DNA from: Phytoactinopolyspora halotolerans
Lineage (GTDB): Bacteria > Actinomycetota > Actinomycetes > Jiangellales > Jiangellaceae
NCBI RefSeq assembly: GCF_010550675.1
Contig: NZ_JAAGOA010000008.1
Coordinates: 1 to 64,000 of the forward strand
Reading direction: 5' to 3'
Length of the DNA: 64,000 nucleotides
Made by a program: the position numbers and the translations under genes. Below the pieces are notes generated by a model. The model did not search any database. It was not told the DNA's origin and saw nothing but the letters and a program-made list of their open reading frames with translations. This document shows positions 1 through 64,000 of the stretch, in pieces. Each line of letters begins with the position of its first letter. Positions within the stretch are counted from its first letter, which is position 1.

Positions 1-1
1 A

Positions 2-73
2 CGCACGCCGTTCTCCCACACCTAGTTTTGATCTTCGACAATCAAAAACCTAGGCCGGAAAGAACGGCGTGCG
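2..73. repeat. Nested inverted repeat (long hairpin)
   Basis: Bases 2-14 (CGCACGCCGTTCT) pair perfectly with 61-73. Inside them 21-32 (CCTAGTTTTGAT) pairs with 41-54 apart from a two-base bulge at 48-49. It lies just past the stop of the SDR gene and could be a terminator, but there is no T-run and the two-level structure also resembles a mobile-element end. The window edge prevents a decision. Confidence 0.6.
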
Positions 74-118
74 CTGCTATGACACGCTCAACCCACCCAC
101 GGATAAGTCAGAAGAGCC

Positions 119-1018
119 TCATTTAGGGCTCGCGGGATCGATGGGTGGCGGGGCGTAGACGGGGGAGGACAGCAGGAACGGGATCGCGGCGGCGCGCTCG
201 GTGTCGATCGGCTCGTCGGGGAAGGCGGCCTCGATCGTCGCGTGCCGCGCCGCCACCCCGTCGGCGAACTCCGGATGGGTCAGGATGAACAGGTCACCAC
301 GGCGCATCCCGTCCAGCACCCGCTCGCCGGCCTCCTCCGCGGACATGTACGGCTGCTGCTTGGCGAACTCGGCCCGGGCCGGGTCGGGTGCGGCATAACC
401 CGAGCCGGCGTATTTCGCGGGCCGGTCCGCGGTCCCGACGGCGATGTTGCTGTGCGTGGGACCGGGGCAGTACGCGGACACGCCGATCCCCTCCTGCTGC
501 AACTCGATGTGCAACGCCTCGGAGAGCGCGATGACGGCTGCCTTGGTCATCGAGTACAGGCCGGCGACGATCGGCAGCAGGCCGCCCATCGACGACGTGT
601 TGACGATGTGCCCGCCGTTGCCGTGCGCGCGGATCTTGGGGAGGAACGCCTGGATGCCGTGGCCGACGCCGCGGATGTTCACGTCGATCACCCAGTCCCA
701 ATCGCTGCTGGTGGCGTCGGCGACCGGCCCGGTGAGGCCGATGCCGGCGTTGTTGACCAGGACATCGATCCGCCCGTGCCGAAGCTCGATGTCGTCGGCG
801 GCCTCCCGCATCGCCGCCAGGTCGGTGACGTCCACGCGTCGCGCGTCGACGTCCCATCCATGCTGGGCGAATTCCTCCGCGGTCTCCTTCAGGTGTTCCG
901 CACGCCGTCCGGTGACGACCACCCGCATGCCGGCTCGGGCGAACGCCAGCGCGATCCCCCGCCCGATGCCGCTGGAGCCTCCGGTGATGACGGCGACCTT
1001 GCCGTGAACGTCTCGCAT
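119..1018 (-). CDS. Short-chain dehydrogenase/reductase (classical SDR)
   Basis: Cytosolic NAD(P)-dependent oxidoreductase, 299 aa from the chosen start. The cofactor motif TGGSSGIGRG follows the start at about residues 11-20, NNAG is near 89, and the catalytic Ser (NTSS) and YSMTK (Tyr-x3-Lys) are present. The frame stays open 38 codons upstream to a GTG at 1132, but that extension has no SDR homology, so the ATG at 1018, which places the Rossmann fold at the N-terminus, is preferred. No strong ribosome site is seen at either start. It is divergent from mftC. SDRs are among the enzyme families linked to mycofactocin as redox carrier, so a functional link is possible, but this protein looks like an ordinary SDR rather than the mycofactocin-specific subfamily. 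The substrate is unknown. Confidence 0.9.
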   Translation of the reverse strand: MRDVHGKVAVITGGSSGIGRGIALAFARAGMRVVVTGRRAEHLKETAEEFAQHGWDVDARRVDVTDLAAMREAADDIELRHGRIDVLVNNAGIGLTGPVADATSSDWDWVIDVNIRGVGHGIQAFLPKIRAHGNGGHIVNTSSMGGLLPIVAGLYSMTKAAVIALSEALHIELQQEGIGVSAYCPGPTHSNIAVGTADRPAKYAGSGYAAPDPARAEFAKQQPYMSAEEAGERVLDGMRRGDLFILTHPEFADGVAARHATIEAAFPDEPIDTERAAAIPFLLSSPVYAPPPIDPASPK

Positions 1019-1243
1019 GCCGTCGATGTCAGCAGCCCACTCAGCACCGCGCAGCGCGTCTTCCATCCAGCAGAAGAGATCCTGTTCCGGCATCCGCCGG
1101 AACTGGTGCAATGCATGATCGGAACGACGCACCGGTTCCCAACGGCACTCAGTGCCATTAATGTGGTGCCATCACGTCAGCCGCCGGGGCGGGCGGCTTT
1201 CAGTGGTCACCACCGCCGGTGGCCGCGATGGGAGGAGCAGCCA

Positions 1244-2530
1244 ATGACGGCTCAACTGACCGCCGAACGCCAGCCGACCACCCACCAGGGGCCGATGCGC
1301 CTGGTCGATCACTTCGAGTCCGGCCTGGACGCACCGATCTGCCTGACCTGGGAGCTCACCTACGCGTGCAACCTGGCATGCGTGCACTGCCTGTCGGCAT
1401 CCGGACGCCGCGATCCCCGCGAACTCAGCACGGACGAGTGCAAGGCGATCATCGACGAGCTCGAGCGCATGCAGGTCTTCTACGTCAACATCGGCGGCGG
1501 GGAGCCCACGGTGCGCGGCGATTTCTGGGAGTTGCTCGACTACGCCACCGCACACCACGTGGGCGTGAAGTTCTCCACCAACGGGGTGAAGATCACCCGC
1601 CGAGCCGCCGAGCGCCTCGCCGCCAACGACTACGTCGACGTGCAGATCTCTCTCGACGGCGCGACGGCGGACGTCAACGACGCGGTGCGCGGCGGCCGCT
1701 CCTACGACATGGCGCTGCGGGCGATGCAGAACCTGTCCGACGCCGGGATGAGCGACTTCAAGATCTCCGTCGTGTGCACCCGGCAGAACATCCCGCAACT
1801 CGACGAGTTCAAGGCGCTCGCCGACCGTTACGGTGCGCAGCTGCGGCTGACCCGGCTGCGGCCCTCCGGTCGCGCCGTCGACGTGTGGGACGAGCTGCAC
1901 CCCACCCAGGAGCAGCAACGTGAGCTGTATGACTGGCTGGTCGCCCACGGCGAGAACGTCCTGACCGGTGACTCGTTCTTCCACCTGTCCGCGTACGGCC
2001 AGGCCCTGCCCGGCCTGAACCTGTGCGGCGCCGGCCGCGTCGTCTGCCTGATCGACCCGGTGGGCGACGTCTACGCCTGCCCCTTCGCCATCCACGACGA
2101 GTTCCTCGCCGGAAACGTCCGCGATCCAGGCGGTTTCGAGCGGGTATGGCGCAAGTCCGAGCTGTTCGGCCGGCTCCGTACGCCCCAGCACGGCGGGGCG
2201 TGCTCGTCCTGCCAGTTCTACGACAGCTGCAAGGGCGGATGCATGGCGGCCAAGTTCTTCACCGGTCTGCCGCTGGACGGCCCCGACCCGGAGTGTGTGC
2301 GCGGGTTCGGTGAGGACGCCCTCCGACGACGCGCCGACGACGACGCCGCCCTCCCGAGGCCGACCGGAGACCATTCGCATCGCACCACCCCACCCTCGGC
2401 CCGACAGGGTCCCCGTCCGGGTCCGGTGCCGATCACCCTGGTCCGCCGCCGCGAGGACGTCGCCGCGCCACCCGTCTCGGCCTGCCAGGAGAGCCCACTC
2501 GCCGGATTCGAACCGAGCGAGGCGCGCTGA
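1244..2530 (+). CDS. mftC: Mycofactocin radical SAM maturase MftC
   Basis: Radical SAM/SPASM enzyme (428 aa) that, in characterised homologues, oxidatively decarboxylates the C-terminal Tyr of the MftA precursor and crosslinks it to the neighbouring Val. Residues 31-50 contain PICLTWELTYACNLACVHC, with the 4Fe-4S cysteines C42, C46 and C49. The SPASM half carries CGAGRVVC, DVYACPF, CSSCQFYDSCKGGC and the MftC-typical LPLDGPDPEC near the end. The start ATG has a perfect GGAGGAG six bases upstream. Its stop overlaps the mftD start (TGATG), so it opens an operon mftC-D-E-F. The usual mftA and mftB are absent upstream; only about 225 bp separate it from the divergent SDR. It resembles mycobacterial MftC over its whole length. 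Confidence 0.97.
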   Translation: MTAQLTAERQPTTHQGPMRLVDHFESGLDAPICLTWELTYACNLACVHCLSASGRRDPRELSTDECKAIIDELERMQVFYVNIGGGEPTVRGDFWELLDYATAHHVGVKFSTNGVKITRRAAERLAANDYVDVQISLDGATADVNDAVRGGRSYDMALRAMQNLSDAGMSDFKISVVCTRQNIPQLDEFKALADRYGAQLRLTRLRPSGRAVDVWDELHPTQEQQRELYDWLVAHGENVLTGDSFFHLSAYGQALPGLNLCGAGRVVCLIDPVGDVYACPFAIHDEFLAGNVRDPGGFERVWRKSELFGRLRTPQHGGACSSCQFYDSCKGGCMAAKFFTGLPLDGPDPECVRGFGEDALRRRADDDAALPRPTGDHSHRTTPPSARQGPRPGPVPITLVRRREDVAAPPVSACQESPLAGFEPSEAR

Positions 2531-3762
2531 TGGCGGGCGGCTGGTTCGAGACGGTCGCCCATGCGCAGCGACGGGCGCAGCGGCGGCTGCCACGGTCGGT
2601 CTACGGCGCCCTCATCGCCGGAAGCGAGAAGGGGGTCACCCTCGCCGACAACCAGGAAGCCTTCGCCCACCTGGGGCTCGCCCCGCACGTCGTCGGCCAC
2701 CAGGCCAAGCGCGACCTGTCCACCACCGTCATGGGGATCCCGACCGAGCTGCCGGTGCTGATCTCGCCGACCGGTGTCCAGGCCGTCCACCCCGACGGCG
2801 AGGTCGCCGTCGCCCGCGCGGCCGCCAACCGGGGCACCATCATGGGCCTGAGCTCGTTCGCGTCCAAGCCGGTGGAGGAGGTCATCGCGGCCAATCCGCG
2901 CACCCTGTTCCAGATGTACTGGTCCGGGACGCGCGAGGCGATGCTGCAGCGCATGGAACGCGCCCGTGCGGCCGGCGCGTGCGGACTCATCGCCACCCTC
3001 GACTGGTCCTTCTCCAACGGCCGCGATTGGGGCAGCCCGTGGATCCCCGAGAAGATCACAGCGAAGGTGGCCGCCCGCTTCGCGCCGCAGGCGCTGCGCC
3101 GGCCCGGGTGGTTACTCGCCTACCTCAAGACGCGCAAGCTGCCCGATCTCACCGTCCCCAACCTGCGACCACCCGGGGGCGAGGCGCCGACCTTCTTCGG
3201 CGCCTACCACGAGTGGATGACGACGACGCCGCCCACCTGGGAGGATGTCGCCTGGCTGCGCGAGCAGTGGGACGGCCCTTTCCTGCTCAAGGGGGTCACG
3301 CGCATCGACGACGCCAAGCGGGCGGCCGATATCGGCGTCACCGCCGTGTCCGTGTCCAACCACGGAGGGAACAACCTGGACACCACCCCCGCGGCCATCA
3401 GGGTGCTCCCAGGGATCGCCGAGGCCGTCGGCGATCAGGTCGAGGTCCTGCTCGACGGCGGGGTGCGCCGCGGCAGCGACGTCGCCAAGGCGCTCGCCCT
3501 CGGTGCACGGGCCGTGATGATCGGCCGGGCCTACCTCTGGGGCCTCGCCGCCAACGGGCAAGCCGGCGTCGAGAACGTCCTGGACCTGCTGCGCAGCGGC
3601 CTGGACTCGGCCGTTCTCGGCCTGGGACACAGCTCGGTCACCGAGCTCGGCGCCGAGGATCTGGTGATACCCGAGGGCTTCTTCCTGCGGCTCGGCGACG
3701 GCACCGCCCGCGGCAGTGGCGAGATCGCCGACGATGCCCCGGCCGGTGCGGTGACCGGTTGA
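2530..3762 (+). CDS. mftD: Pre-mycofactocin synthase MftD (FMN-dependent)
   Basis: 410 aa, a member of the L-lactate dehydrogenase/glycolate oxidase (FMN TIM-barrel) family. In the mycofactocin pathway MftD oxidatively deaminates the cyclised Val-Tyr unit to give the redox-active pre-mycofactocin. Visible family features are SPTGVQAVHPDGE near residue 79, the FMN/catalytic segment SNHGGNN near 276, and the phosphate-binding C-terminal LLDGGVRRGSDVAKALALGA. The start overlaps the mftC stop by one base, indicating translational coupling. Length and position between mftC and mftE are as expected. Confidence 0.95.
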   Translation: MAGGWFETVAHAQRRAQRRLPRSVYGALIAGSEKGVTLADNQEAFAHLGLAPHVVGHQAKRDLSTTVMGIPTELPVLISPTGVQAVHPDGEVAVARAAANRGTIMGLSSFASKPVEEVIAANPRTLFQMYWSGTREAMLQRMERARAAGACGLIATLDWSFSNGRDWGSPWIPEKITAKVAARFAPQALRRPGWLLAYLKTRKLPDLTVPNLRPPGGEAPTFFGAYHEWMTTTPPTWEDVAWLREQWDGPFLLKGVTRIDDAKRAADIGVTAVSVSNHGGNNLDTTPAAIRVLPGIAEAVGDQVEVLLDGGVRRGSDVAKALALGARAVMIGRAYLWGLAANGQAGVENVLDLLRSGLDSAVLGLGHSSVTELGAEDLVIPEGFFLRLGDGTARGSGEIADDAPAGAVTG

Positions 3763-3770
3763 CCGCGGCG

Positions 3771-4709
3771 ATGTCCCCCCAAGGCCAACCGGTCCGGCAG
3801 TCGCGGCCGAGCGTAGACGCGGGCTCCGCGGCGTATCCGAGCGCCGGCGAGGAACGTCGCGGAGCGCGAACACGACCCGAGAAGTGGCTGGCCGATCGGC
3901 CGTGGCCGGACGTCGGCCGACCCGTCGTCGTGCTTCCGCTCGGCTCCACCGAGCAACACGGACCGCACCTTCCGCTCGACACCGACACCGTCATCGCGAC
4001 GGCCGTCGCGTGCGGCCTGGCGGAGCGGATCACCGCGGACGGCACCGACAGCGTCGTCGCCCCGCCGATGGCGTATGGAGCCAGCGGCGAGCACGAGCAG
4101 TTCGCCGGGACGGTCTCACTGGGGCGCGACGCGCTCGAGTTCCTGCTGATCGAGTACGGCCGTTCGATATGCCGCTGGGCCGAGCGGCTGGTGATCGTCA
4201 ACGGCCACGGCGGGAATGTCGACGCCCTCGACCGCGCCGTCCGGCGGCTAGTGTCCGAGGGCCGCGACGCCGTCTGGACGCCCTGCCTCATCGCCGACGA
4301 CGACACGCAGGCAGACGACGGACCGGCACCGCCCACATCCCCTGCGACGGAGCCCGCCACACCCGACGTGACGGTGCCACGCGTTCTCGACGCGCACGCC
4401 GGCCGGCTTGAGACCTCCCTGATGCTGCATCTGGCACCCGAACGTGTGCTGCTCGACCGCGCGGAGGCCGGCAACCTGCAACCGTTGAGCGAGATCCTTC
4501 CCGCGTTGCGCCGTGGCGGTGTGGCCGCCGTCGCCGCCAACGGTGTGCTCGGTGACCCGCACGGCGCGTCCGCCGCGGAGGGTGCGCGCCTGCTCGACTC
4601 CATGATCGACACCGCCTGGCGGCGAACCGTCGCACGACGAGCCGTCGCACGACGAGCCGACTCATCACAACGAACCGGCTCCACTGAGGTGACCCATGTC
4701 GGCGGGTGA
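3771..4709 (+). CDS. mftE: Mycofactocin precursor peptidase MftE (creatininase family)
   Basis: 312 aa metal-dependent hydrolase of the creatininase family. Characterised MftE cleaves the modified MftA peptide to release the Val-Tyr-derived core. Metal-binding motifs are visible: LPLGSTEQHGPHLPLDTD near residues 54-71 and NGHGGN near 144-149. The ATG at 3771 lies 8 bases after the mftD stop; an in-frame TTG at 3759 overlapping that stop (TTGA) is an alternative coupled start. The N-terminal ~45 residues and a Pro/Thr-rich insert around residues 180-200 are variable. The 3' end overlaps mftF by 14 bases. Confidence 0.93.
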   Translation: MSPQGQPVRQSRPSVDAGSAAYPSAGEERRGARTRPEKWLADRPWPDVGRPVVVLPLGSTEQHGPHLPLDTDTVIATAVACGLAERITADGTDSVVAPPMAYGASGEHEQFAGTVSLGRDALEFLLIEYGRSICRWAERLVIVNGHGGNVDALDRAVRRLVSEGRDAVWTPCLIADDDTQADDGPAPPTSPATEPATPDVTVPRVLDAHAGRLETSLMLHLAPERVLLDRAEAGNLQPLSEILPALRRGGVAAVAANGVLGDPHGASAAEGARLLDSMIDTAWRRTVARRAVARRADSSQRTGSTEVTHVGG

Positions 4710-6213
4710 CCGTGGAGCTGATGCAGGTCTGCCCGACGGCGCGGTGCTGCGACTGAACCGGCATACGCACGTCACCGACGGTGGCGCGGTGCTGTTCGGC
4801 GGCGTGCCCGCGCGCGTCAGCCGGCTCCGGCCGACGGTGGCGGAGCAGATCCAGGGCGGCAGCCTGACGGTCACCGACGCCGCGACTCGCGCGCTCGCCG
4901 AGTATCTGATCGAGGCCGGCCTCGCCGACCCGTCGCCCGAATCACTCCCACCCGGGGACGTCGCGGAGATCACCGTCGTGATCCCAGCGTACGGGCGTTC
5001 GCGGCAGCTCGACCGGCTGCTGCGCAGCATTCGGGACGATCTCGGTCACGTTCGGGTCATCGTCGTCGACGACGCGTGCCCAGCAGAGGCGTCGGAGATC
5101 GCCGACGTCACCTACCGCAACAAGGCGGAACTGGTCCGGCTGGAGGAGAACCGCGGTCCGGGCGGTGCGCGCAACGCCGGACTGGCGCTGGTGACGACCC
5201 CGTTCGTGCTCTTCACCGACACCGACGCCGTGCTCCGCCCGGGCGCCGTCGCGCTGCTGCTGCGGCACTTCGCCGACCGTCGGCTCGCCGCGGTCGCCCC
5301 CCGCGTCGCCGGACTGACGGCGCCGGATCCGAACTGGATCCTGCGCTACGAGAGTGCCCGGTCGTCCCTCGACCACGGTGCCGACGCGTCCCTGGTCCAG
5401 CCGCACTCACCGATGGCCTGGGTCTCCACGACCTGCCTGCTAGCACGCACGGCCGCGCTGGGCAGCGGCTTCGGGGCGGGGCTGCGGGTGGCCGAGGACG
5501 TCGATCTGGTGTGGCGCCTCGTCGCCGAAGGATGGCGGGTGCGGTACGAGCCGCAGTCCGTGGTCGAACACGAGCATCGAGGATCAGCGCGTGCCTGGCT
5601 CGGCCGCAAGTTCTTCTACGGCACCGGCGCGGCGACGCTGGCGAGGCGGCACCCGGGCCTCGCCGCGCCCGCCGTGCTCTCCCCCTGGACCGCCACCGTG
5701 CTGGTGGCCCTCGCCGCTCAGCGTCGCTGGTCGATCCCGGTCGCCGGCACCGTCACCGCCGCGACCGCGCTGCGCATCGCCCGCCGCGTCGGCCGGACCG
5801 AGCACCCGCATGCGCTCGCCGCGCGGCTCGCCGGCTACGGGTTCACCTGGGCGACCGCTCAGGGATTCGCACTCGCCGTACGTCACTCGTGGCCCGCCTT
5901 CGCGCTCGCGGCGCTGCGCTCCGCGCGGGTGCGACGGGTCGTCGCCGTGGCCGCGGTCGCCGATGCGGTCTGGGAGTACGCGCGGCTACGGCCCGATCTG
6001 GACCCGGCGCGGTTCGCCGTCGCCAAGCGGCTTGACGATCTGGCCTACGGCGCAGGTGTCTGGTATGGAGCCTGGCGCGCGAGGTCGGCGGCGGCGCTGC
6101 TTCCGGTCATGACCCGTCGAGGAACATCAGCGACGGGTAGAGCGGCTACCCCGATGTCTCGGCCAGCGCACCTGGCCAGTGGGCGAGGTCGCCGTCGCTC
6201 GAGCAGTCGATGA
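4696..6213 (+). CDS. mftF: Mycofactocin glycosyltransferase MftF, 3' end altered
   Basis: 505 aa family-2 glycosyltransferase, which in known systems adds the beta-1,4-glucose chain to mycofactocin. The N-terminal ~85 residues form a PqqD/RRE-like region. The GT-A domain starts at EITVVIPAYGRSRQ and has IVVDDACP, the metal-binding DTDA region, EDVDLVWRL and EHEHRGS. The C-terminus has hydrophobic segments ending with the conserved KRLDDLAYGAGVWYGAW. Characterised homologues end shortly after that element (about 470 aa). Here about 32 extra residues are read through DNA that is an antisense relic of an FAD oxidoreductase (from 6121), so the original stop was probably lost in a rearrangement. 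The catalytic part is intact. Confidence 0.93.
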   Translation: MSAGDRGADAGLPDGAVLRLNRHTHVTDGGAVLFGGVPARVSRLRPTVAEQIQGGSLTVTDAATRALAEYLIEAGLADPSPESLPPGDVAEITVVIPAYGRSRQLDRLLRSIRDDLGHVRVIVVDDACPAEASEIADVTYRNKAELVRLEENRGPGGARNAGLALVTTPFVLFTDTDAVLRPGAVALLLRHFADRRLAAVAPRVAGLTAPDPNWILRYESARSSLDHGADASLVQPHSPMAWVSTTCLLARTAALGSGFGAGLRVAEDVDLVWRLVAEGWRVRYEPQSVVEHEHRGSARAWLGRKFFYGTGAATLARRHPGLAAPAVLSPWTATVLVALAAQRRWSIPVAGTVTAATALRIARRVGRTEHPHALAARLAGYGFTWATAQGFALAVRHSWPAFALAALRSARVRRVVAVAAVADAVWEYARLRPDLDPARFAVAKRLDDLAYGAGVWYGAWRARSAAALLPVMTRRGTSATGRAATPMSRPAHLASGRGRRRSSSR

Positions 6214-6345
6214 GGATTCAGCCGCGGATCGCCGGCTCCTCCCCGCAAGACGAGCGCCGGAGTATGGCAATGAACTCGGCGTCCTTCAGGAACCTGTGCA
6301 GACCGTTGACGATGTGCATACCCACGACGGCCATGTGATCGTGTC
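6121..6345 (-). pseudogene. Relic of an FAD-dependent oxidoreductase, paralogue of the gene at 10876-12267
   Basis: Bases 6121-6230 align without gaps to 11661-11770 of the intact FAD oxidoreductase, with about 20 mismatches in 110 by hand count. Read on the minus strand, the relic gives LAHWPGALAETS then a stop, then PLYPSLMF; the intact gene gives LAHWSGAPTETS...LLYPSLMF. A second stop follows AIRG. Weaker similarity (MAVVG..., EPAIRG) continues to about 6345. It is clearly non-functional and lies antisense over the end of mftF. Confidence 0.85.
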
Positions 6346-6559
6346 GGGAAATGGTGAAACTCACCCGTCGCGCGCAGGTGAATAGCGGAAGACGACGTCA
6401 CGGAGGACGAGCGCGTCGGGGCGTCGGTGGGGTGAAGCCTCTCCGACGGTTCTCGATCGACGCGTCGCTCGGCCTCCAAGCGCACCATTACCGAGCTTCG
6501 TCGATTACTTCCCCACCCCACGCGAGTGCTTGTGCGACGCACTAGGCACCGGCGCTGGG

Positions 6560-7183
6560 TCAGCGTCCGAGGCCGGACTCCAGCAAGGAGAAGGATCGAC
6601 GGCAGTGGTCGCGGACCTCGTCAGCGACCCGCGGCAGCGATGCTCCGGCCAGAACACGCTGCCGGACATAGCCAACGAGGCTGCGATGAACCCCTATCAG
6701 CGCATGAGCAACGACGGCCGAGGCCACAGGATCCCCTTCCCCGGCCTCCTCGGCGAGCAGTGTGGCGAGATCCTCGGTATAGCGGGCGAAGGCCCGCTGT
6801 TCTCGGTCGAGCAACGCGGGACTCTCACTGATCACCCGCACCATGCTGTGCAGCCGCTCACGGGCTTCCTCCTCGTTCGGCTCGAGTCGGCCTAGCAGTC
6901 CATGACTCTGCATCAGGAAGTCGCGAACCGCATCCAGCGGCGAGGTCTCCGCGGGCCGGGTGCGCACCGCCTCGATCAGGCGATCGCCGAACGCCTCAAG
7001 TGGCGCGTAGAACACGTCCTCCTTGGTCCGGAAGTAGTTGAACACGGTGGCCTCGGAGACCTCGGCGGCACGCGCGATCTCGGCGACTGTGACTCGCTCG
7101 AACCCGCGCTCCGCGGCGAGACGCCACGCCGTCTCGGTCAGCCGCGCCCTGGTCTGCTCCTTCTTCTGCTCCCGCAGTCCCAC
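6560..7183 (-). CDS. TetR-family transcriptional regulator
   Basis: 207 aa. The N-terminal helix-turn-helix (about residues 10-56) reads RVTVAEIARAAEVSEATVFNYF, typical of TetR, followed by a helical ligand-binding domain with LDAVRDFL and a conserved-looking C-terminal helix. It is divergent from the luciferase-like gene at 7393, with an operator-like palindrome at 7210-7231 just upstream of its start, so autoregulation and control of the neighbour are likely. Mycofactocin loci often carry a TetR (MftR), but this gene is separated from mftF by scarred DNA and I see no specific reason to call it MftR. Confidence 0.88.
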   Translation of the reverse strand: MGLREQKKEQTRARLTETAWRLAAERGFERVTVAEIARAAEVSEATVFNYFRTKEDVFYAPLEAFGDRLIEAVRTRPAETSPLDAVRDFLMQSHGLLGRLEPNEEEARERLHSMVRVISESPALLDREQRAFARYTEDLATLLAEEAGEGDPVASAVVAHALIGVHRSLVGYVRQRVLAGASLPRVADEVRDHCRRSFSLLESGLGR

Positions 7184-7209
7184 GGTTCAAACCTATCAAC
7201 ATAATTAGG

Positions 7210-7231
7210 GTAACTCTAATCTTAGAGTTAC
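7210..7231. promoter_or_regulatory. Operator-like palindrome for the TetR at 6560-7183
   Basis: GTAACTCTA (7210-7218) and TAGAGTTAC (7223-7231) form a perfect 9-bp inverted repeat with a 4-base spacer. A further half-site-like GTTACTCTAG overlaps it at 7228-7237. It is 27 bases before the TetR start in an otherwise AT-rich intergenic region. Confidence 0.7.
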
Positions 7232-7392
7232 TCTAGAATTACACGGCGAGGGCCATCCGCCGCACGAGCCCCAGGTGGAGATGTATGTCGGCAGCACACG
7301 TCGCGGAGCCACGGGCGACCCGCACCGATGATCAACGGACGCTGATCGGAGCGCACATCGATCCGTCGCGGCCGGCCAAGGTGGGCTGAGCC

Positions 7393-8382
7393 ATGACGGG
7401 GGTCAAGATCAGCATCAGCCTGACCAATCAGACCTGGCCCGATGGCCCAACCGGGCTGCGGGACAACCTCATCGCCATCGCCGAGGCGGCCGACCGGGCC
7501 GGCGTCGACACGCTCTGGGTTCCGGACCATCTGCTCCAGGCGGATCCGACGGTGGCCGCTGAGGCCACCGACATGCTCGAGGCGTACACCACGCTCGGCT
7601 TTCTGGCGGCACGGACCGCGCGGATCAAGCTGGGCACGATGGTCACCGCCGTCACGTTCCGCCCGCCCGCTTTGATGATCAAGGCGGTGACCAGCCTGGA
7701 TGTGCTGTCCGGCGGCCGGGCCTGGCTCGGCATCGGAGCCGGATACCACGGCGAGGAAGCCGACCGCATGGGCCTACCGATGCCTCCGGTAGCCGAACGA
7801 TTCGAACGGCTGGAGGAGACCATCGAGCTCGCCCTACAGATGTGGCGTGGCGAGGAGTCCGCGTTCGAAGGCAAACACTACGGACTCTCCCGACCAGTCG
7901 GCCGGCCACTGCCGATCAGCGCTCCACATCCCCCGATCCTGATCGGCGGTGATGGCGAACGTCGGACGTTGCGTCTGGTGGCGGAGTACGCGGCCGCCTG
8001 CAACCTCTTCGACATCCCCGATGGTGGCCAAACCGTACGGCGCAAGCTCACGGTGCTGGCTCAGCATTGTGCGGACCTCGGCCGACCGTTCGAGGAGATC
8101 GAGAAGACGCTCGCCACCCGGCTCACCCCAGGCGAGACCAGCGACGACCTCGTCCACCGAGTCGAAGCCCAGGCCGCACTCGGATTCGATCACGTCGCGA
8201 TGGTGATGTCGCAAGCCTGGACGCCGGAGACCATCGACATCCTCGGCACAGCCATACCACGACTACGCGAGCTCCAGCCCCGACGTCAGCCACCCGAGCA
8301 GGGCCCTGGTGCGGAACCTGCTGCGTGTGCGACTGACCGATCACCGTCGCGTGACCCTGACCGGCGAAGGTGGCAGCGGTAA
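7393..8382 (+). CDS. LLM-class (luciferase-like) flavin/F420-dependent oxidoreductase, altered C-terminus
   Basis: 329 aa TIM-barrel oxidoreductase of the bacterial luciferase-like monooxygenase superfamily. Characteristic segments are ADRAGVDTLWVPDHL near 36-50, ARIKLGTMVTAVTFRPP, LDVLSGGRAWLGIGAGYHGEE and HPPILIGGDGERRTLRLVAEYA. In actinobacteria many such proteins use F420H2; the cofactor cannot be settled here. The domain ends around residue 296 (IPRLRELQ). The last ~30 residues are Arg/Pro-rich and read out of frame through a regulator relic (8282-8420), so the natural stop was probably replaced. It is divergent from the TetR gene. The substrate is unknown. Confidence 0.88.
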   Translation: MTGVKISISLTNQTWPDGPTGLRDNLIAIAEAADRAGVDTLWVPDHLLQADPTVAAEATDMLEAYTTLGFLAARTARIKLGTMVTAVTFRPPALMIKAVTSLDVLSGGRAWLGIGAGYHGEEADRMGLPMPPVAERFERLEETIELALQMWRGEESAFEGKHYGLSRPVGRPLPISAPHPPILIGGDGERRTLRLVAEYAAACNLFDIPDGGQTVRRKLTVLAQHCADLGRPFEEIEKTLATRLTPGETSDDLVHRVEAQAALGFDHVAMVMSQAWTPETIDILGTAIPRLRELQPRRQPPEQGPGAEPAACATDRSPSRDPDRRRWQR

Positions 8383-8420
8383 GACGTGGCTAGCTGCCCA
8401 GCTATGTGCAGGCACGCGCT
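8282..8420 (+). pseudogene. Relic of an AfsR/LuxR-type NB-ARC regulator (P-loop segment)
   Basis: In the frame of GTG 8309 the DNA reads DVSHPSRALVRNLL...RRVTLTGEGGSGKT, then WLAAQLCAG. This is the standard entry into an NB-ARC domain with its Walker A; compare VTLTGPGGVGKTRLAVEVA in the intact regulator at 45741-49007. Nothing of the rest of the domain follows: the frame runs straight into the membrane-protein gene at 8444. It is a short broken fragment. Confidence 0.75.
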
Positions 8421-8443
8421 CCTCGATTCGAAAGGACGACACC

Positions 8444-9148
8444 ATGATCACCAAGGCGCCAGCGCCGTCGTCGACGGCCATAGGCGATGTCGGCGGGCTC
8501 GCCGGCCCGGCAGCGGGACTCCTTTTCACAACGGCAATCGCCGGCGCCGGCCGGCTCGCAAAGGACCCCTTCCCAGCGCCGGGCTCGTCGGCCGAGGTCA
8601 TCCGCACCTACTATCGCAGGAGCGCCCGGGCGGCTCGCTTCAACGTGGCCTGCCAGGCGCTGTCAATCCTGGCGCAGTCGCGGTATGTGGTCACCATGGC
8701 GCGAGTCGCGTCGCGGCATCGGACGCATCCCCGGTTGCTCACCGGTGCCGTCTTGGTCGCCGGACGCGCCGCGGTTGCCGCGCTTGCGACATCAGCCGCT
8801 TTCCAAGCCAGCCTGACCGTGCCGAAGGACGACCGTACCGACAACGAGGTTCTGGCAACGACACGACGCGTGTTCGTCGCGGGAGGGCCGGTCCACGGCG
8901 TGGCATACGGAGCCTTCACCGCAGCGACAGCGGTCGCGGCGCACAACACGGGTCTGCTCCGCAGGACCGGCGCGGTCCTCGGCGTGCTCTCGACGACGGC
9001 CAACCTGGTCACACCCGCGTACTTCCGGTGGGAGCCCACCGGATGGCTGATTCCGATCGGCCGGTTTAGCGGCTACATCCTCAGCGCTGTGATCGGGGTC
9101 CGCCTCGCGACCAAGAGGACAAGGCCCACTTTCGCACAGCACTCATGA
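8444..9148 (+). CDS. Uncharacterised multi-pass membrane protein
   Basis: 234 aa; I do not recognise the family. About five or six hydrophobic stretches are visible: VGGLAGPAAGLLFTTAIAGA near the start, AVLVAGRAAVAALATSAAF, HGVAYGAFTAATAVAA, GAVLGVLSTTANLVTPAYF and PIGRFSGYILSAVIGVRLA. The ATG at 8444 is preceded by AAAGGAC at good spacing. The open frame upstream is the regulator relic, not part of this gene. The 3' end overlaps the convergent aconitase-X small-subunit stop by a few bases. Confidence 0.7.
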   Translation: MITKAPAPSSTAIGDVGGLAGPAAGLLFTTAIAGAGRLAKDPFPAPGSSAEVIRTYYRRSARAARFNVACQALSILAQSRYVVTMARVASRHRTHPRLLTGAVLVAGRAAVAALATSAAFQASLTVPKDDRTDNEVLATTRRVFVAGGPVHGVAYGAFTAATAVAAHNTGLLRRTGAVLGVLSTTANLVTPAYFRWEPTGWLIPIGRFSGYILSAVIGVRLATKRTRPTFAQHS

Positions 9149-9553
9149 CCCGCCGAGGACGGTGACCACACCGGCGTCCGCGTCGACCCGGACCCGGTCG
9201 CCGGTGCGGATCAGGCAGGTCGGGTCCCGGTCGCACTCCACGACGGTGGGTACCCGGGTAACGATGGCGCCCAGCACCGCCTTCGTGGTCACCGTGGTGA
9301 AGACCATCGCCAACGGCGCCGTACCCATCAGGCGGGTGCTCTGGAAGAAGCCGGCCCAGCCGGAGGACCCCTTCGCTCCCGGAAAGACGAGCACCGTGCC
9401 GGTGAAGCATTCCCCGAACAGCTCGTGCCGTGGCTCGATCACCACCCCACGGGCCGGATCGATCCCTCCGAAACCGGAGATCGGCTCCGTGGAGACCAGG
9501 GCGGGCCCTGAGGCGACGCCGGGCACGATGCCTCGTCCGGAGAAGGTCAGCAC
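9143..9553 (-). CDS. Aconitase X small (swivel, DUF126) subunit
   Basis: 136 aa. DUF126 is the swivel domain that completes the active site of two-chain aconitase-X hydro-lyases. The N-terminus LTFSGRGIVPGVASGPALVS is the family signature, followed by ISGFGGIDP, FPGAKGSSGWAGFF and a C-terminal TGDRVRVDADAGVVTVL. I chose the GTG at 9553, with GGGAG upstream, because homology begins exactly there; it overlaps the last codons of the large-subunit gene, so the two are coupled. An open extension to 9601 looks non-coding. Confidence 0.9.
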   Translation of the reverse strand: MLTFSGRGIVPGVASGPALVSTEPISGFGGIDPARGVVIEPRHELFGECFTGTVLVFPGAKGSSGWAGFFQSTRLMGTAPLAMVFTTVTTKAVLGAIVTRVPTVVECDRDPTCLIRTGDRVRVDADAGVVTVLGGS

Positions 9554-10833
9554 GGGGAGAGCTCCCCACGCCAGACGCCGGTGATCGCCGCATCGACGCA
9601 CTCGTCCAGGGTGCCGAACCAGCCCTCAATGCCGAGGATGGCGGGCAGGTAGTGCACCTGCTTGGCACTGTCAGAGACGAAGACCCGCGTCCCGTCCGGC
9701 GCCGCCTTGGACATAGCCGGACAGGAGTCGGTCAGCAGCCTGCCGCCGGCAGCGCTGATCACCCGGTCGTACCCGCTGCGCGCCGCGGCGGCGCGCAACG
9801 CCGGAGGCGTCATGATCCACAACTGGACATCGGGATGGATCTTCTGATCCTTCAGGCGGCGCGCCACCGCCTCGATCTGCTCCAGCGACGCGTGCGGACA
9901 ACCGAGCAACACGAAGTCGACGTCGGTCGAGGTTCCCTGATCGTTGAGTCGCTCGTAGACCTGCCGTCGCTCGCGCGGTCCGTAGCCGATCGCATCCGGT
10001 TGCGCACGATTGGCGAAGGCCTCCTCGACGCTTCTCGCCTCGGGGGTGATGCCCGGGATGTGGTACAGCTCCACCCCTCCGCTGGTCGCGGCGGCGGCAC
10101 CGAAGTGCTTCAGGTCGGCGAGGTCCGGCTGGCTCCAGCTACCGGTGACGACGGGTTGCCCTTCACCGACGGCCTCACCGGCGAAGTACCCGAACAAGCC
10201 CCATTCGGCGAACGTGGTCAGCTCGACGTCGGTGCGGATCAGATGGGTGCCGAAGCGGTTCTGAGGGATGTGGTTGCCCCAGTACGGGATGCGACCGGTC
10301 AGGCTCGCCGCGCCTGTGGACGCCGCTCCCTCACAGTTGGTGCGCGCTCCGAGCACCGAGTTGCAGTACACCACCGCGGAGGACTCCATCCAGGCGCAGT
10401 GCTCACCGCGGACGGGCAGGTTTCCCACCTGGTAGGGCGTACAGGTCGCGAGGATGTTGACGCCCTTGTCGCTGTAGTACGCCTCAGCGTCGCGCTGCAG
10501 CTCGATGCTCGCATCCGGATAACCGGTCAAGCCGCGGGCGTCGGCACCGAAGCCGTGCTGCAGCTGGCAGGTGGGCACCTTCATCGGCGGAATGTCGATG
10601 TCCTCGTCGCAGTCGAGATTGATGACGGCGAACGCCTTCGCCCATCCGCCCTCCTCGACGAGTTTCGCCTTCGCCGGCGACGGCTGCGTCATCGTTCCGG
10701 CGACGTTCCGCGTCTCGCAGAGGCGTTCCGCACCCAAGGCCTCCCCGTACCGCACGAGCAGATCCATGGCGGCCGCGACCGCGGCGCCCTCCGCGCCGTC
10801 CCGCATGCGTTTCTCGTCGTCGGTCAGAAGCAT
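9547..10833 (-). CDS. Aconitase X catalytic (DUF521) large subunit
   Basis: 428 aa. AcnX enzymes are iron-dependent dehydratases; known bacterial members dehydrate cis-3-hydroxy-L-proline and an archaeal one dehydrates mevalonate 5-phosphate. Visible family segments are the start LLTDDEKRMRDG, NVAGTMTQP, NSVLGARTNCEG, the Cys-containing LLGCPHASLEQI and TDSCPAMSK. The start ATG at 10833 sits five bases after GGAGGT; an ATG at 10845 lacks this. It is third in a minus-strand operon after the IlvD/Edd dehydratase and FAD oxidoreductase. The substrate is not evident: neither proline-racemase-like nor mevalonate-pathway genes are nearby. Confidence 0.9.
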   Translation of the reverse strand: MLLTDDEKRMRDGAEGAAVAAAMDLLVRYGEALGAERLCETRNVAGTMTQPSPAKAKLVEEGGWAKAFAVINLDCDEDIDIPPMKVPTCQLQHGFGADARGLTGYPDASIELQRDAEAYYSDKGVNILATCTPYQVGNLPVRGEHCAWMESSAVVYCNSVLGARTNCEGAASTGAASLTGRIPYWGNHIPQNRFGTHLIRTDVELTTFAEWGLFGYFAGEAVGEGQPVVTGSWSQPDLADLKHFGAAAATSGGVELYHIPGITPEARSVEEAFANRAQPDAIGYGPRERRQVYERLNDQGTSTDVDFVLLGCPHASLEQIEAVARRLKDQKIHPDVQLWIMTPPALRAAAARSGYDRVISAAGGRLLTDSCPAMSKAAPDGTRVFVSDSAKQVHYLPAILGIEGWFGTLDECVDAAITGVWRGELSPC

Positions 10834-10875
10834 CGCCACCTCCATCGACTGTTCATGCTGCCCGGCCGTCGGTCT

Positions 10876-12267
10876 TCACTGCTGTGACGCGACACCGGCC
10901 GGCTGGGGGTCGGGTGCCAGCTCGGTGCCAAGATAGGCACCTTCGGCGATCAGACGGCGTTGAAGTTCGGCGACGTCGATCTCTCCGACCGGAACCTTCG
11001 CCGAGAGCGCTAGGTCGGCCGCGGTGCCCGCCGCCTGACCCATGGCGAAGCACGGCCCGGTCACCCGCGCGGAGGACTGGCCGCCCTGTGTCATGGACGC
11101 GCATCTGCCTGCCACGTACAGGTTGTCCACACCCTGCGGAACGATCATCCGGAAGGGCAGCTGGTTGAAACCGCGCGAATCTTCGGCCACCGGGAAACGG
11201 AACTCGACGGTGCCTTCGACGTGCGCCTCCACCGGCCAACCGTTGACCCCGATGGCGTCCGGGAAGTCCACGCAGTGGAGAATGTCCTCCTCCCGTAACC
11301 GGTAGGGGCCGACGATGCGCCGGGTCTCCCGGATCCCGACCTGCGGGGCGATGTCGACGACGTAGGAGTTCTCGAACCCGGGGGTGACGGCCTTGATGAA
11401 GCCGAAGGTCTCGCGCACCTGCCGCCGGCCCTGGATCTCCCCGTGGGTGAGCTGGTGGACATCGGTGCCGTCCACGGGCGAGCCGTCGTCGTTGCTGAGC
11501 TGGGTGAGGTTCGAACGCCATTCGCGCGGGTTGCGCTGCGGCCGCACGATCGGCTTCTTCCGCGGAAAGCGATGCGTGCCGGCCGTCTCCGCCTCTTCCA
11601 TGAGCCGGGCAACCGTCTTCCACGCCTCGCCGGCCCGCACGGGGTCGACGTCGTTGATCCGGAACATCAACGACGGGTACAGCAGCCGCTCCGACGTCTC
11701 GGTCGGGGCACCCGACCAGTGGGCGAGATCGGCGTCACCCGAGCCGTCGATGAAGATCCGGCCGCGGATCGCGCCCCGCCCGGACTTCGATTCGACGATC
11801 ACCGCATCGATCTCGGTGCCGCCGTCCGGTCCGTCGTGCAGTACGAGCCCAACGGCCATCGCGTGGAAGAGGAGTTCCCCGCCTCCGGAGAGCACCAGCT
11901 CATCGGCGGCGATCTTGTAAGCGGAGATGTCGAACGCTTGCGCGGCGATGCGGTCCTGAACCGTCAGGTGGACGTCGTTGAGTCCGTCGAGCGTACGCAG
12001 GCGGTCCAGCAACTCGTCGGCGTAACCGTGGATGACCTGGCGGTCGTCGCCGTGGACGCGAGCGTGCAGGCCGCAGAAGGTGGACAGGCCGCCCATCGTG
12101 CCGGCACCGCCCAGGAATCCGTAGCGCTCGACCAGCAAGGTCGACCGGCCCGCCCGAGAGGCGGCCGTGGCCGCCATGAGTCCGGCCGGTCCTCCACCGA
12201 CCACCACGACGTCGTATTCGCCGATGACCGGGACCTCCCGCGAGGGCTCGTGGACGGTGGCGGTCAT
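10876..12267 (-). CDS. FAD-dependent oxidoreductase (FAD_oxidored type)
   Basis: 463 aa. The N-terminal dinucleotide-binding motif VVVGGGPAGLMAATAASRAG spans about residues 21-40, then ERYGFLGGAGTMGG, the mid-protein FIDGSGDADLAH (the 'ID.TGDgDLA' element of this family), and the C-terminal FAD contact LYVAGRCASMTQGGQSSARV. It is probably a soluble hydroxy-acid/sugar-acid-type dehydrogenase, but the electron acceptor and substrate are unknown. The ATG overlaps the stop of the upstream IlvD/Edd gene (ATGA), so it is translationally coupled. A decayed paralogue fragment lies at 6121-6345. Confidence 0.88.
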   Translation of the reverse strand: MTATVHEPSREVPVIGEYDVVVVGGGPAGLMAATAASRAGRSTLLVERYGFLGGAGTMGGLSTFCGLHARVHGDDRQVIHGYADELLDRLRTLDGLNDVHLTVQDRIAAQAFDISAYKIAADELVLSGGGELLFHAMAVGLVLHDGPDGGTEIDAVIVESKSGRGAIRGRIFIDGSGDADLAHWSGAPTETSERLLYPSLMFRINDVDPVRAGEAWKTVARLMEEAETAGTHRFPRKKPIVRPQRNPREWRSNLTQLSNDDGSPVDGTDVHQLTHGEIQGRRQVRETFGFIKAVTPGFENSYVVDIAPQVGIRETRRIVGPYRLREEDILHCVDFPDAIGVNGWPVEAHVEGTVEFRFPVAEDSRGFNQLPFRMIVPQGVDNLYVAGRCASMTQGGQSSARVTGPCFAMGQAAGTAADLALSAKVPVGEIDVAELQRRLIAEGAYLGTELAPDPQPAGVASQQ

Positions 12268-13961
12268 CGAACCCCTCCTGGAGTCAGGCCGGCACGCGGG
12301 CCGAGGACGGCGCCGCAGGCGAGCGGCTGGACAGTGGCGCGGTACTGGTCGAGGAACCCGGTGGTCTCGACCTGCTGCTGCGGGGTGAACGGCGGCCGGG
12401 TGGCCAGCACTTCCGGGTCGACCAGCAGGTCGATCCGGCCGTCGGCGAGGTCGATCTCGATCAGGTCGCCGTCCTCGACCAGCCCGAGCGGGCCGCCGGC
12501 CGCGGCCTCGGGCGAGACCTCGCCCACGCCGATACCGTGGTTGACCAGCCCGCTCATCTGGCCGTCGGTGACGACGGCGACCTCGGAGGCGAGACCGCGG
12601 CCGTCAAGGGCGAAGATGAACGCGGAGATCATCCCCATCGCGGGTCCGCCGGTGACGCCGATACCACGGATGATCGCGACGTCGCCCGCCTGGATCTTGT
12701 TCTCCACGACGGCGGCCACCCCTTCCTCGCGGGAGTGGAACACCTTGGCGGGTCCACGAAACCGGCGCGGGCCGGGATCGGGAATGGGTCGCTTGACGAC
12801 GGCCCCCTGCTCGGCGAGGCTGCCGCGTAGCACCACGATCGACGGGTCGGTCGAGAACGGGTCGTCCAGGCCGCGGATGACGGTACCGTCGCCGGGACGG
12901 GCCGCTTCGGCGTTCTCCGCGAGAGTGTGCCCGTCGACGGTCAGCTGGTCGCCGTCGAGCAGCGGGAGAAGCTCGCGCAGCACCGTGGCGGCCCCGCCGG
13001 CGTCGTCGAGATCCTCGATCAAGTCGGTGCCGTTCGGGCGGATCGAGCAGAGCGTCGGGGTCTCGCGACCGAGCACCCGATAGGTCTCCCAGACGTCGAT
13101 GCCGAGCCCGGCCTCGACGGCCACGGCCTGCAGATGCTTGACCGTGTTGATGGACCCGCCGACGGCAAGCATCAGCCGGACCGCGTTGGTGATGGAACCC
13201 GCGGTGATGATGTCCCGCGGGCGGATGTCGCGCTCAATCAGGTCCGCGACGGCCCGCGCGGAACGCCGGACCCCGTCCCACATCCGGTCGCTGAGCGCCC
13301 GGACGGGAGCCGAACCGGTCACCGCCATGCCGAGTGCCTCCGCCGCCATGTGCATGGAGTTCGCGGTCGCGAGGCCGGAGCACACACCTGGGCTGCGGAT
13401 CGCGCCGTCGGCCAGGTCGATCAGGGATTCGTCGGTCTTCCCGCTGCCCAGGGCTTGCTGTGCGGCGCGGAGGAACACCTCCTCGACGTCTGCTTCGCCG
13501 CCCTCCGCGAGCCCGCTGCGTTGATAGCCGCAGGGCACGATCACGGTGGGCACGTTCATCCGGCCGGCGGCCATCAGGTGCCCGGGGGTGGTCTTGTCGC
13601 AGGAGCTCAGGCAGATCATGGCGTCGAGCTGGGCGCCTTCGACCACCACCTCGATGTCATTGGCGATCAGGTCTCGGGCGGGCAGCACATACCGGCCACC
13701 CCGCCCGGCGCTGGTGATGAAGTCCGACGGCGCCGCGGTGCGGATCTCGAAGGGCAGCATCCCGAGCGACCGGAGCTCCTCCTTGAGCATCGCGACGATG
13801 TCGTCCAGGTGCGCGAAGCACGCGGCGAGATCGTTCGAGGTGTTGACGATCGCCACCTTGGGACGGTCCAGGTCCGCCGGCTCGATCCCGAGCGAGACCC
13901 ACTGTGCGCGCCGGGTCACCGCGTGGGCACTGTTCGCCGCAAAGTTGCTGCGCAACTCCAC
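12264..13961 (-). CDS. IlvD/Edd-family dehydratase
   Basis: 565 aa Fe-S dehydratase related to dihydroxy-acid dehydratase and sugar-acid dehydratases. Landmarks are IVNTSNDLAACFAH, MICLSSCDKTTPGHLMA (cluster Cys), SPGVCSGLATANSMHM (second cluster Cys), GGSINTVKHL and VVTDGQMSGLVNHGIG. The many differences from housekeeping IlvD and the company of an FAD oxidoreductase and aconitase X suggest a catabolic sugar-acid or hydroxy-acid substrate. The start is GTG with GGAGGACGT directly upstream. It is the first gene of the operon; upstream lie the IclR relic and the divergent ATPase promoter. Confidence 0.92.
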   Translation of the reverse strand: MELRSNFAANSAHAVTRRAQWVSLGIEPADLDRPKVAIVNTSNDLAACFAHLDDIVAMLKEELRSLGMLPFEIRTAAPSDFITSAGRGGRYVLPARDLIANDIEVVVEGAQLDAMICLSSCDKTTPGHLMAAGRMNVPTVIVPCGYQRSGLAEGGEADVEEVFLRAAQQALGSGKTDESLIDLADGAIRSPGVCSGLATANSMHMAAEALGMAVTGSAPVRALSDRMWDGVRRSARAVADLIERDIRPRDIITAGSITNAVRLMLAVGGSINTVKHLQAVAVEAGLGIDVWETYRVLGRETPTLCSIRPNGTDLIEDLDDAGGAATVLRELLPLLDGDQLTVDGHTLAENAEAARPGDGTVIRGLDDPFSTDPSIVVLRGSLAEQGAVVKRPIPDPGPRRFRGPAKVFHSREEGVAAVVENKIQAGDVAIIRGIGVTGGPAMGMISAFIFALDGRGLASEVAVVTDGQMSGLVNHGIGVGEVSPEAAAGGPLGLVEDGDLIEIDLADGRIDLLVDPEVLATRPPFTPQQQVETTGFLDQYRATVQPLACGAVLGPRAGLTPGGVR

Positions 13962-14050
13962 ACGTCCTCCTCAGTCGGTTCAGCTGGGAGCCGACGTTTC
14001 CACCCGTGCGGACGACGAACAAGAGAGGTTTCCGGGTGGCGGGAGTCAGG

Positions 14051-14140
14051 GCCACGCCCTGCTCCCACGCGGTGCGTTACACGGCCCGGTCGGTGCACAA
14101 GGTCAGGTGGCCGGGTGGGATGGCCGCGCCCGTGGGTGAC
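14051..14140 (-). pseudogene. Truncated 3' end of an IclR regulator gene
   Basis: On the minus strand this reads AAIPPGHLTLCTDRAV, stop, RTAWEQGVA. The intact IclR gene at 15740-16588 ends STPPYDHLIRCTARAVQRTAWEQGVA. The relic has a stop in place of Gln, has lost the native stop by an added base, and nothing upstream of these ~30 codons survives. It lies in the same orientation as the intact copy about 1.7 kb away, with the ATPase gene between. Confidence 0.85.
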
Positions 14141-14196
14141 GTATTGTGGTCTTGACCATATAGGGCTGTGGCCTAATATGGTTACAACCACAATAC
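14141..14196 (+). promoter_or_regulatory. Palindromic promoter of the AAA ATPase gene
   Basis: GTATTGTGGT (14141-14150) is perfectly inverted at 14187-14196, and GACCATAT/ATATGGTT form an inner imperfect repeat. A sigma-70-like promoter sits between the outer arms: TTGACC at 14152-14157, 16 bases, TAATAT at 14174-14179, predicting a start within about 30 bases of the ATG. A related palindrome precedes a broken copy of the same gene at 19158-19199. Confidence 0.75.
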
Positions 14197-14215
14197 TCGA
14201 CCGGAATCCTTGACC

Positions 14216-15709
14216 ATGCACACCAGCGACACGCTCATCGATCGAGACAAGGAAATCGCCCGCCTTCACCGACTCCTCGCGAGGTCAGAACCCCAGCTCG
14301 TGCTGATGTATGGACGGCGCCGGGTCGGGAAGACCTACCTGTTGAATCGGGCATGGGATTCCGTTGGAGCCTCGACGTTCTACTTCACCGCGTCCGAGAC
14401 GACTGCGGCACAGAACCGCGCGGCTCTGCTCGACACATACGCCGCATGGTCGGGCGAGCAGGTCCATCCGGAGGATTACCCGACCTGGCGAAGCGTCTTC
14501 CGCCTCCTACTGGGCCATGTGTCCACGCAACCTCTTGTCATCACCATCGACGAGTTCCAATACCTCGGCGAGGACCATCGAGACCTGAACGCCGTGGCGT
14601 CCGAGCTCAACGCCGCCTGGGAAATGCGTCGTCCGCCTCGGCCCCTCCTTTTCATCCTTGCCGGCTCCGCCGTCAGAACACTCGAGAGCCTCAACGACGG
14701 TGGCTCGCCTCTCTATGGGCGCTTCGCCTGGCAGACACGCCTGCGCCCATTCGACTACTGGCACGCAGGCGAGCTCGCGTCGTTCGATGACGTCCGCGAC
14801 CGGGCACGCGCGTACGGAATCTTCGGAGGTACACCGCGTTACCTCGCGCCAGTCGACGCCACCAAGCACCTCGCTGAGAACGTCATCGATTTGGTGCTCG
14901 AGCCTACAGGTGAAGTGCGAGAGCTCGTTCAGACTGCCCTGCTGCAGGAGCAGGGTCTGCGCGACATCTCCAAGTACGTGGCCATCCTGCGGGCAATAGG
15001 CGGCGGACGCACCAACTTCAACGAGATCGCCCAGCGCGCCGGAGTCGACGCTGACTCGTCTCTTCGGGAAAAGATCGAACGACTCATCGAACTCGACTAC
15101 GTCCGGGCCGGCCGTCGCCTCGGCGCCAAACCCAAAGAGCCGTACCGCTATGACGTGTCAGATCCCGCAATGCGCTTTTACTACGACGCGATCGCTCCAA
15201 TCGAGAGCATGCTCGCCACCCAGAATCCCCGGGCGATCTGGGAACAGCGCGTAGCTCCAATGCTCGACGGCTATATGGGGCTTATCTTCGAAGGAATGGT
15301 CGAAGAGGCCTATTACCGCCTCGCTGATGTGCTTGGTCTGCCCCTTGTGCGCGAATGGGGACGCTGGGAAGGTGTCGACCGTCAACGCACGTCACTCGAG
15401 ATGGACATCGCGTGTCCTCTCCTCGACGATCGCGTTCTCACCGGCGCCATCAAGTGGAACACCAAACCTGTCGACGTGGACGTCCACTCCAAACACCTCG
15501 GCATGCTCGACCGCCTCGTAGACGCCGGCATCGGGTGGGCACACGACGCGAACCGACCAGACTCTCCACTGCTCTACGTTGCCGCCGGCGGGTTCACCGA
15601 CCGCTTCCGCCAAGCCGCGACCGCTTCGAGGGATGAGGTTTACCTATGGACCATCGACGATCTCTATCAGCCACACGAGAAAGAAGGAACGGCAACGGCT
15701 ACAGGCTGA
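14216..15709 (+). CDS. AAA-type ATPase with C-terminal DUF234/nuclease-like domain
   Basis: 497 aa. The N-terminal ATPase has Walker A MYGRRRVGKTYLLNRA at about residues 29-44 and Walker B ITIDEFQYL near 114-122, followed by an arginine-finger-region IFGGTPRYL. The middle winged-helix part includes ALLQEQGLRDISKYVAIL and FNEIAQRAGVD. The C-terminal half has FEGMVEEAYYR and E..IDIAC-like elements (SLEMDIACPL, AIKWNTK) resembling the restriction-nuclease-like DUF234 region of archaeal-type ATPases, a group of unknown role that is patchy and often mobile. The start is the ATG at 14216; a TTG two codons earlier is possible. Its codon use is less GC3-biased than its neighbours, and it sits between two IclR 3' ends, so acquisition by transfer is plausible. 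Confidence 0.8.
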   Translation: MHTSDTLIDRDKEIARLHRLLARSEPQLVLMYGRRRVGKTYLLNRAWDSVGASTFYFTASETTAAQNRAALLDTYAAWSGEQVHPEDYPTWRSVFRLLLGHVSTQPLVITIDEFQYLGEDHRDLNAVASELNAAWEMRRPPRPLLFILAGSAVRTLESLNDGGSPLYGRFAWQTRLRPFDYWHAGELASFDDVRDRARAYGIFGGTPRYLAPVDATKHLAENVIDLVLEPTGEVRELVQTALLQEQGLRDISKYVAILRAIGGGRTNFNEIAQRAGVDADSSLREKIERLIELDYVRAGRRLGAKPKEPYRYDVSDPAMRFYYDAIAPIESMLATQNPRAIWEQRVAPMLDGYMGLIFEGMVEEAYYRLADVLGLPLVREWGRWEGVDRQRTSLEMDIACPLLDDRVLTGAIKWNTKPVDVDVHSKHLGMLDRLVDAGIGWAHDANRPDSPLLYVAAGGFTDRFRQAATASRDEVYLWTIDDLYQPHEKEGTATATG

Positions 15710-15739
15710 CGACAAGAACTGGGAGTTCCCCGAGAGGAG

Positions 15740-16588
15740 TCAGGCCACGCCTTGCTCCCACGCGGTGCGCTGCACGGCACGGGCGGTGCACCTGATGAGG
15801 TGGTCGTATGGAGGTGTGGAGGTTCCCTCCGGCACGACCAGCGAGACGGCACCCAACGGGCGACCGGCCCGGTCCAGCACCGGGGCGCCGATGGCGATGT
15901 TCGGGGCAGTCTTCCGTTTGCTGATGGCGCAGCCGGTTGCTCGGGTCTGTGCCAGCTCCCGGCGGATCATCTCCGGTGCGTCCGCGCCTTGGTGATCTTT
16001 CAGGTCGGTGAGGTATCTCTCCTGGAAGCCGCTGTCGCAGAACGCCAGCAGGGCCGTGCCGACGGCGGTCACGTGCAACGGGTCACGCTGGCCGATGCGC
16101 GGGCGTTCCTGTCCGGTTCCCTGCGGCCGGAGGCTCTCGACGATCGTCGTCTGATTGCCCTGCGGGATGCCGAGATGGATCGGCAGCCGGGTGGTGGCGT
16201 AGAGGTCTTGCATGAACGGCAGCGCCACCCGCTGGATGCCGTACGTCTTCGGTGTCAACAGCCCGAACTTCCAGACCGCCACCCCGACGCACAGGAAGTT
16301 GTCCTCGTCACGCTCCAACATGCCGAGCTCCAGGAGTTCGGTGACCATGCGGTGCGTCGTCGACAGTGGAAGGCCGGCGCGGCGGCTGAGCTCGGAGAGA
16401 CGCAGCCGGGTGTGCTCGTAGTCGAACGACGACAGCAGCCGGTGGACTCGCTCCACCGATGAGCGACGAGCCTGCGGAAAGGCGTCCGGCGTCGTGTACT
16501 CCCCGCTCGCGAACCCGGTCGCATCGTCACCGTCGCCCGTCAGTGTTCCAGTGGCCGATACCGTCTCATGCGTGTGCAGGCCGATCAT
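15740..16588 (-). CDS. IclR-family transcriptional regulator
   Basis: 282 aa. The N-terminal winged helix (about residues 45-105) includes SVERVHRLLSSFDYEHTRLRLSEL..., split by AGLPLSTTHRMVTELLELGMLERD. The C-terminal IclR effector domain has LHVTAVGTALLAF and the GCAISKRKTAPNIAIGAPV / PLGAVSLVVPEGT strands. The ATG at 16588 with GAAGGAG seven bases upstream is chosen over longer in-frame options. It faces the divergent second IclR gene at 16786 across a ~200-bp promoter region. Controlling the IlvD/FAD/AcnX operon is the natural guess. Confidence 0.88.
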   Translation of the reverse strand: MIGLHTHETVSATGTLTGDGDDATGFASGEYTTPDAFPQARRSSVERVHRLLSSFDYEHTRLRLSELSRRAGLPLSTTHRMVTELLELGMLERDEDNFLCVGVAVWKFGLLTPKTYGIQRVALPFMQDLYATTRLPIHLGIPQGNQTTIVESLRPQGTGQERPRIGQRDPLHVTAVGTALLAFCDSGFQERYLTDLKDHQGADAPEMIRRELAQTRATGCAISKRKTAPNIAIGAPVLDRAGRPLGAVSLVVPEGTSTPPYDHLIRCTARAVQRTAWEQGVA

Positions 16589-16785
16589 GACGAAGCTCCT
16601 TCGCTGCGTGACGACGTTCGACCATGTTGACATAGTCCCTTCCCCGGCCTGGAGAACACAGCTCGCCTCCCGCTGAGCGGAAAACGGGGCATAGGCATGT
16701 ACGGCGGTGAGGGTTATGGTGTCGGAACACGGTCGCGGCGCCGCGCCGAGGGCGGTGCCGCCTCGAGGTTCGAGGTGGGCTGCTG

Positions 16786-17664
16786 ATGCCAGAGAAGACA
16801 GACGCGAAGCAAGCCGAAACCCACCAGAACGTGGGCGCTCAGCCGGTCCGGTCGGACGTGCCGTCGGGCAGCAAGCGCACCGCCGCCGGGCGTGTGCTGG
16901 CGCTGCTCGGCGCATTCGCCAACGGGCGCGGATCAATGACACTCTCCGAGATCAGTCGGCACGCGGACCTGACTCTCACGACGACCCATCGCCTGGTACG
17001 GGAGGTCCTCGAGTGGGGCGGCCTGGAGGTCGACGACACGGGCCACTACCGGCTCAGTCGCAAGATCCTCGACCTCGCTTCCGCCTCCACGCAGGCGCTA
17101 CAGCTCCGTGAGACGGCACTGCCGCACCTGATGGATCTACACCGCCGTACCGGCCTGAACGTCAACCTCGCCGTCCGTGACGGCCTTGATGTGATGTACC
17201 TCGAGGCGCTCCGGTCACACCCGAACTACACCGGGGCGAACAAGATGGGCGGGCGGCTCCGCCTGCACATCACCGCCACCGGACTGGTGCTGCTCGCCTA
17301 CGCGGACGAGAACGTGCTGGACGAGTATCTCCGCGAGCCGCTGAAGCGCTACACCCCGAACACCATCGCCGATGTGCCGACGCTCAAGGACTGTTTGCGC
17401 GAGATACGGAGAAACAGATACGCCATCGCGCACCAGTTCGTGGTGATGGAGGTCGGCTCCGTGGCCGCGCCCGTGATGGGCGTCGATGGCACGGTCGAGA
17501 CAGCGGTCGGCATGGTGTACGTCGCGGATCAGCATGATCCCCGCCGCCTCGCGGACCAGGTCCGCCTCACCGCCAACCGCATCTCCCGAGAGCTGCACGA
17601 GCGGAACACGGCCCTCGACCCTCGGACCATCGACTTCAACCGCCGCCACGCCGGCCTGATCTGA
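16786..17664 (+). CDS. IclR-family transcriptional regulator (second copy)
   Basis: 292 aa. Residues 1-30 are a disordered leader. The winged helix contains GRVLALLGAFANGRGSMTL and ISRHADLTLTTTHRLVREVL. The effector domain has LHITATGLVLLAYADE and YAIAHQFVVMEVGSVAAPV, ending VRLTANRISRELHERN. It is divergent from the first IclR gene and distinct in sequence, so the pair is not a recent tandem copy. It is likely a repressor or activator of a nearby catabolic operon; the effector is unknown. Confidence 0.88.
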   Translation: MPEKTDAKQAETHQNVGAQPVRSDVPSGSKRTAAGRVLALLGAFANGRGSMTLSEISRHADLTLTTTHRLVREVLEWGGLEVDDTGHYRLSRKILDLASASTQALQLRETALPHLMDLHRRTGLNVNLAVRDGLDVMYLEALRSHPNYTGANKMGGRLRLHITATGLVLLAYADENVLDEYLREPLKRYTPNTIADVPTLKDCLREIRRNRYAIAHQFVVMEVGSVAAPVMGVDGTVETAVGMVYVADQHDPRRLADQVRLTANRISRELHERNTALDPRTIDFNRRHAGLI

Positions 17665-17753
17665 TCTGAATCCGTCACCGCCACGCGCTTGGTGTCGCTT
17701 CGTACTCGCGAAGCGCCTCGCCACACGTTGGCCGGGCGATCCGACTCCCATGT

Positions 17754-19016
17754 CTACGGTTGTTGCGCTGGTCGTTGCGGGACTGGTCGTGTCGGCGGCG
17801 AGACCTGCGTGTCCGAGTCGGGGCTGGCTAACACGCGCTCGAACCCAGTGAACGCTTCGAACAGGCCGACCGCTTCGAACCTACGGTTACGACGTCCCAG
17901 TGAGACCTGACGCACAACACCTGAATCGGCAAGCCTGTTGACAGCGTCACTCGTCGCTTGGAAAGTCCGTCCAATGTGGATTGCCGCGGTGGTGATCGAG
18001 AAGACGGGTAATGACGGCAGCGCCGTGAGTAGTAAGTCCGTGGCCGAGTTCGCGCGTACGCGCCCAAGTCTCTCCCTCCACGACCTCTCCAACGAGACCA
18101 GATCGGTGACAAACTGCGAGGCGTCTCGGCACGCGCGCCCGGTCGCCGAGAGAAACAGTTCCACCCACGCCAGCTGACCCGCCATCGGCGAACCGTCGAT
18201 CCGGGTCTCGTCGAGTGCATCCACGTATCTATCGGCCTGCGTCGCAAGCACCAAGGAGATCGGCGGTACAACCCGCGTCGCAACCCCGCGTCGGCGTAGA
18301 ACCAACTGAATCAGTGCTCGCCCCGTACGCCCATTACCGTCCGCGAACGGGTGGATCGTCTCGAACTGAGAATGGGCGAGCGCGGCTTGCAGGAGCGCTG
18401 GATGTTCGTCTCCTGAGAGGTATGCAGCCAGGTCAGTGAGGAGTTCGGGAACGAACTCCGCGGGCGGCGGCACGAAGGCGGCCGAGCACGGGTTGGCTCC
18501 GCCGATCCAGTTCTGCTCACGGCGCACGATGCCAGCCCAAGCCTCTTCTCGCGTAGCCGCGAGCAAGGCCTTGTGGATGGCTGTGATGTCGTCGACGCTG
18601 ACCGGTCTAGCCGGGTCCGCCGCCAAGGTGAGTGCTTCATCGAGCGCCCGAACGTTGCCGAGGACGGCGCGCGCGGTGGTATCCGTGACTGGCAACCCTT
18701 CGCGTTCGGTCTCCTCGCTACGCGCGAGTCGGCGAACGTTCACCACCAGGCCATCGATATTCGACGAAGCAACCGCCTCCGCCCGCAGCAAGAATCGTGC
18801 AAGTGGTTCGAGGTTCGCCAGGCCCGGGTGCGCGTCGTTGAGATGACGCACCTGCTGCTCGATGTCGGCGAGGTCGGCCGCGACAGAAGCTCTCAGTTCC
18901 AGGTCAGCGCCTACGAGGGTGTCGGCGACATATGCTCGGAACCGGCAAGGTGTGCGCTCCGCGCGCGTCGCTCCCGCGGGATCGCCTGGCCAGACTCGTT
19001 CCTCGTAACGTCCCAA
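17754..19016 (-). CDS. Fic-family protein (AMP transferase) with C-terminal winged helix
   Basis: 420 aa. Fic proteins transfer AMP or related groups to target hydroxyls. The catalytic motif is HPFADGNGRTGRALIQ. An N-terminal inhibitory-helix motif is present as SSNIDG, with Asp where most class II proteins have Glu ([S/T]xxxE[G/N]). The flap region NWIGG...AAFVPPPAEFVPELLTDL precedes the core. The C-terminus (PVFSITTAAIHIG..ATSDAVNRL) is a winged helix typical of Fic proteins that bind DNA. I chose the TTG at 19016: it lies six bases after GGGAGG, and the open frame upstream runs through the operator palindrome. It is a single gene with no antitoxin neighbour. Confidence 0.88.
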   Translation of the reverse strand: MGRYEERVWPGDPAGATRAERTPCRFRAYVADTLVGADLELRASVAADLADIEQQVRHLNDAHPGLANLEPLARFLLRAEAVASSNIDGLVVNVRRLARSEETEREGLPVTDTTARAVLGNVRALDEALTLAADPARPVSVDDITAIHKALLAATREEAWAGIVRREQNWIGGANPCSAAFVPPPAEFVPELLTDLAAYLSGDEHPALLQAALAHSQFETIHPFADGNGRTGRALIQLVLRRRGVATRVVPPISLVLATQADRYVDALDETRIDGSPMAGQLAWVELFLSATGRACRDASQFVTDLVSLERSWRERLGRVRANSATDLLLTALPSLPVFSITTAAIHIGRTFQATSDAVNRLADSGVVRQVSLGRRNRRFEAVGLFEAFTGFERVLASPDSDTQVSPPTRPVPQRPAQQP

Positions 19017-19028
19017 CAACGACCTCCC

Positions 19029-19059
19029 ATATTCAAGGTTACGGCATAACCTTGAATAT
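19029..19059. promoter_or_regulatory. Perfect operator palindrome of the Fic gene
   Basis: ATATTCAAGGTTA (19029-19041) is perfectly inverted at 19047-19059 with a 5-base spacer. It ends 13 bases before the TTG start, overlapping where the promoter must be. With a winged helix in the Fic protein itself, autorepression is likely. Confidence 0.8.
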
Positions 19060-19157
19060 GACCCAGTCATGTTCAACGTTGAGCGGGCGACGGCTCCAAC
19101 CGAGCCGTCGACAGGCGCCGAGCCGCGGATCATCGTCTTGTGGTCATGAGTTGAGTC

Positions 19158-19287
19158 GAGTATTGGTCGTGGCCGCATGCAGTCACGACCGCAATACTCT
19201 GCGTTGGAACCTGAGACGACAATCGCCGACGGCACACTGATCGATCAAGAGAAATTCGTATGGCGACCTCTGCGGCGCACTGCGCCG
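19158..19287 (+). pseudogene. Relic of a second AAA-ATPase gene start with its promoter palindrome
   Basis: GAGTATTGGTCGTG (19158-19171) is inverted at 19184-19199 with a two-base bulge. The right arm and following bases, CAATACTC..GGAA..CCT, match those before the intact ATPase (14191-14210). About 30 bases on the DNA reads DGTLIDQEKFVWRPLRR; the intact protein begins DTLIDRDKEIARLHRLL. No start codon or Walker A follows and the NUDIX 3' end cuts it off at 19288. It is decayed but same family and same promoter layout. Confidence 0.7.
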
Positions 19288-19788
19288 CTATCCATCGTGC
19301 TGGACGTCGAGTATCCGTGTCGCGTCCATGTAGAAGGTATGGCTTTCATTTCGTGCTCGCAACGCAGCGGCAAGTCTTGATCGGCCTCCGTCCGTGTGCT
19401 GTCGTATCGCCGTTGGGGGATCGAGCCACAAGGCGTCGGCGATCTCTTCCTCTTGCAGCCTGAGAACAACACCGCTGGCGACGCGCTCGGTATCGAAGAC
19501 AAACATCAAGCTCGCCGGAGTGCTGTCCGTCGCCGGCTTGTGCTGGACCACAAGAAGACGAGTCACGGGCAATACGAGTCCTGTCTCTTCGAGTACCTCG
19601 CGCTCGGCGGCGGCAGCGGGTGATTCACCCTCTTCGACCACCCCACCTGGAAGGACGAGACCTTCTCGATCGACGGTTCTGACCAGCAGCGAGCGCCCAT
19701 TCTCGTCGGTGATCAACATCCCCGCGGCGGCGGATTGGGCGGGCAGGTCTGCGAAGAAGGGCCGGCGCCGATCGTCACTCGCCGTCAT
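19288..19788 (-). CDS. NUDIX hydrolase
   Basis: 166 aa. The NUDIX box GGVVEEGESPAAAAEREVLEETGL lies near residues 48-71 (GX5EX7REUXEEXGU satisfied), after strands GMLITDENGRSLLVRTVD. The family hydrolyses nucleoside-diphosphate-linked compounds; the substrate is not predictable. Its ATG overlaps the stop of the upstream NUDIX gene (ATGA), so the two form an operon. The C-terminus abuts the ATPase relic. Confidence 0.9.
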   Translation of the reverse strand: MTASDDRRRPFFADLPAQSAAAGMLITDENGRSLLVRTVDREGLVLPGGVVEEGESPAAAAEREVLEETGLVLPVTRLLVVQHKPATDSTPASLMFVFDTERVASGVVLRLQEEEIADALWLDPPTAIRQHTDGGRSRLAAALRARNESHTFYMDATRILDVQHDG

Positions 19789-20237
19789 GGTCGAGTCGGC
19801 GTCGCGCTGACATCCGCGGCCAGTGCGACGTCGATGATGTCCGCCCGAGGTGTCCTGACCGCGGCCTCCGCCCTCGGGATCCAGGCCGCGTCATCCGTAG
19901 AACCGCCGATCTCGGTGGTACCGAGTGCTCCACCGGTCACCGTGGCAGCGAAGACGAGACGCACCGACTTGAACGGACGACCATGACGGCCGTCGGGCGC
20001 GGTGAAACTATGACATGCAAGCGGCGCGCCTACCGCCACGACATAACCGGTCTCCTCCTGCACCTCGCGGACGACCGCTGCCTCCAGAGACTCCTCGTAT
20101 TCGACGCCGCCCCCGGGCAATGTCCATCCTGGCGTACCTCCCCCAAAGCCGTTGTACCAGGTCAGCAGCATCCGATCGGCGTCGTCCACGATGACGGCGT
20201 AGGCGGCAAGCCGGGTGTCGTACTCCGTGAAGTGCAC
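19785..20237 (-). CDS. NUDIX hydrolase (upstream paralogue)
   Basis: 150 aa from a GTG start at 20237 without a clear ribosome site, so translation may be leaderless. The NUDIX box GGGVEYEESLEAAVVREVQEETGY is intact and preceded by WTLPG. It differs strongly from the downstream NUDIX outside the box, so the pair is an old duplication or two recruited enzymes. It is coupled by ATGA to that gene. Substrate unknown. Confidence 0.88.
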   Translation of the reverse strand: MHFTEYDTRLAAYAVIVDDADRMLLTWYNGFGGGTPGWTLPGGGVEYEESLEAAVVREVQEETGYVVAVGAPLACHSFTAPDGRHGRPFKSVRLVFAATVTGGALGTTEIGGSTDDAAWIPRAEAAVRTPRADIIDVALAADVSATPTRP

Positions 20238-20443
20238 AAGCCAACGCTACTGGTTCGGGTGCAAGCGCTCAGAGCCAGCCGGTCCAGCACCGCAACAGGT
20301 CAGGAGGGCCCGCGGCCGAGCGGTCTCCGGTGGATCCGCGCGCTCACGCGCCTCGACCTGCCATGAATATGTAGATTGCGTATATTGACGCGCCTGGCGG
20401 CAACCCTCCGCGGAGCGCTGCGTTCAGGGTGAGGATGACCGTA

Positions 20444-21277
20444 ATGGAGTCTTACGTCGAGCGAGCGCCACGGCCGGAGCTGGCGGGCGTGGTGCGGACC
20501 GTCTGGATCCAGCGCACCGGCGAGGCGGCATGCGTGCAACGGCATCTGCCTACCGGCGGGATAGAGATCCACTTTCCGCTCGGCCGCCATCCTCAGCTCG
20601 TCGGCCCGCTGACCGGCCCCGAGATAGAGGTCATCCCCGCACACACCACGATCGTAGGTGTGCGGTTCCACCCGGGCGCCGCACCGCCCATTCCGACGAC
20701 GCTCGACGACCTGGTGGATCAGCGCCTGCGGCTGACGGAGCTGTGGGGCAGCTCGGTGGACCATCTCGCGGAGGTGATGGCCGGGGCTGAGACACCCGAG
20801 CGGGCGCTCATATTCCTGCAGGCCCACCTTCTGCGAGAGTATCGTCGTTCAGCTCGAGTGGATCCACTGGTGAACGAGGCGGTCCGAGCCTTGATGCCAT
20901 GGCGGGCGGTCAACATCGAAGCCCTCGCCGTCCACCTCGCCCTCTCCGCGAGCCAATTGCGTCGCCGCTGTCTGCACGCACTGGGGGTGAGCCCCAAGGT
21001 CCTCCAGCGGACGTTGCGATTTCAGGGCTTTCTCGCGCTGGCTCAGGCAGGCATCCCGGCCACGGGCCGGCGCGGTGCGGACGGCGTGGCCGGCCTGGCG
21101 GTAGACGCCGGGTACGCCGACCAAGCGCACCTCAGCCGAGAGTGCCTCCGTCTGACCGGTCTCACCCCGCGCCGGCTTCTCGGCGGCGACGTCGAGCGGT
21201 GCGCCTGCGGCCATGACCACTCCGCCTCCTACATGCCCTTCCTCGCCACCCGCGGCAGGCCACCGCTTCGCATCTGA
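20444..21277 (+). CDS. AraC-family transcriptional regulator
   Basis: 277 aa. The N-terminal sensing half (VERAPRPELAGVVRTVWIQR, then PTGGIEIHFPLG and GVRFHPGAAPP) is of the type common in actinobacterial AraC regulators. The C-terminal double helix-turn-helix includes NIEALAVHLALSASQLRRRC and GVAGLAVDAGYADQAHLSREC, then LTGLTPRRLL. ATG 20444 is chosen, with GAGGA eight bases before it; ATG 20435 is an alternative. It directly precedes a flavoprotein gene on the same strand, its likely target. Confidence 0.88.
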   Translation: MESYVERAPRPELAGVVRTVWIQRTGEAACVQRHLPTGGIEIHFPLGRHPQLVGPLTGPEIEVIPAHTTIVGVRFHPGAAPPIPTTLDDLVDQRLRLTELWGSSVDHLAEVMAGAETPERALIFLQAHLLREYRRSARVDPLVNEAVRALMPWRAVNIEALAVHLALSASQLRRRCLHALGVSPKVLQRTLRFQGFLALAQAGIPATGRRGADGVAGLAVDAGYADQAHLSRECLRLTGLTPRRLLGGDVERCACGHDHSASYMPFLATRGRPPLRI

Positions 21278-21331
21278 AGGTGCGCGATTCGTTCAAGACC
21301 CCGCCGTCGCGCCGCCCGTAGCTTCGGCCCT

Positions 21332-22657
21332 GTGCCAGACTTATCCGAGCTCAGTGGTTCACTCGACGGCCAGCTGTTCAGGCCGGACTCGGCGGGCTAC
21401 GAGGCGGTCCGCCGCCCGGTCAACTCTGCCTATGGGGATGTGCGTCCCCGGCTCGTTGTTCTGTGCCGCTCGGTCTCCGACGTCGCCCGTACCGTGACCT
21501 ACGCGACCGCCACCGGGGATCGCGTCGCCTCTCGTGGCGGCGGACACTGCTTCGCGGGCCGCTCATCGACAGACGGCATCGTGCTCGACCTGTCCGGTCT
21601 CGATGGTGTATCGGTGGCGGACGACGGGACCGCCACGATCGGAGCGGGGGCCCGCCTCAGGCAGGTGTACGCGGCGCTGCACGCTCACGGCCTGACCCTG
21701 CCGGCCGGATGCGGTCCCACTGTGGGCATCACGGGCCTCACCCTCGGTGGCGGAATCGGCCTGCTGGGACGAATCTACGGGCTGACCTGCGACCGCCTTG
21801 TGGGCGCACAGGTCGTGCTCGCCGACGGCAGCGTCGTCGACTGTGACGATGACCATGAACCGGATCTGTTCTGGGGTCTGCGTGGTGCGGGCGGCGGCCA
21901 GTTCGGGGTGGTCACCTCCCTACGCTTCGACACCGTCGGCGAGCCGATCACCACCCGCATCCAGGCGCACTGGCCGGACTTCGCGCTCCACGAACTGGTC
22001 TCGGGTTGGCAGGCCTGGGCACCGGATGTCCCGGCCGGGCTCACGCTCAACCTCACCCTCGTGTCGGACGCCGGCGCGCCCATCCGGGCCACCCTCTTCG
22101 GCGCGTCTACGCTCACCGAGGAATCCACCAGGGACCTGCTGCGCGGGTTCGTCGACCAGGTTGGCACGGCGCCGGCGATCGACGTGCGTCCCGGGCTGCC
22201 GTACCACCACCTGAAGGACACCTTCGCCGACCCGAGAGATGCGCCCGTCCGTGCTCCGCGGTTGAGGTCGGAGTTCTTCTCCCGTCCGATGGCCCACAAC
22301 ACACTGGGATCGCTTCTGACACTGCTCGACGAGGCACGGCCGACGCCGGGCCGACGGGAGATCACATTCACCGCGATGGGTGCGGCCTACAACAGCGTCG
22401 CCGAGGACGCCACCGCGTTCGCCCACCGCAGCGAACGCTTCCTGCTCGAGCACATCGCCGACGAGAGTGATCCCTGGGTCGACGCCTCATGGGCAACCGC
22501 CCACGCCGACGGGTCGGGACGCGTCTATCCCAATTTCCCCGACCCCGCACTCAACGATTGGGCCACGGCCTATCACGCGCGCAACTACCCCAGGCTGGCA
22601 GCAGTCAAGTACGCCTACGACCCGCACCGATTCTTCGGCTTCCCGCAAGCCATCTGA
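21332..22657 (+). CDS. BBE-type FAD-binding oxidoreductase
   Basis: 441 aa. The FAD_binding_4 domain contains VASRGGGHCFAG near residue 67, whose His is the usual 8-alpha attachment site. LPAGCGPTVGITGLTLGGGIG near 123-143 supplies a Cys at the second covalent attachment position of bicovalent flavoenzymes. The C-terminal berberine-bridge (BBE) element NYPRLAAVKYAYDPHRFF is intact. Such enzymes oxidise alcohols, sugars or secondary metabolites with O2; the substrate is unknown. The GTG start at 21332 has no ribosome site. It follows the AraC gene by 54 bp. Confidence 0.88.
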   Translation: MPDLSELSGSLDGQLFRPDSAGYEAVRRPVNSAYGDVRPRLVVLCRSVSDVARTVTYATATGDRVASRGGGHCFAGRSSTDGIVLDLSGLDGVSVADDGTATIGAGARLRQVYAALHAHGLTLPAGCGPTVGITGLTLGGGIGLLGRIYGLTCDRLVGAQVVLADGSVVDCDDDHEPDLFWGLRGAGGGQFGVVTSLRFDTVGEPITTRIQAHWPDFALHELVSGWQAWAPDVPAGLTLNLTLVSDAGAPIRATLFGASTLTEESTRDLLRGFVDQVGTAPAIDVRPGLPYHHLKDTFADPRDAPVRAPRLRSEFFSRPMAHNTLGSLLTLLDEARPTPGRREITFTAMGAAYNSVAEDATAFAHRSERFLLEHIADESDPWVDASWATAHADGSGRVYPNFPDPALNDWATAYHARNYPRLAAVKYAYDPHRFFGFPQAI

Positions 22658-22676
22658 TCAACCGCGAAGGAGTGAC

Positions 22677-23273
22677 ATGAGCAAGGTCATCAGCGCGCTA
22701 TCCGTCTCGGTGGACGGCTATATCACCGGCCGCGACCCGGGTCCCGGGCGCGGACTCGGCGACGCCGGGTTCCTCTTCGACTGGTACTTCAACGGTGACA
22801 CGCCGAGCCAGGTGTTCGACGGTTTCAAGCTCAGCGAGCCCAGTGCCCGTTTCTTCGATGCGCTCGCCGCCCGTGCGGGTGCGGTCATCTGCGGACGGAA
22901 CACCTATGAGGACTCCGATCGCTTCGGCGACGACGGCAGCCCCCACCCGACGGCACCCCTATTCGTGCTCAGTCACCGGCCGGCACCGCGGATGTACGGG
23001 CGCCAGACACTGATCACCACTGGCATCGACGACGCCGTCGCGGCAGCCAAGGAGGCGGCAGGCGACAAGGATGTCGGCCTGATGGGCGGGGGTGTGGTGA
23101 CCGAGGCGCTCAACGCCGGCCTCGTCGACGAGATCGTATTGCACCAGGTGCCGGTCTTGGTGGGCAGTGGGCGACCGTACTTCCAGACGCTCCCGGAGCA
23201 CGTGCGGCTGCGACTGATCGAGCTCGTGCCGGCGCCTGGTGTGACCCACCTGCATTACGAGGTCCTCCGATGA
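22677..23273 (+). CDS. Dihydrofolate reductase/RibD C-terminal domain family protein
   Basis: 198 aa, start preceded by GAAGGAG. N-terminus KVISALSVSVDGYITG, then AGAVICGRNTYEDSD, APLFVLSH, VGLMGGGVVTEALNAGLVDEIVLHQVPVLVGSG; these are the standard segments of the RibD_C/DHFR-like NADPH-dependent reductase family of unknown physiological substrate. It is 19 bp after the flavoprotein gene, so co-transcribed. The stop codon is embedded in a perfect 12-bp hairpin. Confidence 0.88.
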   Translation: MSKVISALSVSVDGYITGRDPGPGRGLGDAGFLFDWYFNGDTPSQVFDGFKLSEPSARFFDALAARAGAVICGRNTYEDSDRFGDDGSPHPTAPLFVLSHRPAPRMYGRQTLITTGIDDAVAAAKEAAGDKDVGLMGGGVVTEALNAGLVDEIVLHQVPVLVGSGRPYFQTLPEHVRLRLIELVPAPGVTHLHYEVLR

Positions 23274-23291
23274 TCCTGGTCATCGGAGGAC
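23262..23291 (+). terminator. Perfect 12-bp hairpin across the stop of the RibD-like gene
   Basis: GTCCTCCGATGA (23262-23273) pairs exactly with 23280-23291 around the 6-base loop TCCTGG. The TGA stop of the upstream gene is its last three stem bases. No T-run follows; an intercistronic terminator/attenuator before the PPOX gene, or an mRNA-stabilising element, is likely. Confidence 0.6.
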
Positions 23292-23322
23292 CGGACATGA
23301 ACCGACTCAAAGGAGCACGCCC

Positions 23323-23706
23323 ATGATTGACCCGGATGTCCGCCGCGTACTCGACGGCACCTCGATCGCCCACCTCGCGACCGTCCTCCCCGACGGCGCG
23401 CCCCACGCCGTGCCCGTCTGGATCGGCACTCACGGCGACCGCATCGCCTTCCTTACCGGACCGGATGCATGCAAGGCACGCAACCTGCGTCGCGACCCGC
23501 GAGTGGCAGTCTCGATCGCGCCAGTCGACAACCCGTTCGAGCCGATCGTCGTCCGTGGGCACGTCGTCGAGTGGATCGAGGGTGACGCTGCGTGGGAGAT
23601 CATCGACAGAATCTCCACGAAGTACATCGGTGCGCCCTATCCCCGGGAACAGGAACGCATCGTAGCCCTGATCGTGCCCGAGCGGCAGATCGTCGGTATC
23701 GGCTGA
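23323..23706 (+). CDS. PPOX-class (pyridoxamine-oxidase-fold) flavin/F420-dependent protein
   Basis: 127 aa with AAAGGAG before the ATG. The split-barrel fold is evident from AHLATVLPDGAPHAVPVWI, the phosphate-contact region RNLRRDPRVAVSIA and the late strand VVRGHVVEWIEGD. Actinobacterial proteins of this length often bind F420 or FMN. Possibly part of the short redox operon 21332-23706, although the hairpin at 23262 separates it. Confidence 0.85.
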   Translation: MIDPDVRRVLDGTSIAHLATVLPDGAPHAVPVWIGTHGDRIAFLTGPDACKARNLRRDPRVAVSIAPVDNPFEPIVVRGHVVEWIEGDAAWEIIDRISTKYIGAPYPREQERIVALIVPERQIVGIG

Positions 23707-23755
23707 GCAGCAGCGTAGAACCAGCAACCTGCGTGCCCGGCCGACACGGACAACG

Positions 23756-24112
23756 TCAGTCCACGCACAGGCAGAAGGGATGGCCTGCCGGGTCGAGGAA
23801 CACCCGGAAGGTCTCGCCCGGCTGGTACTCGTGCTTGGTCGCGCCGAGCTCGAGCACTGCGGCCTCTGCGGCATCAAGATCGTCGACGATCACATCGATA
23901 TGCATCTGCTGCGGCAACTCCTGGTCCGGCCACCTGGGCTGCGTGTAGCCCTCGACCTGCTGGAAAGAGATACATTGCCCGTGGTCCGCGCGGATGTCGG
24001 CCCAGTCGGAGGAGACGTCGACCTTCCAGTCGAGCATCGCGCCATAGAACCGCGCGAGTGCACCGGGATCAGAACAGTCGATGACGAAGCTGGGAAAGCG
24101 TGCGATAGCCAT
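23756..24112 (-). CDS. VOC-family (glyoxalase/dioxygenase-like) protein
   Basis: 118 aa. Two beta-alpha-beta-beta-beta modules are seen: FVIDCSDPGALARFYGAMLDW and MHIDVIVDDLDAAEAAVLELGA, ending FLDPAGHPFCLC. The start is uncertain: MAIARFPSF at 24112 fits the fold, while the frame opens at an ATG at 24145. The function of this actinobacterial VOC subgroup is unknown. Confidence 0.85.
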   Translation of the reverse strand: MAIARFPSFVIDCSDPGALARFYGAMLDWKVDVSSDWADIRADHGQCISFQQVEGYTQPRWPDQELPQQMHIDVIVDDLDAAEAAVLELGATKHEYQPGETFRVFLDPAGHPFCLCVD

Positions 24113-24249
24113 GTCGATGACGGTACGCCGCGTTCCGGACGACATTCGTCCGGAAAGAGTTCAGACGTCGATGTCGAGATCCTGCGCCCCGCTCCGTCCC
24201 CGCAGTGAACGCGTCGACAATGGACGCACCAGCACCGAGAAGTACCACC

Positions 24250-24474
24250 GTGGCCAAGTACCTACTGCTCAAGCACCACCGCGGCGCACCGGCGGCGGTC
24301 AACGACGTACCGATGGATCAATGGACGCCGGAGAAGGTCTCGGCCCACATGGCATACATGCATGATTTCGCGGCCCGGCTGTACGCCGAGGCAGCTCACC
24401 ACGCACCCAACCTCGCCGAGCGCAACCACCTCATGCGCCAAGCCACTCGGCTCAACTCGCAACTGGGCCGTTGA
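24250..24474 (+). CDS. Deletion chimera: N-terminus of YCII protein joined to C-terminus of ECF sigma factor
   Basis: 74 aa from GTG 24250. The first ~44 residues (AKYLLLKHHRGAPAAVNDV, MDQWTPEKVSAHMAYM) are the start of a YCII/DGPF-domain protein, normally 115 aa or more. The remainder, EAAHHAPNLAERNHL then MRQATRLNSQL, is the typical last helix of an ECF sigma factor of the group that is co-encoded with YCII proteins. The natural order is YCII then sigma on one strand, so one in-frame deletion of roughly 1.2-1.5 kb explains it. It is probably non-functional, though the reading frame is intact. Confidence 0.72.
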   Translation: MAKYLLLKHHRGAPAAVNDVPMDQWTPEKVSAHMAYMHDFAARLYAEAAHHAPNLAERNHLMRQATRLNSQLGR

Positions 24475-24787
24475 CCGGTCGCACTCGGAGAATCGCGTCA
24501 CCGTCGATGCACAGTGCCGCGTGCGGCGAGCGGCCTTCAGCGCGTCGCAGTTTATCGGGGAGTTTATACGGCGTGAGCAGTGACATAGATATAAACTCTC
24601 GCTCCTGTCGAAGCTGCCTTGCAAGCGATCGCCGACGGTCCCCGACGGCCCAGCACGCGGGCTCAACATCCGTTGGCTACCTGGTCCTGCGCTCCGTGGC
24701 GGTCGTTGACATGGCAGAGCCGCTTGGTGTCGACCCAAGGCCGATTTGGCCGTCCACGATGGTCCCGATGACGTCCCTATAGCACGC
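24475..24787. other. Gene-free stretch with an AT-rich inverted repeat
   Basis: I see no credible gene here. It contains GAGTTTATA (24560-24568) perfectly inverted at 24590-24598 with a 21-base spacer, and a preceding direct half-copy AGTTTATC at about 24549. It may hold an old promoter/operator left by the deletion that created the upstream chimera. Confidence 0.5.
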
Positions 24788-25516
24788 TCACGGGGGATGG
24801 TCTCGCTCATCACGCAGCGGCTTTGCCCTGGGCCTCAGCGCGGTGACCAGTGCATCTAGCCCATCGAACCGCCAGTCGAACGTATCGGAGCGTGCCGGCG
24901 GATCACCGACCGGTCGCCGCACGTAGGCGGTCCGCATGCCGTTCGCCTGCGCGCCCCGGAGGTCCCAGGCGTGGGCGGCCACCATGAGGACGCGCTCCGG
25001 CGCACACCCAGCGGTGTCGATGGCAAGCTGATACACCTCCGGTGCCGGCTTGTAGGCCTGGACGTCTTCAGCGGACAGCGCTTGATGCCAGCGCAGGCCG
25101 GCATGGGCGTTGAGCCGGAACAGGGCGGTGCGGCTGGCATTGGAGAGTCCTAGCACGGGGAAATGCCGCCCGAGCCGATCGAGACCCGCAACCGAGTCAT
25201 GCCATGCGGGCAAGCGTTGCCCCGCCGCGGCCAGCTTGGCGATGGCCGCGGGGTCGGCCAGCCCGGCATGGGCCGCCACCCGACGAGCGGCCTCTGCGTC
25301 GATGATCTCGGTGTTGGCGTATGGGCGGTCGCCTCGTGCGATGCGGTGCTGCTCGAGATCGCGATGTCTCTGCCACATGGCCAACAACTCATCGACCGAC
25401 GCATCGTCGAGCGTGGGCACCGCGTCACGAATCCCGGCCCGGAGTCCGCTGGGTTCGTCGACCAGCGTGCCGAGCACGTCGAGGACGACCGCCTCGATGC
25501 CGCGGACCTCGGCCAC
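24788..25516 (-). CDS. HAD-superfamily hydrolase, haloacid dehalogenase type II
   Basis: 242 aa. Nucleophile motif VVLDVLGTLVDE at residues ~8-19, motif II VLGLSNASRTALFRL, Lys in QAYKPAPEVYQ and motif IV VLMVAAHAWDLRGAQANGM, matching type II haloacid dehalogenases. Start GTG 25516 with GAGGGGAG upstream; the longer open frame crosses the divergent promoter. Divergent from the CGNR regulator, which probably controls it. In vivo substrate unknown; many relatives act on phosphate esters or 2-haloacids. Confidence 0.88.
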   Translation of the reverse strand: MAEVRGIEAVVLDVLGTLVDEPSGLRAGIRDAVPTLDDASVDELLAMWQRHRDLEQHRIARGDRPYANTEIIDAEAARRVAAHAGLADPAAIAKLAAAGQRLPAWHDSVAGLDRLGRHFPVLGLSNASRTALFRLNAHAGLRWHQALSAEDVQAYKPAPEVYQLAIDTAGCAPERVLMVAAHAWDLRGAQANGMRTAYVRRPVGDPPARSDTFDWRFDGLDALVTALRPRAKPLRDERDHPP

Positions 25517-25536
25517 ACCGTCTCCCCTCGTCGTAC

Positions 25537-25559
25537 CGTCACTAGTTAAACCGGTGACG
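25537..25559. promoter_or_regulatory. Short inverted repeat in the HAD/CGNR divergent promoter
   Basis: CGTCAC (25537-25542) and GTGACG (25554-25559) are inverted around an AT-rich 11-base spacer in the 51-bp gap between divergent starts. It is a candidate operator for the CGNR protein. Confidence 0.4.
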
Positions 25560-25567
25560 ATATTGTC

Positions 25568-26143
25568 ATGGCCGCCGTCACCGGTCAAGATGGTGACGTG
25601 GATTTTTCGTTCGTCAGCGGCAACCCCGCACTCGACCTGGCAGCGACCGTGGGGTCTCGCCGAGATAAGCCTGTCGATACCTTGCTCACACCGGCCGACC
25701 TCGAGCGGTGGGTGGCCGATTGCCATGAACTTCCCGACCACGTGACCGTCGACGCCCCCGCCCTCGGAACCACCGTGTCACTGCGAGAAGCGATCTACCA
25801 GCTCGCTCTCGATCGTGTGCTCGACCGGCCCTTCGATCCGGCCAGCGTGGAGATCGTCAACAACGCGGCCGCCGGACCAGCGCTGACGATCAGACTCAGC
25901 GATACGGGAGTACACATGTCAGGCGACATGACCGCGGTACTCTCGCACATCGCCCGAGCCGGAATCGCCGTGCTCGCCGACTCCCGGGCCTGCCTCAAGG
26001 AGTGCGGCCGCACCGGCTGCACCCGTATCTATCTCGACCGCTCCCGTGGCGCCCGGCGCACGTGGTGCGGAATGGAGGAGTGCGGCAATCGAGTCAAAGC
26101 CGCCGCTTATCGCGCGCGCAAACGAGCCTCGGCCGACGGATAG
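25568..26143 (+). CDS. CGNR zinc-finger (ABATE domain) regulator
   Basis: 191 aa. The N-terminal ABATE domain (FSFVSGNPALDLAATVGSR...) is followed by the zinc finger ACLKECGRTGCTRIYLDRS, RRTWCGMEECGNRVKAAAYR, which gives the family its name (C...CGNR). Members are presumed stress-linked DNA-binding regulators. No ribosome site is seen at the ATG, so leaderless translation is likely. Divergent from the HAD hydrolase. Confidence 0.88.
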   Translation: MAAVTGQDGDVDFSFVSGNPALDLAATVGSRRDKPVDTLLTPADLERWVADCHELPDHVTVDAPALGTTVSLREAIYQLALDRVLDRPFDPASVEIVNNAAAGPALTIRLSDTGVHMSGDMTAVLSHIARAGIAVLADSRACLKECGRTGCTRIYLDRSRGARRTWCGMEECGNRVKAAAYRARKRASADG

Positions 26144-26183
26144 AACGATCGACGAGTCGCGGGCTTCTGGCAGGCTGATCTTC

Positions 26184-26960
26184 ATGCCGGGAGCACTCAG
26201 TCAGGACGATGCACGGATTCGGTTGGAGTGGGGTCCGAGAGGCGCATCGGAGACGTCGGCCGGTGCCGGCTTCGCCGTCGTCGTCGACGTCCTCAGCTTC
26301 ACCACTACACTCAGCGTCGCCGTGGACCGAGGGATCGACGTCTTCCCCTACCGGTGGAAGGACAACGGCGCTATCGACTTCGCCCAGGCGCACTCGGCTA
26401 CGCTCGCCGTCGGACGATTGGAAGCGCAACGCCAGCCGGGGTACTCAGCAGTCAGTCTGTCTCCGTTCTCGGTGAGGGAAGCCGACGGTCTCGGCCGTTT
26501 GGTGCTTCCCTCGCCGAACGGATCAACGATCTGCTCCGAGCTGGCAGACACTGGCGCCACGGTGCTCGGCGCCTGCCTGCGCAATCGTTCTGCCGTGGCG
26601 CGATGGCTGGCCGCACAGCTCGACTCGCCTTCCAGTACCGCCATCACGGTAGTCGCGGCGGGTGAACGGTGGCCCGGCGACGGGTCGCTTCGACCGGCGG
26701 TCGAGGACATGTGGGGTGCTGGCGCAGTCGTCGCCGCTCTTGAGGATCTCGGCGCCGGACCCTTAAGCCCGGAGGCAGCAACGGCCGCGGGCGCATTCCG
26801 CGCTGTCCAACCCTCACTCTCAGCGGTGCTGGCCCGATGCAGCAGCGGCCGCGAACTCAGTGAGGCCGGTTTCAGCGACGACGTCCGCATCGCGTCCGAA
26901 TTGGACGCGAGCATCTGCGTGCCCGTCCTGCGCGGCAGCCGTTTCGTCAATGCCGCCTGA
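26184..26960 (+). CDS. 2-phosphosulfolactate phosphatase (ComB) family protein
   Basis: 258 aa. ComB removes phosphate from 2-phosphosulfolactate in coenzyme M/sulfolactate biosynthesis, but bacterial homologues are widespread outside that pathway. Family segments visible: AVVVDVLSFTTTLSVAVDRG, LVLPSPNGSTIC, VVAAGERWPGDGSLRPAVED and GAGAVVAAL. It lies 40 bp after the CGNR gene. No other sulfolactate gene is in the window, so the physiological role is open. Confidence 0.87.
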   Translation: MPGALSQDDARIRLEWGPRGASETSAGAGFAVVVDVLSFTTTLSVAVDRGIDVFPYRWKDNGAIDFAQAHSATLAVGRLEAQRQPGYSAVSLSPFSVREADGLGRLVLPSPNGSTICSELADTGATVLGACLRNRSAVARWLAAQLDSPSSTAITVVAAGERWPGDGSLRPAVEDMWGAGAVVAALEDLGAGPLSPEAATAAGAFRAVQPSLSAVLARCSSGRELSEAGFSDDVRIASELDASICVPVLRGSRFVNAA

Positions 26961-26995
26961 GCCGACCAGTCAGGCTGAATCCTCGGTGACGTGCG

Positions 26996-27469
26996 TCATT
27001 CGACGTCAACCGGTTCGCCGCCGGTGAGCCGCAGAAGCTCGTCGTACGTGGTGGAGAAGACCGTGTGCGGATGACCGGCCGCCGCCCAGACCACGTCGTA
27101 TTTGTCGAGCCAGCGGTCGACGAAGGTGCGCAGCCGGGTGGGGTGACCCACCGGCGCGACGCCGCCGATGGCCTGCCCGGTATGGCTACGCACGAAGTCC
27201 GGCTGAGCGCGACGCAGGGCGGCGAGACCGTGCTCAGCGGCCACCTTATCGGTGTCGACCCGATGTGCGCCGGACGTCAGGATCAGGACCGGCTCGCCGC
27301 CTGAATCGAAGATCAAGCTGTTGGCGATCGCGCCGACCTCGCAGCCGAGAGCGGCTGCGGCATCGGCGGCCGTGCGGGCCGCGTCGGGAAGAACCCTGAT
27401 CTCGCCAGCAGCCCCGCCGTCCACGAGCGCGGCCCGAACCCGGGCAACGGTGGGATTGTCGTCAACCAT
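26996..27469 (-). CDS. YbaK/EbsC-type aminoacyl-tRNA editing domain protein
   Basis: 157 aa stand-alone YbaK-fold protein. Key parts: EIRVLPDAARTAADAAAALGCEVGAIANSL, SGAHRVDTDKVAAEHG, DFVRSHTGQAIGGVAPVGHP (the GGVxPxGH signature), and a terminal VWAAAGHPHTVFSTTYDELL. Family members hydrolyse misacylated tRNA (Cys- or Ala-tRNAPro). Start ATG 27469, where homology begins; it is convergent with the ComB-like gene. Confidence 0.9.
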   Translation of the reverse strand: MVDDNPTVARVRAALVDGGAAGEIRVLPDAARTAADAAAALGCEVGAIANSLIFDSGGEPVLILTSGAHRVDTDKVAAEHGLAALRRAQPDFVRSHTGQAIGGVAPVGHPTRLRTFVDRWLDKYDVVWAAAGHPHTVFSTTYDELLRLTGGEPVDVE

Positions 27470-27641
27470 GTCACAACACTCTAGAGGCCCGTCTCGTGCC
27501 GGACCGCTCCACGCGCACGTGTGCCCGGACCACCAAGCGGTGTCGCGGTTCCGCGACATCCGCACATGTCATGGAACCGCGACTTCGGACGTCTACCAAG
27601 GCCGGATCCGGTGACGAAAGTCGACGGTATCGTCAGCGAAC

Positions 27642-28046
27642 GTGTCGTTCCTTCATCTGGTCACCATCGTCGTGGACGAATATGACCCGGCCATCGAGTT
27701 CTTCGTCGACGTTCTCGGGTTCGATCTGGTCGAGGATTCGCCGTCCCTGACCAACGACGGGCGGCCGAAACGCTGGGTCGTCGTACGGCCGCCGGGCGGG
27801 CAGACCGGCATCCTCCTCGCACAGGCGGACGGCCCTGCTCAGGCCGCTGCCGTCGGGAACCAGGCCGCCGGGCGGGTAGCGTTCTTTCTCCGGGTCGATG
27901 ACTTCGACCACGCATACGAACGGATGGTGGCGGCCGGTGTCGAGTTCGTGACCGAACCCCGGACCGAACCGTACGGACGTGTCGTCGTGTTCCTCGACGT
28001 CGCCGGCAACCGTTGGGACCTCCTCGGCCCCGCCGGTTCTGGGTAG
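27642..28046 (+). CDS. VOC-family protein
   Basis: 134 aa. FLHLVTIVVDEYDPAIEFFVDVLGF and VAFFLRVDDFDHAYERMVAAGVEF mark the two halves; it ends VVVFLDVAGNRWDLLG. The GTG start has no ribosome site. Convergent with the MFS gene, from which it is separated by a strong hairpin. Substrate unknown. Confidence 0.87.
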   Translation: MSFLHLVTIVVDEYDPAIEFFVDVLGFDLVEDSPSLTNDGRPKRWVVVRPPGGQTGILLAQADGPAQAAAVGNQAAGRVAFFLRVDDFDHAYERMVAAGVEFVTEPRTEPYGRVVVFLDVAGNRWDLLGPAGSG

Positions 28047-28055
28047 CCAAGAGGA

Positions 28056-28130
28056 CCGGCCTTCCTGGCCCTGCATTGTGCATGGGCAGCCTGTCGGCAG
28101 GCCACGCGCAACAAGGGGCCAGGAGGCCGG
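28056..28130. terminator. Bidirectional terminator-like stem between convergent genes
   Basis: CCGGCCTTCCTGGCCC (28056-28071) pairs with 28116-28130 except for a single-base bulge; the 44-base loop holds two small hairpins. Placed exactly between the ends of the VOC and MFS genes. Confidence 0.55.
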
Positions 28131-28142
28131 GCGGTGGGCGGT

Positions 28143-29543
28143 TCAGTGGACGCGTCCCGGGCGCCCGGGAGTCAGCAGGGCGGCGACGACGGCCGACAAT
28201 CCGGCAGCGACGGCGGCCACCACGAAGCCGTCGGTGAATCCGCTCAGCGTGTCCCCCACCAGGCTGGCCGCCGCAACGCTCGACATGACGGCCGCCCCGA
28301 TCGAGGCGCCGAACTCGTGGAACGTGCTGACGATCCCGGAAGCGACGCCGGCTTCGTGCGGAGCCACCTGGCCGAGTGCCGTGGCCGACGCCACCACGAA
28401 CATGGCGCCGGTCCCCGCGGCCGCGACCGCCACGCTCACGACGACCACCACCGGGCGCATCGACACGGCCGGCGCGGACATACCGACGGCGGCGATGGCC
28501 AGGCCCGCCACACCGAGCGGGCGGGCGCCCCACCGGCCGATAACGCGGCCTGTGGCATTCGCCCCGATCATCGTCGCCAGCGCCACCGGCAGGAACAGCA
28601 GACCGGTGTGCAGGGCACCGTACCCGCGCGCATGCTGGAAGTAGAACGTGCCGAGGAAGAACACGGCGATCATCAGCGCTGTCGCCATCAGGATGAGGAA
28701 CGTACCGGTTGCCACCGGGCGCCGAGCCAGCAGCATGACGTCCATCAGCGGGGACCGTGCCCTGCGCTGCCACACCACGAACAGTGCGTAGCCCACAGCC
28801 GCCAGCAGCAGAAGCAATCCCGTGGTGGCCGTCAGCCAGCCATGATCCCCGGCGCTGATCAGCGCGTAGATCACGGCACCGGACGATGCGGTGACCAGGG
28901 CCGCTCCGAGCACGTCCACGCGCGCACGCGGCACGGCGCCGCCCTGGCGCGGCAGCATGACAGCCAGCGCGACGACGATCGCCAGCCCGATCGGCACGTT
29001 GACGTAGAACACCCACGGCCAGCCCGGGCCGGCCGTCAACAACCCTCCGAGGAGCACACCTAGCGCGGCGCCACCGCCGCCGAGCGCCGACCACACGCCG
29101 AGGGCCCGGTTCCGTTCATCGCCGTCGAACAGCGTCACCACAAGCGACAACGCCGACGGCGACAGCAGCGCCGCCCCCACGCCCTGGGCGACGCGGCCGC
29201 TCAACAAGATCGCTCCGGTATCGGCGAGGCCAGTGACCAGTGACGCCGCTGTGAGCACCAAGAGGCCGGCCAGCACGACGCGCTTGGCACCGAGCAGGTC
29301 TGCTATCCGTCCTCCCAGGAGCATCAGTCCGCCGAACGTCAGCGTGTAAGCGCTGACCGTCCACGTCAGCGCCTCGCGTCCCATTCCCAGGTCGGTCTCG
29401 ATGTGCGGCAGAGCGATAGCGACGACGGTGACATCCAGGATGAGCATCAGCTGCGCCACCCCCAGAAACCCTAGGATGCGCCATCGCCACGGATGCGGCG
29501 TCCTCTCCTGAACTGCTGATTCGCGGATCTCGCTCGATGTCAT
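28143..29543 (-). CDS. MFS drug-efflux transporter (DHA2, 14-TM type)
   Basis: 466 aa inner-membrane proton antiporter. N-terminal TM1 LMLILDVTVVAIALPHIETDLG, the loop 2-3 motif LLGGRIADLLGAKRVVLAG, motif C-like GAALGVLLGGLLTAGPGWPWVFYVNVPIG, and about 14 hydrophobic helices. Divergent from a TetR gene with two operator palindromes between them, so it is very likely repressed by that TetR and induced by a toxic compound. Substrate unknown. Confidence 0.92.
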   Translation of the reverse strand: MTSSEIRESAVQERTPHPWRWRILGFLGVAQLMLILDVTVVAIALPHIETDLGMGREALTWTVSAYTLTFGGLMLLGGRIADLLGAKRVVLAGLLVLTAASLVTGLADTGAILLSGRVAQGVGAALLSPSALSLVVTLFDGDERNRALGVWSALGGGGAALGVLLGGLLTAGPGWPWVFYVNVPIGLAIVVALAVMLPRQGGAVPRARVDVLGAALVTASSGAVIYALISAGDHGWLTATTGLLLLLAAVGYALFVVWQRRARSPLMDVMLLARRPVATGTFLILMATALMIAVFFLGTFYFQHARGYGALHTGLLFLPVALATMIGANATGRVIGRWGARPLGVAGLAIAAVGMSAPAVSMRPVVVVVSVAVAAAGTGAMFVVASATALGQVAPHEAGVASGIVSTFHEFGASIGAAVMSSVAAASLVGDTLSGFTDGFVVAAVAAGLSAVVAALLTPGRPGRVH

Positions 29544-29559
29544 GGTCAGCCTCCCCAGC

Positions 29560-29623
29560 TAACTCGTATGTATGAATACGAGTTAGAACCCAGGGCCTAA
29601 CTCGTACATTCCCATACGAGTAA
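29560..29623. promoter_or_regulatory. Two TetR operators between MFS and TetR genes
   Basis: Site 1: TAACTCGTAT (29560-29569) perfectly inverted at 29576-29585, 6-base spacer. Site 2: TAACTCGTA (29598-29606) and TACGAGTAA (29615-29623), one mismatch, 8-base spacer. One site lies before each divergent start. Confidence 0.85.
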
Positions 29624-29633
29624 ACTTTTCTTC

Positions 29634-30242
29634 ATGTCCGCCGACACCGCCCGTCCCCGCCGCCGCGCCGATGCCGAGCGCAGCATCGCGCGCATCGTGA
29701 CCGCAGCCCGCGCGACTCTCAGCACGGACCCACACGCGACCGTCGACGACATCGTGAAGGCCGCCGGCGTGGGGCGGATGACGTTGTACGGGCATTTCCG
29801 CACCCGCCAGGAGCTGGTGGAGGCCGCACTCGCGGATGCGTTGCGAGCCGGCGAGGAGACGCTCGCGCACGTCGATCTCACCGGCGACGCACGCGACGCT
29901 CTGACCCGGCTACTGGAGTCGAGCTGGTCGCTGGTCGCGGAATCGGCGGCGCTGGTCGAGGCCGCGCAGGGCGTACTTCCCGCGGGGCGTATGCGCGAGC
30001 TGCACGCGGCGCCGGCCGAACGTCTCAACGAGCTCATCGAGCGGGGCCGACGTCAGGGCGTATTCCGGACCGACCTGCCGGTGTTCTGGCTGATCAATAC
30101 CGTCCACTATGTCCTCCACGGTGCCGCGGAGGAGATCCGTGCCGGACGTCTCGACAGCGCCGACGCCGGGCGGGTCATCGTCGCGACAGTGCAGGCCATC
30201 GTCGCCGTCCCGGTCGGCACCGGCGGCACAGCCTCGGCGTGA
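29634..30242 (+). CDS. TetR-family repressor of the divergent MFS pump
   Basis: 202 aa. Helix-turn-helix around residues 15-60: RIVTAARATLSTDPHATVDD, IVKAAGVGRMTLYGHF, RTRQELVEAAL. The C-terminal domain is helical with a hydrophobic pocket. The start ATG is 11 bases after operator site 2, so self-repression is expected. The paired gene gives the best functional clue: sensing of an exported toxin or drug. Confidence 0.9.
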   Translation: MSADTARPRRRADAERSIARIVTAARATLSTDPHATVDDIVKAAGVGRMTLYGHFRTRQELVEAALADALRAGEETLAHVDLTGDARDALTRLLESSWSLVAESAALVEAAQGVLPAGRMRELHAAPAERLNELIERGRRQGVFRTDLPVFWLINTVHYVLHGAAEEIRAGRLDSADAGRVIVATVQAIVAVPVGTGGTASA

Positions 30243-30272
30243 TCACCCGATCTGGCCCGCCGGCCGCGGATA

Positions 30273-31271
30273 TCAGTGGGATACGGTGACGACGATCTTG
30301 CCGATCTGCACGTTCGACTCCATGTAGCGGTGCGCTTCGACCATGTGCTCCAGCTCGAATGTGCGGTCCACCACCGGCCGGAGCGCGCCGGAGCGTAATC
30401 CGGACAACACGAAGGCCTCGGCCCGGCGCAACCGCTCGGGATCGCGGGCGGTCTCCAGCATGGTGTAGGTGCGCATGTTCAGCGGCGGCATGCCGAGGTC
30501 GATCGCCGGGTACGGGGTCGGCTCACCACTCAGCGCGCCGTAGATCAGGAGCAGGCCGCCGTCGGCGACCACCGACGCCAGATCCCGCACGCCCGACCCG
30601 GCGACGGCGTCGAAGACGAACTCCGCGCCCCGGCCGCCGGTCACGGCACGCACCCGTTCCGCCACATCCTCCGACTCGGTCACGATCACCGCCGCCGCGC
30701 CTTCCTTGCGCAGGGTTTCCCTCTTGTCGGCCGTGCGGGTGACGGCGATCGGCGTGGCGCCGACGCGATTCGCCACCTGGATCGCGGCTAGGCCCACGCT
30801 GCTGGATGCGGCGTTCAACACCACCGTGTCGCCCGGCTTCATCCCTCCGACCTCGACCAGCGCGCCGTAGGCCGTCACGTACGGCATCCATACCGCCGCG
30901 CCCTCGACCGGACCCAGCTCATCCGGGCGACGGATCAGCGCCGCCGCGGGTACCACCGTCCGCTCGGCGTAGACCCCGTAGTCGTTCTGGGAGAACGCGG
31001 GCACGGTGCTGACCGGCTGGCCCACCCGGACTCCGGTGACCCCGTCGCCGACCGCCTCGACGACACCTGAGGCCTCGTTGCCCAGTGTCGCGGGGAACCG
31101 TCGTACCGGCTCAATGTAACGGCCGGTACGGAAGAGCACCTCGGCCCGGTTCAGGCCGATCGCGTCCACCCGGATCAGCACCTCGCCAGGGCCGGGCTCG
31201 GCGACGTGGTGCTCCTCCAGCCGCATCACCTCGGGGTCACCGAGCTCATGGAAGAACACCGTCCTGGACAT
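30273..31271 (-). CDS. Zinc-type alcohol dehydrogenase-like/NADPH:quinone oxidoreductase (MDR)
   Basis: 332 aa medium-chain reductase without the structural zinc loop. PGEVLIRVDAIGLNRAEVLFR and FPATLGNEASGVVEAVGDGV form the catalytic domain. The cofactor fold has GDTVVLNAASSSVGLAAIQV near 146-165, and the AVTRTADKRETL region suggests NADPH preference. ATG 31271 with AAAGGGTGG upstream is chosen; homology ends there. Divergent from an ArsR-type gene with a palindrome between them. Confidence 0.9.
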   Translation of the reverse strand: MSRTVFFHELGDPEVMRLEEHHVAEPGPGEVLIRVDAIGLNRAEVLFRTGRYIEPVRRFPATLGNEASGVVEAVGDGVTGVRVGQPVSTVPAFSQNDYGVYAERTVVPAAALIRRPDELGPVEGAAVWMPYVTAYGALVEVGGMKPGDTVVLNAASSSVGLAAIQVANRVGATPIAVTRTADKRETLRKEGAAAVIVTESEDVAERVRAVTGGRGAEFVFDAVAGSGVRDLASVVADGGLLLIYGALSGEPTPYPAIDLGMPPLNMRTYTMLETARDPERLRRAEAFVLSGLRSGALRPVVDRTFELEHMVEAHRYMESNVQIGKIVVTVSH

Positions 31272-31313
31272 GGCACCACCCTTTCGCTGCGGCCGAGGCT
31301 CATTGAAGACGAA

Positions 31314-31350
31314 AGTACGATGAGTGTCAAACTTTGATAGCCGTCGTACT
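31314..31350. promoter_or_regulatory. Nested operator in the MDR/ArsR divergent promoter
   Basis: AGTACGA (31314-31320) is inverted at 31344-31350, and inside it TCAAACTTTGA (31327-31337) is itself palindromic. Between divergent starts at 31271 and 31359; likely bound by the ArsR protein. Confidence 0.65.
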
Positions 31351-31358
31351 ATTGAGCC

Positions 31359-31697
31359 ATGGACACGGATCGAGTCCCGGAGCATCCCGACGTCAGGAGC
31401 GTCACGGTCCAGCAGGTGCTCGAGGCTTTGGTCGACCCGGTACGACGGAGCATCATCACCCAGCTCTCGGGCTCCCCGGCCGATATCGCGTGCGGTGCGT
31501 TCGATCTTTCGGTGAGCAAGTCCACCGCCACTCACCATTTCCGGGTCCTGCGCGAGGCCGGGCTCATCCGGCAGTACTACGTCGGCACGTCCCGGATGAA
31601 TTCGCTGCGCCGCGACGAGTTCGACGACCGCTTCCCGGGCCTGCTCGACGCCGTCGTCAGTGCCGACCACGCGACGCCCGCCCAGCACCGTCCCTGA
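31359..31697 (+). CDS. ArsR-family transcriptional regulator
   Basis: 112 aa. The winged helix is VLEALVDPVRRSIITQLSG, DLSVSKSTATHHFRVLREAG, LIRQYYVGTSRMNSLRRDEF. I see no CxC metal-binding motif in the DNA-recognition helix, so it is probably a redox/ligand-responsive or simple repressor of the divergent oxidoreductase. It starts 9 bases after the operator half-site. Confidence 0.88.
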   Translation: MDTDRVPEHPDVRSVTVQQVLEALVDPVRRSIITQLSGSPADIACGAFDLSVSKSTATHHFRVLREAGLIRQYYVGTSRMNSLRRDEFDDRFPGLLDAVVSADHATPAQHRP

Positions 31698-31752
31698 GCT
31701 TCACCTGGAGAAATGATGTGACACCCGGGACACAAACCACCAGGATCGGCTT

Positions 31753-33513
31753 GTGACCAACCACGAGGTGCCGCCGCTGCTCGGTCAGATCGCCCACGCC
31801 GTCTCCGGGGCGATCGACCGTGCCCGCCCCGAGCTCGCGGGAGCGGCTCCCGTCGTACGCCGGTCCGAGCATGCCGACTTCCAGTCCAACGCAGCCCTCG
31901 CCCTGGCCAAGCGCGCACGCACCGCGCCACGAGGGCTGGCCGCGGAGCTGATCGCGCACCTCGGTGACTCCGCCATCGGCGCGGCGGAACTGTCCGGGCC
32001 GGGTTTTCTCAACCTCACCGTTCCCGACGAGGCGATCTGGCGGCAGGTGTCCTCCCGGCTGAACGACGCGCGTCTGGGTGTCGGCGTCCCGAACGCGGGG
32101 CAGCGGACGGTCATCGACTACTCCGGGCCGAACATCGCCAAGGAGATGCACGTCGGGCACTTGCGTACGACGATCATCGGCGACAGCCTCGCTCGCGTGC
32201 TCGAGTTCCTCGGGGCGGAGGTGGTCCGGCAGAACCACCTCGGCGATTGGGGCACCCAGTTCGGGATGCTCATCCAATACCTCGGCGAGCACCCCGAACT
32301 CACCTGGCACCACGGCGAGGTGACCGGCCGTTCGACGTCGGCCGTCTCCGTCTTGGACGCGGTGTACAAGGCCGCCCGCCGGCAGTTCGACGCCGACCCG
32401 GATTTCGCCGATCGTTCTCGGGCGCGCGTCGTCGCCTTGCAGTCCGGCGACGCCGCGACGCTCGCCATGTGGCGGGAGATCGTCGCCGAGTCGGAGAAGG
32501 CCTTCCGCGATATCTATGACCGTTTGGATGTGCTCATCACCCCGGAGGACTCCGTCGGCGAGTCGTTCTACAACCACCTGCTCGACGGCACCGTCACCGA
32601 ACTCGTCGACGCCGGGATCGCCGTCGAGAGCGAGGGCGCGCTGGTGATCTTCTCCGAGGAGGTCACCGGGCCGGACGGCGAGCCGGTTCCGCTCATGGTG
32701 CGCAAGCGCGACGGCGGCTACGGCTACGACACCACCGACCTCGCCGCCGTCCGGTACCGGACCGGAGAGCTCAACGCTGAGCGCCTGCTCTATGTCACCG
32801 ACTCCCGTCAGGCGCTGCACTTCCGGTTGATCTTCGAGGCCGCCCGCCGCGCCGGATGGCTCACCGACGACGTTCCAGCTGAGCACGTCGCCTTCGGCAC
32901 CGTACGCGGCCCCGACGGCCGACCGTTCAAGACCCGTGAGGGCGGCACCGTACGGCTGATGGCTCTTCTCGACGACGCGGTGACCCGGGCCCGCGCGGTG
33001 GTGGCCGAGAAGGACCCTGATCTGGACCCGGCAGAGCTCACACGGATCGCCGAGGTGGCCGGCGTCGGCGCGGTCAAGTACGCCGACCTGTCGACGTCGC
33101 GGGTCAAGGACTACCTCCTCGACGTCGACCGGATGGTGTCCTTCACCGGCAACACCGGTGTCTACCTGCAGTATGCGCACACCCGCATCCGGTCGATCCT
33201 GCGCAAGGCCGGCAACGCCGAGGTCTCCGTGGACCCGAGAGTCCGGCTCGAACCGGCCGAACGGGCGCTCACGCTCGGACTCGACGACTACGGCACGACG
33301 CTGGCCGAGGTCAGCGACACGCTGGAGCCGCATCACCTGTGTGCTTATCTCTATGCCCTGGCTCGCGACTTCACCACCTTCTACGAGACGTGCCCAGTGC
33401 TGACCGCCGACGAGCCGGTCCGTCGCAATAGGCTCGCGCTATGCCGGCTCACCGCCCGCACCCTGGAGCACGGACTCGGGCTGCTGGGCATCACCGCCCC
33501 GGAACGGATGTGA
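31753..33513 (+). CDS. argS: Arginyl-tRNA synthetase
   Basis: 586 aa class I synthetase charging tRNAArg. The catalytic signature is NIAKEMHVGHLRTTIIGD (HIGH as HVGH) near residues 129-146. A KMSKS-like FKTREGGTVRL lies near 390-400. The N-terminal additive domain and the C-terminal anticodon domain ending HGLGLLGITAPERM are complete. It is of the E. coli/Streptomyces subtype rather than the TGPLHVGHGR type. GTG start. It stands alone among regulators and pumps, not beside lysA or other translation genes; whether it is the only copy cannot be told. Confidence 0.93.
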   Translation: MTNHEVPPLLGQIAHAVSGAIDRARPELAGAAPVVRRSEHADFQSNAALALAKRARTAPRGLAAELIAHLGDSAIGAAELSGPGFLNLTVPDEAIWRQVSSRLNDARLGVGVPNAGQRTVIDYSGPNIAKEMHVGHLRTTIIGDSLARVLEFLGAEVVRQNHLGDWGTQFGMLIQYLGEHPELTWHHGEVTGRSTSAVSVLDAVYKAARRQFDADPDFADRSRARVVALQSGDAATLAMWREIVAESEKAFRDIYDRLDVLITPEDSVGESFYNHLLDGTVTELVDAGIAVESEGALVIFSEEVTGPDGEPVPLMVRKRDGGYGYDTTDLAAVRYRTGELNAERLLYVTDSRQALHFRLIFEAARRAGWLTDDVPAEHVAFGTVRGPDGRPFKTREGGTVRLMALLDDAVTRARAVVAEKDPDLDPAELTRIAEVAGVGAVKYADLSTSRVKDYLLDVDRMVSFTGNTGVYLQYAHTRIRSILRKAGNAEVSVDPRVRLEPAERALTLGLDDYGTTLAEVSDTLEPHHLCAYLYALARDFTTFYETCPVLTADEPVRRNRLALCRLTARTLEHGLGLLGITAPERM

Positions 33514-33559
33514 GAATCACGATGAGAGGCCGCCGCACCCATGGCTGAACCACTTGACC

Positions 33560-34135
33560 CTAGCGGGGAAGGTCAGCGCTCAAAGTCTGAAGGGCCACGT
33601 TGACGGCGGTTGCGCGAAGCTCGTCATGGGGGATGTCGGTGAACAGCGTGGCGCACCTGCTCAGACCATTGGCGACGATGACGGCACGGATTCGCTGTTC
33701 GTTCGTTGCGTCAGCGCCGAACAGCAGCAGCTGGAAGGTGCTGGCCAGCCGTGGAATCCAATTCTCGGCATCCACCTCGGCCAAACCCGACGGGTCCAGG
33801 CTGAGGGCGAGGAAAGCCATGCGGTGGGCGTAGTTGAGGTCGAAGAAGCGTTCCAGGATCTCCCGCTGTGACGAAGGCGCCTCCGCCGACATCTCACTCA
33901 GAAAGCGCTCGACGTCATCGATCCCGGGCTGCAGGACGCTGCGGATCAGATCGTGCTTGGTCGGGAAGTGATAGTAGAGCGCCGCCTTGGTCAAGCCGAG
34001 ACGATCGGCGATGTCTTGCATCGTGGTGTTGGCGAAGCCCTGGCTCACGAACAGCTCGAGCGCGATGCCGTGGATCCGCTGCCTGGTATCCCGGACCCGT
34101 CCGTCACGTCGGCGTTGCGGCTGCTCAAGCTCCAT
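33560..34135 (-). CDS. TetR-family regulator
   Basis: 191 aa. HTH: RQRIHGIALELFVSQGFANT, MQDIADRLGLTKAALYYHF. The start at 34135 is preceded by AGGGAGGAG at ideal spacing; the long open frame upstream is not coding. Divergent from an ABC-2 exporter permease, with inverted repeats between. TetR-type control of this exporter class is common. Confidence 0.9.
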   Translation of the reverse strand: MELEQPQRRRDGRVRDTRQRIHGIALELFVSQGFANTTMQDIADRLGLTKAALYYHFPTKHDLIRSVLQPGIDDVERFLSEMSAEAPSSQREILERFFDLNYAHRMAFLALSLDPSGLAEVDAENWIPRLASTFQLLLFGADATNEQRIRAVIVANGLSRCATLFTDIPHDELRATAVNVALQTLSADLPR

Positions 34136-34204
34136 GCGCTCCTCCCTGTCCCGCATGCGTGACGCACCGCTGATGCGCCCGCAAGGACTCATCCTATACA
34201 GCCG

Positions 34205-34251
34205 GTAACTTACCAACCCGTCGGTAGACAACTGACTCAATGGTAAGTTAC
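34205..34251. promoter_or_regulatory. Operator region between TetR and exporter permease
   Basis: GTAACTTACC (34205-34214) is perfectly inverted at 34242-34251. The left half also forms TACCAACCCGTCGGTA (34211-34226), a 4-bp-armed TetR-like site. Confidence 0.65.
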
Positions 34252-34294
34252 TTTGGCACAGCCGCCTGGCGAACGTGATCGGGGTGATGTCGCC

Positions 34295-35953
34295 ATGAGA
34301 CACGCGAACTCCGGCGCCGCCCGGCCAGCTGCCGGCGACATGCCGCTGAGCCGGGAAGGCACTCTGGCGGGAACCTGGACGCTGATCCGCTTCATCCTCC
34401 GTCGCGACCGGGTGAGGATTCCGGTGTGGACGGTAGCCGTCGGGGGCTCCATCGTGGGGACGGCACTGAGCTACGCAGACACCTTCCCGACCCAGACCGA
34501 CCTGGATAGCCGTGCCGAACTCGCCGGCACGCCGGTCTTCGTCGCTTTCAACGGCCCTGGCTTCGGGCTCGACAACTACACGCTCGGCGCAATGGTCGCC
34601 CACGAGACGCTTTACCTGGCGATCATCCTCGTCGCGCTCATGAGCGTCTTCCTGACGGTCCGGCACACGCGCGCGGAGGAAGAGAGTGGCCGGGCGGAGC
34701 TCGTGAGGTCAGCCGTCACAGGCCGCCATGCCATGCTGGCGTCCAGCCTGGTCGTGGTCTCTGCCCTGAACGTCGTCGTCGGGCTGCTCACCGCCGCAGG
34801 ACTGTCCGGCATCGATCGGCTAGACGGTCGCGGCTCGTTGACATTCGGTATCTCCATGATCGCGGCCGGACTGGTCTTCACCGCGGTGGCCGCCGTCGTA
34901 CTCCAGGTGACCGAGTACAGCAGAGGAGCCGTCGGCATCGGCGTCGCGGTACTCGGAGCCAGCTATGCGGTCCGCGCTGTCGGCGATGTCAGCGAGACCG
35001 GCCTGTCCTGGTTATCCCCCTTCGCCTGGTCGCTGCACACCCGCGCGTACGTGGACGAGCGGTGGTGGCCGCTGCTGCTGTCCCTCACGCTCGCCGTCGT
35101 CCTGACCGCTGCGGCCATCATGCTCAACGCGCGCCGTGACGTGGTTGCGGGACTCATGCCCGCACGTCCTGGGCGCCCACACGCATCCCCTCGGCTGACC
35201 CGACTGGGTGGACTGCCCTTCCGGCAACAGCGAGCCGGCATGCTCGCCTGGACGGCCGGCCTCGCCCTCCTCGGCGCCGCCTTCGGCCCACTGCTCAGCG
35301 ACATCGAGGAGTTCGTCGCTGAGAACGAACGGGTTCAGGAGATCGTCGCCGCAGCCCAGGGTGCGACGATCATCGAGTCGTTCCTGGGCACCATCACCGG
35401 CATGCTCGCCTTGCTCGCCACCGGTTTCGCGGTCTCCTCGGCCCTCCGGATGCGGAACGAGGAGGCCGTCGGCCGACTGGAGCCGCTCCTCGCCACCGGG
35501 CTCCCCCGCCACCGATGGATGGCCGGATACCTCATCGTCATGCTGGGTGGCAGCATGATCGTCATGCTCGCCGGCTCGCTCACACTGGGCGTCACGGCGT
35601 CCATCGACCAGCGCGACCCGGCGCTGGTGTTCAATCTGCTGGCAGCGGGTGTGGTACACATGCCGGCGATCTGGGTGGTGGCCATGCTCGCGGTGGCACT
35701 CTTCGGCGTGCTGCCGAGGTTGGCCCCAGCCGCATGGCTGGTGCTCGGATACGGCGTCATTGTCAGCCTGCTGGGACCCGCGATCGGATTGGAGGAGTCG
35801 CAGCTGCGCAATCTCTCCCCCTTCGACCACGTCCCAGAGCTGCCTGGGGCGGAGTTCAGCATCATGCCGGTCGTCATCCTCAGCGCCATAGCCGTCGGGC
35901 TGGCCCTTGCCGGCCTCGCCGGATTCCGCCGCCGCGATCTCCACGCCGCCTGA
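34295..35953 (+). CDS. ABC-2 type exporter permease (tetronasin/polyketide-exporter type)
   Basis: 552 aa membrane protein with about 12 helices in two repeats. FILRRDRVRIPVWTVAVGG begins the first and FRQQRAGMLAWTAGLALLG begins the second. EEESGRAELVRSAVTGRHAM and EEAVGRLEPLLATGLPRHRW are the cytoplasmic coupling loops repeated in each half, as in antibiotic-exporter permeases. Start ATG 34295. In this family the ATPase gene normally lies immediately upstream in the same operon; here there is none, only the operator region and the divergent TetR. It must borrow an ATPase from elsewhere or be inactive. Confidence 0.9.
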   Translation: MRHANSGAARPAAGDMPLSREGTLAGTWTLIRFILRRDRVRIPVWTVAVGGSIVGTALSYADTFPTQTDLDSRAELAGTPVFVAFNGPGFGLDNYTLGAMVAHETLYLAIILVALMSVFLTVRHTRAEEESGRAELVRSAVTGRHAMLASSLVVVSALNVVVGLLTAAGLSGIDRLDGRGSLTFGISMIAAGLVFTAVAAVVLQVTEYSRGAVGIGVAVLGASYAVRAVGDVSETGLSWLSPFAWSLHTRAYVDERWWPLLLSLTLAVVLTAAAIMLNARRDVVAGLMPARPGRPHASPRLTRLGGLPFRQQRAGMLAWTAGLALLGAAFGPLLSDIEEFVAENERVQEIVAAAQGATIIESFLGTITGMLALLATGFAVSSALRMRNEEAVGRLEPLLATGLPRHRWMAGYLIVMLGGSMIVMLAGSLTLGVTASIDQRDPALVFNLLAAGVVHMPAIWVVAMLAVALFGVLPRLAPAAWLVLGYGVIVSLLGPAIGLEESQLRNLSPFDHVPELPGAEFSIMPVVILSAIAVGLALAGLAGFRRRDLHAA

Positions 35954-36050
35954 TCCGGTTCCAACGACGGCCCGACACCAGCAGGCCACCGCGCGATCCC
36001 GCCCGGCGATCACTACAATTTCAGACCTGGGTCAGGGAGAGGACGCGCCG

Positions 36051-36413
36051 ATGGACCATGTGGAGATCATCGACAACCTCGATCGCCGTCGTTTCGAGAT
36101 CTACGACGGCGCAGACCTGGCGGGGTTCCTCGAATACCGCGTGGAGTCGGCCGCCATCTCATTGATCCACACCCAGATCGACCCGCATTTCCAGGGCAAA
36201 CACCTCGCCGGAAGGCTTGTCCGGCATGTCCTGGACGAAGCCCAGGGACGCGGCCTCGCAGTCCTGCCATGGTGTCCTTTCGTCCGAGACTGGATCATCG
36301 GCCATCCGGCCTACGTCGCTCTCGTGCCGGAATCCCGGCGGGAGGAATTCGGCCTGACCGAGGTCGCCGCCTCGTCCGACTCCGACACGGACGGTGCGTC
36401 GCCGGAGTACTGA
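36051..36413 (+). CDS. GNAT-like N-acetyltransferase (YjdJ type)
   Basis: 120 aa small GNAT fold. LAGFLEYRVESAAISLIHTQ, IDPHFQGKHLAGRLVRHVLDEA (acetyl-CoA-binding loop), VLPWCPFVRDWIIGHPAY. The last ~20 residues are acidic and low-complexity. GGGAGAGGA precedes the ATG. Substrate unknown. Confidence 0.85.
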   Translation: MDHVEIIDNLDRRRFEIYDGADLAGFLEYRVESAAISLIHTQIDPHFQGKHLAGRLVRHVLDEAQGRGLAVLPWCPFVRDWIIGHPAYVALVPESRREEFGLTEVAASSDSDTDGASPEY

Positions 36414-36480
36414 GTTCTACTCACCCTGGCTGTGGTGCGACTATTAACTCGAACGTGCACATTCCCCACCAGGAGGCCGG

Positions 36481-38142
36481 GTGAGCCGCAGGCCGGTACT
36501 GCTGACTGTCGAGGACGATCCCACGGTCGGCCGGGTGATCGCGCGCGATCTGCGCCGCCGTTACGGCCAGGCCTATCGCGTGGTTCGCGCACAGAACGGC
36601 CCAGAGGCGCTGGAAGCGCTCCGGGAACTCACGGTGCGAAGCGAGGCTACCGCGCTGATCCTGGCGGACTATCGCATGCCGGGCATGAACGGCATCGACT
36701 TTCTCGAACGAGCCATGGACCTCGCTCCGCGCGCACGCCGCGTGCTACTCACCGCGTATGCGGACACAGACGCGGCGATCCGGGCCGTCAACGATGTGGA
36801 CCTGGACCATTACCTGCTCAAGCCATGGGATCCACCCGAAGAACAGCTGTACCCCGTGCTCGACGAGCTGCTCGAGACGTGGGCGGCAGGCAGCCGCCCC
36901 GGGTTCGACGGCATCAACATCATCGGGCATCAGTGGTGCGCGACCACCCAGGCGTTGAAGGAATTCCTGGCGAGTAATCAGATTCCCTATCGGCACCTCC
37001 AGGGTGAGGACGCCAGAGCCCTTGCCCAGGCCGCCGGGATCGGAGACGATGCCGCGCTGCCGGTGCTGGTGATGGATGACGGCGTGGTGCTCAGCCGCCC
37101 CAGCCTGCGCGACGTCGCGGAACGCTGCGGCCTGGCCACCACCGCGGGCAGCCCGTTCTACGACGTCGTGGTGGTAGGCGGTGGGCCGGCTGGCCTTGGC
37201 GCGGCGGTCTATGCGGCGAGCGAGGGGCTGCGCACACTGCTGGTGGAGCGGGCCGGCGTCGGCGGCCAAGCAGGCAGGAGCAGCCGGATCGAGAACTACC
37301 TCGGATTTCCGCACGGCGTATCCGGCGCAGATCTCGCCCAACGGGCACGTGAACAGGTGCTCCGCTTCGGTGTAGAGGTCATCACCACCGCCGAGGCGGT
37401 CGGGCTCGAGGCACGCGGCGACGGGCGCGTCGTGCGGTTCAGCGACGGCACCGAAGTCACCGCGCATGCCGTCGTCCTCTCCACCGGTGTGTGGTGGGCC
37501 CGGCTTCCCGCCGACGGCGCCGAACAGCTCGCCGGCCTGGGCGTGTACTACGGCGCCGCCGCACACGAGGCGGCCGGCTGTAAGGATCAGGACGTCTACA
37601 TCGTGGGCGCGGCGAACTCGGCCGGTCAGGCGGCGCTGCACTTCGCTGAATACGCCAAGCGCGTCGTCATGCTCGTCCGCGGGCCGGACCTTCGTCGCCG
37701 GATGTCGGAGTATCTGGTCACCCGGATCGAAGCCCATCCCAGCATCGACGTGCGCACTTGCACCGAGGTCACCACGTGCGCCGGCGACGGCCACCTGGAG
37801 CGCATCACCGTCACCGACACCCGAGACGGCCGGACCGAGGAACTCCCCGCCGACCGGCTGTTCGTCTTCATCGGCGCACAACCACCCACCGACTGGCTGA
37901 GCGACGCCTTCCTCCGGGACGATCGCGGTTTCCTGCTGACCGGCCCGGCGCTGTTGGACGACGACGGGCGTCCGCCACGCACGTGGCCGCTGTCACGTTC
38001 CCCTTACCACCTGGAGTCCAGCGTTCCCGGCGTGTTCGTCGCGGGCGACGTCCGTGCGGAATCGGTGAAACGGGTCGCCTCCGCGGTCGGCGAGGGCGCC
38101 ATGGCCATCACCCTCATCCACCGTTACCTGGAGGCCACGTGA
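36481..38142 (+). CDS. Response-regulator / thioredoxin-reductase-like fusion protein
   Basis: 553 aa in three parts. (1) A receiver domain, residues 6-120, with E11/D12/D13, phospho-acceptor D63, T91 and K114. (2) A glutaredoxin/thioredoxin-like domain, about 143-217 (WCATTQALKEFL, LPVLVMDDGVVLSRPSLRDV). (3) A pyridine nucleotide-disulfide oxidoreductase fold from 227, with VVVVGGGPAGLGAAVYAASE and a late FVAGDVRAESVKRVASAVGEG. The thioredoxin-reductase CxxC is missing; the region reads YYGAAAHEAAGCKDQDVYIV with only one Cys. So the flavoprotein probably does not reduce thioredoxin in the usual way. GTG start with AGGAGG. It overlaps the kinase gene by four bases (GTGA), forming a signalling pair. 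Confidence 0.9.
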   Translation: MSRRPVLLTVEDDPTVGRVIARDLRRRYGQAYRVVRAQNGPEALEALRELTVRSEATALILADYRMPGMNGIDFLERAMDLAPRARRVLLTAYADTDAAIRAVNDVDLDHYLLKPWDPPEEQLYPVLDELLETWAAGSRPGFDGINIIGHQWCATTQALKEFLASNQIPYRHLQGEDARALAQAAGIGDDAALPVLVMDDGVVLSRPSLRDVAERCGLATTAGSPFYDVVVVGGGPAGLGAAVYAASEGLRTLLVERAGVGGQAGRSSRIENYLGFPHGVSGADLAQRAREQVLRFGVEVITTAEAVGLEARGDGRVVRFSDGTEVTAHAVVLSTGVWWARLPADGAEQLAGLGVYYGAAAHEAAGCKDQDVYIVGAANSAGQAALHFAEYAKRVVMLVRGPDLRRRMSEYLVTRIEAHPSIDVRTCTEVTTCAGDGHLERITVTDTRDGRTEELPADRLFVFIGAQPPTDWLSDAFLRDDRGFLLTGPALLDDDGRPPRTWPLSRSPYHLESSVPGVFVAGDVRAESVKRVASAVGEGAMAITLIHRYLEAT

Positions 38143-39554
38143 GCGCAGAAGCACGCATCGACCTGGCCGAACTACGCACGCTGTTCCTCTTCGAGGGACT
38201 CACCGAAGAACAGTTGCGGTTCGTCGCCGATCGGTCCAGCGTCCGCGCCTATCCGGAGAACGGCGTGGTCTTCCGCGAAGGGGAGCCGTCCGACGCGCTG
38301 TGGGTGTTACTGGACGGAACGCTGCGGCTCATCCGCCACTCCGAGGACGACGACGTCCTGGTCAACGAGACCGACCACCGGGGCGCCTACGCGGGCGCGG
38401 TCCGCGCGTTCGCCAGCTCGGCCGCGCAGACATACCAGAGCTCGCTCATCGCCGTCCGGCCGAGCCGATTCCTGCGCTTCCCAGCCGACGACTTCGCTGC
38501 CTTCATTCAGCGCTGGTTTCCGATGGCCAAGCACCTCTTCGACGGCCTGTACGTCGGAATCCAGGCCGCGGAGGGCACGGTACGGCAGCGGGAACACCTC
38601 GCGCAGCTCGGCCGGCTCTCGGCGAGTCTGGCACACGAGCTCAACAATCCCGCCGCGGCCACGGTGCGGGCCAGCGGGCAGCTGCGGGCACGCGTCGCGC
38701 ACATGCGACACAAGCTCGGCATGATCGCCGAGGGTCTGGTCGAACCGACCACATTGGCACGGCTGATCGCCATCCAGGAGGCCGCGGTGGAGCGTGCGTC
38801 CAAGAAGCGGGATCCGTTGACCCCGATCCAGGTGACGGATCTCGAGGATGAGCTCACGGACCATCTGGAGAGCCTCGGCGTCACCGGCGCCATCGACCTC
38901 GCGCCCGTATTCGTGGCCGCCGGCCTCGATCCCACCTGGGTCGACGACGTGGCCGCCGACGTCGGCCCCGATCTGGAGAGTGCGCTGCGCTGGCTCGGAT
39001 ACACGCTGGAGACGGAGGCGCTGATGGACGAGATCGAAGAGGCGTCGGCACGCATCTCGACGCTGGTCGAGTCGGTCAAGCAGTACTCCCATATGGACCA
39101 GGCCGCGCACCAGGAGATCGACATCCACCCGGGCATCGACAGCACGCTGACCATGCTCGGGCACAAGCTGGCCGGCATCGAGATCCGCCGGGACTACGAC
39201 GACGCGCTGCCACGCGTCCCTGCCTACGCCGCGGAGCTGAACCAGGTCTGGACCAACCTCATCGACAATGCCGTCGACGCCATGGACGGTACGGGGGTGC
39301 TGACGGTGCGCACCTACCGCGACGCCGATGCGGTCGCGGTCGACGTGCAGGACACGGGGACCGGCATTCCGGCGGAGGTACGGAGCAGGGTCTTCGACGC
39401 CTTCGTCACGACCAAGGCCGCCGGCAAGGGCAGCGGGCTGGGTCTGGACAACGCCAAGCGGATCATCGAGCGGCGGCACCGAGGATCGCTCACCTTCGTC
39501 ACCGGATCCGACGGCACCACCTTCACCGCCAGGCTGCCGCTCACCGCACGATAG
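38139..39554 (+). CDS. Histidine kinase with N-terminal cyclic-nucleotide-binding (CRP-like) domain
   Basis: 471 aa soluble kinase. The cNMP-binding fold is about residues 10-130 (LFEGLTEEQLRFVADRSSVR, VVFREGEPSDALWVLLDGTL). The H-box LGRLSASLAHELNNPAAATV is near 158-177, the N-box NQVWTNLIDNAVDAM, the G1 DTGTGIP and the G2 GKGSGLGLDNAKRII. Coupled by GTGA to the receiver/flavoprotein gene, whose D63 is its obvious partner. It has no transmembrane segment, so it senses a cytosolic signal, possibly a nucleotide or redox state. Confidence 0.92.
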   Translation: MSAEARIDLAELRTLFLFEGLTEEQLRFVADRSSVRAYPENGVVFREGEPSDALWVLLDGTLRLIRHSEDDDVLVNETDHRGAYAGAVRAFASSAAQTYQSSLIAVRPSRFLRFPADDFAAFIQRWFPMAKHLFDGLYVGIQAAEGTVRQREHLAQLGRLSASLAHELNNPAAATVRASGQLRARVAHMRHKLGMIAEGLVEPTTLARLIAIQEAAVERASKKRDPLTPIQVTDLEDELTDHLESLGVTGAIDLAPVFVAAGLDPTWVDDVAADVGPDLESALRWLGYTLETEALMDEIEEASARISTLVESVKQYSHMDQAAHQEIDIHPGIDSTLTMLGHKLAGIEIRRDYDDALPRVPAYAAELNQVWTNLIDNAVDAMDGTGVLTVRTYRDADAVAVDVQDTGTGIPAEVRSRVFDAFVTTKAAGKGSGLGLDNAKRIIERRHRGSLTFVTGSDGTTFTARLPLTAR

Positions 39555-39594
39555 TCCGGCGCTCGGCCACTTCGCCGCGATCCGCAACCACCGG

Positions 39595-39637
39595 GTTGCA
39601 CTTCTCGATACAATGTGCAACTCTGTAGTTGCACATT
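39595..39637. promoter_or_regulatory. ArsR operator upstream of the SRPBCC-ArsR-VOC operon
   Basis: AATGTGCAAC (39612-39621) is perfectly inverted at 39628-39637 with a 6-base spacer; an extra half-site GTTGCAC lies at 39595-39601. It is 26 bases before the first gene. Confidence 0.8.
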
Positions 39638-39663
39638 CCATTCGCTCTTCGTGGAGGACCCGC

Positions 39664-40116
39664 ATGGCCACGGACGTCGACACCATCGAGCGCGAGATCC
39701 TCATCGAGGCTCCGCTCTCGCGCGTCTGGAATATCGTGACGCGTGCCGAGCATCTGGGCACGTGGTTCGCCGATGCCGGCGCTGAGATCGACCTGCGCCC
39801 CGGCGGGGTTCTCACACTGACCTGGAAGGAATACGGCGCCCACGACGGCCGGGTCGAGACGGTCGAGCCACCCCACACGTTCGCCTTCCGCTGGGCGCTG
39901 CGGACCGGCGAACCGATCACCGACGGCAACTCCACGCTGGTGGTGTTCACCCTTTCGGCTGAAGGCGAAAGCACCAGGCTCAAGGTCGTGGAGAGCGGGT
40001 TCACCGCGCTCGCCGTCGACGCTGCCGGCCGCGCCAAGCATATCGAGGAGAACACCCAGGGCTGGCGCGCCGAGCTGGACGAACTGCGCGTGTACGCGGA
40101 GTCCGCCGGCGCATGA
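39664..40116 (+). CDS. SRPBCC (AHSA1-like) protein
   Basis: 150 aa. The START-like fold is shown by ILIEAPLSRVWNIVTRAEHL, TWFADAGAEIDLRPGG and a C-terminal helix ENTQGWRAELDELRVYA. Proteins of this type paired with ArsR regulators are common in actinobacteria, with unknown ligand. GGAGGACC precedes the ATG. Its stop overlaps the ArsR start (ATGA). Confidence 0.88.
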   Translation: MATDVDTIEREILIEAPLSRVWNIVTRAEHLGTWFADAGAEIDLRPGGVLTLTWKEYGAHDGRVETVEPPHTFAFRWALRTGEPITDGNSTLVVFTLSAEGESTRLKVVESGFTALAVDAAGRAKHIEENTQGWRAELDELRVYAESAGA

Positions 40117-40451
40117 ACCAGCCGGACCTCGACGCAGTGCTGGTCGCGCTGGCCGAGCCGACTCGACGAACGCTGCTCGACCTGCTCACCGAGCGCGGTG
40201 AGGCAAGCGCCAGTGCGCTCGCCCAGGCAATGCCGGTGACCCGGCAGGCGGTGGTCAAGCATCTCGGCGTGCTTGACGACGCCGGCCTCGTCACCGGTCG
40301 ACGGATGGGACGCGAGGTTCTCTACCAGGCACGCCCGGAACGGCTCGAAGACGCCGCGCGGCGGATGAGCGCCCTCGCCGCCGTCTGGGAAACCCGACTG
40401 TCCGCAATCAAACGCCTTGCCGAGACCCCTGAGGAAGGAACACAACCATGA
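40113..40451 (+). CDS. ArsR-family regulator of the SRPBCC operon
   Basis: 112 aa. LVALAEPTRRTLLDLLTERG, ASALAQAMPVTRQAVVKHLG, VLDDAGLVTGRRMGREVLYQ: a canonical winged helix without metal-binding cysteines. Coupled on both sides by ATGA overlaps. The palindrome at 39612-39637 is its likely operator, giving autoregulation. Confidence 0.9.
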   Translation: MNQPDLDAVLVALAEPTRRTLLDLLTERGEASASALAQAMPVTRQAVVKHLGVLDDAGLVTGRRMGREVLYQARPERLEDAARRMSALAAVWETRLSAIKRLAETPEEGTQP

Positions 40452-40840
40452 ACCAGCCGACATTCGACGGCGGCGTCAACATCGCCATGAAGATCCCCCG
40501 CGTCCATTTCGAATCCACCGTCGCCTTCTACCGCGACGTACTCGGCCTCCCGACCGAGGACGTCAGCGGGTCCGATGTGGCCACCGGGGTGTCACGCAGT
40601 TACCGGTGCGCCTTCGGCCCCAGCACGCTCTGGCTGGACGAAGTCGAGACCTACAGTCAGACCGACGTATGGCTGCAGCTCAACACCGACGACATCGACG
40701 CTGCCATGGAACACCTGAAGGCGGCGGGCGTTCCAGCACGGGACGAGCTGGAACCGTTGCCGGACCCGTCGAGCGCGCATTGGATCGCCAACCCGGCCGG
40801 CGTGGTGCACCTGGTCAACCAGATGGAACCCACGCCCTGA
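40448..40840 (+). CDS. VOC-family protein (third gene of the SRPBCC-ArsR operon)
   Basis: 130 aa. MKIPRVHFESTVAFYRDVLG starts the fold; WLQLNTDDIDAAMEHLKAAG the second half; it ends NPAGVVHLVNQ. Translationally coupled to the ArsR gene. Function unknown; the operon context suggests binding or detoxifying a small hydrophobic compound. Confidence 0.87.
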   Translation: MNQPTFDGGVNIAMKIPRVHFESTVAFYRDVLGLPTEDVSGSDVATGVSRSYRCAFGPSTLWLDEVETYSQTDVWLQLNTDDIDAAMEHLKAAGVPARDELEPLPDPSSAHWIANPAGVVHLVNQMEPTP

Positions 40841-40884
40841 CCCAGCGCGGTCCGCGTGTCGCGCGACGGCGCTATGGTTGCGGC

Positions 40885-41283
40885 ATGAAGGATGCAGCAT
40901 TCATCCGAAAGATAGATTGCGTCCGGATACCCGTTCCCGACCTTGACCAGGGCCTCGATTTCTACTGCTCGCGGCTAGGCCACGAACTTATCTGGCGGAC
41001 TGCGACACAAGCTGGCCTACGATTTCCAGAGTCGGACGCGGAACTCGTGCTGCAAACGGAGCATCCAGAACACGAGATCGACCTCCTCGTTGAATCAGTG
41101 GACCAGGCGCTCGAACATATCGAGGCAGCCGGCGGTTCCTGCGTGTCAGACCCCATAGAGATCCCAGTCGGCCGCGTCGCCGTCGTGCACGATCCGTTCG
41201 GCAACCCCTTTGTGCTGATCGAACTCTCCAAGGGTCGATACACCACGGACACGCAAGGCAACGTGACAGGCGTCGAAACATGA
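40885..41283 (+). CDS. VOC-family protein
   Basis: 132 aa. IRKIDCVRIPVPDLDQGLDF, YCSRLGHELIW, EIDLLVESVDQALEHIEAAG, RVAVVHDPFGNPFVLIELSK. It lies 44 bp after the previous VOC gene but with no coupling and lower GC at the third codon position, so it may be an independent arrival. The open frame continuing upstream is not homologous. Substrate unknown. Confidence 0.86.
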   Translation: MKDAAFIRKIDCVRIPVPDLDQGLDFYCSRLGHELIWRTATQAGLRFPESDAELVLQTEHPEHEIDLLVESVDQALEHIEAAGGSCVSDPIEIPVGRVAVVHDPFGNPFVLIELSKGRYTTDTQGNVTGVET

Positions 41284-41343
41284 GCCTCTGCAGCCGCACG
41301 GCCAGGGACCTGCCCGCGGCCGGCCATCGTGCTGCGCTCGAGT

Positions 41344-42327
41344 TCAGGGAGCGACGTCGGCCGTATAGACAAGCACCTGTGTACCGGCTCCCTCGTCAGC
41401 GTCATCGGGGGCGGCATAGAGGGTGAGCCGCGCACCGTCGGCGGTGGGCTCGGCGTCCAGGTCCGTCGGATTGCGGGTGATGACGTGACCGGCCGTCGAC
41501 CAGAGCTGCAGCGGCACCTCGTGCAGGATCCGGTGCTCGTCGCGGAGGTCGATCATGGCGAAGCCGCCCAGCTCGTAGCTGCCCTCGATGCCGGGCGGCG
41601 CCGCCAGTCCGGTCACCCCGGAGCACAGCGTCTTGCGGGACGCGACGTACTCACAATCCTGGTAGTCCAGGAAGTGGTTCTCGTTGAGCCAGAAGTCCTT
41701 CTGCTTCCCGGCAAGGCTCCATTCGTAGAACCGTCGCGAACCCCAGGACTGACCCACCAGGCGCCCGGACAGCTGGTCCACAACCACACCACCGATGTGG
41801 TCGTCCACGCCGAACAGCCGGGTCACCTGATACGTCTGTAGATCGATGCGATAGATGTCCGAGGAGCTGTCCGGACGGTACTCGGCGACCGGGACGTAGA
41901 GCGCGTCACCGTGCACGTCGATTCCGCCAGGGTGGTAGCGATGGCCGTCGGCGATCTCGATGTCCTCCAGCAGGTTGCCCTCGAGGTCGAGCACGAAGAC
42001 GTGACCGACACCCCGGCCCGGACTGCGGTCGTAGCCGTCGATCGGCTCCGGATAACGCTCCGGCCGCTCGATCACCTCCACCGAGGACAGGTAGATCCGG
42101 TCGCCCACCACCTCCATCGCCTGTGGGTGGAACGTCTCGAAGTCCAGGTCGACGGTGTCGACGTGCAGCCACTCGGTGTTGCGGTCCACCTGCTCGAACG
42201 CCGAGACGAGCAGCTCGTCCCGGCCTTTCGGACGAGCGTCCCCGGCCGAGTCGGCGGACGTGGCGATCGCCGCCAACCCTGCGATGAGGGACGTGGCTCC
42301 GGTGAGGACAGCAAGGCGCGCTCTCAT
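41344..42327 (-). CDS. Secreted DUF6454-family protein
   Basis: 327 aa. A signal peptide is evident (MRARLAVLTGATSLIAGLAA, cleavage probably near residue 28). The rest looks like a beta-propeller: FHPQAMEVVGDRIYLSSVEV, GRGVGHVFVLDLEGNLLEDI, GHRYHPGGIDVHGDALYVPV, HIGGVVVDQLSGRLVGQSWG. I assign DUF6454 from recall of actinobacterial homologues; the biochemical role is unknown. Convergent with the VOC gene. Confidence 0.8.
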   Translation of the reverse strand: MRARLAVLTGATSLIAGLAAIATSADSAGDARPKGRDELLVSAFEQVDRNTEWLHVDTVDLDFETFHPQAMEVVGDRIYLSSVEVIERPERYPEPIDGYDRSPGRGVGHVFVLDLEGNLLEDIEIADGHRYHPGGIDVHGDALYVPVAEYRPDSSSDIYRIDLQTYQVTRLFGVDDHIGGVVVDQLSGRLVGQSWGSRRFYEWSLAGKQKDFWLNENHFLDYQDCEYVASRKTLCSGVTGLAAPPGIEGSYELGGFAMIDLRDEHRILHEVPLQLWSTAGHVITRNPTDLDAEPTADGARLTLYAAPDDADEGAGTQVLVYTADVAP

Positions 42328-42493
42328 AGCCGGGACTTTAGACGTGGAGGAGAAGCCGGCGCGCGACGCGGGGTTGGCGTCTCCGCGAACCCTTGGCGAA
42401 TCGCACATGACCGGTGCAGCCGTAAGTTCGCGGTAAGAACGGCGTAAGCCCCGTACGTCATCGTGGCGCTGACGACGAGCGCTAAGGGGTCTT

Positions 42494-44071
42494 ATGTCCG
42501 CCATCACGACGACGCCGCCCGGCGTGCGAGCCGGGCCACGCGAGTGGCTGGGCCTGGCCGTCCTGGCGCTCCCCACGATCCTGATCGCCCTGGATCTGAC
42601 CGTGCTGTACATGGCCCTGCCGCAACTCGGATCCGACCTGGGCGCCAGTAACACGCAGATGTTGTGGATCACCGACATCTACGGCTTCGTCGTGGCCGGA
42701 CTCCTGGTCACGATGGGGACACTCGGGGATCGGATCGGGCGCCGCCGGCTCCTGCTGATCGGCGCCACCGCGTTCGGAGCCATGTCCGTCCTGGCTGCGT
42801 ACTCCACCAGCGCGGAGATGCTGACCGTCGCCAGGGCGTTGCTGGGCCTCGCCGGAGCGACGCTGATGCCGTCGACACTCTCGCTGATCGGGACCATGTT
42901 CACGGCGCCCAAACAGCGCGGCTTGGCCATCGGCATCTGGGGAATGTCCTTCTCGCTGGGCACCGCGATCGGGCCGGCGATCGGCGGAGCCATGCTGGAG
43001 AACTTCTGGTGGGGTTCGGTGTTCCTGCTGGGCGTGCCCGTCATGGTCGTTCTGCTGGCGACCGGCCCCCTCCTGCTACCCGAGTATCGCGCCCCGCACG
43101 CCGGACGGCTGGACCTCGTCAGCGTCATGCTGTCACTCGGTGCCATCCTGCCCGTCGTCTACGGCATCAAGGAGATCGCCAAGGATCGAGCCGTCGACGG
43201 GATACCGGCCGCCGCCATCGCCGCCGCGATCATCATCGGGTGGCTGTTCGTCCGCCGCCAGAGCCGGCTCGACGACCCCCTGCTGGACCTGCGGATGTTC
43301 GCCGACCGCCGATTCTCCGGCGCGGTGGCCGGGCTTTTCCTTGCCGCCATCACCCTGACGGCCGTCATGCTCTTCTTCACCCAGTACCTGCAACTGGTCG
43401 AAGGCTTGTCACCGCTACGGGCGGGGTTGTGGTTCCTCCCGATGGCGGTCGCCTTCATCGTCAGCTCGATCGTGGCTCCGCTGCTGGCACGGAGGGTCCG
43501 GCCCGCCCGCGTGATCGTCGGCGGCCTGTCGGTCGCCGTCGTCGGGCTGGTGTTGCTCACCCAGCTCGGGGCGGTGTCCGGCCTGGCGATTCTGGTGGCC
43601 GGCTGCACCACATTCGCCTTCGGCGTGGTACCGCTGCTGGCGCTCGGGACCGACATGGTGGTGAGCTCCGCGCCGCCGGAGAAGACCGGATCCGCAGCCG
43701 CCACGTCCGAGACAGGTAGCGAGCTGGGGATGGCGATGGGCATCGCCACGCTCGGGGCCGCCGGTACCGCCGTCTACAGCAGCGAACTAGCCGGCGCGAT
43801 GCCGGCTGCGGTGCCGGCAGACGCCTCAGCGACCGCTCGGGACAGCTTCGCCAACGCTTTCGCCGTCGCCGACGAGCTGCCGTCGCCGCTCGGCGATGAA
43901 CTCGTCGGCGCCGCACGCGAAGCCTTCACCGCCGGCTTCAACGTGGTCGCCGCCGGCAGCGCGGTCCTCCTGATCGGGATCGCCGTACTCGTCGTGGCCG
44001 TGTTGCGCCACGTCCGGCCGTTCGGACATGAGAACGAGCCCGCGGGTGACCTCACCCGCACCACACCGTAG
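42494..44071 (+). CDS. MFS transporter, DHA2 family (SmvA/QacA-like)
   Basis: 525 aa, about 14 helices. LIALDLTVLYMALPQLGSDL, TDIYGFVVAGLLVTMGTLGD then RIGRRRLLLIGATAFGAMSV, GTAIGPAIGGAMLENFWWGS VFLLGVPV. The sequence resembles quaternary-ammonium/methyl-viologen pumps. The start ATG is the only good choice. The wrbA gene follows within 33 bp, so pump and quinone reductase are probably co-transcribed, suggesting defence against redox-active toxins. Confidence 0.92.
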   Translation: MSAITTTPPGVRAGPREWLGLAVLALPTILIALDLTVLYMALPQLGSDLGASNTQMLWITDIYGFVVAGLLVTMGTLGDRIGRRRLLLIGATAFGAMSVLAAYSTSAEMLTVARALLGLAGATLMPSTLSLIGTMFTAPKQRGLAIGIWGMSFSLGTAIGPAIGGAMLENFWWGSVFLLGVPVMVVLLATGPLLLPEYRAPHAGRLDLVSVMLSLGAILPVVYGIKEIAKDRAVDGIPAAAIAAAIIIGWLFVRRQSRLDDPLLDLRMFADRRFSGAVAGLFLAAITLTAVMLFFTQYLQLVEGLSPLRAGLWFLPMAVAFIVSSIVAPLLARRVRPARVIVGGLSVAVVGLVLLTQLGAVSGLAILVAGCTTFAFGVVPLLALGTDMVVSSAPPEKTGSAAATSETGSELGMAMGIATLGAAGTAVYSSELAGAMPAAVPADASATARDSFANAFAVADELPSPLGDELVGAAREAFTAGFNVVAAGSAVLLIGIAVLVVAVLRHVRPFGHENEPAGDLTRTTP

Positions 44072-44104
44072 ATGCCGAACCGACACCGACGGGAGAACTC
44101 TCAC

Positions 44105-44746
44105 GTGAGTACCGCAGAAGCACGCATAGCCATCGTCTACTACTCCTCCACCGGCAACGTCCACCGTCTCGCCCAAGCGTTCGCGGACGGCGCCGCCGAC
44201 GCGGGAGCCGAGGTGCGGTTGCGCCGCGTGGACGAACTCGCCCCGGATGCGGCCATCGATTCCAACCCCGATTGGCGTGCCCATCTGGACGCCACGGCGC
44301 ACATCAAGCCCGCCAGCCTCGACGACCTTCTCTGGGCCAACGGCTACGCGTTCGGCACGCCGACCCGCTACGGCAACGTCAGCTCCCAGCTTCGGCAGTT
44401 CCTGGACACCACCGGCGGGCTCTGGCAAGCCGGCAAGTTGGCGAACAAGCCGGCCACCGGCTTCACCAGCAGCCACTTCGCACATGGCGGGCAGGAGTCG
44501 ACGCTGCTGTCCCTCTACAACACCTTGTGCCACTGGGGAGCGATCGTTCTGCCGACCGGTTACGTCGACTACGAGGTCGCGGCGGCCGCGGGCGGCAACC
44601 CGTACGGGGTCAGCTGCGTCGAGGAGCAAGCCGACGACGATGACTACCTCAAAGCGGTGCTGGAAGCGGCGCGGCACCAGGGCGGACGGCTCGCCGAGAC
44701 AGCCACGGTGCTCTCGTCACTGACCAACCGGCCGGCGGCCGCATGA
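44105..44746 (+). CDS. wrbA: NAD(P)H:quinone oxidoreductase WrbA-type flavodoxin-like protein
   Basis: 213 aa from GTG 44105, which has GGGAGAA upstream; ATG 44072 directly after the pump's stop is an alternative. IAIVYYSSTGNVHRLAQAFA is the FMN phosphate loop; FGTPTRYGNVSSQLRQFLD and TSSHFAHGGQESTLLSLYN are type IV quinone-reductase hallmarks. It reduces quinones by two electrons, avoiding semiquinone radicals. Confidence 0.92.
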   Translation: MSTAEARIAIVYYSSTGNVHRLAQAFADGAADAGAEVRLRRVDELAPDAAIDSNPDWRAHLDATAHIKPASLDDLLWANGYAFGTPTRYGNVSSQLRQFLDTTGGLWQAGKLANKPATGFTSSHFAHGGQESTLLSLYNTLCHWGAIVLPTGYVDYEVAAAAGGNPYGVSCVEEQADDDDYLKAVLEAARHQGGRLAETATVLSSLTNRPAAA

Positions 44747-44772
44747 ACCGCCGGCCCGGCTAGGGCTCGCTC

Positions 44773-44798
44773 CGGGTGCCAAGGACTGGAGGCACCCG
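44773..44798 (+). terminator. Hairpin downstream of wrbA
   Basis: CGGGTGCC (44773-44780) pairs with GGCACCCG (44791-44798) around a 10-base loop, 26 bases after the wrbA stop. No T-run. Confidence 0.55.
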
Positions 44799-44875
44799 TC
44801 CCACTGAGCGTTCCGCCGGGATGCAGCACGCGATCCCGGGGAAGTCCAGTCACCATTGATGAAAGGAACCTTGTT

Positions 44876-45667
44876 ATGCGCAGGACGCTTTCCAAGCGTC
44901 GCATGCTCGTGGCCACGGCGGCCGCGGCACTTGCTCTCGGCCTCACGGCGTGTTCCTCCGACGACGACGGCGGGGAGGAAGCCGCGGACACCGAGCCGGT
45001 CGCTCAGTCAGACGAGGCCGAGGACGACGCCGGCGAGCTCGGTGGAGACGCCGACGACTCGGCGGGTGAAGAAGAGGAGGAGCCTGCCGAGGACGAGCCC
45101 GCCGACGACGAGCCCGACGACGCCGCGGAGGGCGGCGGCGACACCCCTGAGTGGGCGGCCGCCGTCACCACACCCGGCGAGAAGCTCACGACCCTTGAAG
45201 GGGCGAACTTCGAGGTGGAGATCTATCAGGTGGGCGTTGCCCCGTCGCCGAAGGACGGCTTGCTGGTCGACCCGGACAGCAATCAGCCCGTCCTGGCGGA
45301 GGGAGACGACATCGTGTTCGTCAATTACGTCATCACCAACACCTCAGACGAAACGATCCCCATGAGCTCCAGCCTGGTATCCGTGTCGGCCGAGTATGAA
45401 GACTGGCCGTACCTGCAAGGAATGGACAGCATCACGGACAACGATCTGTACGAGGAGATGGACGTCAACAGCGACGGGGTCGGCGCCCGCCGGGACGACG
45501 GCGTCTACCCGCTCGGACCGGGACAGTCGATCGCCTACGGGGACAACTTCATGTACCGCACGGACGCCGCGGTGATCTTCGAGGCCACGCTGACTCCGGT
45601 CGACGAGACCGGTGACCTGGTCAGTGACGAGCAGCAGGAGGTCACCGCCGAGGTGACGCTCTCCTGA
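44876..45667 (+). CDS. Lipoprotein with long acidic linker (DUF4352-like fold possible)
   Basis: 263 aa. Lipobox LGLTAC with Cys at residue 26, so anchored on the outer face of the membrane. Residues 27-90 are almost entirely Asp/Glu/Ala/Gly/Pro, an acidic spacer. From about 105 a beta-rich domain (FEVEIYQVGVAP, IVFVNYVITNTSDETIPMSS, LGPGQSIAYGDNFMYRTDAA) resembles the immunoglobulin-like DUF4352/DUF5067 group. AAAGGAA precedes the ATG. Function unknown. Confidence 0.8.
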   Translation: MRRTLSKRRMLVATAAAALALGLTACSSDDDGGEEAADTEPVAQSDEAEDDAGELGGDADDSAGEEEEEPAEDEPADDEPDDAAEGGGDTPEWAAAVTTPGEKLTTLEGANFEVEIYQVGVAPSPKDGLLVDPDSNQPVLAEGDDIVFVNYVITNTSDETIPMSSSLVSVSAEYEDWPYLQGMDSITDNDLYEEMDVNSDGVGARRDDGVYPLGPGQSIAYGDNFMYRTDAAVIFEATLTPVDETGDLVSDEQQEVTAEVTLS

Positions 45668-45674
45668 CCTCCCG

Positions 45675-45724
45675 CCGGTCGTGATGGTGCGGCGGAACGG
45701 TCCTCAGCCCACCATCACGACCGG
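45675..45724. terminator. Strong bidirectional terminator hairpin
   Basis: CCGGTCGTGATGGTG (45675-45689) pairs perfectly with 45710-45724 around a 20-base loop, exactly between the convergent lipoprotein and AfsR-type genes. Confidence 0.8.
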
Positions 45725-45740
45725 AAGGCGAGCCCGACGA

Positions 45741-48700
45741 TCACGCCAACTCGTCGATGCCCAACCGTCCGCCCAGCGCGAATTCGGCAGCGAAGGCGCT
45801 CGCGCCCAGGGCCTCTCTCGCTCGCCGAGCGATCCGCTCGACATCGCCGCGGTCAGCCGCCGCCGAGGGTGCGGCCGCGGACTCGCGAGCGGCGGCCGCC
45901 GCACCGAGCAGCCGAGCCGCGTCTTGGTACCGCGCGGCCAGGGCGGCCGCGCCGGCGAGCCCTTCCAGCGCCAACGCCACGGCCCTGGTGTCTCCCGTCT
46001 TGCGGGCGGTCACCAACCCCTCCGCGTGCAGTTCGCGCGCCGACGCGGCGTCGTCCCGCAGCTCAGCGACGAAACCCAACTCCGCCAGGATCAGGGCGGT
46101 ACCCGGCAGGTGGCCGGTACGGCGATGCCAGTCAAGCAGGTCGTGCAGCCGTTCTTCGGCGGCATCGAGGTGACCCTGCCGGCGTGCGCCGAGGGCCAAG
46201 CCGATGGCGGCGAAGGCAGCGGCGGCGCCGTCCGACTGCTGCTCGGCCAGGTTCAGTGCTTGTTGATGGTATTCCGTCGCTTCGGCGAAGTTCTCGACGA
46301 GCAGCGCCGTCCGGCCGAGGCTGGCCAGTTGCATCGACACGGCGGGCCACAGCTCGAGGTCCTCCGCGATCCGCAGCGCGCCTCGATGCAGCTGCGCCGC
46401 ACGTGTGTGGTCGCCGCCGATCTCGGCCAACACGCCGAGCAGGTGCATCGGTTGGAGCCGCCCCCAGTCGTCACCGACGTCGTCGAACAGTTGGAGCGAC
46501 TGCTCACTGTCGCGTCTGACCGCGTCGAGATCACCTTCGATCAGCGCGTGCTCGGCGCGAGTGAACAACGCGGCCGCGGTTCCCCAGCGATCACCCAGCG
46601 CCCGGAAACCGGTCAAGGCGTCGGACACGAGTTGTTCGCCCACCGCCTTGTCGCCCCAGCCGAGCATGGTGAACGCGCATACCCATTGCGCACGCGCTCG
46701 CCCGGCCGGATCGTCGATCTGGTCGTAGAGCCTGAGCGCCGCATCGCGCCGGGCCACTGGATCGTCTTGAAGATCGGTGAAGGCGACGCCGGCCAGCCAG
46801 GTGGATGCCTCGGCTCGAGCGGCCCCGACGGCCCCCTCGCTGGACGGAATCTCCAAAGCCAGCGTCAGACATCGACGGGCTTCCTGATGTCGCCCGCGGA
46901 GAAACCAATACCACGCCAGGGAGTTCACCAGGCGCAGCGCCATGTCCGCCGCGTTCACGTGCGCCGCCGTGTCCAGGGCCGCACGCAGGTTGGCGGCCTC
47001 GCTGTCCAGGCAGCGCAACGCCTGTCGCTGACCGGATCCGCGCAGCGCGCGTCCGGCACGCTCGGCCAGATCCGCGTAGTACGCGGCATGCCGACGGTGC
47101 AGCACCGCTGCCTCGCCGGCCTCCTCCAGCCGCTGCCGCGCGTACTCCGCCACCGACTCCAGCAGTCGATAACGTCGAGTGTCGGTCTCCTGCGAGACGG
47201 TCACCAGGGACCGGTCGACCAACCGCCCCAGCCCATCGACGACGTCCACTCCAGCGATGGCGTCGTCGGCGCAGACCTGTTCGGCCGCTTCCAGGGTGCA
47301 TCCACCGACGTGGACGGCCATCCGGCGCAGCACCGTCTGGTCCACCGCCGACAGCCGCTGCCAGCTCCAATCGATCATGGCCTGCAGCGTCCGCTGCCGC
47401 TGCGGCGCCGTTCGATGCCCGGGACCGAGCAGCCGGAATCGGTCGTCGAGACGAGCGGCGAGATCGCGCACGTCCAGCGCACGCACCCGGGCGGCGGCCA
47501 GTTCGAGCGCGAGCGGAATGCCGTCGAGCCGGGTGCAGATCTCCATGACAGCCTTCGCGTTGTCCGCGGTCAGGGCGAAACCCGGCGCCGCGGCGGCAGC
47601 GCGCAGGAGAAACAGGCGTACCGCGGCGGCCTGCGACAACTCGTCCAAGGATGAATCCGGCTCCGGCAGCTCGAGCGGCGATACCGGAACGATCACCTCG
47701 GCGGGCAACCTCACCGGCTCCTGACTCGTGACCAGCAACGAGACGCCGGGCGCCGTACCCAGCACCCGCTCGATGAGATGGGCCACCGGCTCGATGACGT
47801 GCTCACAGTTGTCCAGCACGAGCAGTGACCGGCGGGAACGCAGCGCCGCCACCAGTCGGTCGGTCACACCGAGGTGCGATTCGCCGGCCGGGACACCCAG
47901 CGCGGAGTCCTCCCGGACACCGAGCGTCGCGGCCACGACGGTGGCGATCGAACCGACGTCGTCGACGTCGTCGGGCCGGGAGAGGTGCGGTGTCTCCCCG
48001 GCCAGTTCCACGATCCAGCTGCCGTCCGGGTACAGATCCGCGGCAGCCCTCGCGACCTCGACGGCGAGGCGGGTCTTGCCCACTCCGCCCGGTCCGGTGA
48101 GGGTCACCAGCCGGCCTGCTTCCAGGGCCTTCCTCACCTCGGCGATCGCCGCCGCCCGGCCCACCAGTCCTCCGTCGGGCTCTGTCGAGATGGCGACCGG
48201 CAGGTTCGTCGTGGGCGGGGCGGCCATCGCCGCAGCCGTCGCCGAGACCGTTCCAGACCCCAACGCCGGATCCCGCTGCAGGATCGCTCGGTGAAGCTCG
48301 ACCAGTTCGGTGCCGGGATCCAGGCCGAGTTCGTCCCGCAGCCGCCGGCGGTACCGCTCGTATGCGTCCAGCGCCTCACTCTGCCGGCCGGAACCGTACA
48401 GGGCGCGCAGCTGCGCGGCGCGTAACCGCTCACGCAACGGGTGCTGTTCGACCATGTCGCCCAGCTCCCCCACGAGCAGGGTGTGTTCGCCCAGTTCGAG
48501 TCGTGCTTCGGCGAGGTCCTCGAACGCCACCAGCCGCTGCTCGTCCAGCCGGACGGTCCATCCCCGGGCGAACTCCATCTCCCCGGCCTCTCCGAGAGCG
48601 GGACCCCTCCACAACGCGAGCGCCTGGGTCAGCAGGGAAACCTTGCTGTGCGCGTCCCGCAGAGTCCGCGCTTGCTCGACGAGTGAACTGAACCGTCCCG

Positions 48701-49007
48701 CGTCGACCTCTTCCGGCGGGACCTTGAGCCGGTATCCCAAGGGCCCGAATTCCACCCGGGTACGGGCACCTGGCTCCACCTCATCGAGCGCGCGCCGCAG
48801 CTGTGACACCTTGGCATGCAGCGCCCCGGCCGGATTGCCTGGATAGTCCTCCGCCCACAGATCGTTGATCAGCCGGTCCGCCGACACCGGCCGCCCCTCG
48901 TGGACGAGCAAATCGGCGAGCAGCGCCCGGACTTTGAGCCCGGGGATGGTCACGGGGATTCCATCCGGCGACCACACCGCCAAGGGCCCGAGCACCCCGA
49001 ACCTCAT
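45741..49007 (-). CDS. AfsR/SARP-type transcriptional regulator (BTAD, NB-ARC, TPR)
   Basis: 1088 aa. Winged-helix DNA-binding domain, residues 1-95 (MRFGVLGPLAVWSPDGIPV, LINDLWAEDYPGNPAGALHA, VSQLRRAL). BTAD domain about 97-245. NB-ARC ATPase from about 278, with Walker A VTLTGPGGVGKTRLA near 303-317, Walker B-like SLLVLDNCEHV and GIPLALELAAARV. The C-terminal ~400 residues are TPR-like helices rich in Ala/Arg. Such proteins activate secondary-metabolism or export genes on ATP/ligand signals. Divergent from the 1840-aa carboxylase, the most likely target, with a ~210-bp gap. Confidence 0.93.
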   Translation of the reverse strand: MRFGVLGPLAVWSPDGIPVTIPGLKVRALLADLLVHEGRPVSADRLINDLWAEDYPGNPAGALHAKVSQLRRALDEVEPGARTRVEFGPLGYRLKVPPEEVDAGRFSSLVEQARTLRDAHSKVSLLTQALALWRGPALGEAGEMEFARGWTVRLDEQRLVAFEDLAEARLELGEHTLLVGELGDMVEQHPLRERLRAAQLRALYGSGRQSEALDAYERYRRRLRDELGLDPGTELVELHRAILQRDPALGSGTVSATAAAMAAPPTTNLPVAISTEPDGGLVGRAAAIAEVRKALEAGRLVTLTGPGGVGKTRLAVEVARAAADLYPDGSWIVELAGETPHLSRPDDVDDVGSIATVVAATLGVREDSALGVPAGESHLGVTDRLVAALRSRRSLLVLDNCEHVIEPVAHLIERVLGTAPGVSLLVTSQEPVRLPAEVIVPVSPLELPEPDSSLDELSQAAAVRLFLLRAAAAAPGFALTADNAKAVMEICTRLDGIPLALELAAARVRALDVRDLAARLDDRFRLLGPGHRTAPQRQRTLQAMIDWSWQRLSAVDQTVLRRMAVHVGGCTLEAAEQVCADDAIAGVDVVDGLGRLVDRSLVTVSQETDTRRYRLLESVAEYARQRLEEAGEAAVLHRRHAAYYADLAERAGRALRGSGQRQALRCLDSEAANLRAALDTAAHVNAADMALRLVNSLAWYWFLRGRHQEARRCLTLALEIPSSEGAVGAARAEASTWLAGVAFTDLQDDPVARRDAALRLYDQIDDPAGRARAQWVCAFTMLGWGDKAVGEQLVSDALTGFRALGDRWGTAAALFTRAEHALIEGDLDAVRRDSEQSLQLFDDVGDDWGRLQPMHLLGVLAEIGGDHTRAAQLHRGALRIAEDLELWPAVSMQLASLGRTALLVENFAEATEYHQQALNLAEQQSDGAAAAFAAIGLALGARRQGHLDAAEERLHDLLDWHRRTGHLPGTALILAELGFVAELRDDAASARELHAEGLVTARKTGDTRAVALALEGLAGAAALAARYQDAARLLGAAAAARESAAAPSAAADRGDVERIARRAREALGASAFAAEFALGGRLGIDELA

Positions 49008-49220
49008 GTGCCCACCATATCCGGGCGCGAACGGCGCCGACGCACTTCTCTGCCACGGCCCGCGCGAAGCCCGGCAGGTCGCGCCGATCCAGCCGCTGTT
49101 TGGGGGGTTCCCACGAAAATCCCGCTTCAGGGCGTCATGCGATGGACGATCACCCTACTGGCCGGTAACCGAGATGCTGGAGATGTGGCAACGTAGCCAC
49201 GGTCGTCTGTCGTCCACCAG

Positions 49221-54724
<5,504 letters not shown>

Positions 54725-54743
<19 letters not shown>

Positions 54744-54779
54744 CCGTGCTATGTGAACGGTAAGTGTTCATGATCATGG
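54725..54779. terminator. Very strong bidirectional terminator overlapping the carboxylase stop
   Basis: CCATGATCATGAACACT (54725-54741) pairs perfectly with 54763-54779; after one mismatch another 5 bp pair (54743-54747 with 54757-54761), leaving a 9-base loop. The TAA stop of the carboxylase lies in the stem; the convergent gene ends 8 bp further on. Confidence 0.8.
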
Positions 54780-54786
54780 GGTGTGG

Positions 54787-55740
54787 TCATGGGGTTTGGT
54801 CGCACCACTTGAGGACGCGCATCGCACGCAGGGTCACCCAGCGGGACGGTCTGCCCGGTCCGTCGTCCACGTCGAACCAGACACGACCGGGCAGGCTCCA
54901 GTCGAGTGGCCACGTGCCGTCCGGCCGGCGCCGGGAACGTACGCGATCGACTGCTTCGCCGAGCCGCCGATCGGGCGCGGCTCCGGTCAGCGCGGCCGCG
55001 GAGCGGAAGTAGTCCAGCGCACGGAGGATGTCGTAACGCCATCGGTTCGGGTGCAGGAACGTCAGGAACCGTTCGTCGGCCGGCTCACCGGTGGTCAGGC
55101 GCCGGAACAGGTGCCGCTGCAGGAGGTATTCCTCGCCGGATGCCCGCGCGTCCCGGGACTCGGGGGTTCCGCCGGTGGCTCTCTCATACTCCAGGAGACC
55201 TTCCAGCACGTTGATCGTGCTGGCGAAGGACGAGCGGCTGGAGCCGTTGGCCCGCTCACAATTCCAGCCGCCGTCGTCGAGACGCTCGCCCACCAGCCGG
55301 TCGACGACGGATGAGACGTCGACCCCGAAATAGGCACCGTCAGCTACGGTCCGGCCGTTGATGCACTCCTCGACCTCACCCTCCCAGTAGGGCTGGCCGG
55401 CATGATCCCAGCGGGCGTTGGCACCGATCAGCTCGACGGTTCGCCTGGCCCGGTCGGTGACGGGATCGAGGCCGAACTCCCGCAGCTGCGACAATGCGAA
55501 GGTCGTCGCCGTCCACGGCTGGCCGACCTGCTGCCACTCCCGGTAGTCGAACCCACGCGGGACGAAGGCACCGCCCGCCCACTGCCCGTCCTCGTCCTGA
55601 TGTGCCAGAAGCCTGGCGCCCCACCCTTCCGTCTCCACCTTGGCCCGCTCAGCCTTCCACTCCGCCTCCGGCGCGCCGAGCAGATCGCGCATCACCTGCC
55701 AGCGGATGGATGGATCCGAGTCGAGAAGCCAGTCGATCAC
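54787..55740 (-). CDS. Terpenoid-cyclase-fold (squalene-cyclase-like) protein of unknown function
   Basis: 317 aa. Alpha-helical repeats with QW-like segments: RLLAHQDEDGQWAGGAFVPR, ERLDDGGWNCERANGSSRSS, RRRPDGTWPLDWSLPGRVWF. This matches a conserved actinobacterial 'squalene cyclase-like' family of soluble proteins without the DxDD cyclase motif, so terpene cyclisation is unlikely. GTG start at 55740, with TGAGG upstream; the frame upstream is not coding. Convergent with the carboxylase. Confidence 0.75.
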   Translation of the reverse strand: MIDWLLDSDPSIRWQVMRDLLGAPEAEWKAERAKVETEGWGARLLAHQDEDGQWAGGAFVPRGFDYREWQQVGQPWTATTFALSQLREFGLDPVTDRARRTVELIGANARWDHAGQPYWEGEVEECINGRTVADGAYFGVDVSSVVDRLVGERLDDGGWNCERANGSSRSSFASTINVLEGLLEYERATGGTPESRDARASGEEYLLQRHLFRRLTTGEPADERFLTFLHPNRWRYDILRALDYFRSAAALTGAAPDRRLGEAVDRVRSRRRPDGTWPLDWSLPGRVWFDVDDGPGRPSRWVTLRAMRVLKWCDQTP

Positions 55741-55885
55741 AGCCTCAGCGTAAAGCCGATTCCGGACGTTCGGCCTCCGGATCCATCGGCCGCGCTGGAC
55801 GGGGCGTCGCCCCGGCCGGATAGCGGCGGATCGGCACAGAACGAGACGATCGAAGCGTGCCGGGGAGGCCCTAAGATCATGGGGT

Positions 55886-57289
55886 ATGTCCGGATCCTCG
55901 CCGGTGAGTCCTCCGGCACTCGGCCGACGGGTGCTCGTGGGATACGGGATGGGCTCCGTGGCCACCGGGATCTTCGGCACCGTTCCCGGGCTGGTGCTGC
56001 TGTACTACCTGACGGACGTGCTCGGTGTCGCCGCGGCCGTCGCCGGCCTGATGGTCGCCCTGCCCAAGGTGTGGGACGTCGTGCTCAACCCGTGGATCGG
56101 CAGCCTGTCCGATCGGACCCGGCATCGTTGGGGCCCACGCCGGCCGTGGATGTTGCTGGGCGCGGTGCTCACCCCGATCGGGTTCGCCGCCATCTTCGCC
56201 GCGCCGCCGATCCCACCGGGCGGCGCGGCGGCCTACGTCGCGATACTCTTCCTGTTCACCGCTACCGGATACTCCTGCTTCCAGGTTCCCTACGTGGCCC
56301 TCCCAGCGGAGATGACCGCGGATCCGGACGAACGCGCGAAGGTCAACTCGTGCCGGGTAGCCATCCTCGCCGTCGCGATATTGCTCTCCGGCGCCCTGGC
56401 TCCGATGCTGGCCGGTGCAACCGGCGACTCCGACGGCACACCTGCCGGATACCGCCTCATGGGCATCGTGATGGGCGCGTTGTTGCTGGCCGGAGCGCTG
56501 ATCGCGGTCGCCGCCACGGCCGGCGCCCCGAGCGTGCTCCGCACCACGAGCGAACCGTCGCTGCCGGCGCAACTGCGCGCCGCGCGCGGGAACCGGCCCT
56601 TCGCCTGGCTGCTGGCGATGTTCGTCGTCCAGGCCCTTGCCGCAGGCCTGATGTTGGCCGGCGCGCAGTATTACGCCACGTACATCCTGGACAACCCGTC
56701 CGCCGTCTCCGTGCTTTTCGCGTTCCTCATCCTCCCGTTGCTGCTGGCCATGCCGATGTGGCTGGCGGCCAGCCGACGCGCCGGCAAACGCAAGGCGACG
56801 TTCGCCGCGTCGTTGTGCTTCCTTTCCGGCGCGCTCATCGCGGCGTTCGGCCGGGACGTCCCCGCCGCCGCGGTCTATGCCGGCGTCGCGCTGGCGGGGG
56901 TCGGATACGCGGGCATCCAGATGCTGCCGCTCTCCATGCTGGGCGACACGATCGCCGCGGACGCGTTCACCACCCGGCGGCGACGGGCGGGCGTCTTCAC
57001 CGGGCTCTGGACGGCCGGCGAAACGCTCGGGCTCGCGGTGGGGCCGGGCCTGTACGGGTTGATACTCGCGCTCAGCGGCTTCGTCTCGTCCGACGCCGAC
57101 CACAGGGTGGCCCAGCCCGACTCCGCGCTCACCGGGATCGTGATCGGCTTCGGCGCCGTGCCCGTCCTGCTCGTCGGGCTGAGCCTGCTGCTGTTGGCGC
57201 GTTATGACCTCACCGAAGAACGTCTCATCGCCCTGCGCGACGCGCACGGCGAACCGCCGATGTCCGCACCAGCTGGAGACCTCACATGA
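55886..57289 (+). CDS. GPH-family (MFS) sugar/cation symporter
   Basis: 467 aa, about 12 helices. The GPH signature is clear: VGYGMGSVATGIFGTVPGLV, PKVWDVVLNPWIGSLSDRTR then HRWGPRRPWML, and TGYSCFQVPYVALPAEMT. Family members import glycosides, but some relatives carry lipids or other compounds. Its stop overlaps the start of the PLP enzyme (ATGA), so transport and metabolism of the same compound are likely linked. Confidence 0.9.
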   Translation: MSGSSPVSPPALGRRVLVGYGMGSVATGIFGTVPGLVLLYYLTDVLGVAAAVAGLMVALPKVWDVVLNPWIGSLSDRTRHRWGPRRPWMLLGAVLTPIGFAAIFAAPPIPPGGAAAYVAILFLFTATGYSCFQVPYVALPAEMTADPDERAKVNSCRVAILAVAILLSGALAPMLAGATGDSDGTPAGYRLMGIVMGALLLAGALIAVAATAGAPSVLRTTSEPSLPAQLRAARGNRPFAWLLAMFVVQALAAGLMLAGAQYYATYILDNPSAVSVLFAFLILPLLLAMPMWLAASRRAGKRKATFAASLCFLSGALIAAFGRDVPAAAVYAGVALAGVGYAGIQMLPLSMLGDTIAADAFTTRRRRAGVFTGLWTAGETLGLAVGPGLYGLILALSGFVSSDADHRVAQPDSALTGIVIGFGAVPVLLVGLSLLLLARYDLTEERLIALRDAHGEPPMSAPAGDLT

Positions 57290-58740
57290 CCACCGACGAG
57301 AGCATCCTCGGCCGCCTCTCCGCACTGCGTGCCGCCGATCTGCCCGTGCACGGCGGCCGCACCATGGCCTACGTCTACGACTCGGGGCGGCCGGAACTCG
57401 ACGAGCTCGCCGCGGCGGCACAGGCCGCGTACAGCGGCGTCAACGGCTTGGACATGACCGTCTTCCCCAGCGTCGTCGCCCTGGAGAACGATCTGGTGCG
57501 CCGGGCGGCCGGCCTGCTCGGCGGCGACGAGCAGACAGTCGGGACGTTCACCAGCGGCGGAACGGAGAGCTGCCTGCTGGCCGTGCATGCGGCCCGCACC
57601 CATGCGCGCCGGACCCGCGGCATCGACCGGCCGGAGATGGTGCTGCCGTCCACGGTGCACCCCGCCTTTCACAAGGCGGCCGAGCTGTTCGGTATTCAAT
57701 CCCGGGTGGTCCCGGTGGACGGCGACCGGTACACGGTGCGGGCCGCCGACGTGCAGGCCGCCATGACGGCGGACACCGCTCTGGTCGTCGTCTCCGCGCC
57801 GTCGTATGCGCACGGCGTCATCGACCCTGTTGTCGAGGTGTCCGAGATCGCTCGCGCACGGGGCGTTCTGTGCCACGTCGACGCGTGTATCGGCGGCTGG
57901 TTCCTGGGGCATCTCCGGCTCGCGGCGGATGCGCCCGAGATCCCCACGTTCGATCTGAGCGCGCCCGGCGTCACCTCGATCTCGGTCGACCTGCACAAGT
58001 ACGGCTACACGCCGAAGGGTGCGTCGATCGTCCTGTTCCGCGACGACGAGTTGCGTCGAGACGGATACTTCGTGCACACGGCGTGGCCGGGATACCCGGT
58101 GATCACGACGACGCTGCAGGGAACCAAGTCCGCTGCCCCGCTTGCCGGAGCCTGGGCCGTCGTCGAACGAGTCGGCACCGACGGCTACATCGAGCTTTCC
58201 CGCAAGGTTCACCACACTACGCGGCTGTTCATCGACGGCGTCGACAAGATCCCTGGGCTACGGGTGCTCGGGAGCCCGCAGGCGTCACTGCTGGCCGTCA
58301 CCTCAGACGACCCGGAGCTCGACGTGTTCGTGCTGGCCGACGAGATGCGTGCGGCCGGCTGGTACCTGCAACCGCAGCTGGCGTACCTGACGTCGCCCGC
58401 CAATCTCCACCTCACCGTCACCGCGGCCATGGCGAACCCGGAGAGCGCAACCGAGCTGCTCGACCAGCTCTCGGCTGCCGCCGACCGCGCACGAGCCGTG
58501 GGCCCGGCCGAGGTGAACCCGATGCTCAAACAGGCGGCCGCCACGCTGGATCCCCGGACACTTGGACCGGATGAGGCGACTGCAGCACTGACCATGGCCG
58601 GAATCGGAGACGGCAACGCCCTCCCGGAACGGATGGCACCCGTGCTCGCGGCGCTGCAGGTGCTCCCGGAGCCGATCGCTGCCCGGTTGCTCCCCGAGGT
58701 CATCAGCAGGCTCTACCGCGGGACCATACCTGATCGGTAG
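57286..58740 (+). CDS. PLP-dependent lyase/decarboxylase (sphingosine-1-phosphate-lyase-like)
   Basis: 484 aa fold-type I PLP enzyme. GTFTSGGTESCLLAVHAAR (phosphate-binding, near 86-104), HVDACIGGWFLGH, and SVDLHKYGYTPKGASIVLFR with the Schiff-base Lys near 242. Most similar in layout to sphingosine-1-phosphate lyases and group II decarboxylases. The C-terminal ~90 residues are a helical extension. Coupled to the GPH transporter. The substrate may be a long-chain amino alcohol phosphate or an amino acid. Confidence 0.88.
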   Translation: MTTDESILGRLSALRAADLPVHGGRTMAYVYDSGRPELDELAAAAQAAYSGVNGLDMTVFPSVVALENDLVRRAAGLLGGDEQTVGTFTSGGTESCLLAVHAARTHARRTRGIDRPEMVLPSTVHPAFHKAAELFGIQSRVVPVDGDRYTVRAADVQAAMTADTALVVVSAPSYAHGVIDPVVEVSEIARARGVLCHVDACIGGWFLGHLRLAADAPEIPTFDLSAPGVTSISVDLHKYGYTPKGASIVLFRDDELRRDGYFVHTAWPGYPVITTTLQGTKSAAPLAGAWAVVERVGTDGYIELSRKVHHTTRLFIDGVDKIPGLRVLGSPQASLLAVTSDDPELDVFVLADEMRAAGWYLQPQLAYLTSPANLHLTVTAAMANPESATELLDQLSAAADRARAVGPAEVNPMLKQAAATLDPRTLGPDEATAALTMAGIGDGNALPERMAPVLAALQVLPEPIAARLLPEVISRLYRGTIPDR

Positions 58741-58824
58741 AGCCACACCATTCACCATTGGGCGTCGACGGGCGCGGCGGCGACGAACGGAAACCGCGGA
58801 GAGTTCGCTGTCGCGTCGAAACGC

Positions 58825-58863
58825 GCGACCAGATCACCACCAGATCTGCGACCAGATCACCAC
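58825..58863 (+). repeat. Short tandem direct repeat
   Basis: GCGACCAGATCACCAC occurs at 58825-58840 and again at 58848-58863 (period 23). It is in the non-coding region between the PLP enzyme and DUF1905 genes. Confidence 0.7.
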
Positions 58864-58965
58864 TGAACTGCCATACTTCAGGGCATGGCACCCCTCACTC
58901 AGTCTCCCATGACGTGACAGCCACATCCGAACACGGAACTTGTCGGTGACCTGTGCGATGCTCAG

Positions 58966-59271
58966 GTGGTGGTCATCGAATTCGATGCCGAACTGTGGCT
59001 GTGGGAGGCCCGTCGCGACGACAGCTGGACGTTTGTGAGTCTGCCCGTCGAGGAGTCCGAAGAGATCCGCGAGATGGCCGGAGGACAGCGCCACGGGTTC
59101 GGCTCCGTGCGTGTGCGCGTCACCGTGGGCAGCAGCACATGGACGACGTCCATCTTCCCCGACAGCACCCGCAACTGTTACGTGCTTCCGATCAAGCGTG
59201 CCGTCCGCCGGGCCGAAGATCTCGAAGCCGGAGATGTCGCGAGCATGACGGTCGAGCTTGTCGACATCTGA
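58966..59271 (+). CDS. DUF1905 domain protein
   Basis: 101 aa. The DUF1905 beta-barrel is recognised from SWTFVSLPVEESEEIREMAG, HGFGSVRVRVTVGSSTWTTS and NCYVLPIKRAVRRAEDLEAG. GTG start, with a second GTG directly after; no clear ribosome site. Cytosolic; function unknown. Confidence 0.88.
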   Translation: MVVIEFDAELWLWEARRDDSWTFVSLPVEESEEIREMAGGQRHGFGSVRVRVTVGSSTWTTSIFPDSTRNCYVLPIKRAVRRAEDLEAGDVASMTVELVDI

Positions 59272-59364
59272 CGACCGAGACGACGGCGCGGGTCGCGTCG
59301 CGGGATCGCTTGTTCAGGCCACCTGGGCAACGCGGCGGGGCCGCTACCCGGCGGCCGCGTCTGC

Positions 59365-60009
59365 TCAGACCTTCGACGTGATGGCGGTCCACAGCGCCGG
59401 GACGCTCGCCAGCACCTCGCGCGCGTAGCCGGTGCGAGTGCCACGCGGGTTCGTGCGACCCGACTCATGAGCGACGCCATGCGCGTCGATTCCGGCGGCA
59501 CGGCACAGCGCGACGGCGCGCGGCAGGTGGAACCGCTGGCTCACGACGAGCAGATCGTTGTAGCGGAACTCGTCATGCGCCCGCTCACACGACTCCCAGG
59601 TGGAGTTTCCCAGATCGTCGAGACGGATCGCCGACGCCGGCACGCCGGCATCGATCAGGTAGTCCCGCATGGCCCCTGGCTCGTCGTAGCCGCCCATCCC
59701 GGTCGCACCGCTGACCAGCAGCGTGTCCACCCGGCCGGTCGCGTAGAGCTCAGCCGCCACGTCGAGCCGTCCGGCAAGGAGCTGGGACGGCTGCCCGTCC
59801 GGGCGGACACCGGCTCCCAGCACCATCGCCACCGGCGCGGACGGTGCGCTCCCCACGTTGACGATGCGGCCCCAGCTCTTGGCGTACGACCATGCCGACG
59901 GGACGCAGATCGAACTCGCAAGCACCACGACCACGCCGATGATCCATCGTCTCCGTCGACGTGGTGGCCGACCGGAGACGGAGTACTCAGACCCCGCGCC
60001 GGCGGTCAT
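59365..60009 (-). CDS. SanA/YdcF-like membrane-anchored protein (DUF218)
   Basis: 214 aa. An N-terminal basic stretch (RPPRRRRR) and one TM helix (WIIGVVVVLASSICVPSAW) anchor it. The DUF218 domain outside or inside the membrane has MVLGAGVRPDGQPSQLLAGR, LLVSGATGMGGYDEPGAMRD and LLVVSQRFHLPRAVALCRAA. Relatives include SanA (vancomycin-resistance/envelope barrier); the enzymatic role is unknown. Confidence 0.88.
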   Translation of the reverse strand: MTAGAGSEYSVSGRPPRRRRRWIIGVVVVLASSICVPSAWSYAKSWGRIVNVGSAPSAPVAMVLGAGVRPDGQPSQLLAGRLDVAAELYATGRVDTLLVSGATGMGGYDEPGAMRDYLIDAGVPASAIRLDDLGNSTWESCERAHDEFRYNDLLVVSQRFHLPRAVALCRAAGIDAHGVAHESGRTNPRGTRTGYAREVLASVPALWTAITSKV

Positions 60010-60094
60010 GCGTCCGTCGCCGGCGACGTGCGGTCGCGCTCGCCGAGGCCGGTCGGCTCGACCGACTCGGCGCGGGATCGTTCATTGCACATCG

Positions 60095-60988
60095 TCAAGA
60101 ATGCTGTGGGAGGACGGACGCCGACTCACTCCTGCACAGCTCGGCGATCGCGGCGAGCGCCGCCAAGCCGACACGGAGCACGTCGTTGACGGCCACAGTG
60201 TTCGTCGTCACCAGATGCTGGAGCGCATTGCCAGTCTCGACGTCCACGCGCTGTAGAAGCTCATCGTCGCCAGGCATCTCACATCGATAATGATGGGCGA
60301 ACGCACCCACGAGCGCCTCGGCGATCGTCCGGCCGGACACGTCAGGATGAACGTCGTCCAGGACTGGAGACAAGACGTCGACCACGTCCTGCAGCGAATC
60401 ATCCCCGACCACCGCCCAGGTCGCGTCGACCAGCGCCATCACCCCTAGCACGAACAGTGGACCGTCATCATCAGATGGTTCCGGCACATCCGCGTTCGAC
60501 CGGACGAGCCCCGGCAGCCGCACACCATCGAGAGTGAGCTCCGCCGTAACGACGGGAGCCAGCGCGTCCAAGAGCGCCTGCACTCGCCGGTCTTCGAGCG
60601 AGAGCCCGTCGAACACCACCCCGCGGACCAACGCCCACGTGGCCACGCTCCACTGAGCGGGCTCTGCAGCGATCACGCCCGCCCCGGGCAGCCGGGCCGA
60701 GTGCAGTAGCGGCGTCCGCTCAACCTCCTTCATCATGAAGTCCGAGAAGAACCGGTCACCCAGCGACCCCTCAGGCCAGATGAACGCCTCGACGCTCTCG
60801 AACTCGCCGGATCCTTCCCACACTCGCCGCGCCGACTCAAGCGAGGCTTCGCGGCTCTGGAAAAGCCGATCCAGTTCCTGCATCGCATCGACCACCTTCT
60901 GCGCGGATTTCTGAGGGGCCCGCGACTCGCCTCCATGCTCCTGACGACGGGCCTTCTTGGCCCTCTTGCGGTTGCTCGCACGCCCCAC
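60095..60988 (-). CDS. Protein of unknown function with basic N-terminus
   Basis: 297 aa; not recognised. GTG 60988 is chosen because of GGGGAG five bases before it; the N-terminus GRASNRKRAKKARRQ is strongly basic, then a helical Glu-rich segment, and a mostly helical, acidic body (LSLEDRRVQALLDALAPVVT; DVVDVLSPVLDDVHPDVSG). No signal peptide or TM. Its codon usage is somewhat less GC-biased than neighbours, and the upstream repeats may be an insertion scar. Confidence 0.65.
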   Translation of the reverse strand: MGRASNRKRAKKARRQEHGGESRAPQKSAQKVVDAMQELDRLFQSREASLESARRVWEGSGEFESVEAFIWPEGSLGDRFFSDFMMKEVERTPLLHSARLPGAGVIAAEPAQWSVATWALVRGVVFDGLSLEDRRVQALLDALAPVVTAELTLDGVRLPGLVRSNADVPEPSDDDGPLFVLGVMALVDATWAVVGDDSLQDVVDVLSPVLDDVHPDVSGRTIAEALVGAFAHHYRCEMPGDDELLQRVDVETGNALQHLVTTNTVAVNDVLRVGLAALAAIAELCRSESASVLPQHS

Positions 60989-61059
60989 GACAGCTCCCCA
61001 GTCTCTGCTGGTGTCGACTTGTCCGGCTTCACATGCATCCTCACGGACCGTCCGCACCT

Positions 61060-61103
61060 GTTTCACCCGACAATGTGAGCCGGTTTCACCCGACATTGTG
61101 AGC
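61060..61103. repeat. Tandem 21-bp repeat
   Basis: GTTTCACCCGACAATGTGAG plus C at 61060-61080 recurs at 61083-61103 with one change (A to T). Period 23. Its style (repeated short boxes beside an inverted repeat) is like the ends of some insertion sequences, but no transposase is here. Confidence 0.75.
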
Positions 61104-61179
61104 ACATCCGGTCCAACAACGCGATGCTACTGGACCGACAATACGACGGACCCTTGCCCGACCACTTTCGGTCCGAGAT

Positions 61180-61221
61180 CTCCTGACACCGTCGAGGCCA
61201 TAGCAGAGACGATGTCAGGAG
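61180..61221. repeat. 14-bp inverted repeat downstream of the galactanase gene
   Basis: CTCCTGACACCGTC (61180-61193) pairs with 61208-61221 at 13 of 14 positions around a 14-base loop. It is 11 bases past the galactanase stop, so it may serve as its terminator, or, together with the tandem repeats, be an insertion-sequence remnant. Confidence 0.65.
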
Positions 61222-61232
61222 GTGGTGTCCCG

Positions 61233-63407
<2,175 letters not shown>

Positions 63408-64000
63408 CTAACCCTTGACGGAGCCTGCGGTCAGGCCGCCGACGATGTACTTCTGCAGGAACAGGAAGAGCGCGAGGATCGGCAGGCTCGCGATCACCGC
63501 GCCGGCCGCGAACAATCCCCAGTTCGCATTGAGCGCGTCGGAGACCCACGCGTACATCCCCACGGCGAGGGTGAAGTTGCTCTCGGAGGTGAGGATGATC
63601 CGGGCCAGGATGAAGTCCCCGAAGGCCCCGACGAACGACAGCAGACCGACGACGGCCAGAATCGGAGTGACCAGGCGCAGGATGATCGTCCAGTAGGTCT
63701 GGGCGTGGGTGGCGCCGTCGATCTTGGCTGCTTCGTCGATCTCCCGCGGGATCGTGTTGAAGAAGCCGTACATGAGGAACGTGTTCGTGCCGAGCGCCCC
63801 GCCGAGGTACACGCAGATCAGAGCGAGCCTGGAGTTCAGGCCGAGCACGGGTACGACGTTCCCGAGCGTCAGCAGCAGCAGGAAGATCGAGATGAACGCC
63901 AGCATCTGCGGGAACATCTGGATGATGAGCAGCGCGGTCAGCCCACCGCGCCGCCCGGTGAACCGGAACCGGGAGAACGCGTAGGCGGCCGCCGCCCCCA
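63408..64000 (-). CDS. Carbohydrate ABC transporter permease, MalG type (partial)
   Basis: The N-terminus lies beyond the window. The visible 197 codons include AYAFSRFRFTGRRG, the TM segment MFPQMLAFISIFLLLLTLGN and the EAA loop IPREIDEAAKIDGATHAQTY, ending LQKYIVGGLTAGSVKG, the canonical C-terminus of CUT1-family permeases. It is 75 bp upstream of the galactanase in the same direction, so a galactan-utilisation operon (binding protein, two permeases, galactanase) probably extends to the right. Confidence 0.93.
   Translation of the reverse strand, partial: GAAAAYAFSRFRFTGRRGGLTALLIIQMFPQMLAFISIFLLLLTLGNVVPVLGLNSRLALICVYLGGALGTNTFLMYGFFNTIPREIDEAAKIDGATHAQTYWTIILRLVTPILAVVGLLSFVGAFGDFILARIILTSESNFTLAVGMYAWVSDALNANWGLFAAGAVIASLPILALFLFLQKYIVGGLTAGSVKG

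Follow-up and report, generated by a model that had tools for sequence, protein, structure and literature searches.

The window, i.e., the whole stretch of 64,000 nucleotides considered here (Phytoactinopolyspora halotolerans, contig NZ_JAAGOA010000008.1), contains a gene for an ATPase_2-DUF234 protein and a gene for a Fic protein, each with an inverted repeat directly before it, as well as a second copy of the first repeat. The features are as follows.

14141..14196, no strand: inverted repeat with 26-nt arms, 81% complementary; proposed private operator of the ATPase gene
14152..14179, + strand: sigma-70-like promoter TTGACC-16-TAATAT within the ATPase-gene palindrome, from a promoter-site scan
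14216..15709, + strand: ATPase_2 / winged helix / DUF234 protein, 497 aa, PDC-S27-like
17754..19016, - strand: Fic protein gene, SoFic-like, with a TTG start assigned by orthologue comparison
19028..19060, no strand: perfect inverted repeat with 14-nt arms and a 5-nt loop; proposed operator of the Fic gene
19158..19199, no strand: second, shorter copy of the ATPase-gene palindrome, with no promoter; proposed orphan operator
19200..19290, + strand: possible, weakly indicated decayed 5' end of a second ATPase gene (alignment for, profile against)

The arms of the ATPase-gene palindrome lie at 14141-14166 and 14171-14196, separated by a loop of 4 nt, and 19 nt separate the end of the palindrome from the ATG at 14216. 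When the upstream region was dinucleotide-shuffled 60 times, its score was never reached, and the enclosed TTGACC-16-TAATAT is the single promoter-like site across 14050-14260 (shuffle mean 0.1). These values bear out the initial annotation, which had placed the ATPase promoter inside a palindrome at 14141-14215. Searching the entire 7.3-Mb genome for the pattern GTATTGN{20,45}ACCNCAATAC yielded two sites only, i.e., this palindrome and the copy at 19160-19197; the reversed control pattern yielded 0 sites in the whole genome.

The encoded protein matches ATPase_2 and DUF234 above the Pfam cut-offs, and its top PADLOC profile is PDC-S27 (E 2.8e-35, residues 6-398), which is matched by all 44 aligned ATPase_2-type relatives. 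In the AlphaFold2 model (mean pLDDT 92.2), an ATPase domain is followed by a winged helix and a C-terminal domain. The predicted winged helix spans residues 251-314 (helices 251-262, 268-275 and 281-292; strands 296-299 and 311-314). MarR_2 Pfam matches are present in 12 of the 44 relatives, and IclR-type matches in 8. In STAND-like proteins, a winged helix can be structural. The C-terminal elements are a helix at 338-369, strands at 384-413, a helix at 421-436 and a strand at 452-456, an order that, judged by eye in the model, appears to fit PD-(D/E)XK; a Mrr_cat Pfam match was obtained for 1 of the 44 relatives. At the position of the (D/E)XK acid, E is the commonest residue (12 of 22 aligned rows), ahead of S (7), A (2) and C (1). 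Given the window ATPase has A there, nuclease activity of this copy is doubtful. The VIA-align comparison spans residues 1-327 and barely reaches the part beyond ~331. Its top folds are 2qen (PABY2304; Z 19.6, rmsd 3.5, 303 residues) and 2fna (SSO1545; Z 19.0, rmsd 3.4, 296 residues), followed by plant NLR, Cdc6/Orc1, ORC and CED-4 chains. Thus, the closest solved folds are two archaeal proteins, with the C-terminal domain (about 338-456) barely covered. A role in phage defence may be suggested on the grounds of family membership.

The Fic protein matches the Fic and Fic_N domains (4.4e-20 and 1.3e-08) and the SoFic profile (4.8e-70). Its palindrome is kept in two orthologues, from genomes G017 and G019 (82% and 80% identical), where blastn found no similarity in the upstream DNA. 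About 21 kb of genome G019 (C37, 101782-123209) contain the genes of a DUF4143 ATPase and a DUF234-type ATPase together with two Fic genes. Sites of the Fic operator in the window's genome are the one at 19031-19057 and one at C18:102271, with one mismatch. The latter (L193, about 1501-1545) is a Fic-type operator with a ribosome-binding site and an ATG; the sequence following it, GGGAGGTGACTGATGGG, closely resembles the start region of the Fic orthologues. The Fic palindromes abut the ribosome-binding site, which would suit a function as an RNA hairpin in the transcript leader. We consider such a function very improbable for the ATPase palindrome: with the promoter inside it, the left arm should not be transcribed, and the direct repeats of the DUF4143 ATPases described below form no such hairpin.

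The second copy of the ATPase palindrome repeats GTATTG...CAATAC at 19160-19197, in 38 bp as against 56 in the first, i.e., 18 bp less. The two are alike mostly in the outer arms and the bases that follow them, and the scan found no promoter-like site in the second. The initial annotation had described it as preceding a broken copy of the same gene. The palindrome does recur, yet it is no full-length match, being shorter and devoid of the promoter, and the broken gene is weakly supported. Aligned with the start of the ATPase gene, the second palindrome and its downstream DNA outscored all 500 shuffles and all 1442 other window pieces; when the palindrome was left out, 4 of 500 shuffles and 33 of 1442 pieces scored at least as high as the downstream DNA. 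A profile of 44 ATPases, including that of the window, found nothing significant in 19101-19500 (best E 0.36), and a tblastn search of the window with the ATPase, in which the gene at 14216-15709 was masked, yielded no match under E 0.19; a second ATPase gene recognizable at protein level in 19101-19500 was accordingly rejected. Taken together, the weak alignment after the palindrome and the null profile search suggest at most a short decayed 5' end after 19199. The most likely identity of 19158-19199 is an orphan operator, the remnant of a lost second copy. The same is proposed for C18:102271, given no Fic relative was found there: at E<=1e-8, the search of this genome for Fic relatives retrieved the window's gene only.

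Two copies of a palindrome 5 kb apart might also mark the ends of a mobile element, a recombination site or an invertible promoter. An element boundary, which the initial annotation had offered as an option, would show an identical repeat at both ends, whereas these copies are unlike in length and inner sequence, and no third copy of the ATPase palindrome exists in the genome. Moreover, relatives carry different repeats at the equivalent position before the start codon, and the repeat of the Fic gene is kept amid unrelated flanks. Hence, this explanation is extremely unlikely, and the evidence lends no support to an element boundary.

No orthologue of the window ATPase was found in a collection of genome contigs, the gene matched only itself at E<=1e-60 across 22 genomes of its family, and a search of 396 genomes returned one relative at E<=1e-45. 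Given this, conservation was examined on relatives, with paralogue L004 as a stand-in. The set from the window's family of genomes comprises 30 of 34 places (two without a locus and two fragments were dropped), and that from the phylum comprises 17 loci outside the window genome, of 22. The L004 orthologue set has 33 loci, of which 31 entered the inverted-repeat test and 29 the combined test, with partial matches and contig ends left out. Fic genes are represented by 21 of 40 places, the others having no locus or a match starting past residue 56. For the AAA_14-DUF4143 genes, 24 of 46 places were used (16 without a locus, five without an in-frame Walker A and one without a start were dropped), and the 30 NUDIX places with an assigned locus, out of a much longer list, served for comparison. 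Plasmid records were chosen for taxonomic spread, 12 of 152 for the ATPase and 10 of 371 for DUF4143. In the repeat test, 200 shuffles were made per region, and a region passed when the better of the inverted- and direct-repeat tests reached p<=0.005, with ~2% expected by chance.

More than half of the tested ATPase_2-DUF234 genes have an inverted repeat and/or a 15-16-bp direct-repeat array just 5' of the start. The threshold was passed by 17/30 ATPases in the window's family of genomes, 10/17 across the phylum, 9/12 on plasmids (the 12 examined being from eight haloarchaea, two Rhodothermus, a Rhizobium and a Vescimonas) and 22/29 orthologues of L004, as against 4/30 NUDIX genes, a value itself above the ~2% expected. 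The initial annotation had named the absence of a palindrome upstream of close homologues as its refuting outcome; on these values for relatives, the idea was not refuted. Fic genes and DUF4143 genes passed in 14/21 and 16/24 cases. In the two control stretches taken per locus, 0-2 passed per set, except 5/24 in one DUF4143 control. Upstream regions with repeats also occur among the NUDIX genes, e.g. L087, L093 and L113. Among the chromosomal ATPase relatives, 20 of 47 fall below the threshold, and several of these (e.g. L029, L030 and L022) show imperfect or long-looped repeats by eye. An unusually long case is L024, where a perfect inverted repeat with 29-nt arms and a 12-nt loop lies 116 to 46 bases 5' of the estimated ATPase start; it may be either an operator or a terminator.

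The sequences of these repeats are specific to each gene. At E<=1e-8, nine loci of the window genome match the ATPase, itself included, and their upstream regions mostly contain palindromes or repeats of differing sequence: among the 36 pairs of upstream regions, 2 are alike at p<=0.02, where 0.7 are expected. One palindrome common to the whole ATPase family was rejected on these grounds. The initial suggestion of a dedicated operator is supported, in that repeats do precede the starts of many relatives, but the sequence of the palindrome is no family motif.

The differing operators of the nine paralogues make a single shared regulator unlikely, which bears on the alternative in which other cellular regulators, and not the gene's own product, bind each operator. 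Furthermore, no regulator gene recurs in the 12 plasmid neighbourhoods, where assorted HTH genes adjoin three, and the geometry of the repeats tracks the protein family. On the other side, binding by the own product is a step that we infer, and the correlation did not tie the operator to the winged helix: operator similarity is tracked by ATPase-domain identity at least as well as by winged-helix identity. On balance, we hold regulation by other proteins to be distinctly improbable.

The relation of geometry to protein family emerges from the direct-repeat search, in which lags of 8-40 were considered. Of 59 DUF234-type ATPases, 25 have a significant direct repeat, and for 21 of these a lag of 15 or 16 bp scores best; of 24 AAA_14-DUF4143 genes, 17 have one, all with a best lag of 22 or 23 bp. 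No common lag was found among the few significant direct repeats of Fic genes (2/21), NUDIX genes (2/30) and control stretches (2/47 and 1/24). The DUF4143 units occur in three or four tandem copies of gene-specific sequence (e.g. L114, L129, L117, L130, L131 and L137); four of the 24 loci (L115, L116, L127 and L134) have an agreement <0.65 and no clear array. Given the best phase was picked without a shuffled control, the agreement values are biased upward. Inverted repeats precede 1/24 DUF4143 genes, compared with 4/24 and 1/24 in the controls. All 24 DUF4143 proteins match the PDC-S01 profile, and the AlphaFold2 model made for one (mean pLDDT 92.0) has a predicted domain of winged-helix type at 218-287, composed of three helices and two strands, after which the elements apparently follow a PD-(D/E)XK-like order. 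Among DUF4143 genes from plasmids of other groups, a significant direct repeat was found for 1/10, with a best lag of 22-23 in 4/10, and 2/10 have a significant inverted repeat instead (the start of L199 is an estimate). The 22-23-bp array is hence not claimed for those groups; good support for it is confined to the window's family of genomes.

Repeats with fixed periods call to mind iterons or ORB sites, which are nucleation sites for initiators. The repeats could thus be mainly sites at which an ATPase-nuclease is loaded onto or recognizes DNA and nucleates an oligomer, with transcription control secondary. The fixed periods of 15-16 and 22-23 bp and the three or four units would suit a head-to-tail oligomer, the fold of the window ATPase resembles Cdc6/Orc1, and Cdc6/Orc1 genes often adjoin their own DNA sites. 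Against this, the arrays lie at the promoter just 5' of the start codon, that of the window contains the promoter, and many unlinked copies per genome (nine here at E<=1e-8) are ill-suited to a replication origin. We therefore regard this explanation as unlikely and retain autoregulation at the promoter as the preferred reading.

Orthologues of L004 are 53-69% identical and come from Streptomyces, Nocardia, Microbispora and others. An inverted repeat at p<=0.01 is present in 18 of 31, with varied sequences. To follow how the two arms change, 22 operators were placed (18 of the 33 L004-orthologue loci plus L004, L029, L034 and L026), of which three were dropped and four re-placed with the register taken from the TATAAT-like centre; the remaining loci have other operators or registers (e.g. 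L162, L164 and L166-L168) or uncertain starts. With the 19 operators in one register, 78% of the cells are paired, compared with 28-41% when partners are slid; as best pairing determined the register for 15 of these operators, the placement is biased towards structure. Changes on both sides occur in 13 of 17 pairs (shuffled mean 10.1, reached by 7/500), and the covariation score is 0.390, compared with 0.178 in shuffles (0/500), in a kind of test that relatedness can inflate. Left arms pair better with their own right arm (12.5/17 positions) than with those of other genes (9.5/17; 0/20000 permutations).

In L004, L170 and L173, pairing is perfect over 17 positions of different sequence. The Streptomyces loci L159, L161, L174 and L177 have only 7-9/17 paired, around an intact TATAAT or TACAAT. 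The centre of the operator (five bases and the preceding T) reads TATAAT in 5/19, and TATGAT, TATCAT, TACAAT or TATAAA in four more. These TATAAT-like centres suggest the operator centre is often the -10 element. The L004 operator has 1 site in its own genome at <=3 mismatches.

Given the repeats are paralogue-specific, covarying and promoter-overlapping, have a geometry characteristic of the family and precede genes of winged-helix proteins, autoregulation by the gene's own product is the best explanation. We assign a probability of about 0.7 to the palindrome being a private autoregulatory operator bound by the winged helix of its own ATPase. The ATPase, as a dimer or a larger oligomer, would bind its own palindrome via its own winged helix, cover the promoter between the -35 region and about +10, and repress its own transcription; binding, repression and the binder's identity are steps we infer. 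Each member of the family would keep its own protein-operator pair, in which the sequence drifts and the arms or repeat units change together. The same design may apply to the neighbouring Fic gene, with an inverted repeat, and to the AAA_14-DUF4143 ATPases, with three or four direct repeats of 22-23-bp period.

It is already known that an enzyme can control its own gene through an HTH that it carries itself. The Fic-HTH protein CccR of Yersinia pseudotuberculosis represses its own promoter, in which it protects AGATAATCAT-N26-ATGATAATCT in footprints (PMC9755527). The promoter of the window ATPase gene likewise contains an inverted repeat, and the gene product has a DNA-binding-type domain in the predicted winged helix at 251-314. 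CccR is broadly similar in kind to the window's Fic gene; it is no ATPase, and its repeat has 10-bp arms and a 26-bp spacer (PMC9755527). AbiE is reported to be a defence-related toxin-antitoxin pair repressed via inverted repeats in the promoter (PMC7319586); there, regulator and toxin are separate proteins, whereas a single protein is proposed here. The novelty lies in how widespread the design is and in two traits of two large ATPase families, namely repeat sequences specific to each gene and a geometry specific to each family.

PDC-S01 and PDC-S27 are presented as fusions of an ATPase domain with a PD-(D/E)XK member that were identified through guilt-by-embedding; most candidates of this sort still await validation (PMC12988326). 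The archaeal part of the dataset comprises 9986 PDC-S01 and 3503 PDC-S27 systems, and the bacterial part 29494 and 4562, respectively (PMC12988326). The window ATPase and its relatives, which match PDC-S27, may share with these PADLOC candidate defence ATPases the combination of an ATPase with a PD-(D/E)XK-like domain; the passages on these systems considered here mention no operator (PMC12988326), and the window ATPase differs in the A at the (D/E)XK acid. Among the matches listed, no description of operators of DUF234 or DUF4143 ATPases was found in the open-licence literature.

A bolder reading, which we put forward tentatively and consider fairly unlikely, is that the private arrays are addresses at which single-protein immune ATPase-nucleases assemble, silent or sensing. 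Loss of the operator-bound state during infection would then derepress the gene and release the effector. The cell would, on the same tentative reading, carry numerous modules that regulate themselves and are blind to one another: ATPase_2-DUF234 with 15-16-bp arrays, AAA_14-DUF4143 with 22-23-bp arrays, and Fic with inverted repeats.

PDC-S01 and PDC-S27 ATPases are very common, and a gene-specific operator before many of the copies offers a direct handle on them: the expected DNA target of each ATPase would be readable from its own gene. The results further suggest a way in which a potentially harmful one-gene effector may be held at a low level, and would provide many independent pairs for studying the coevolution of regulators and operators.
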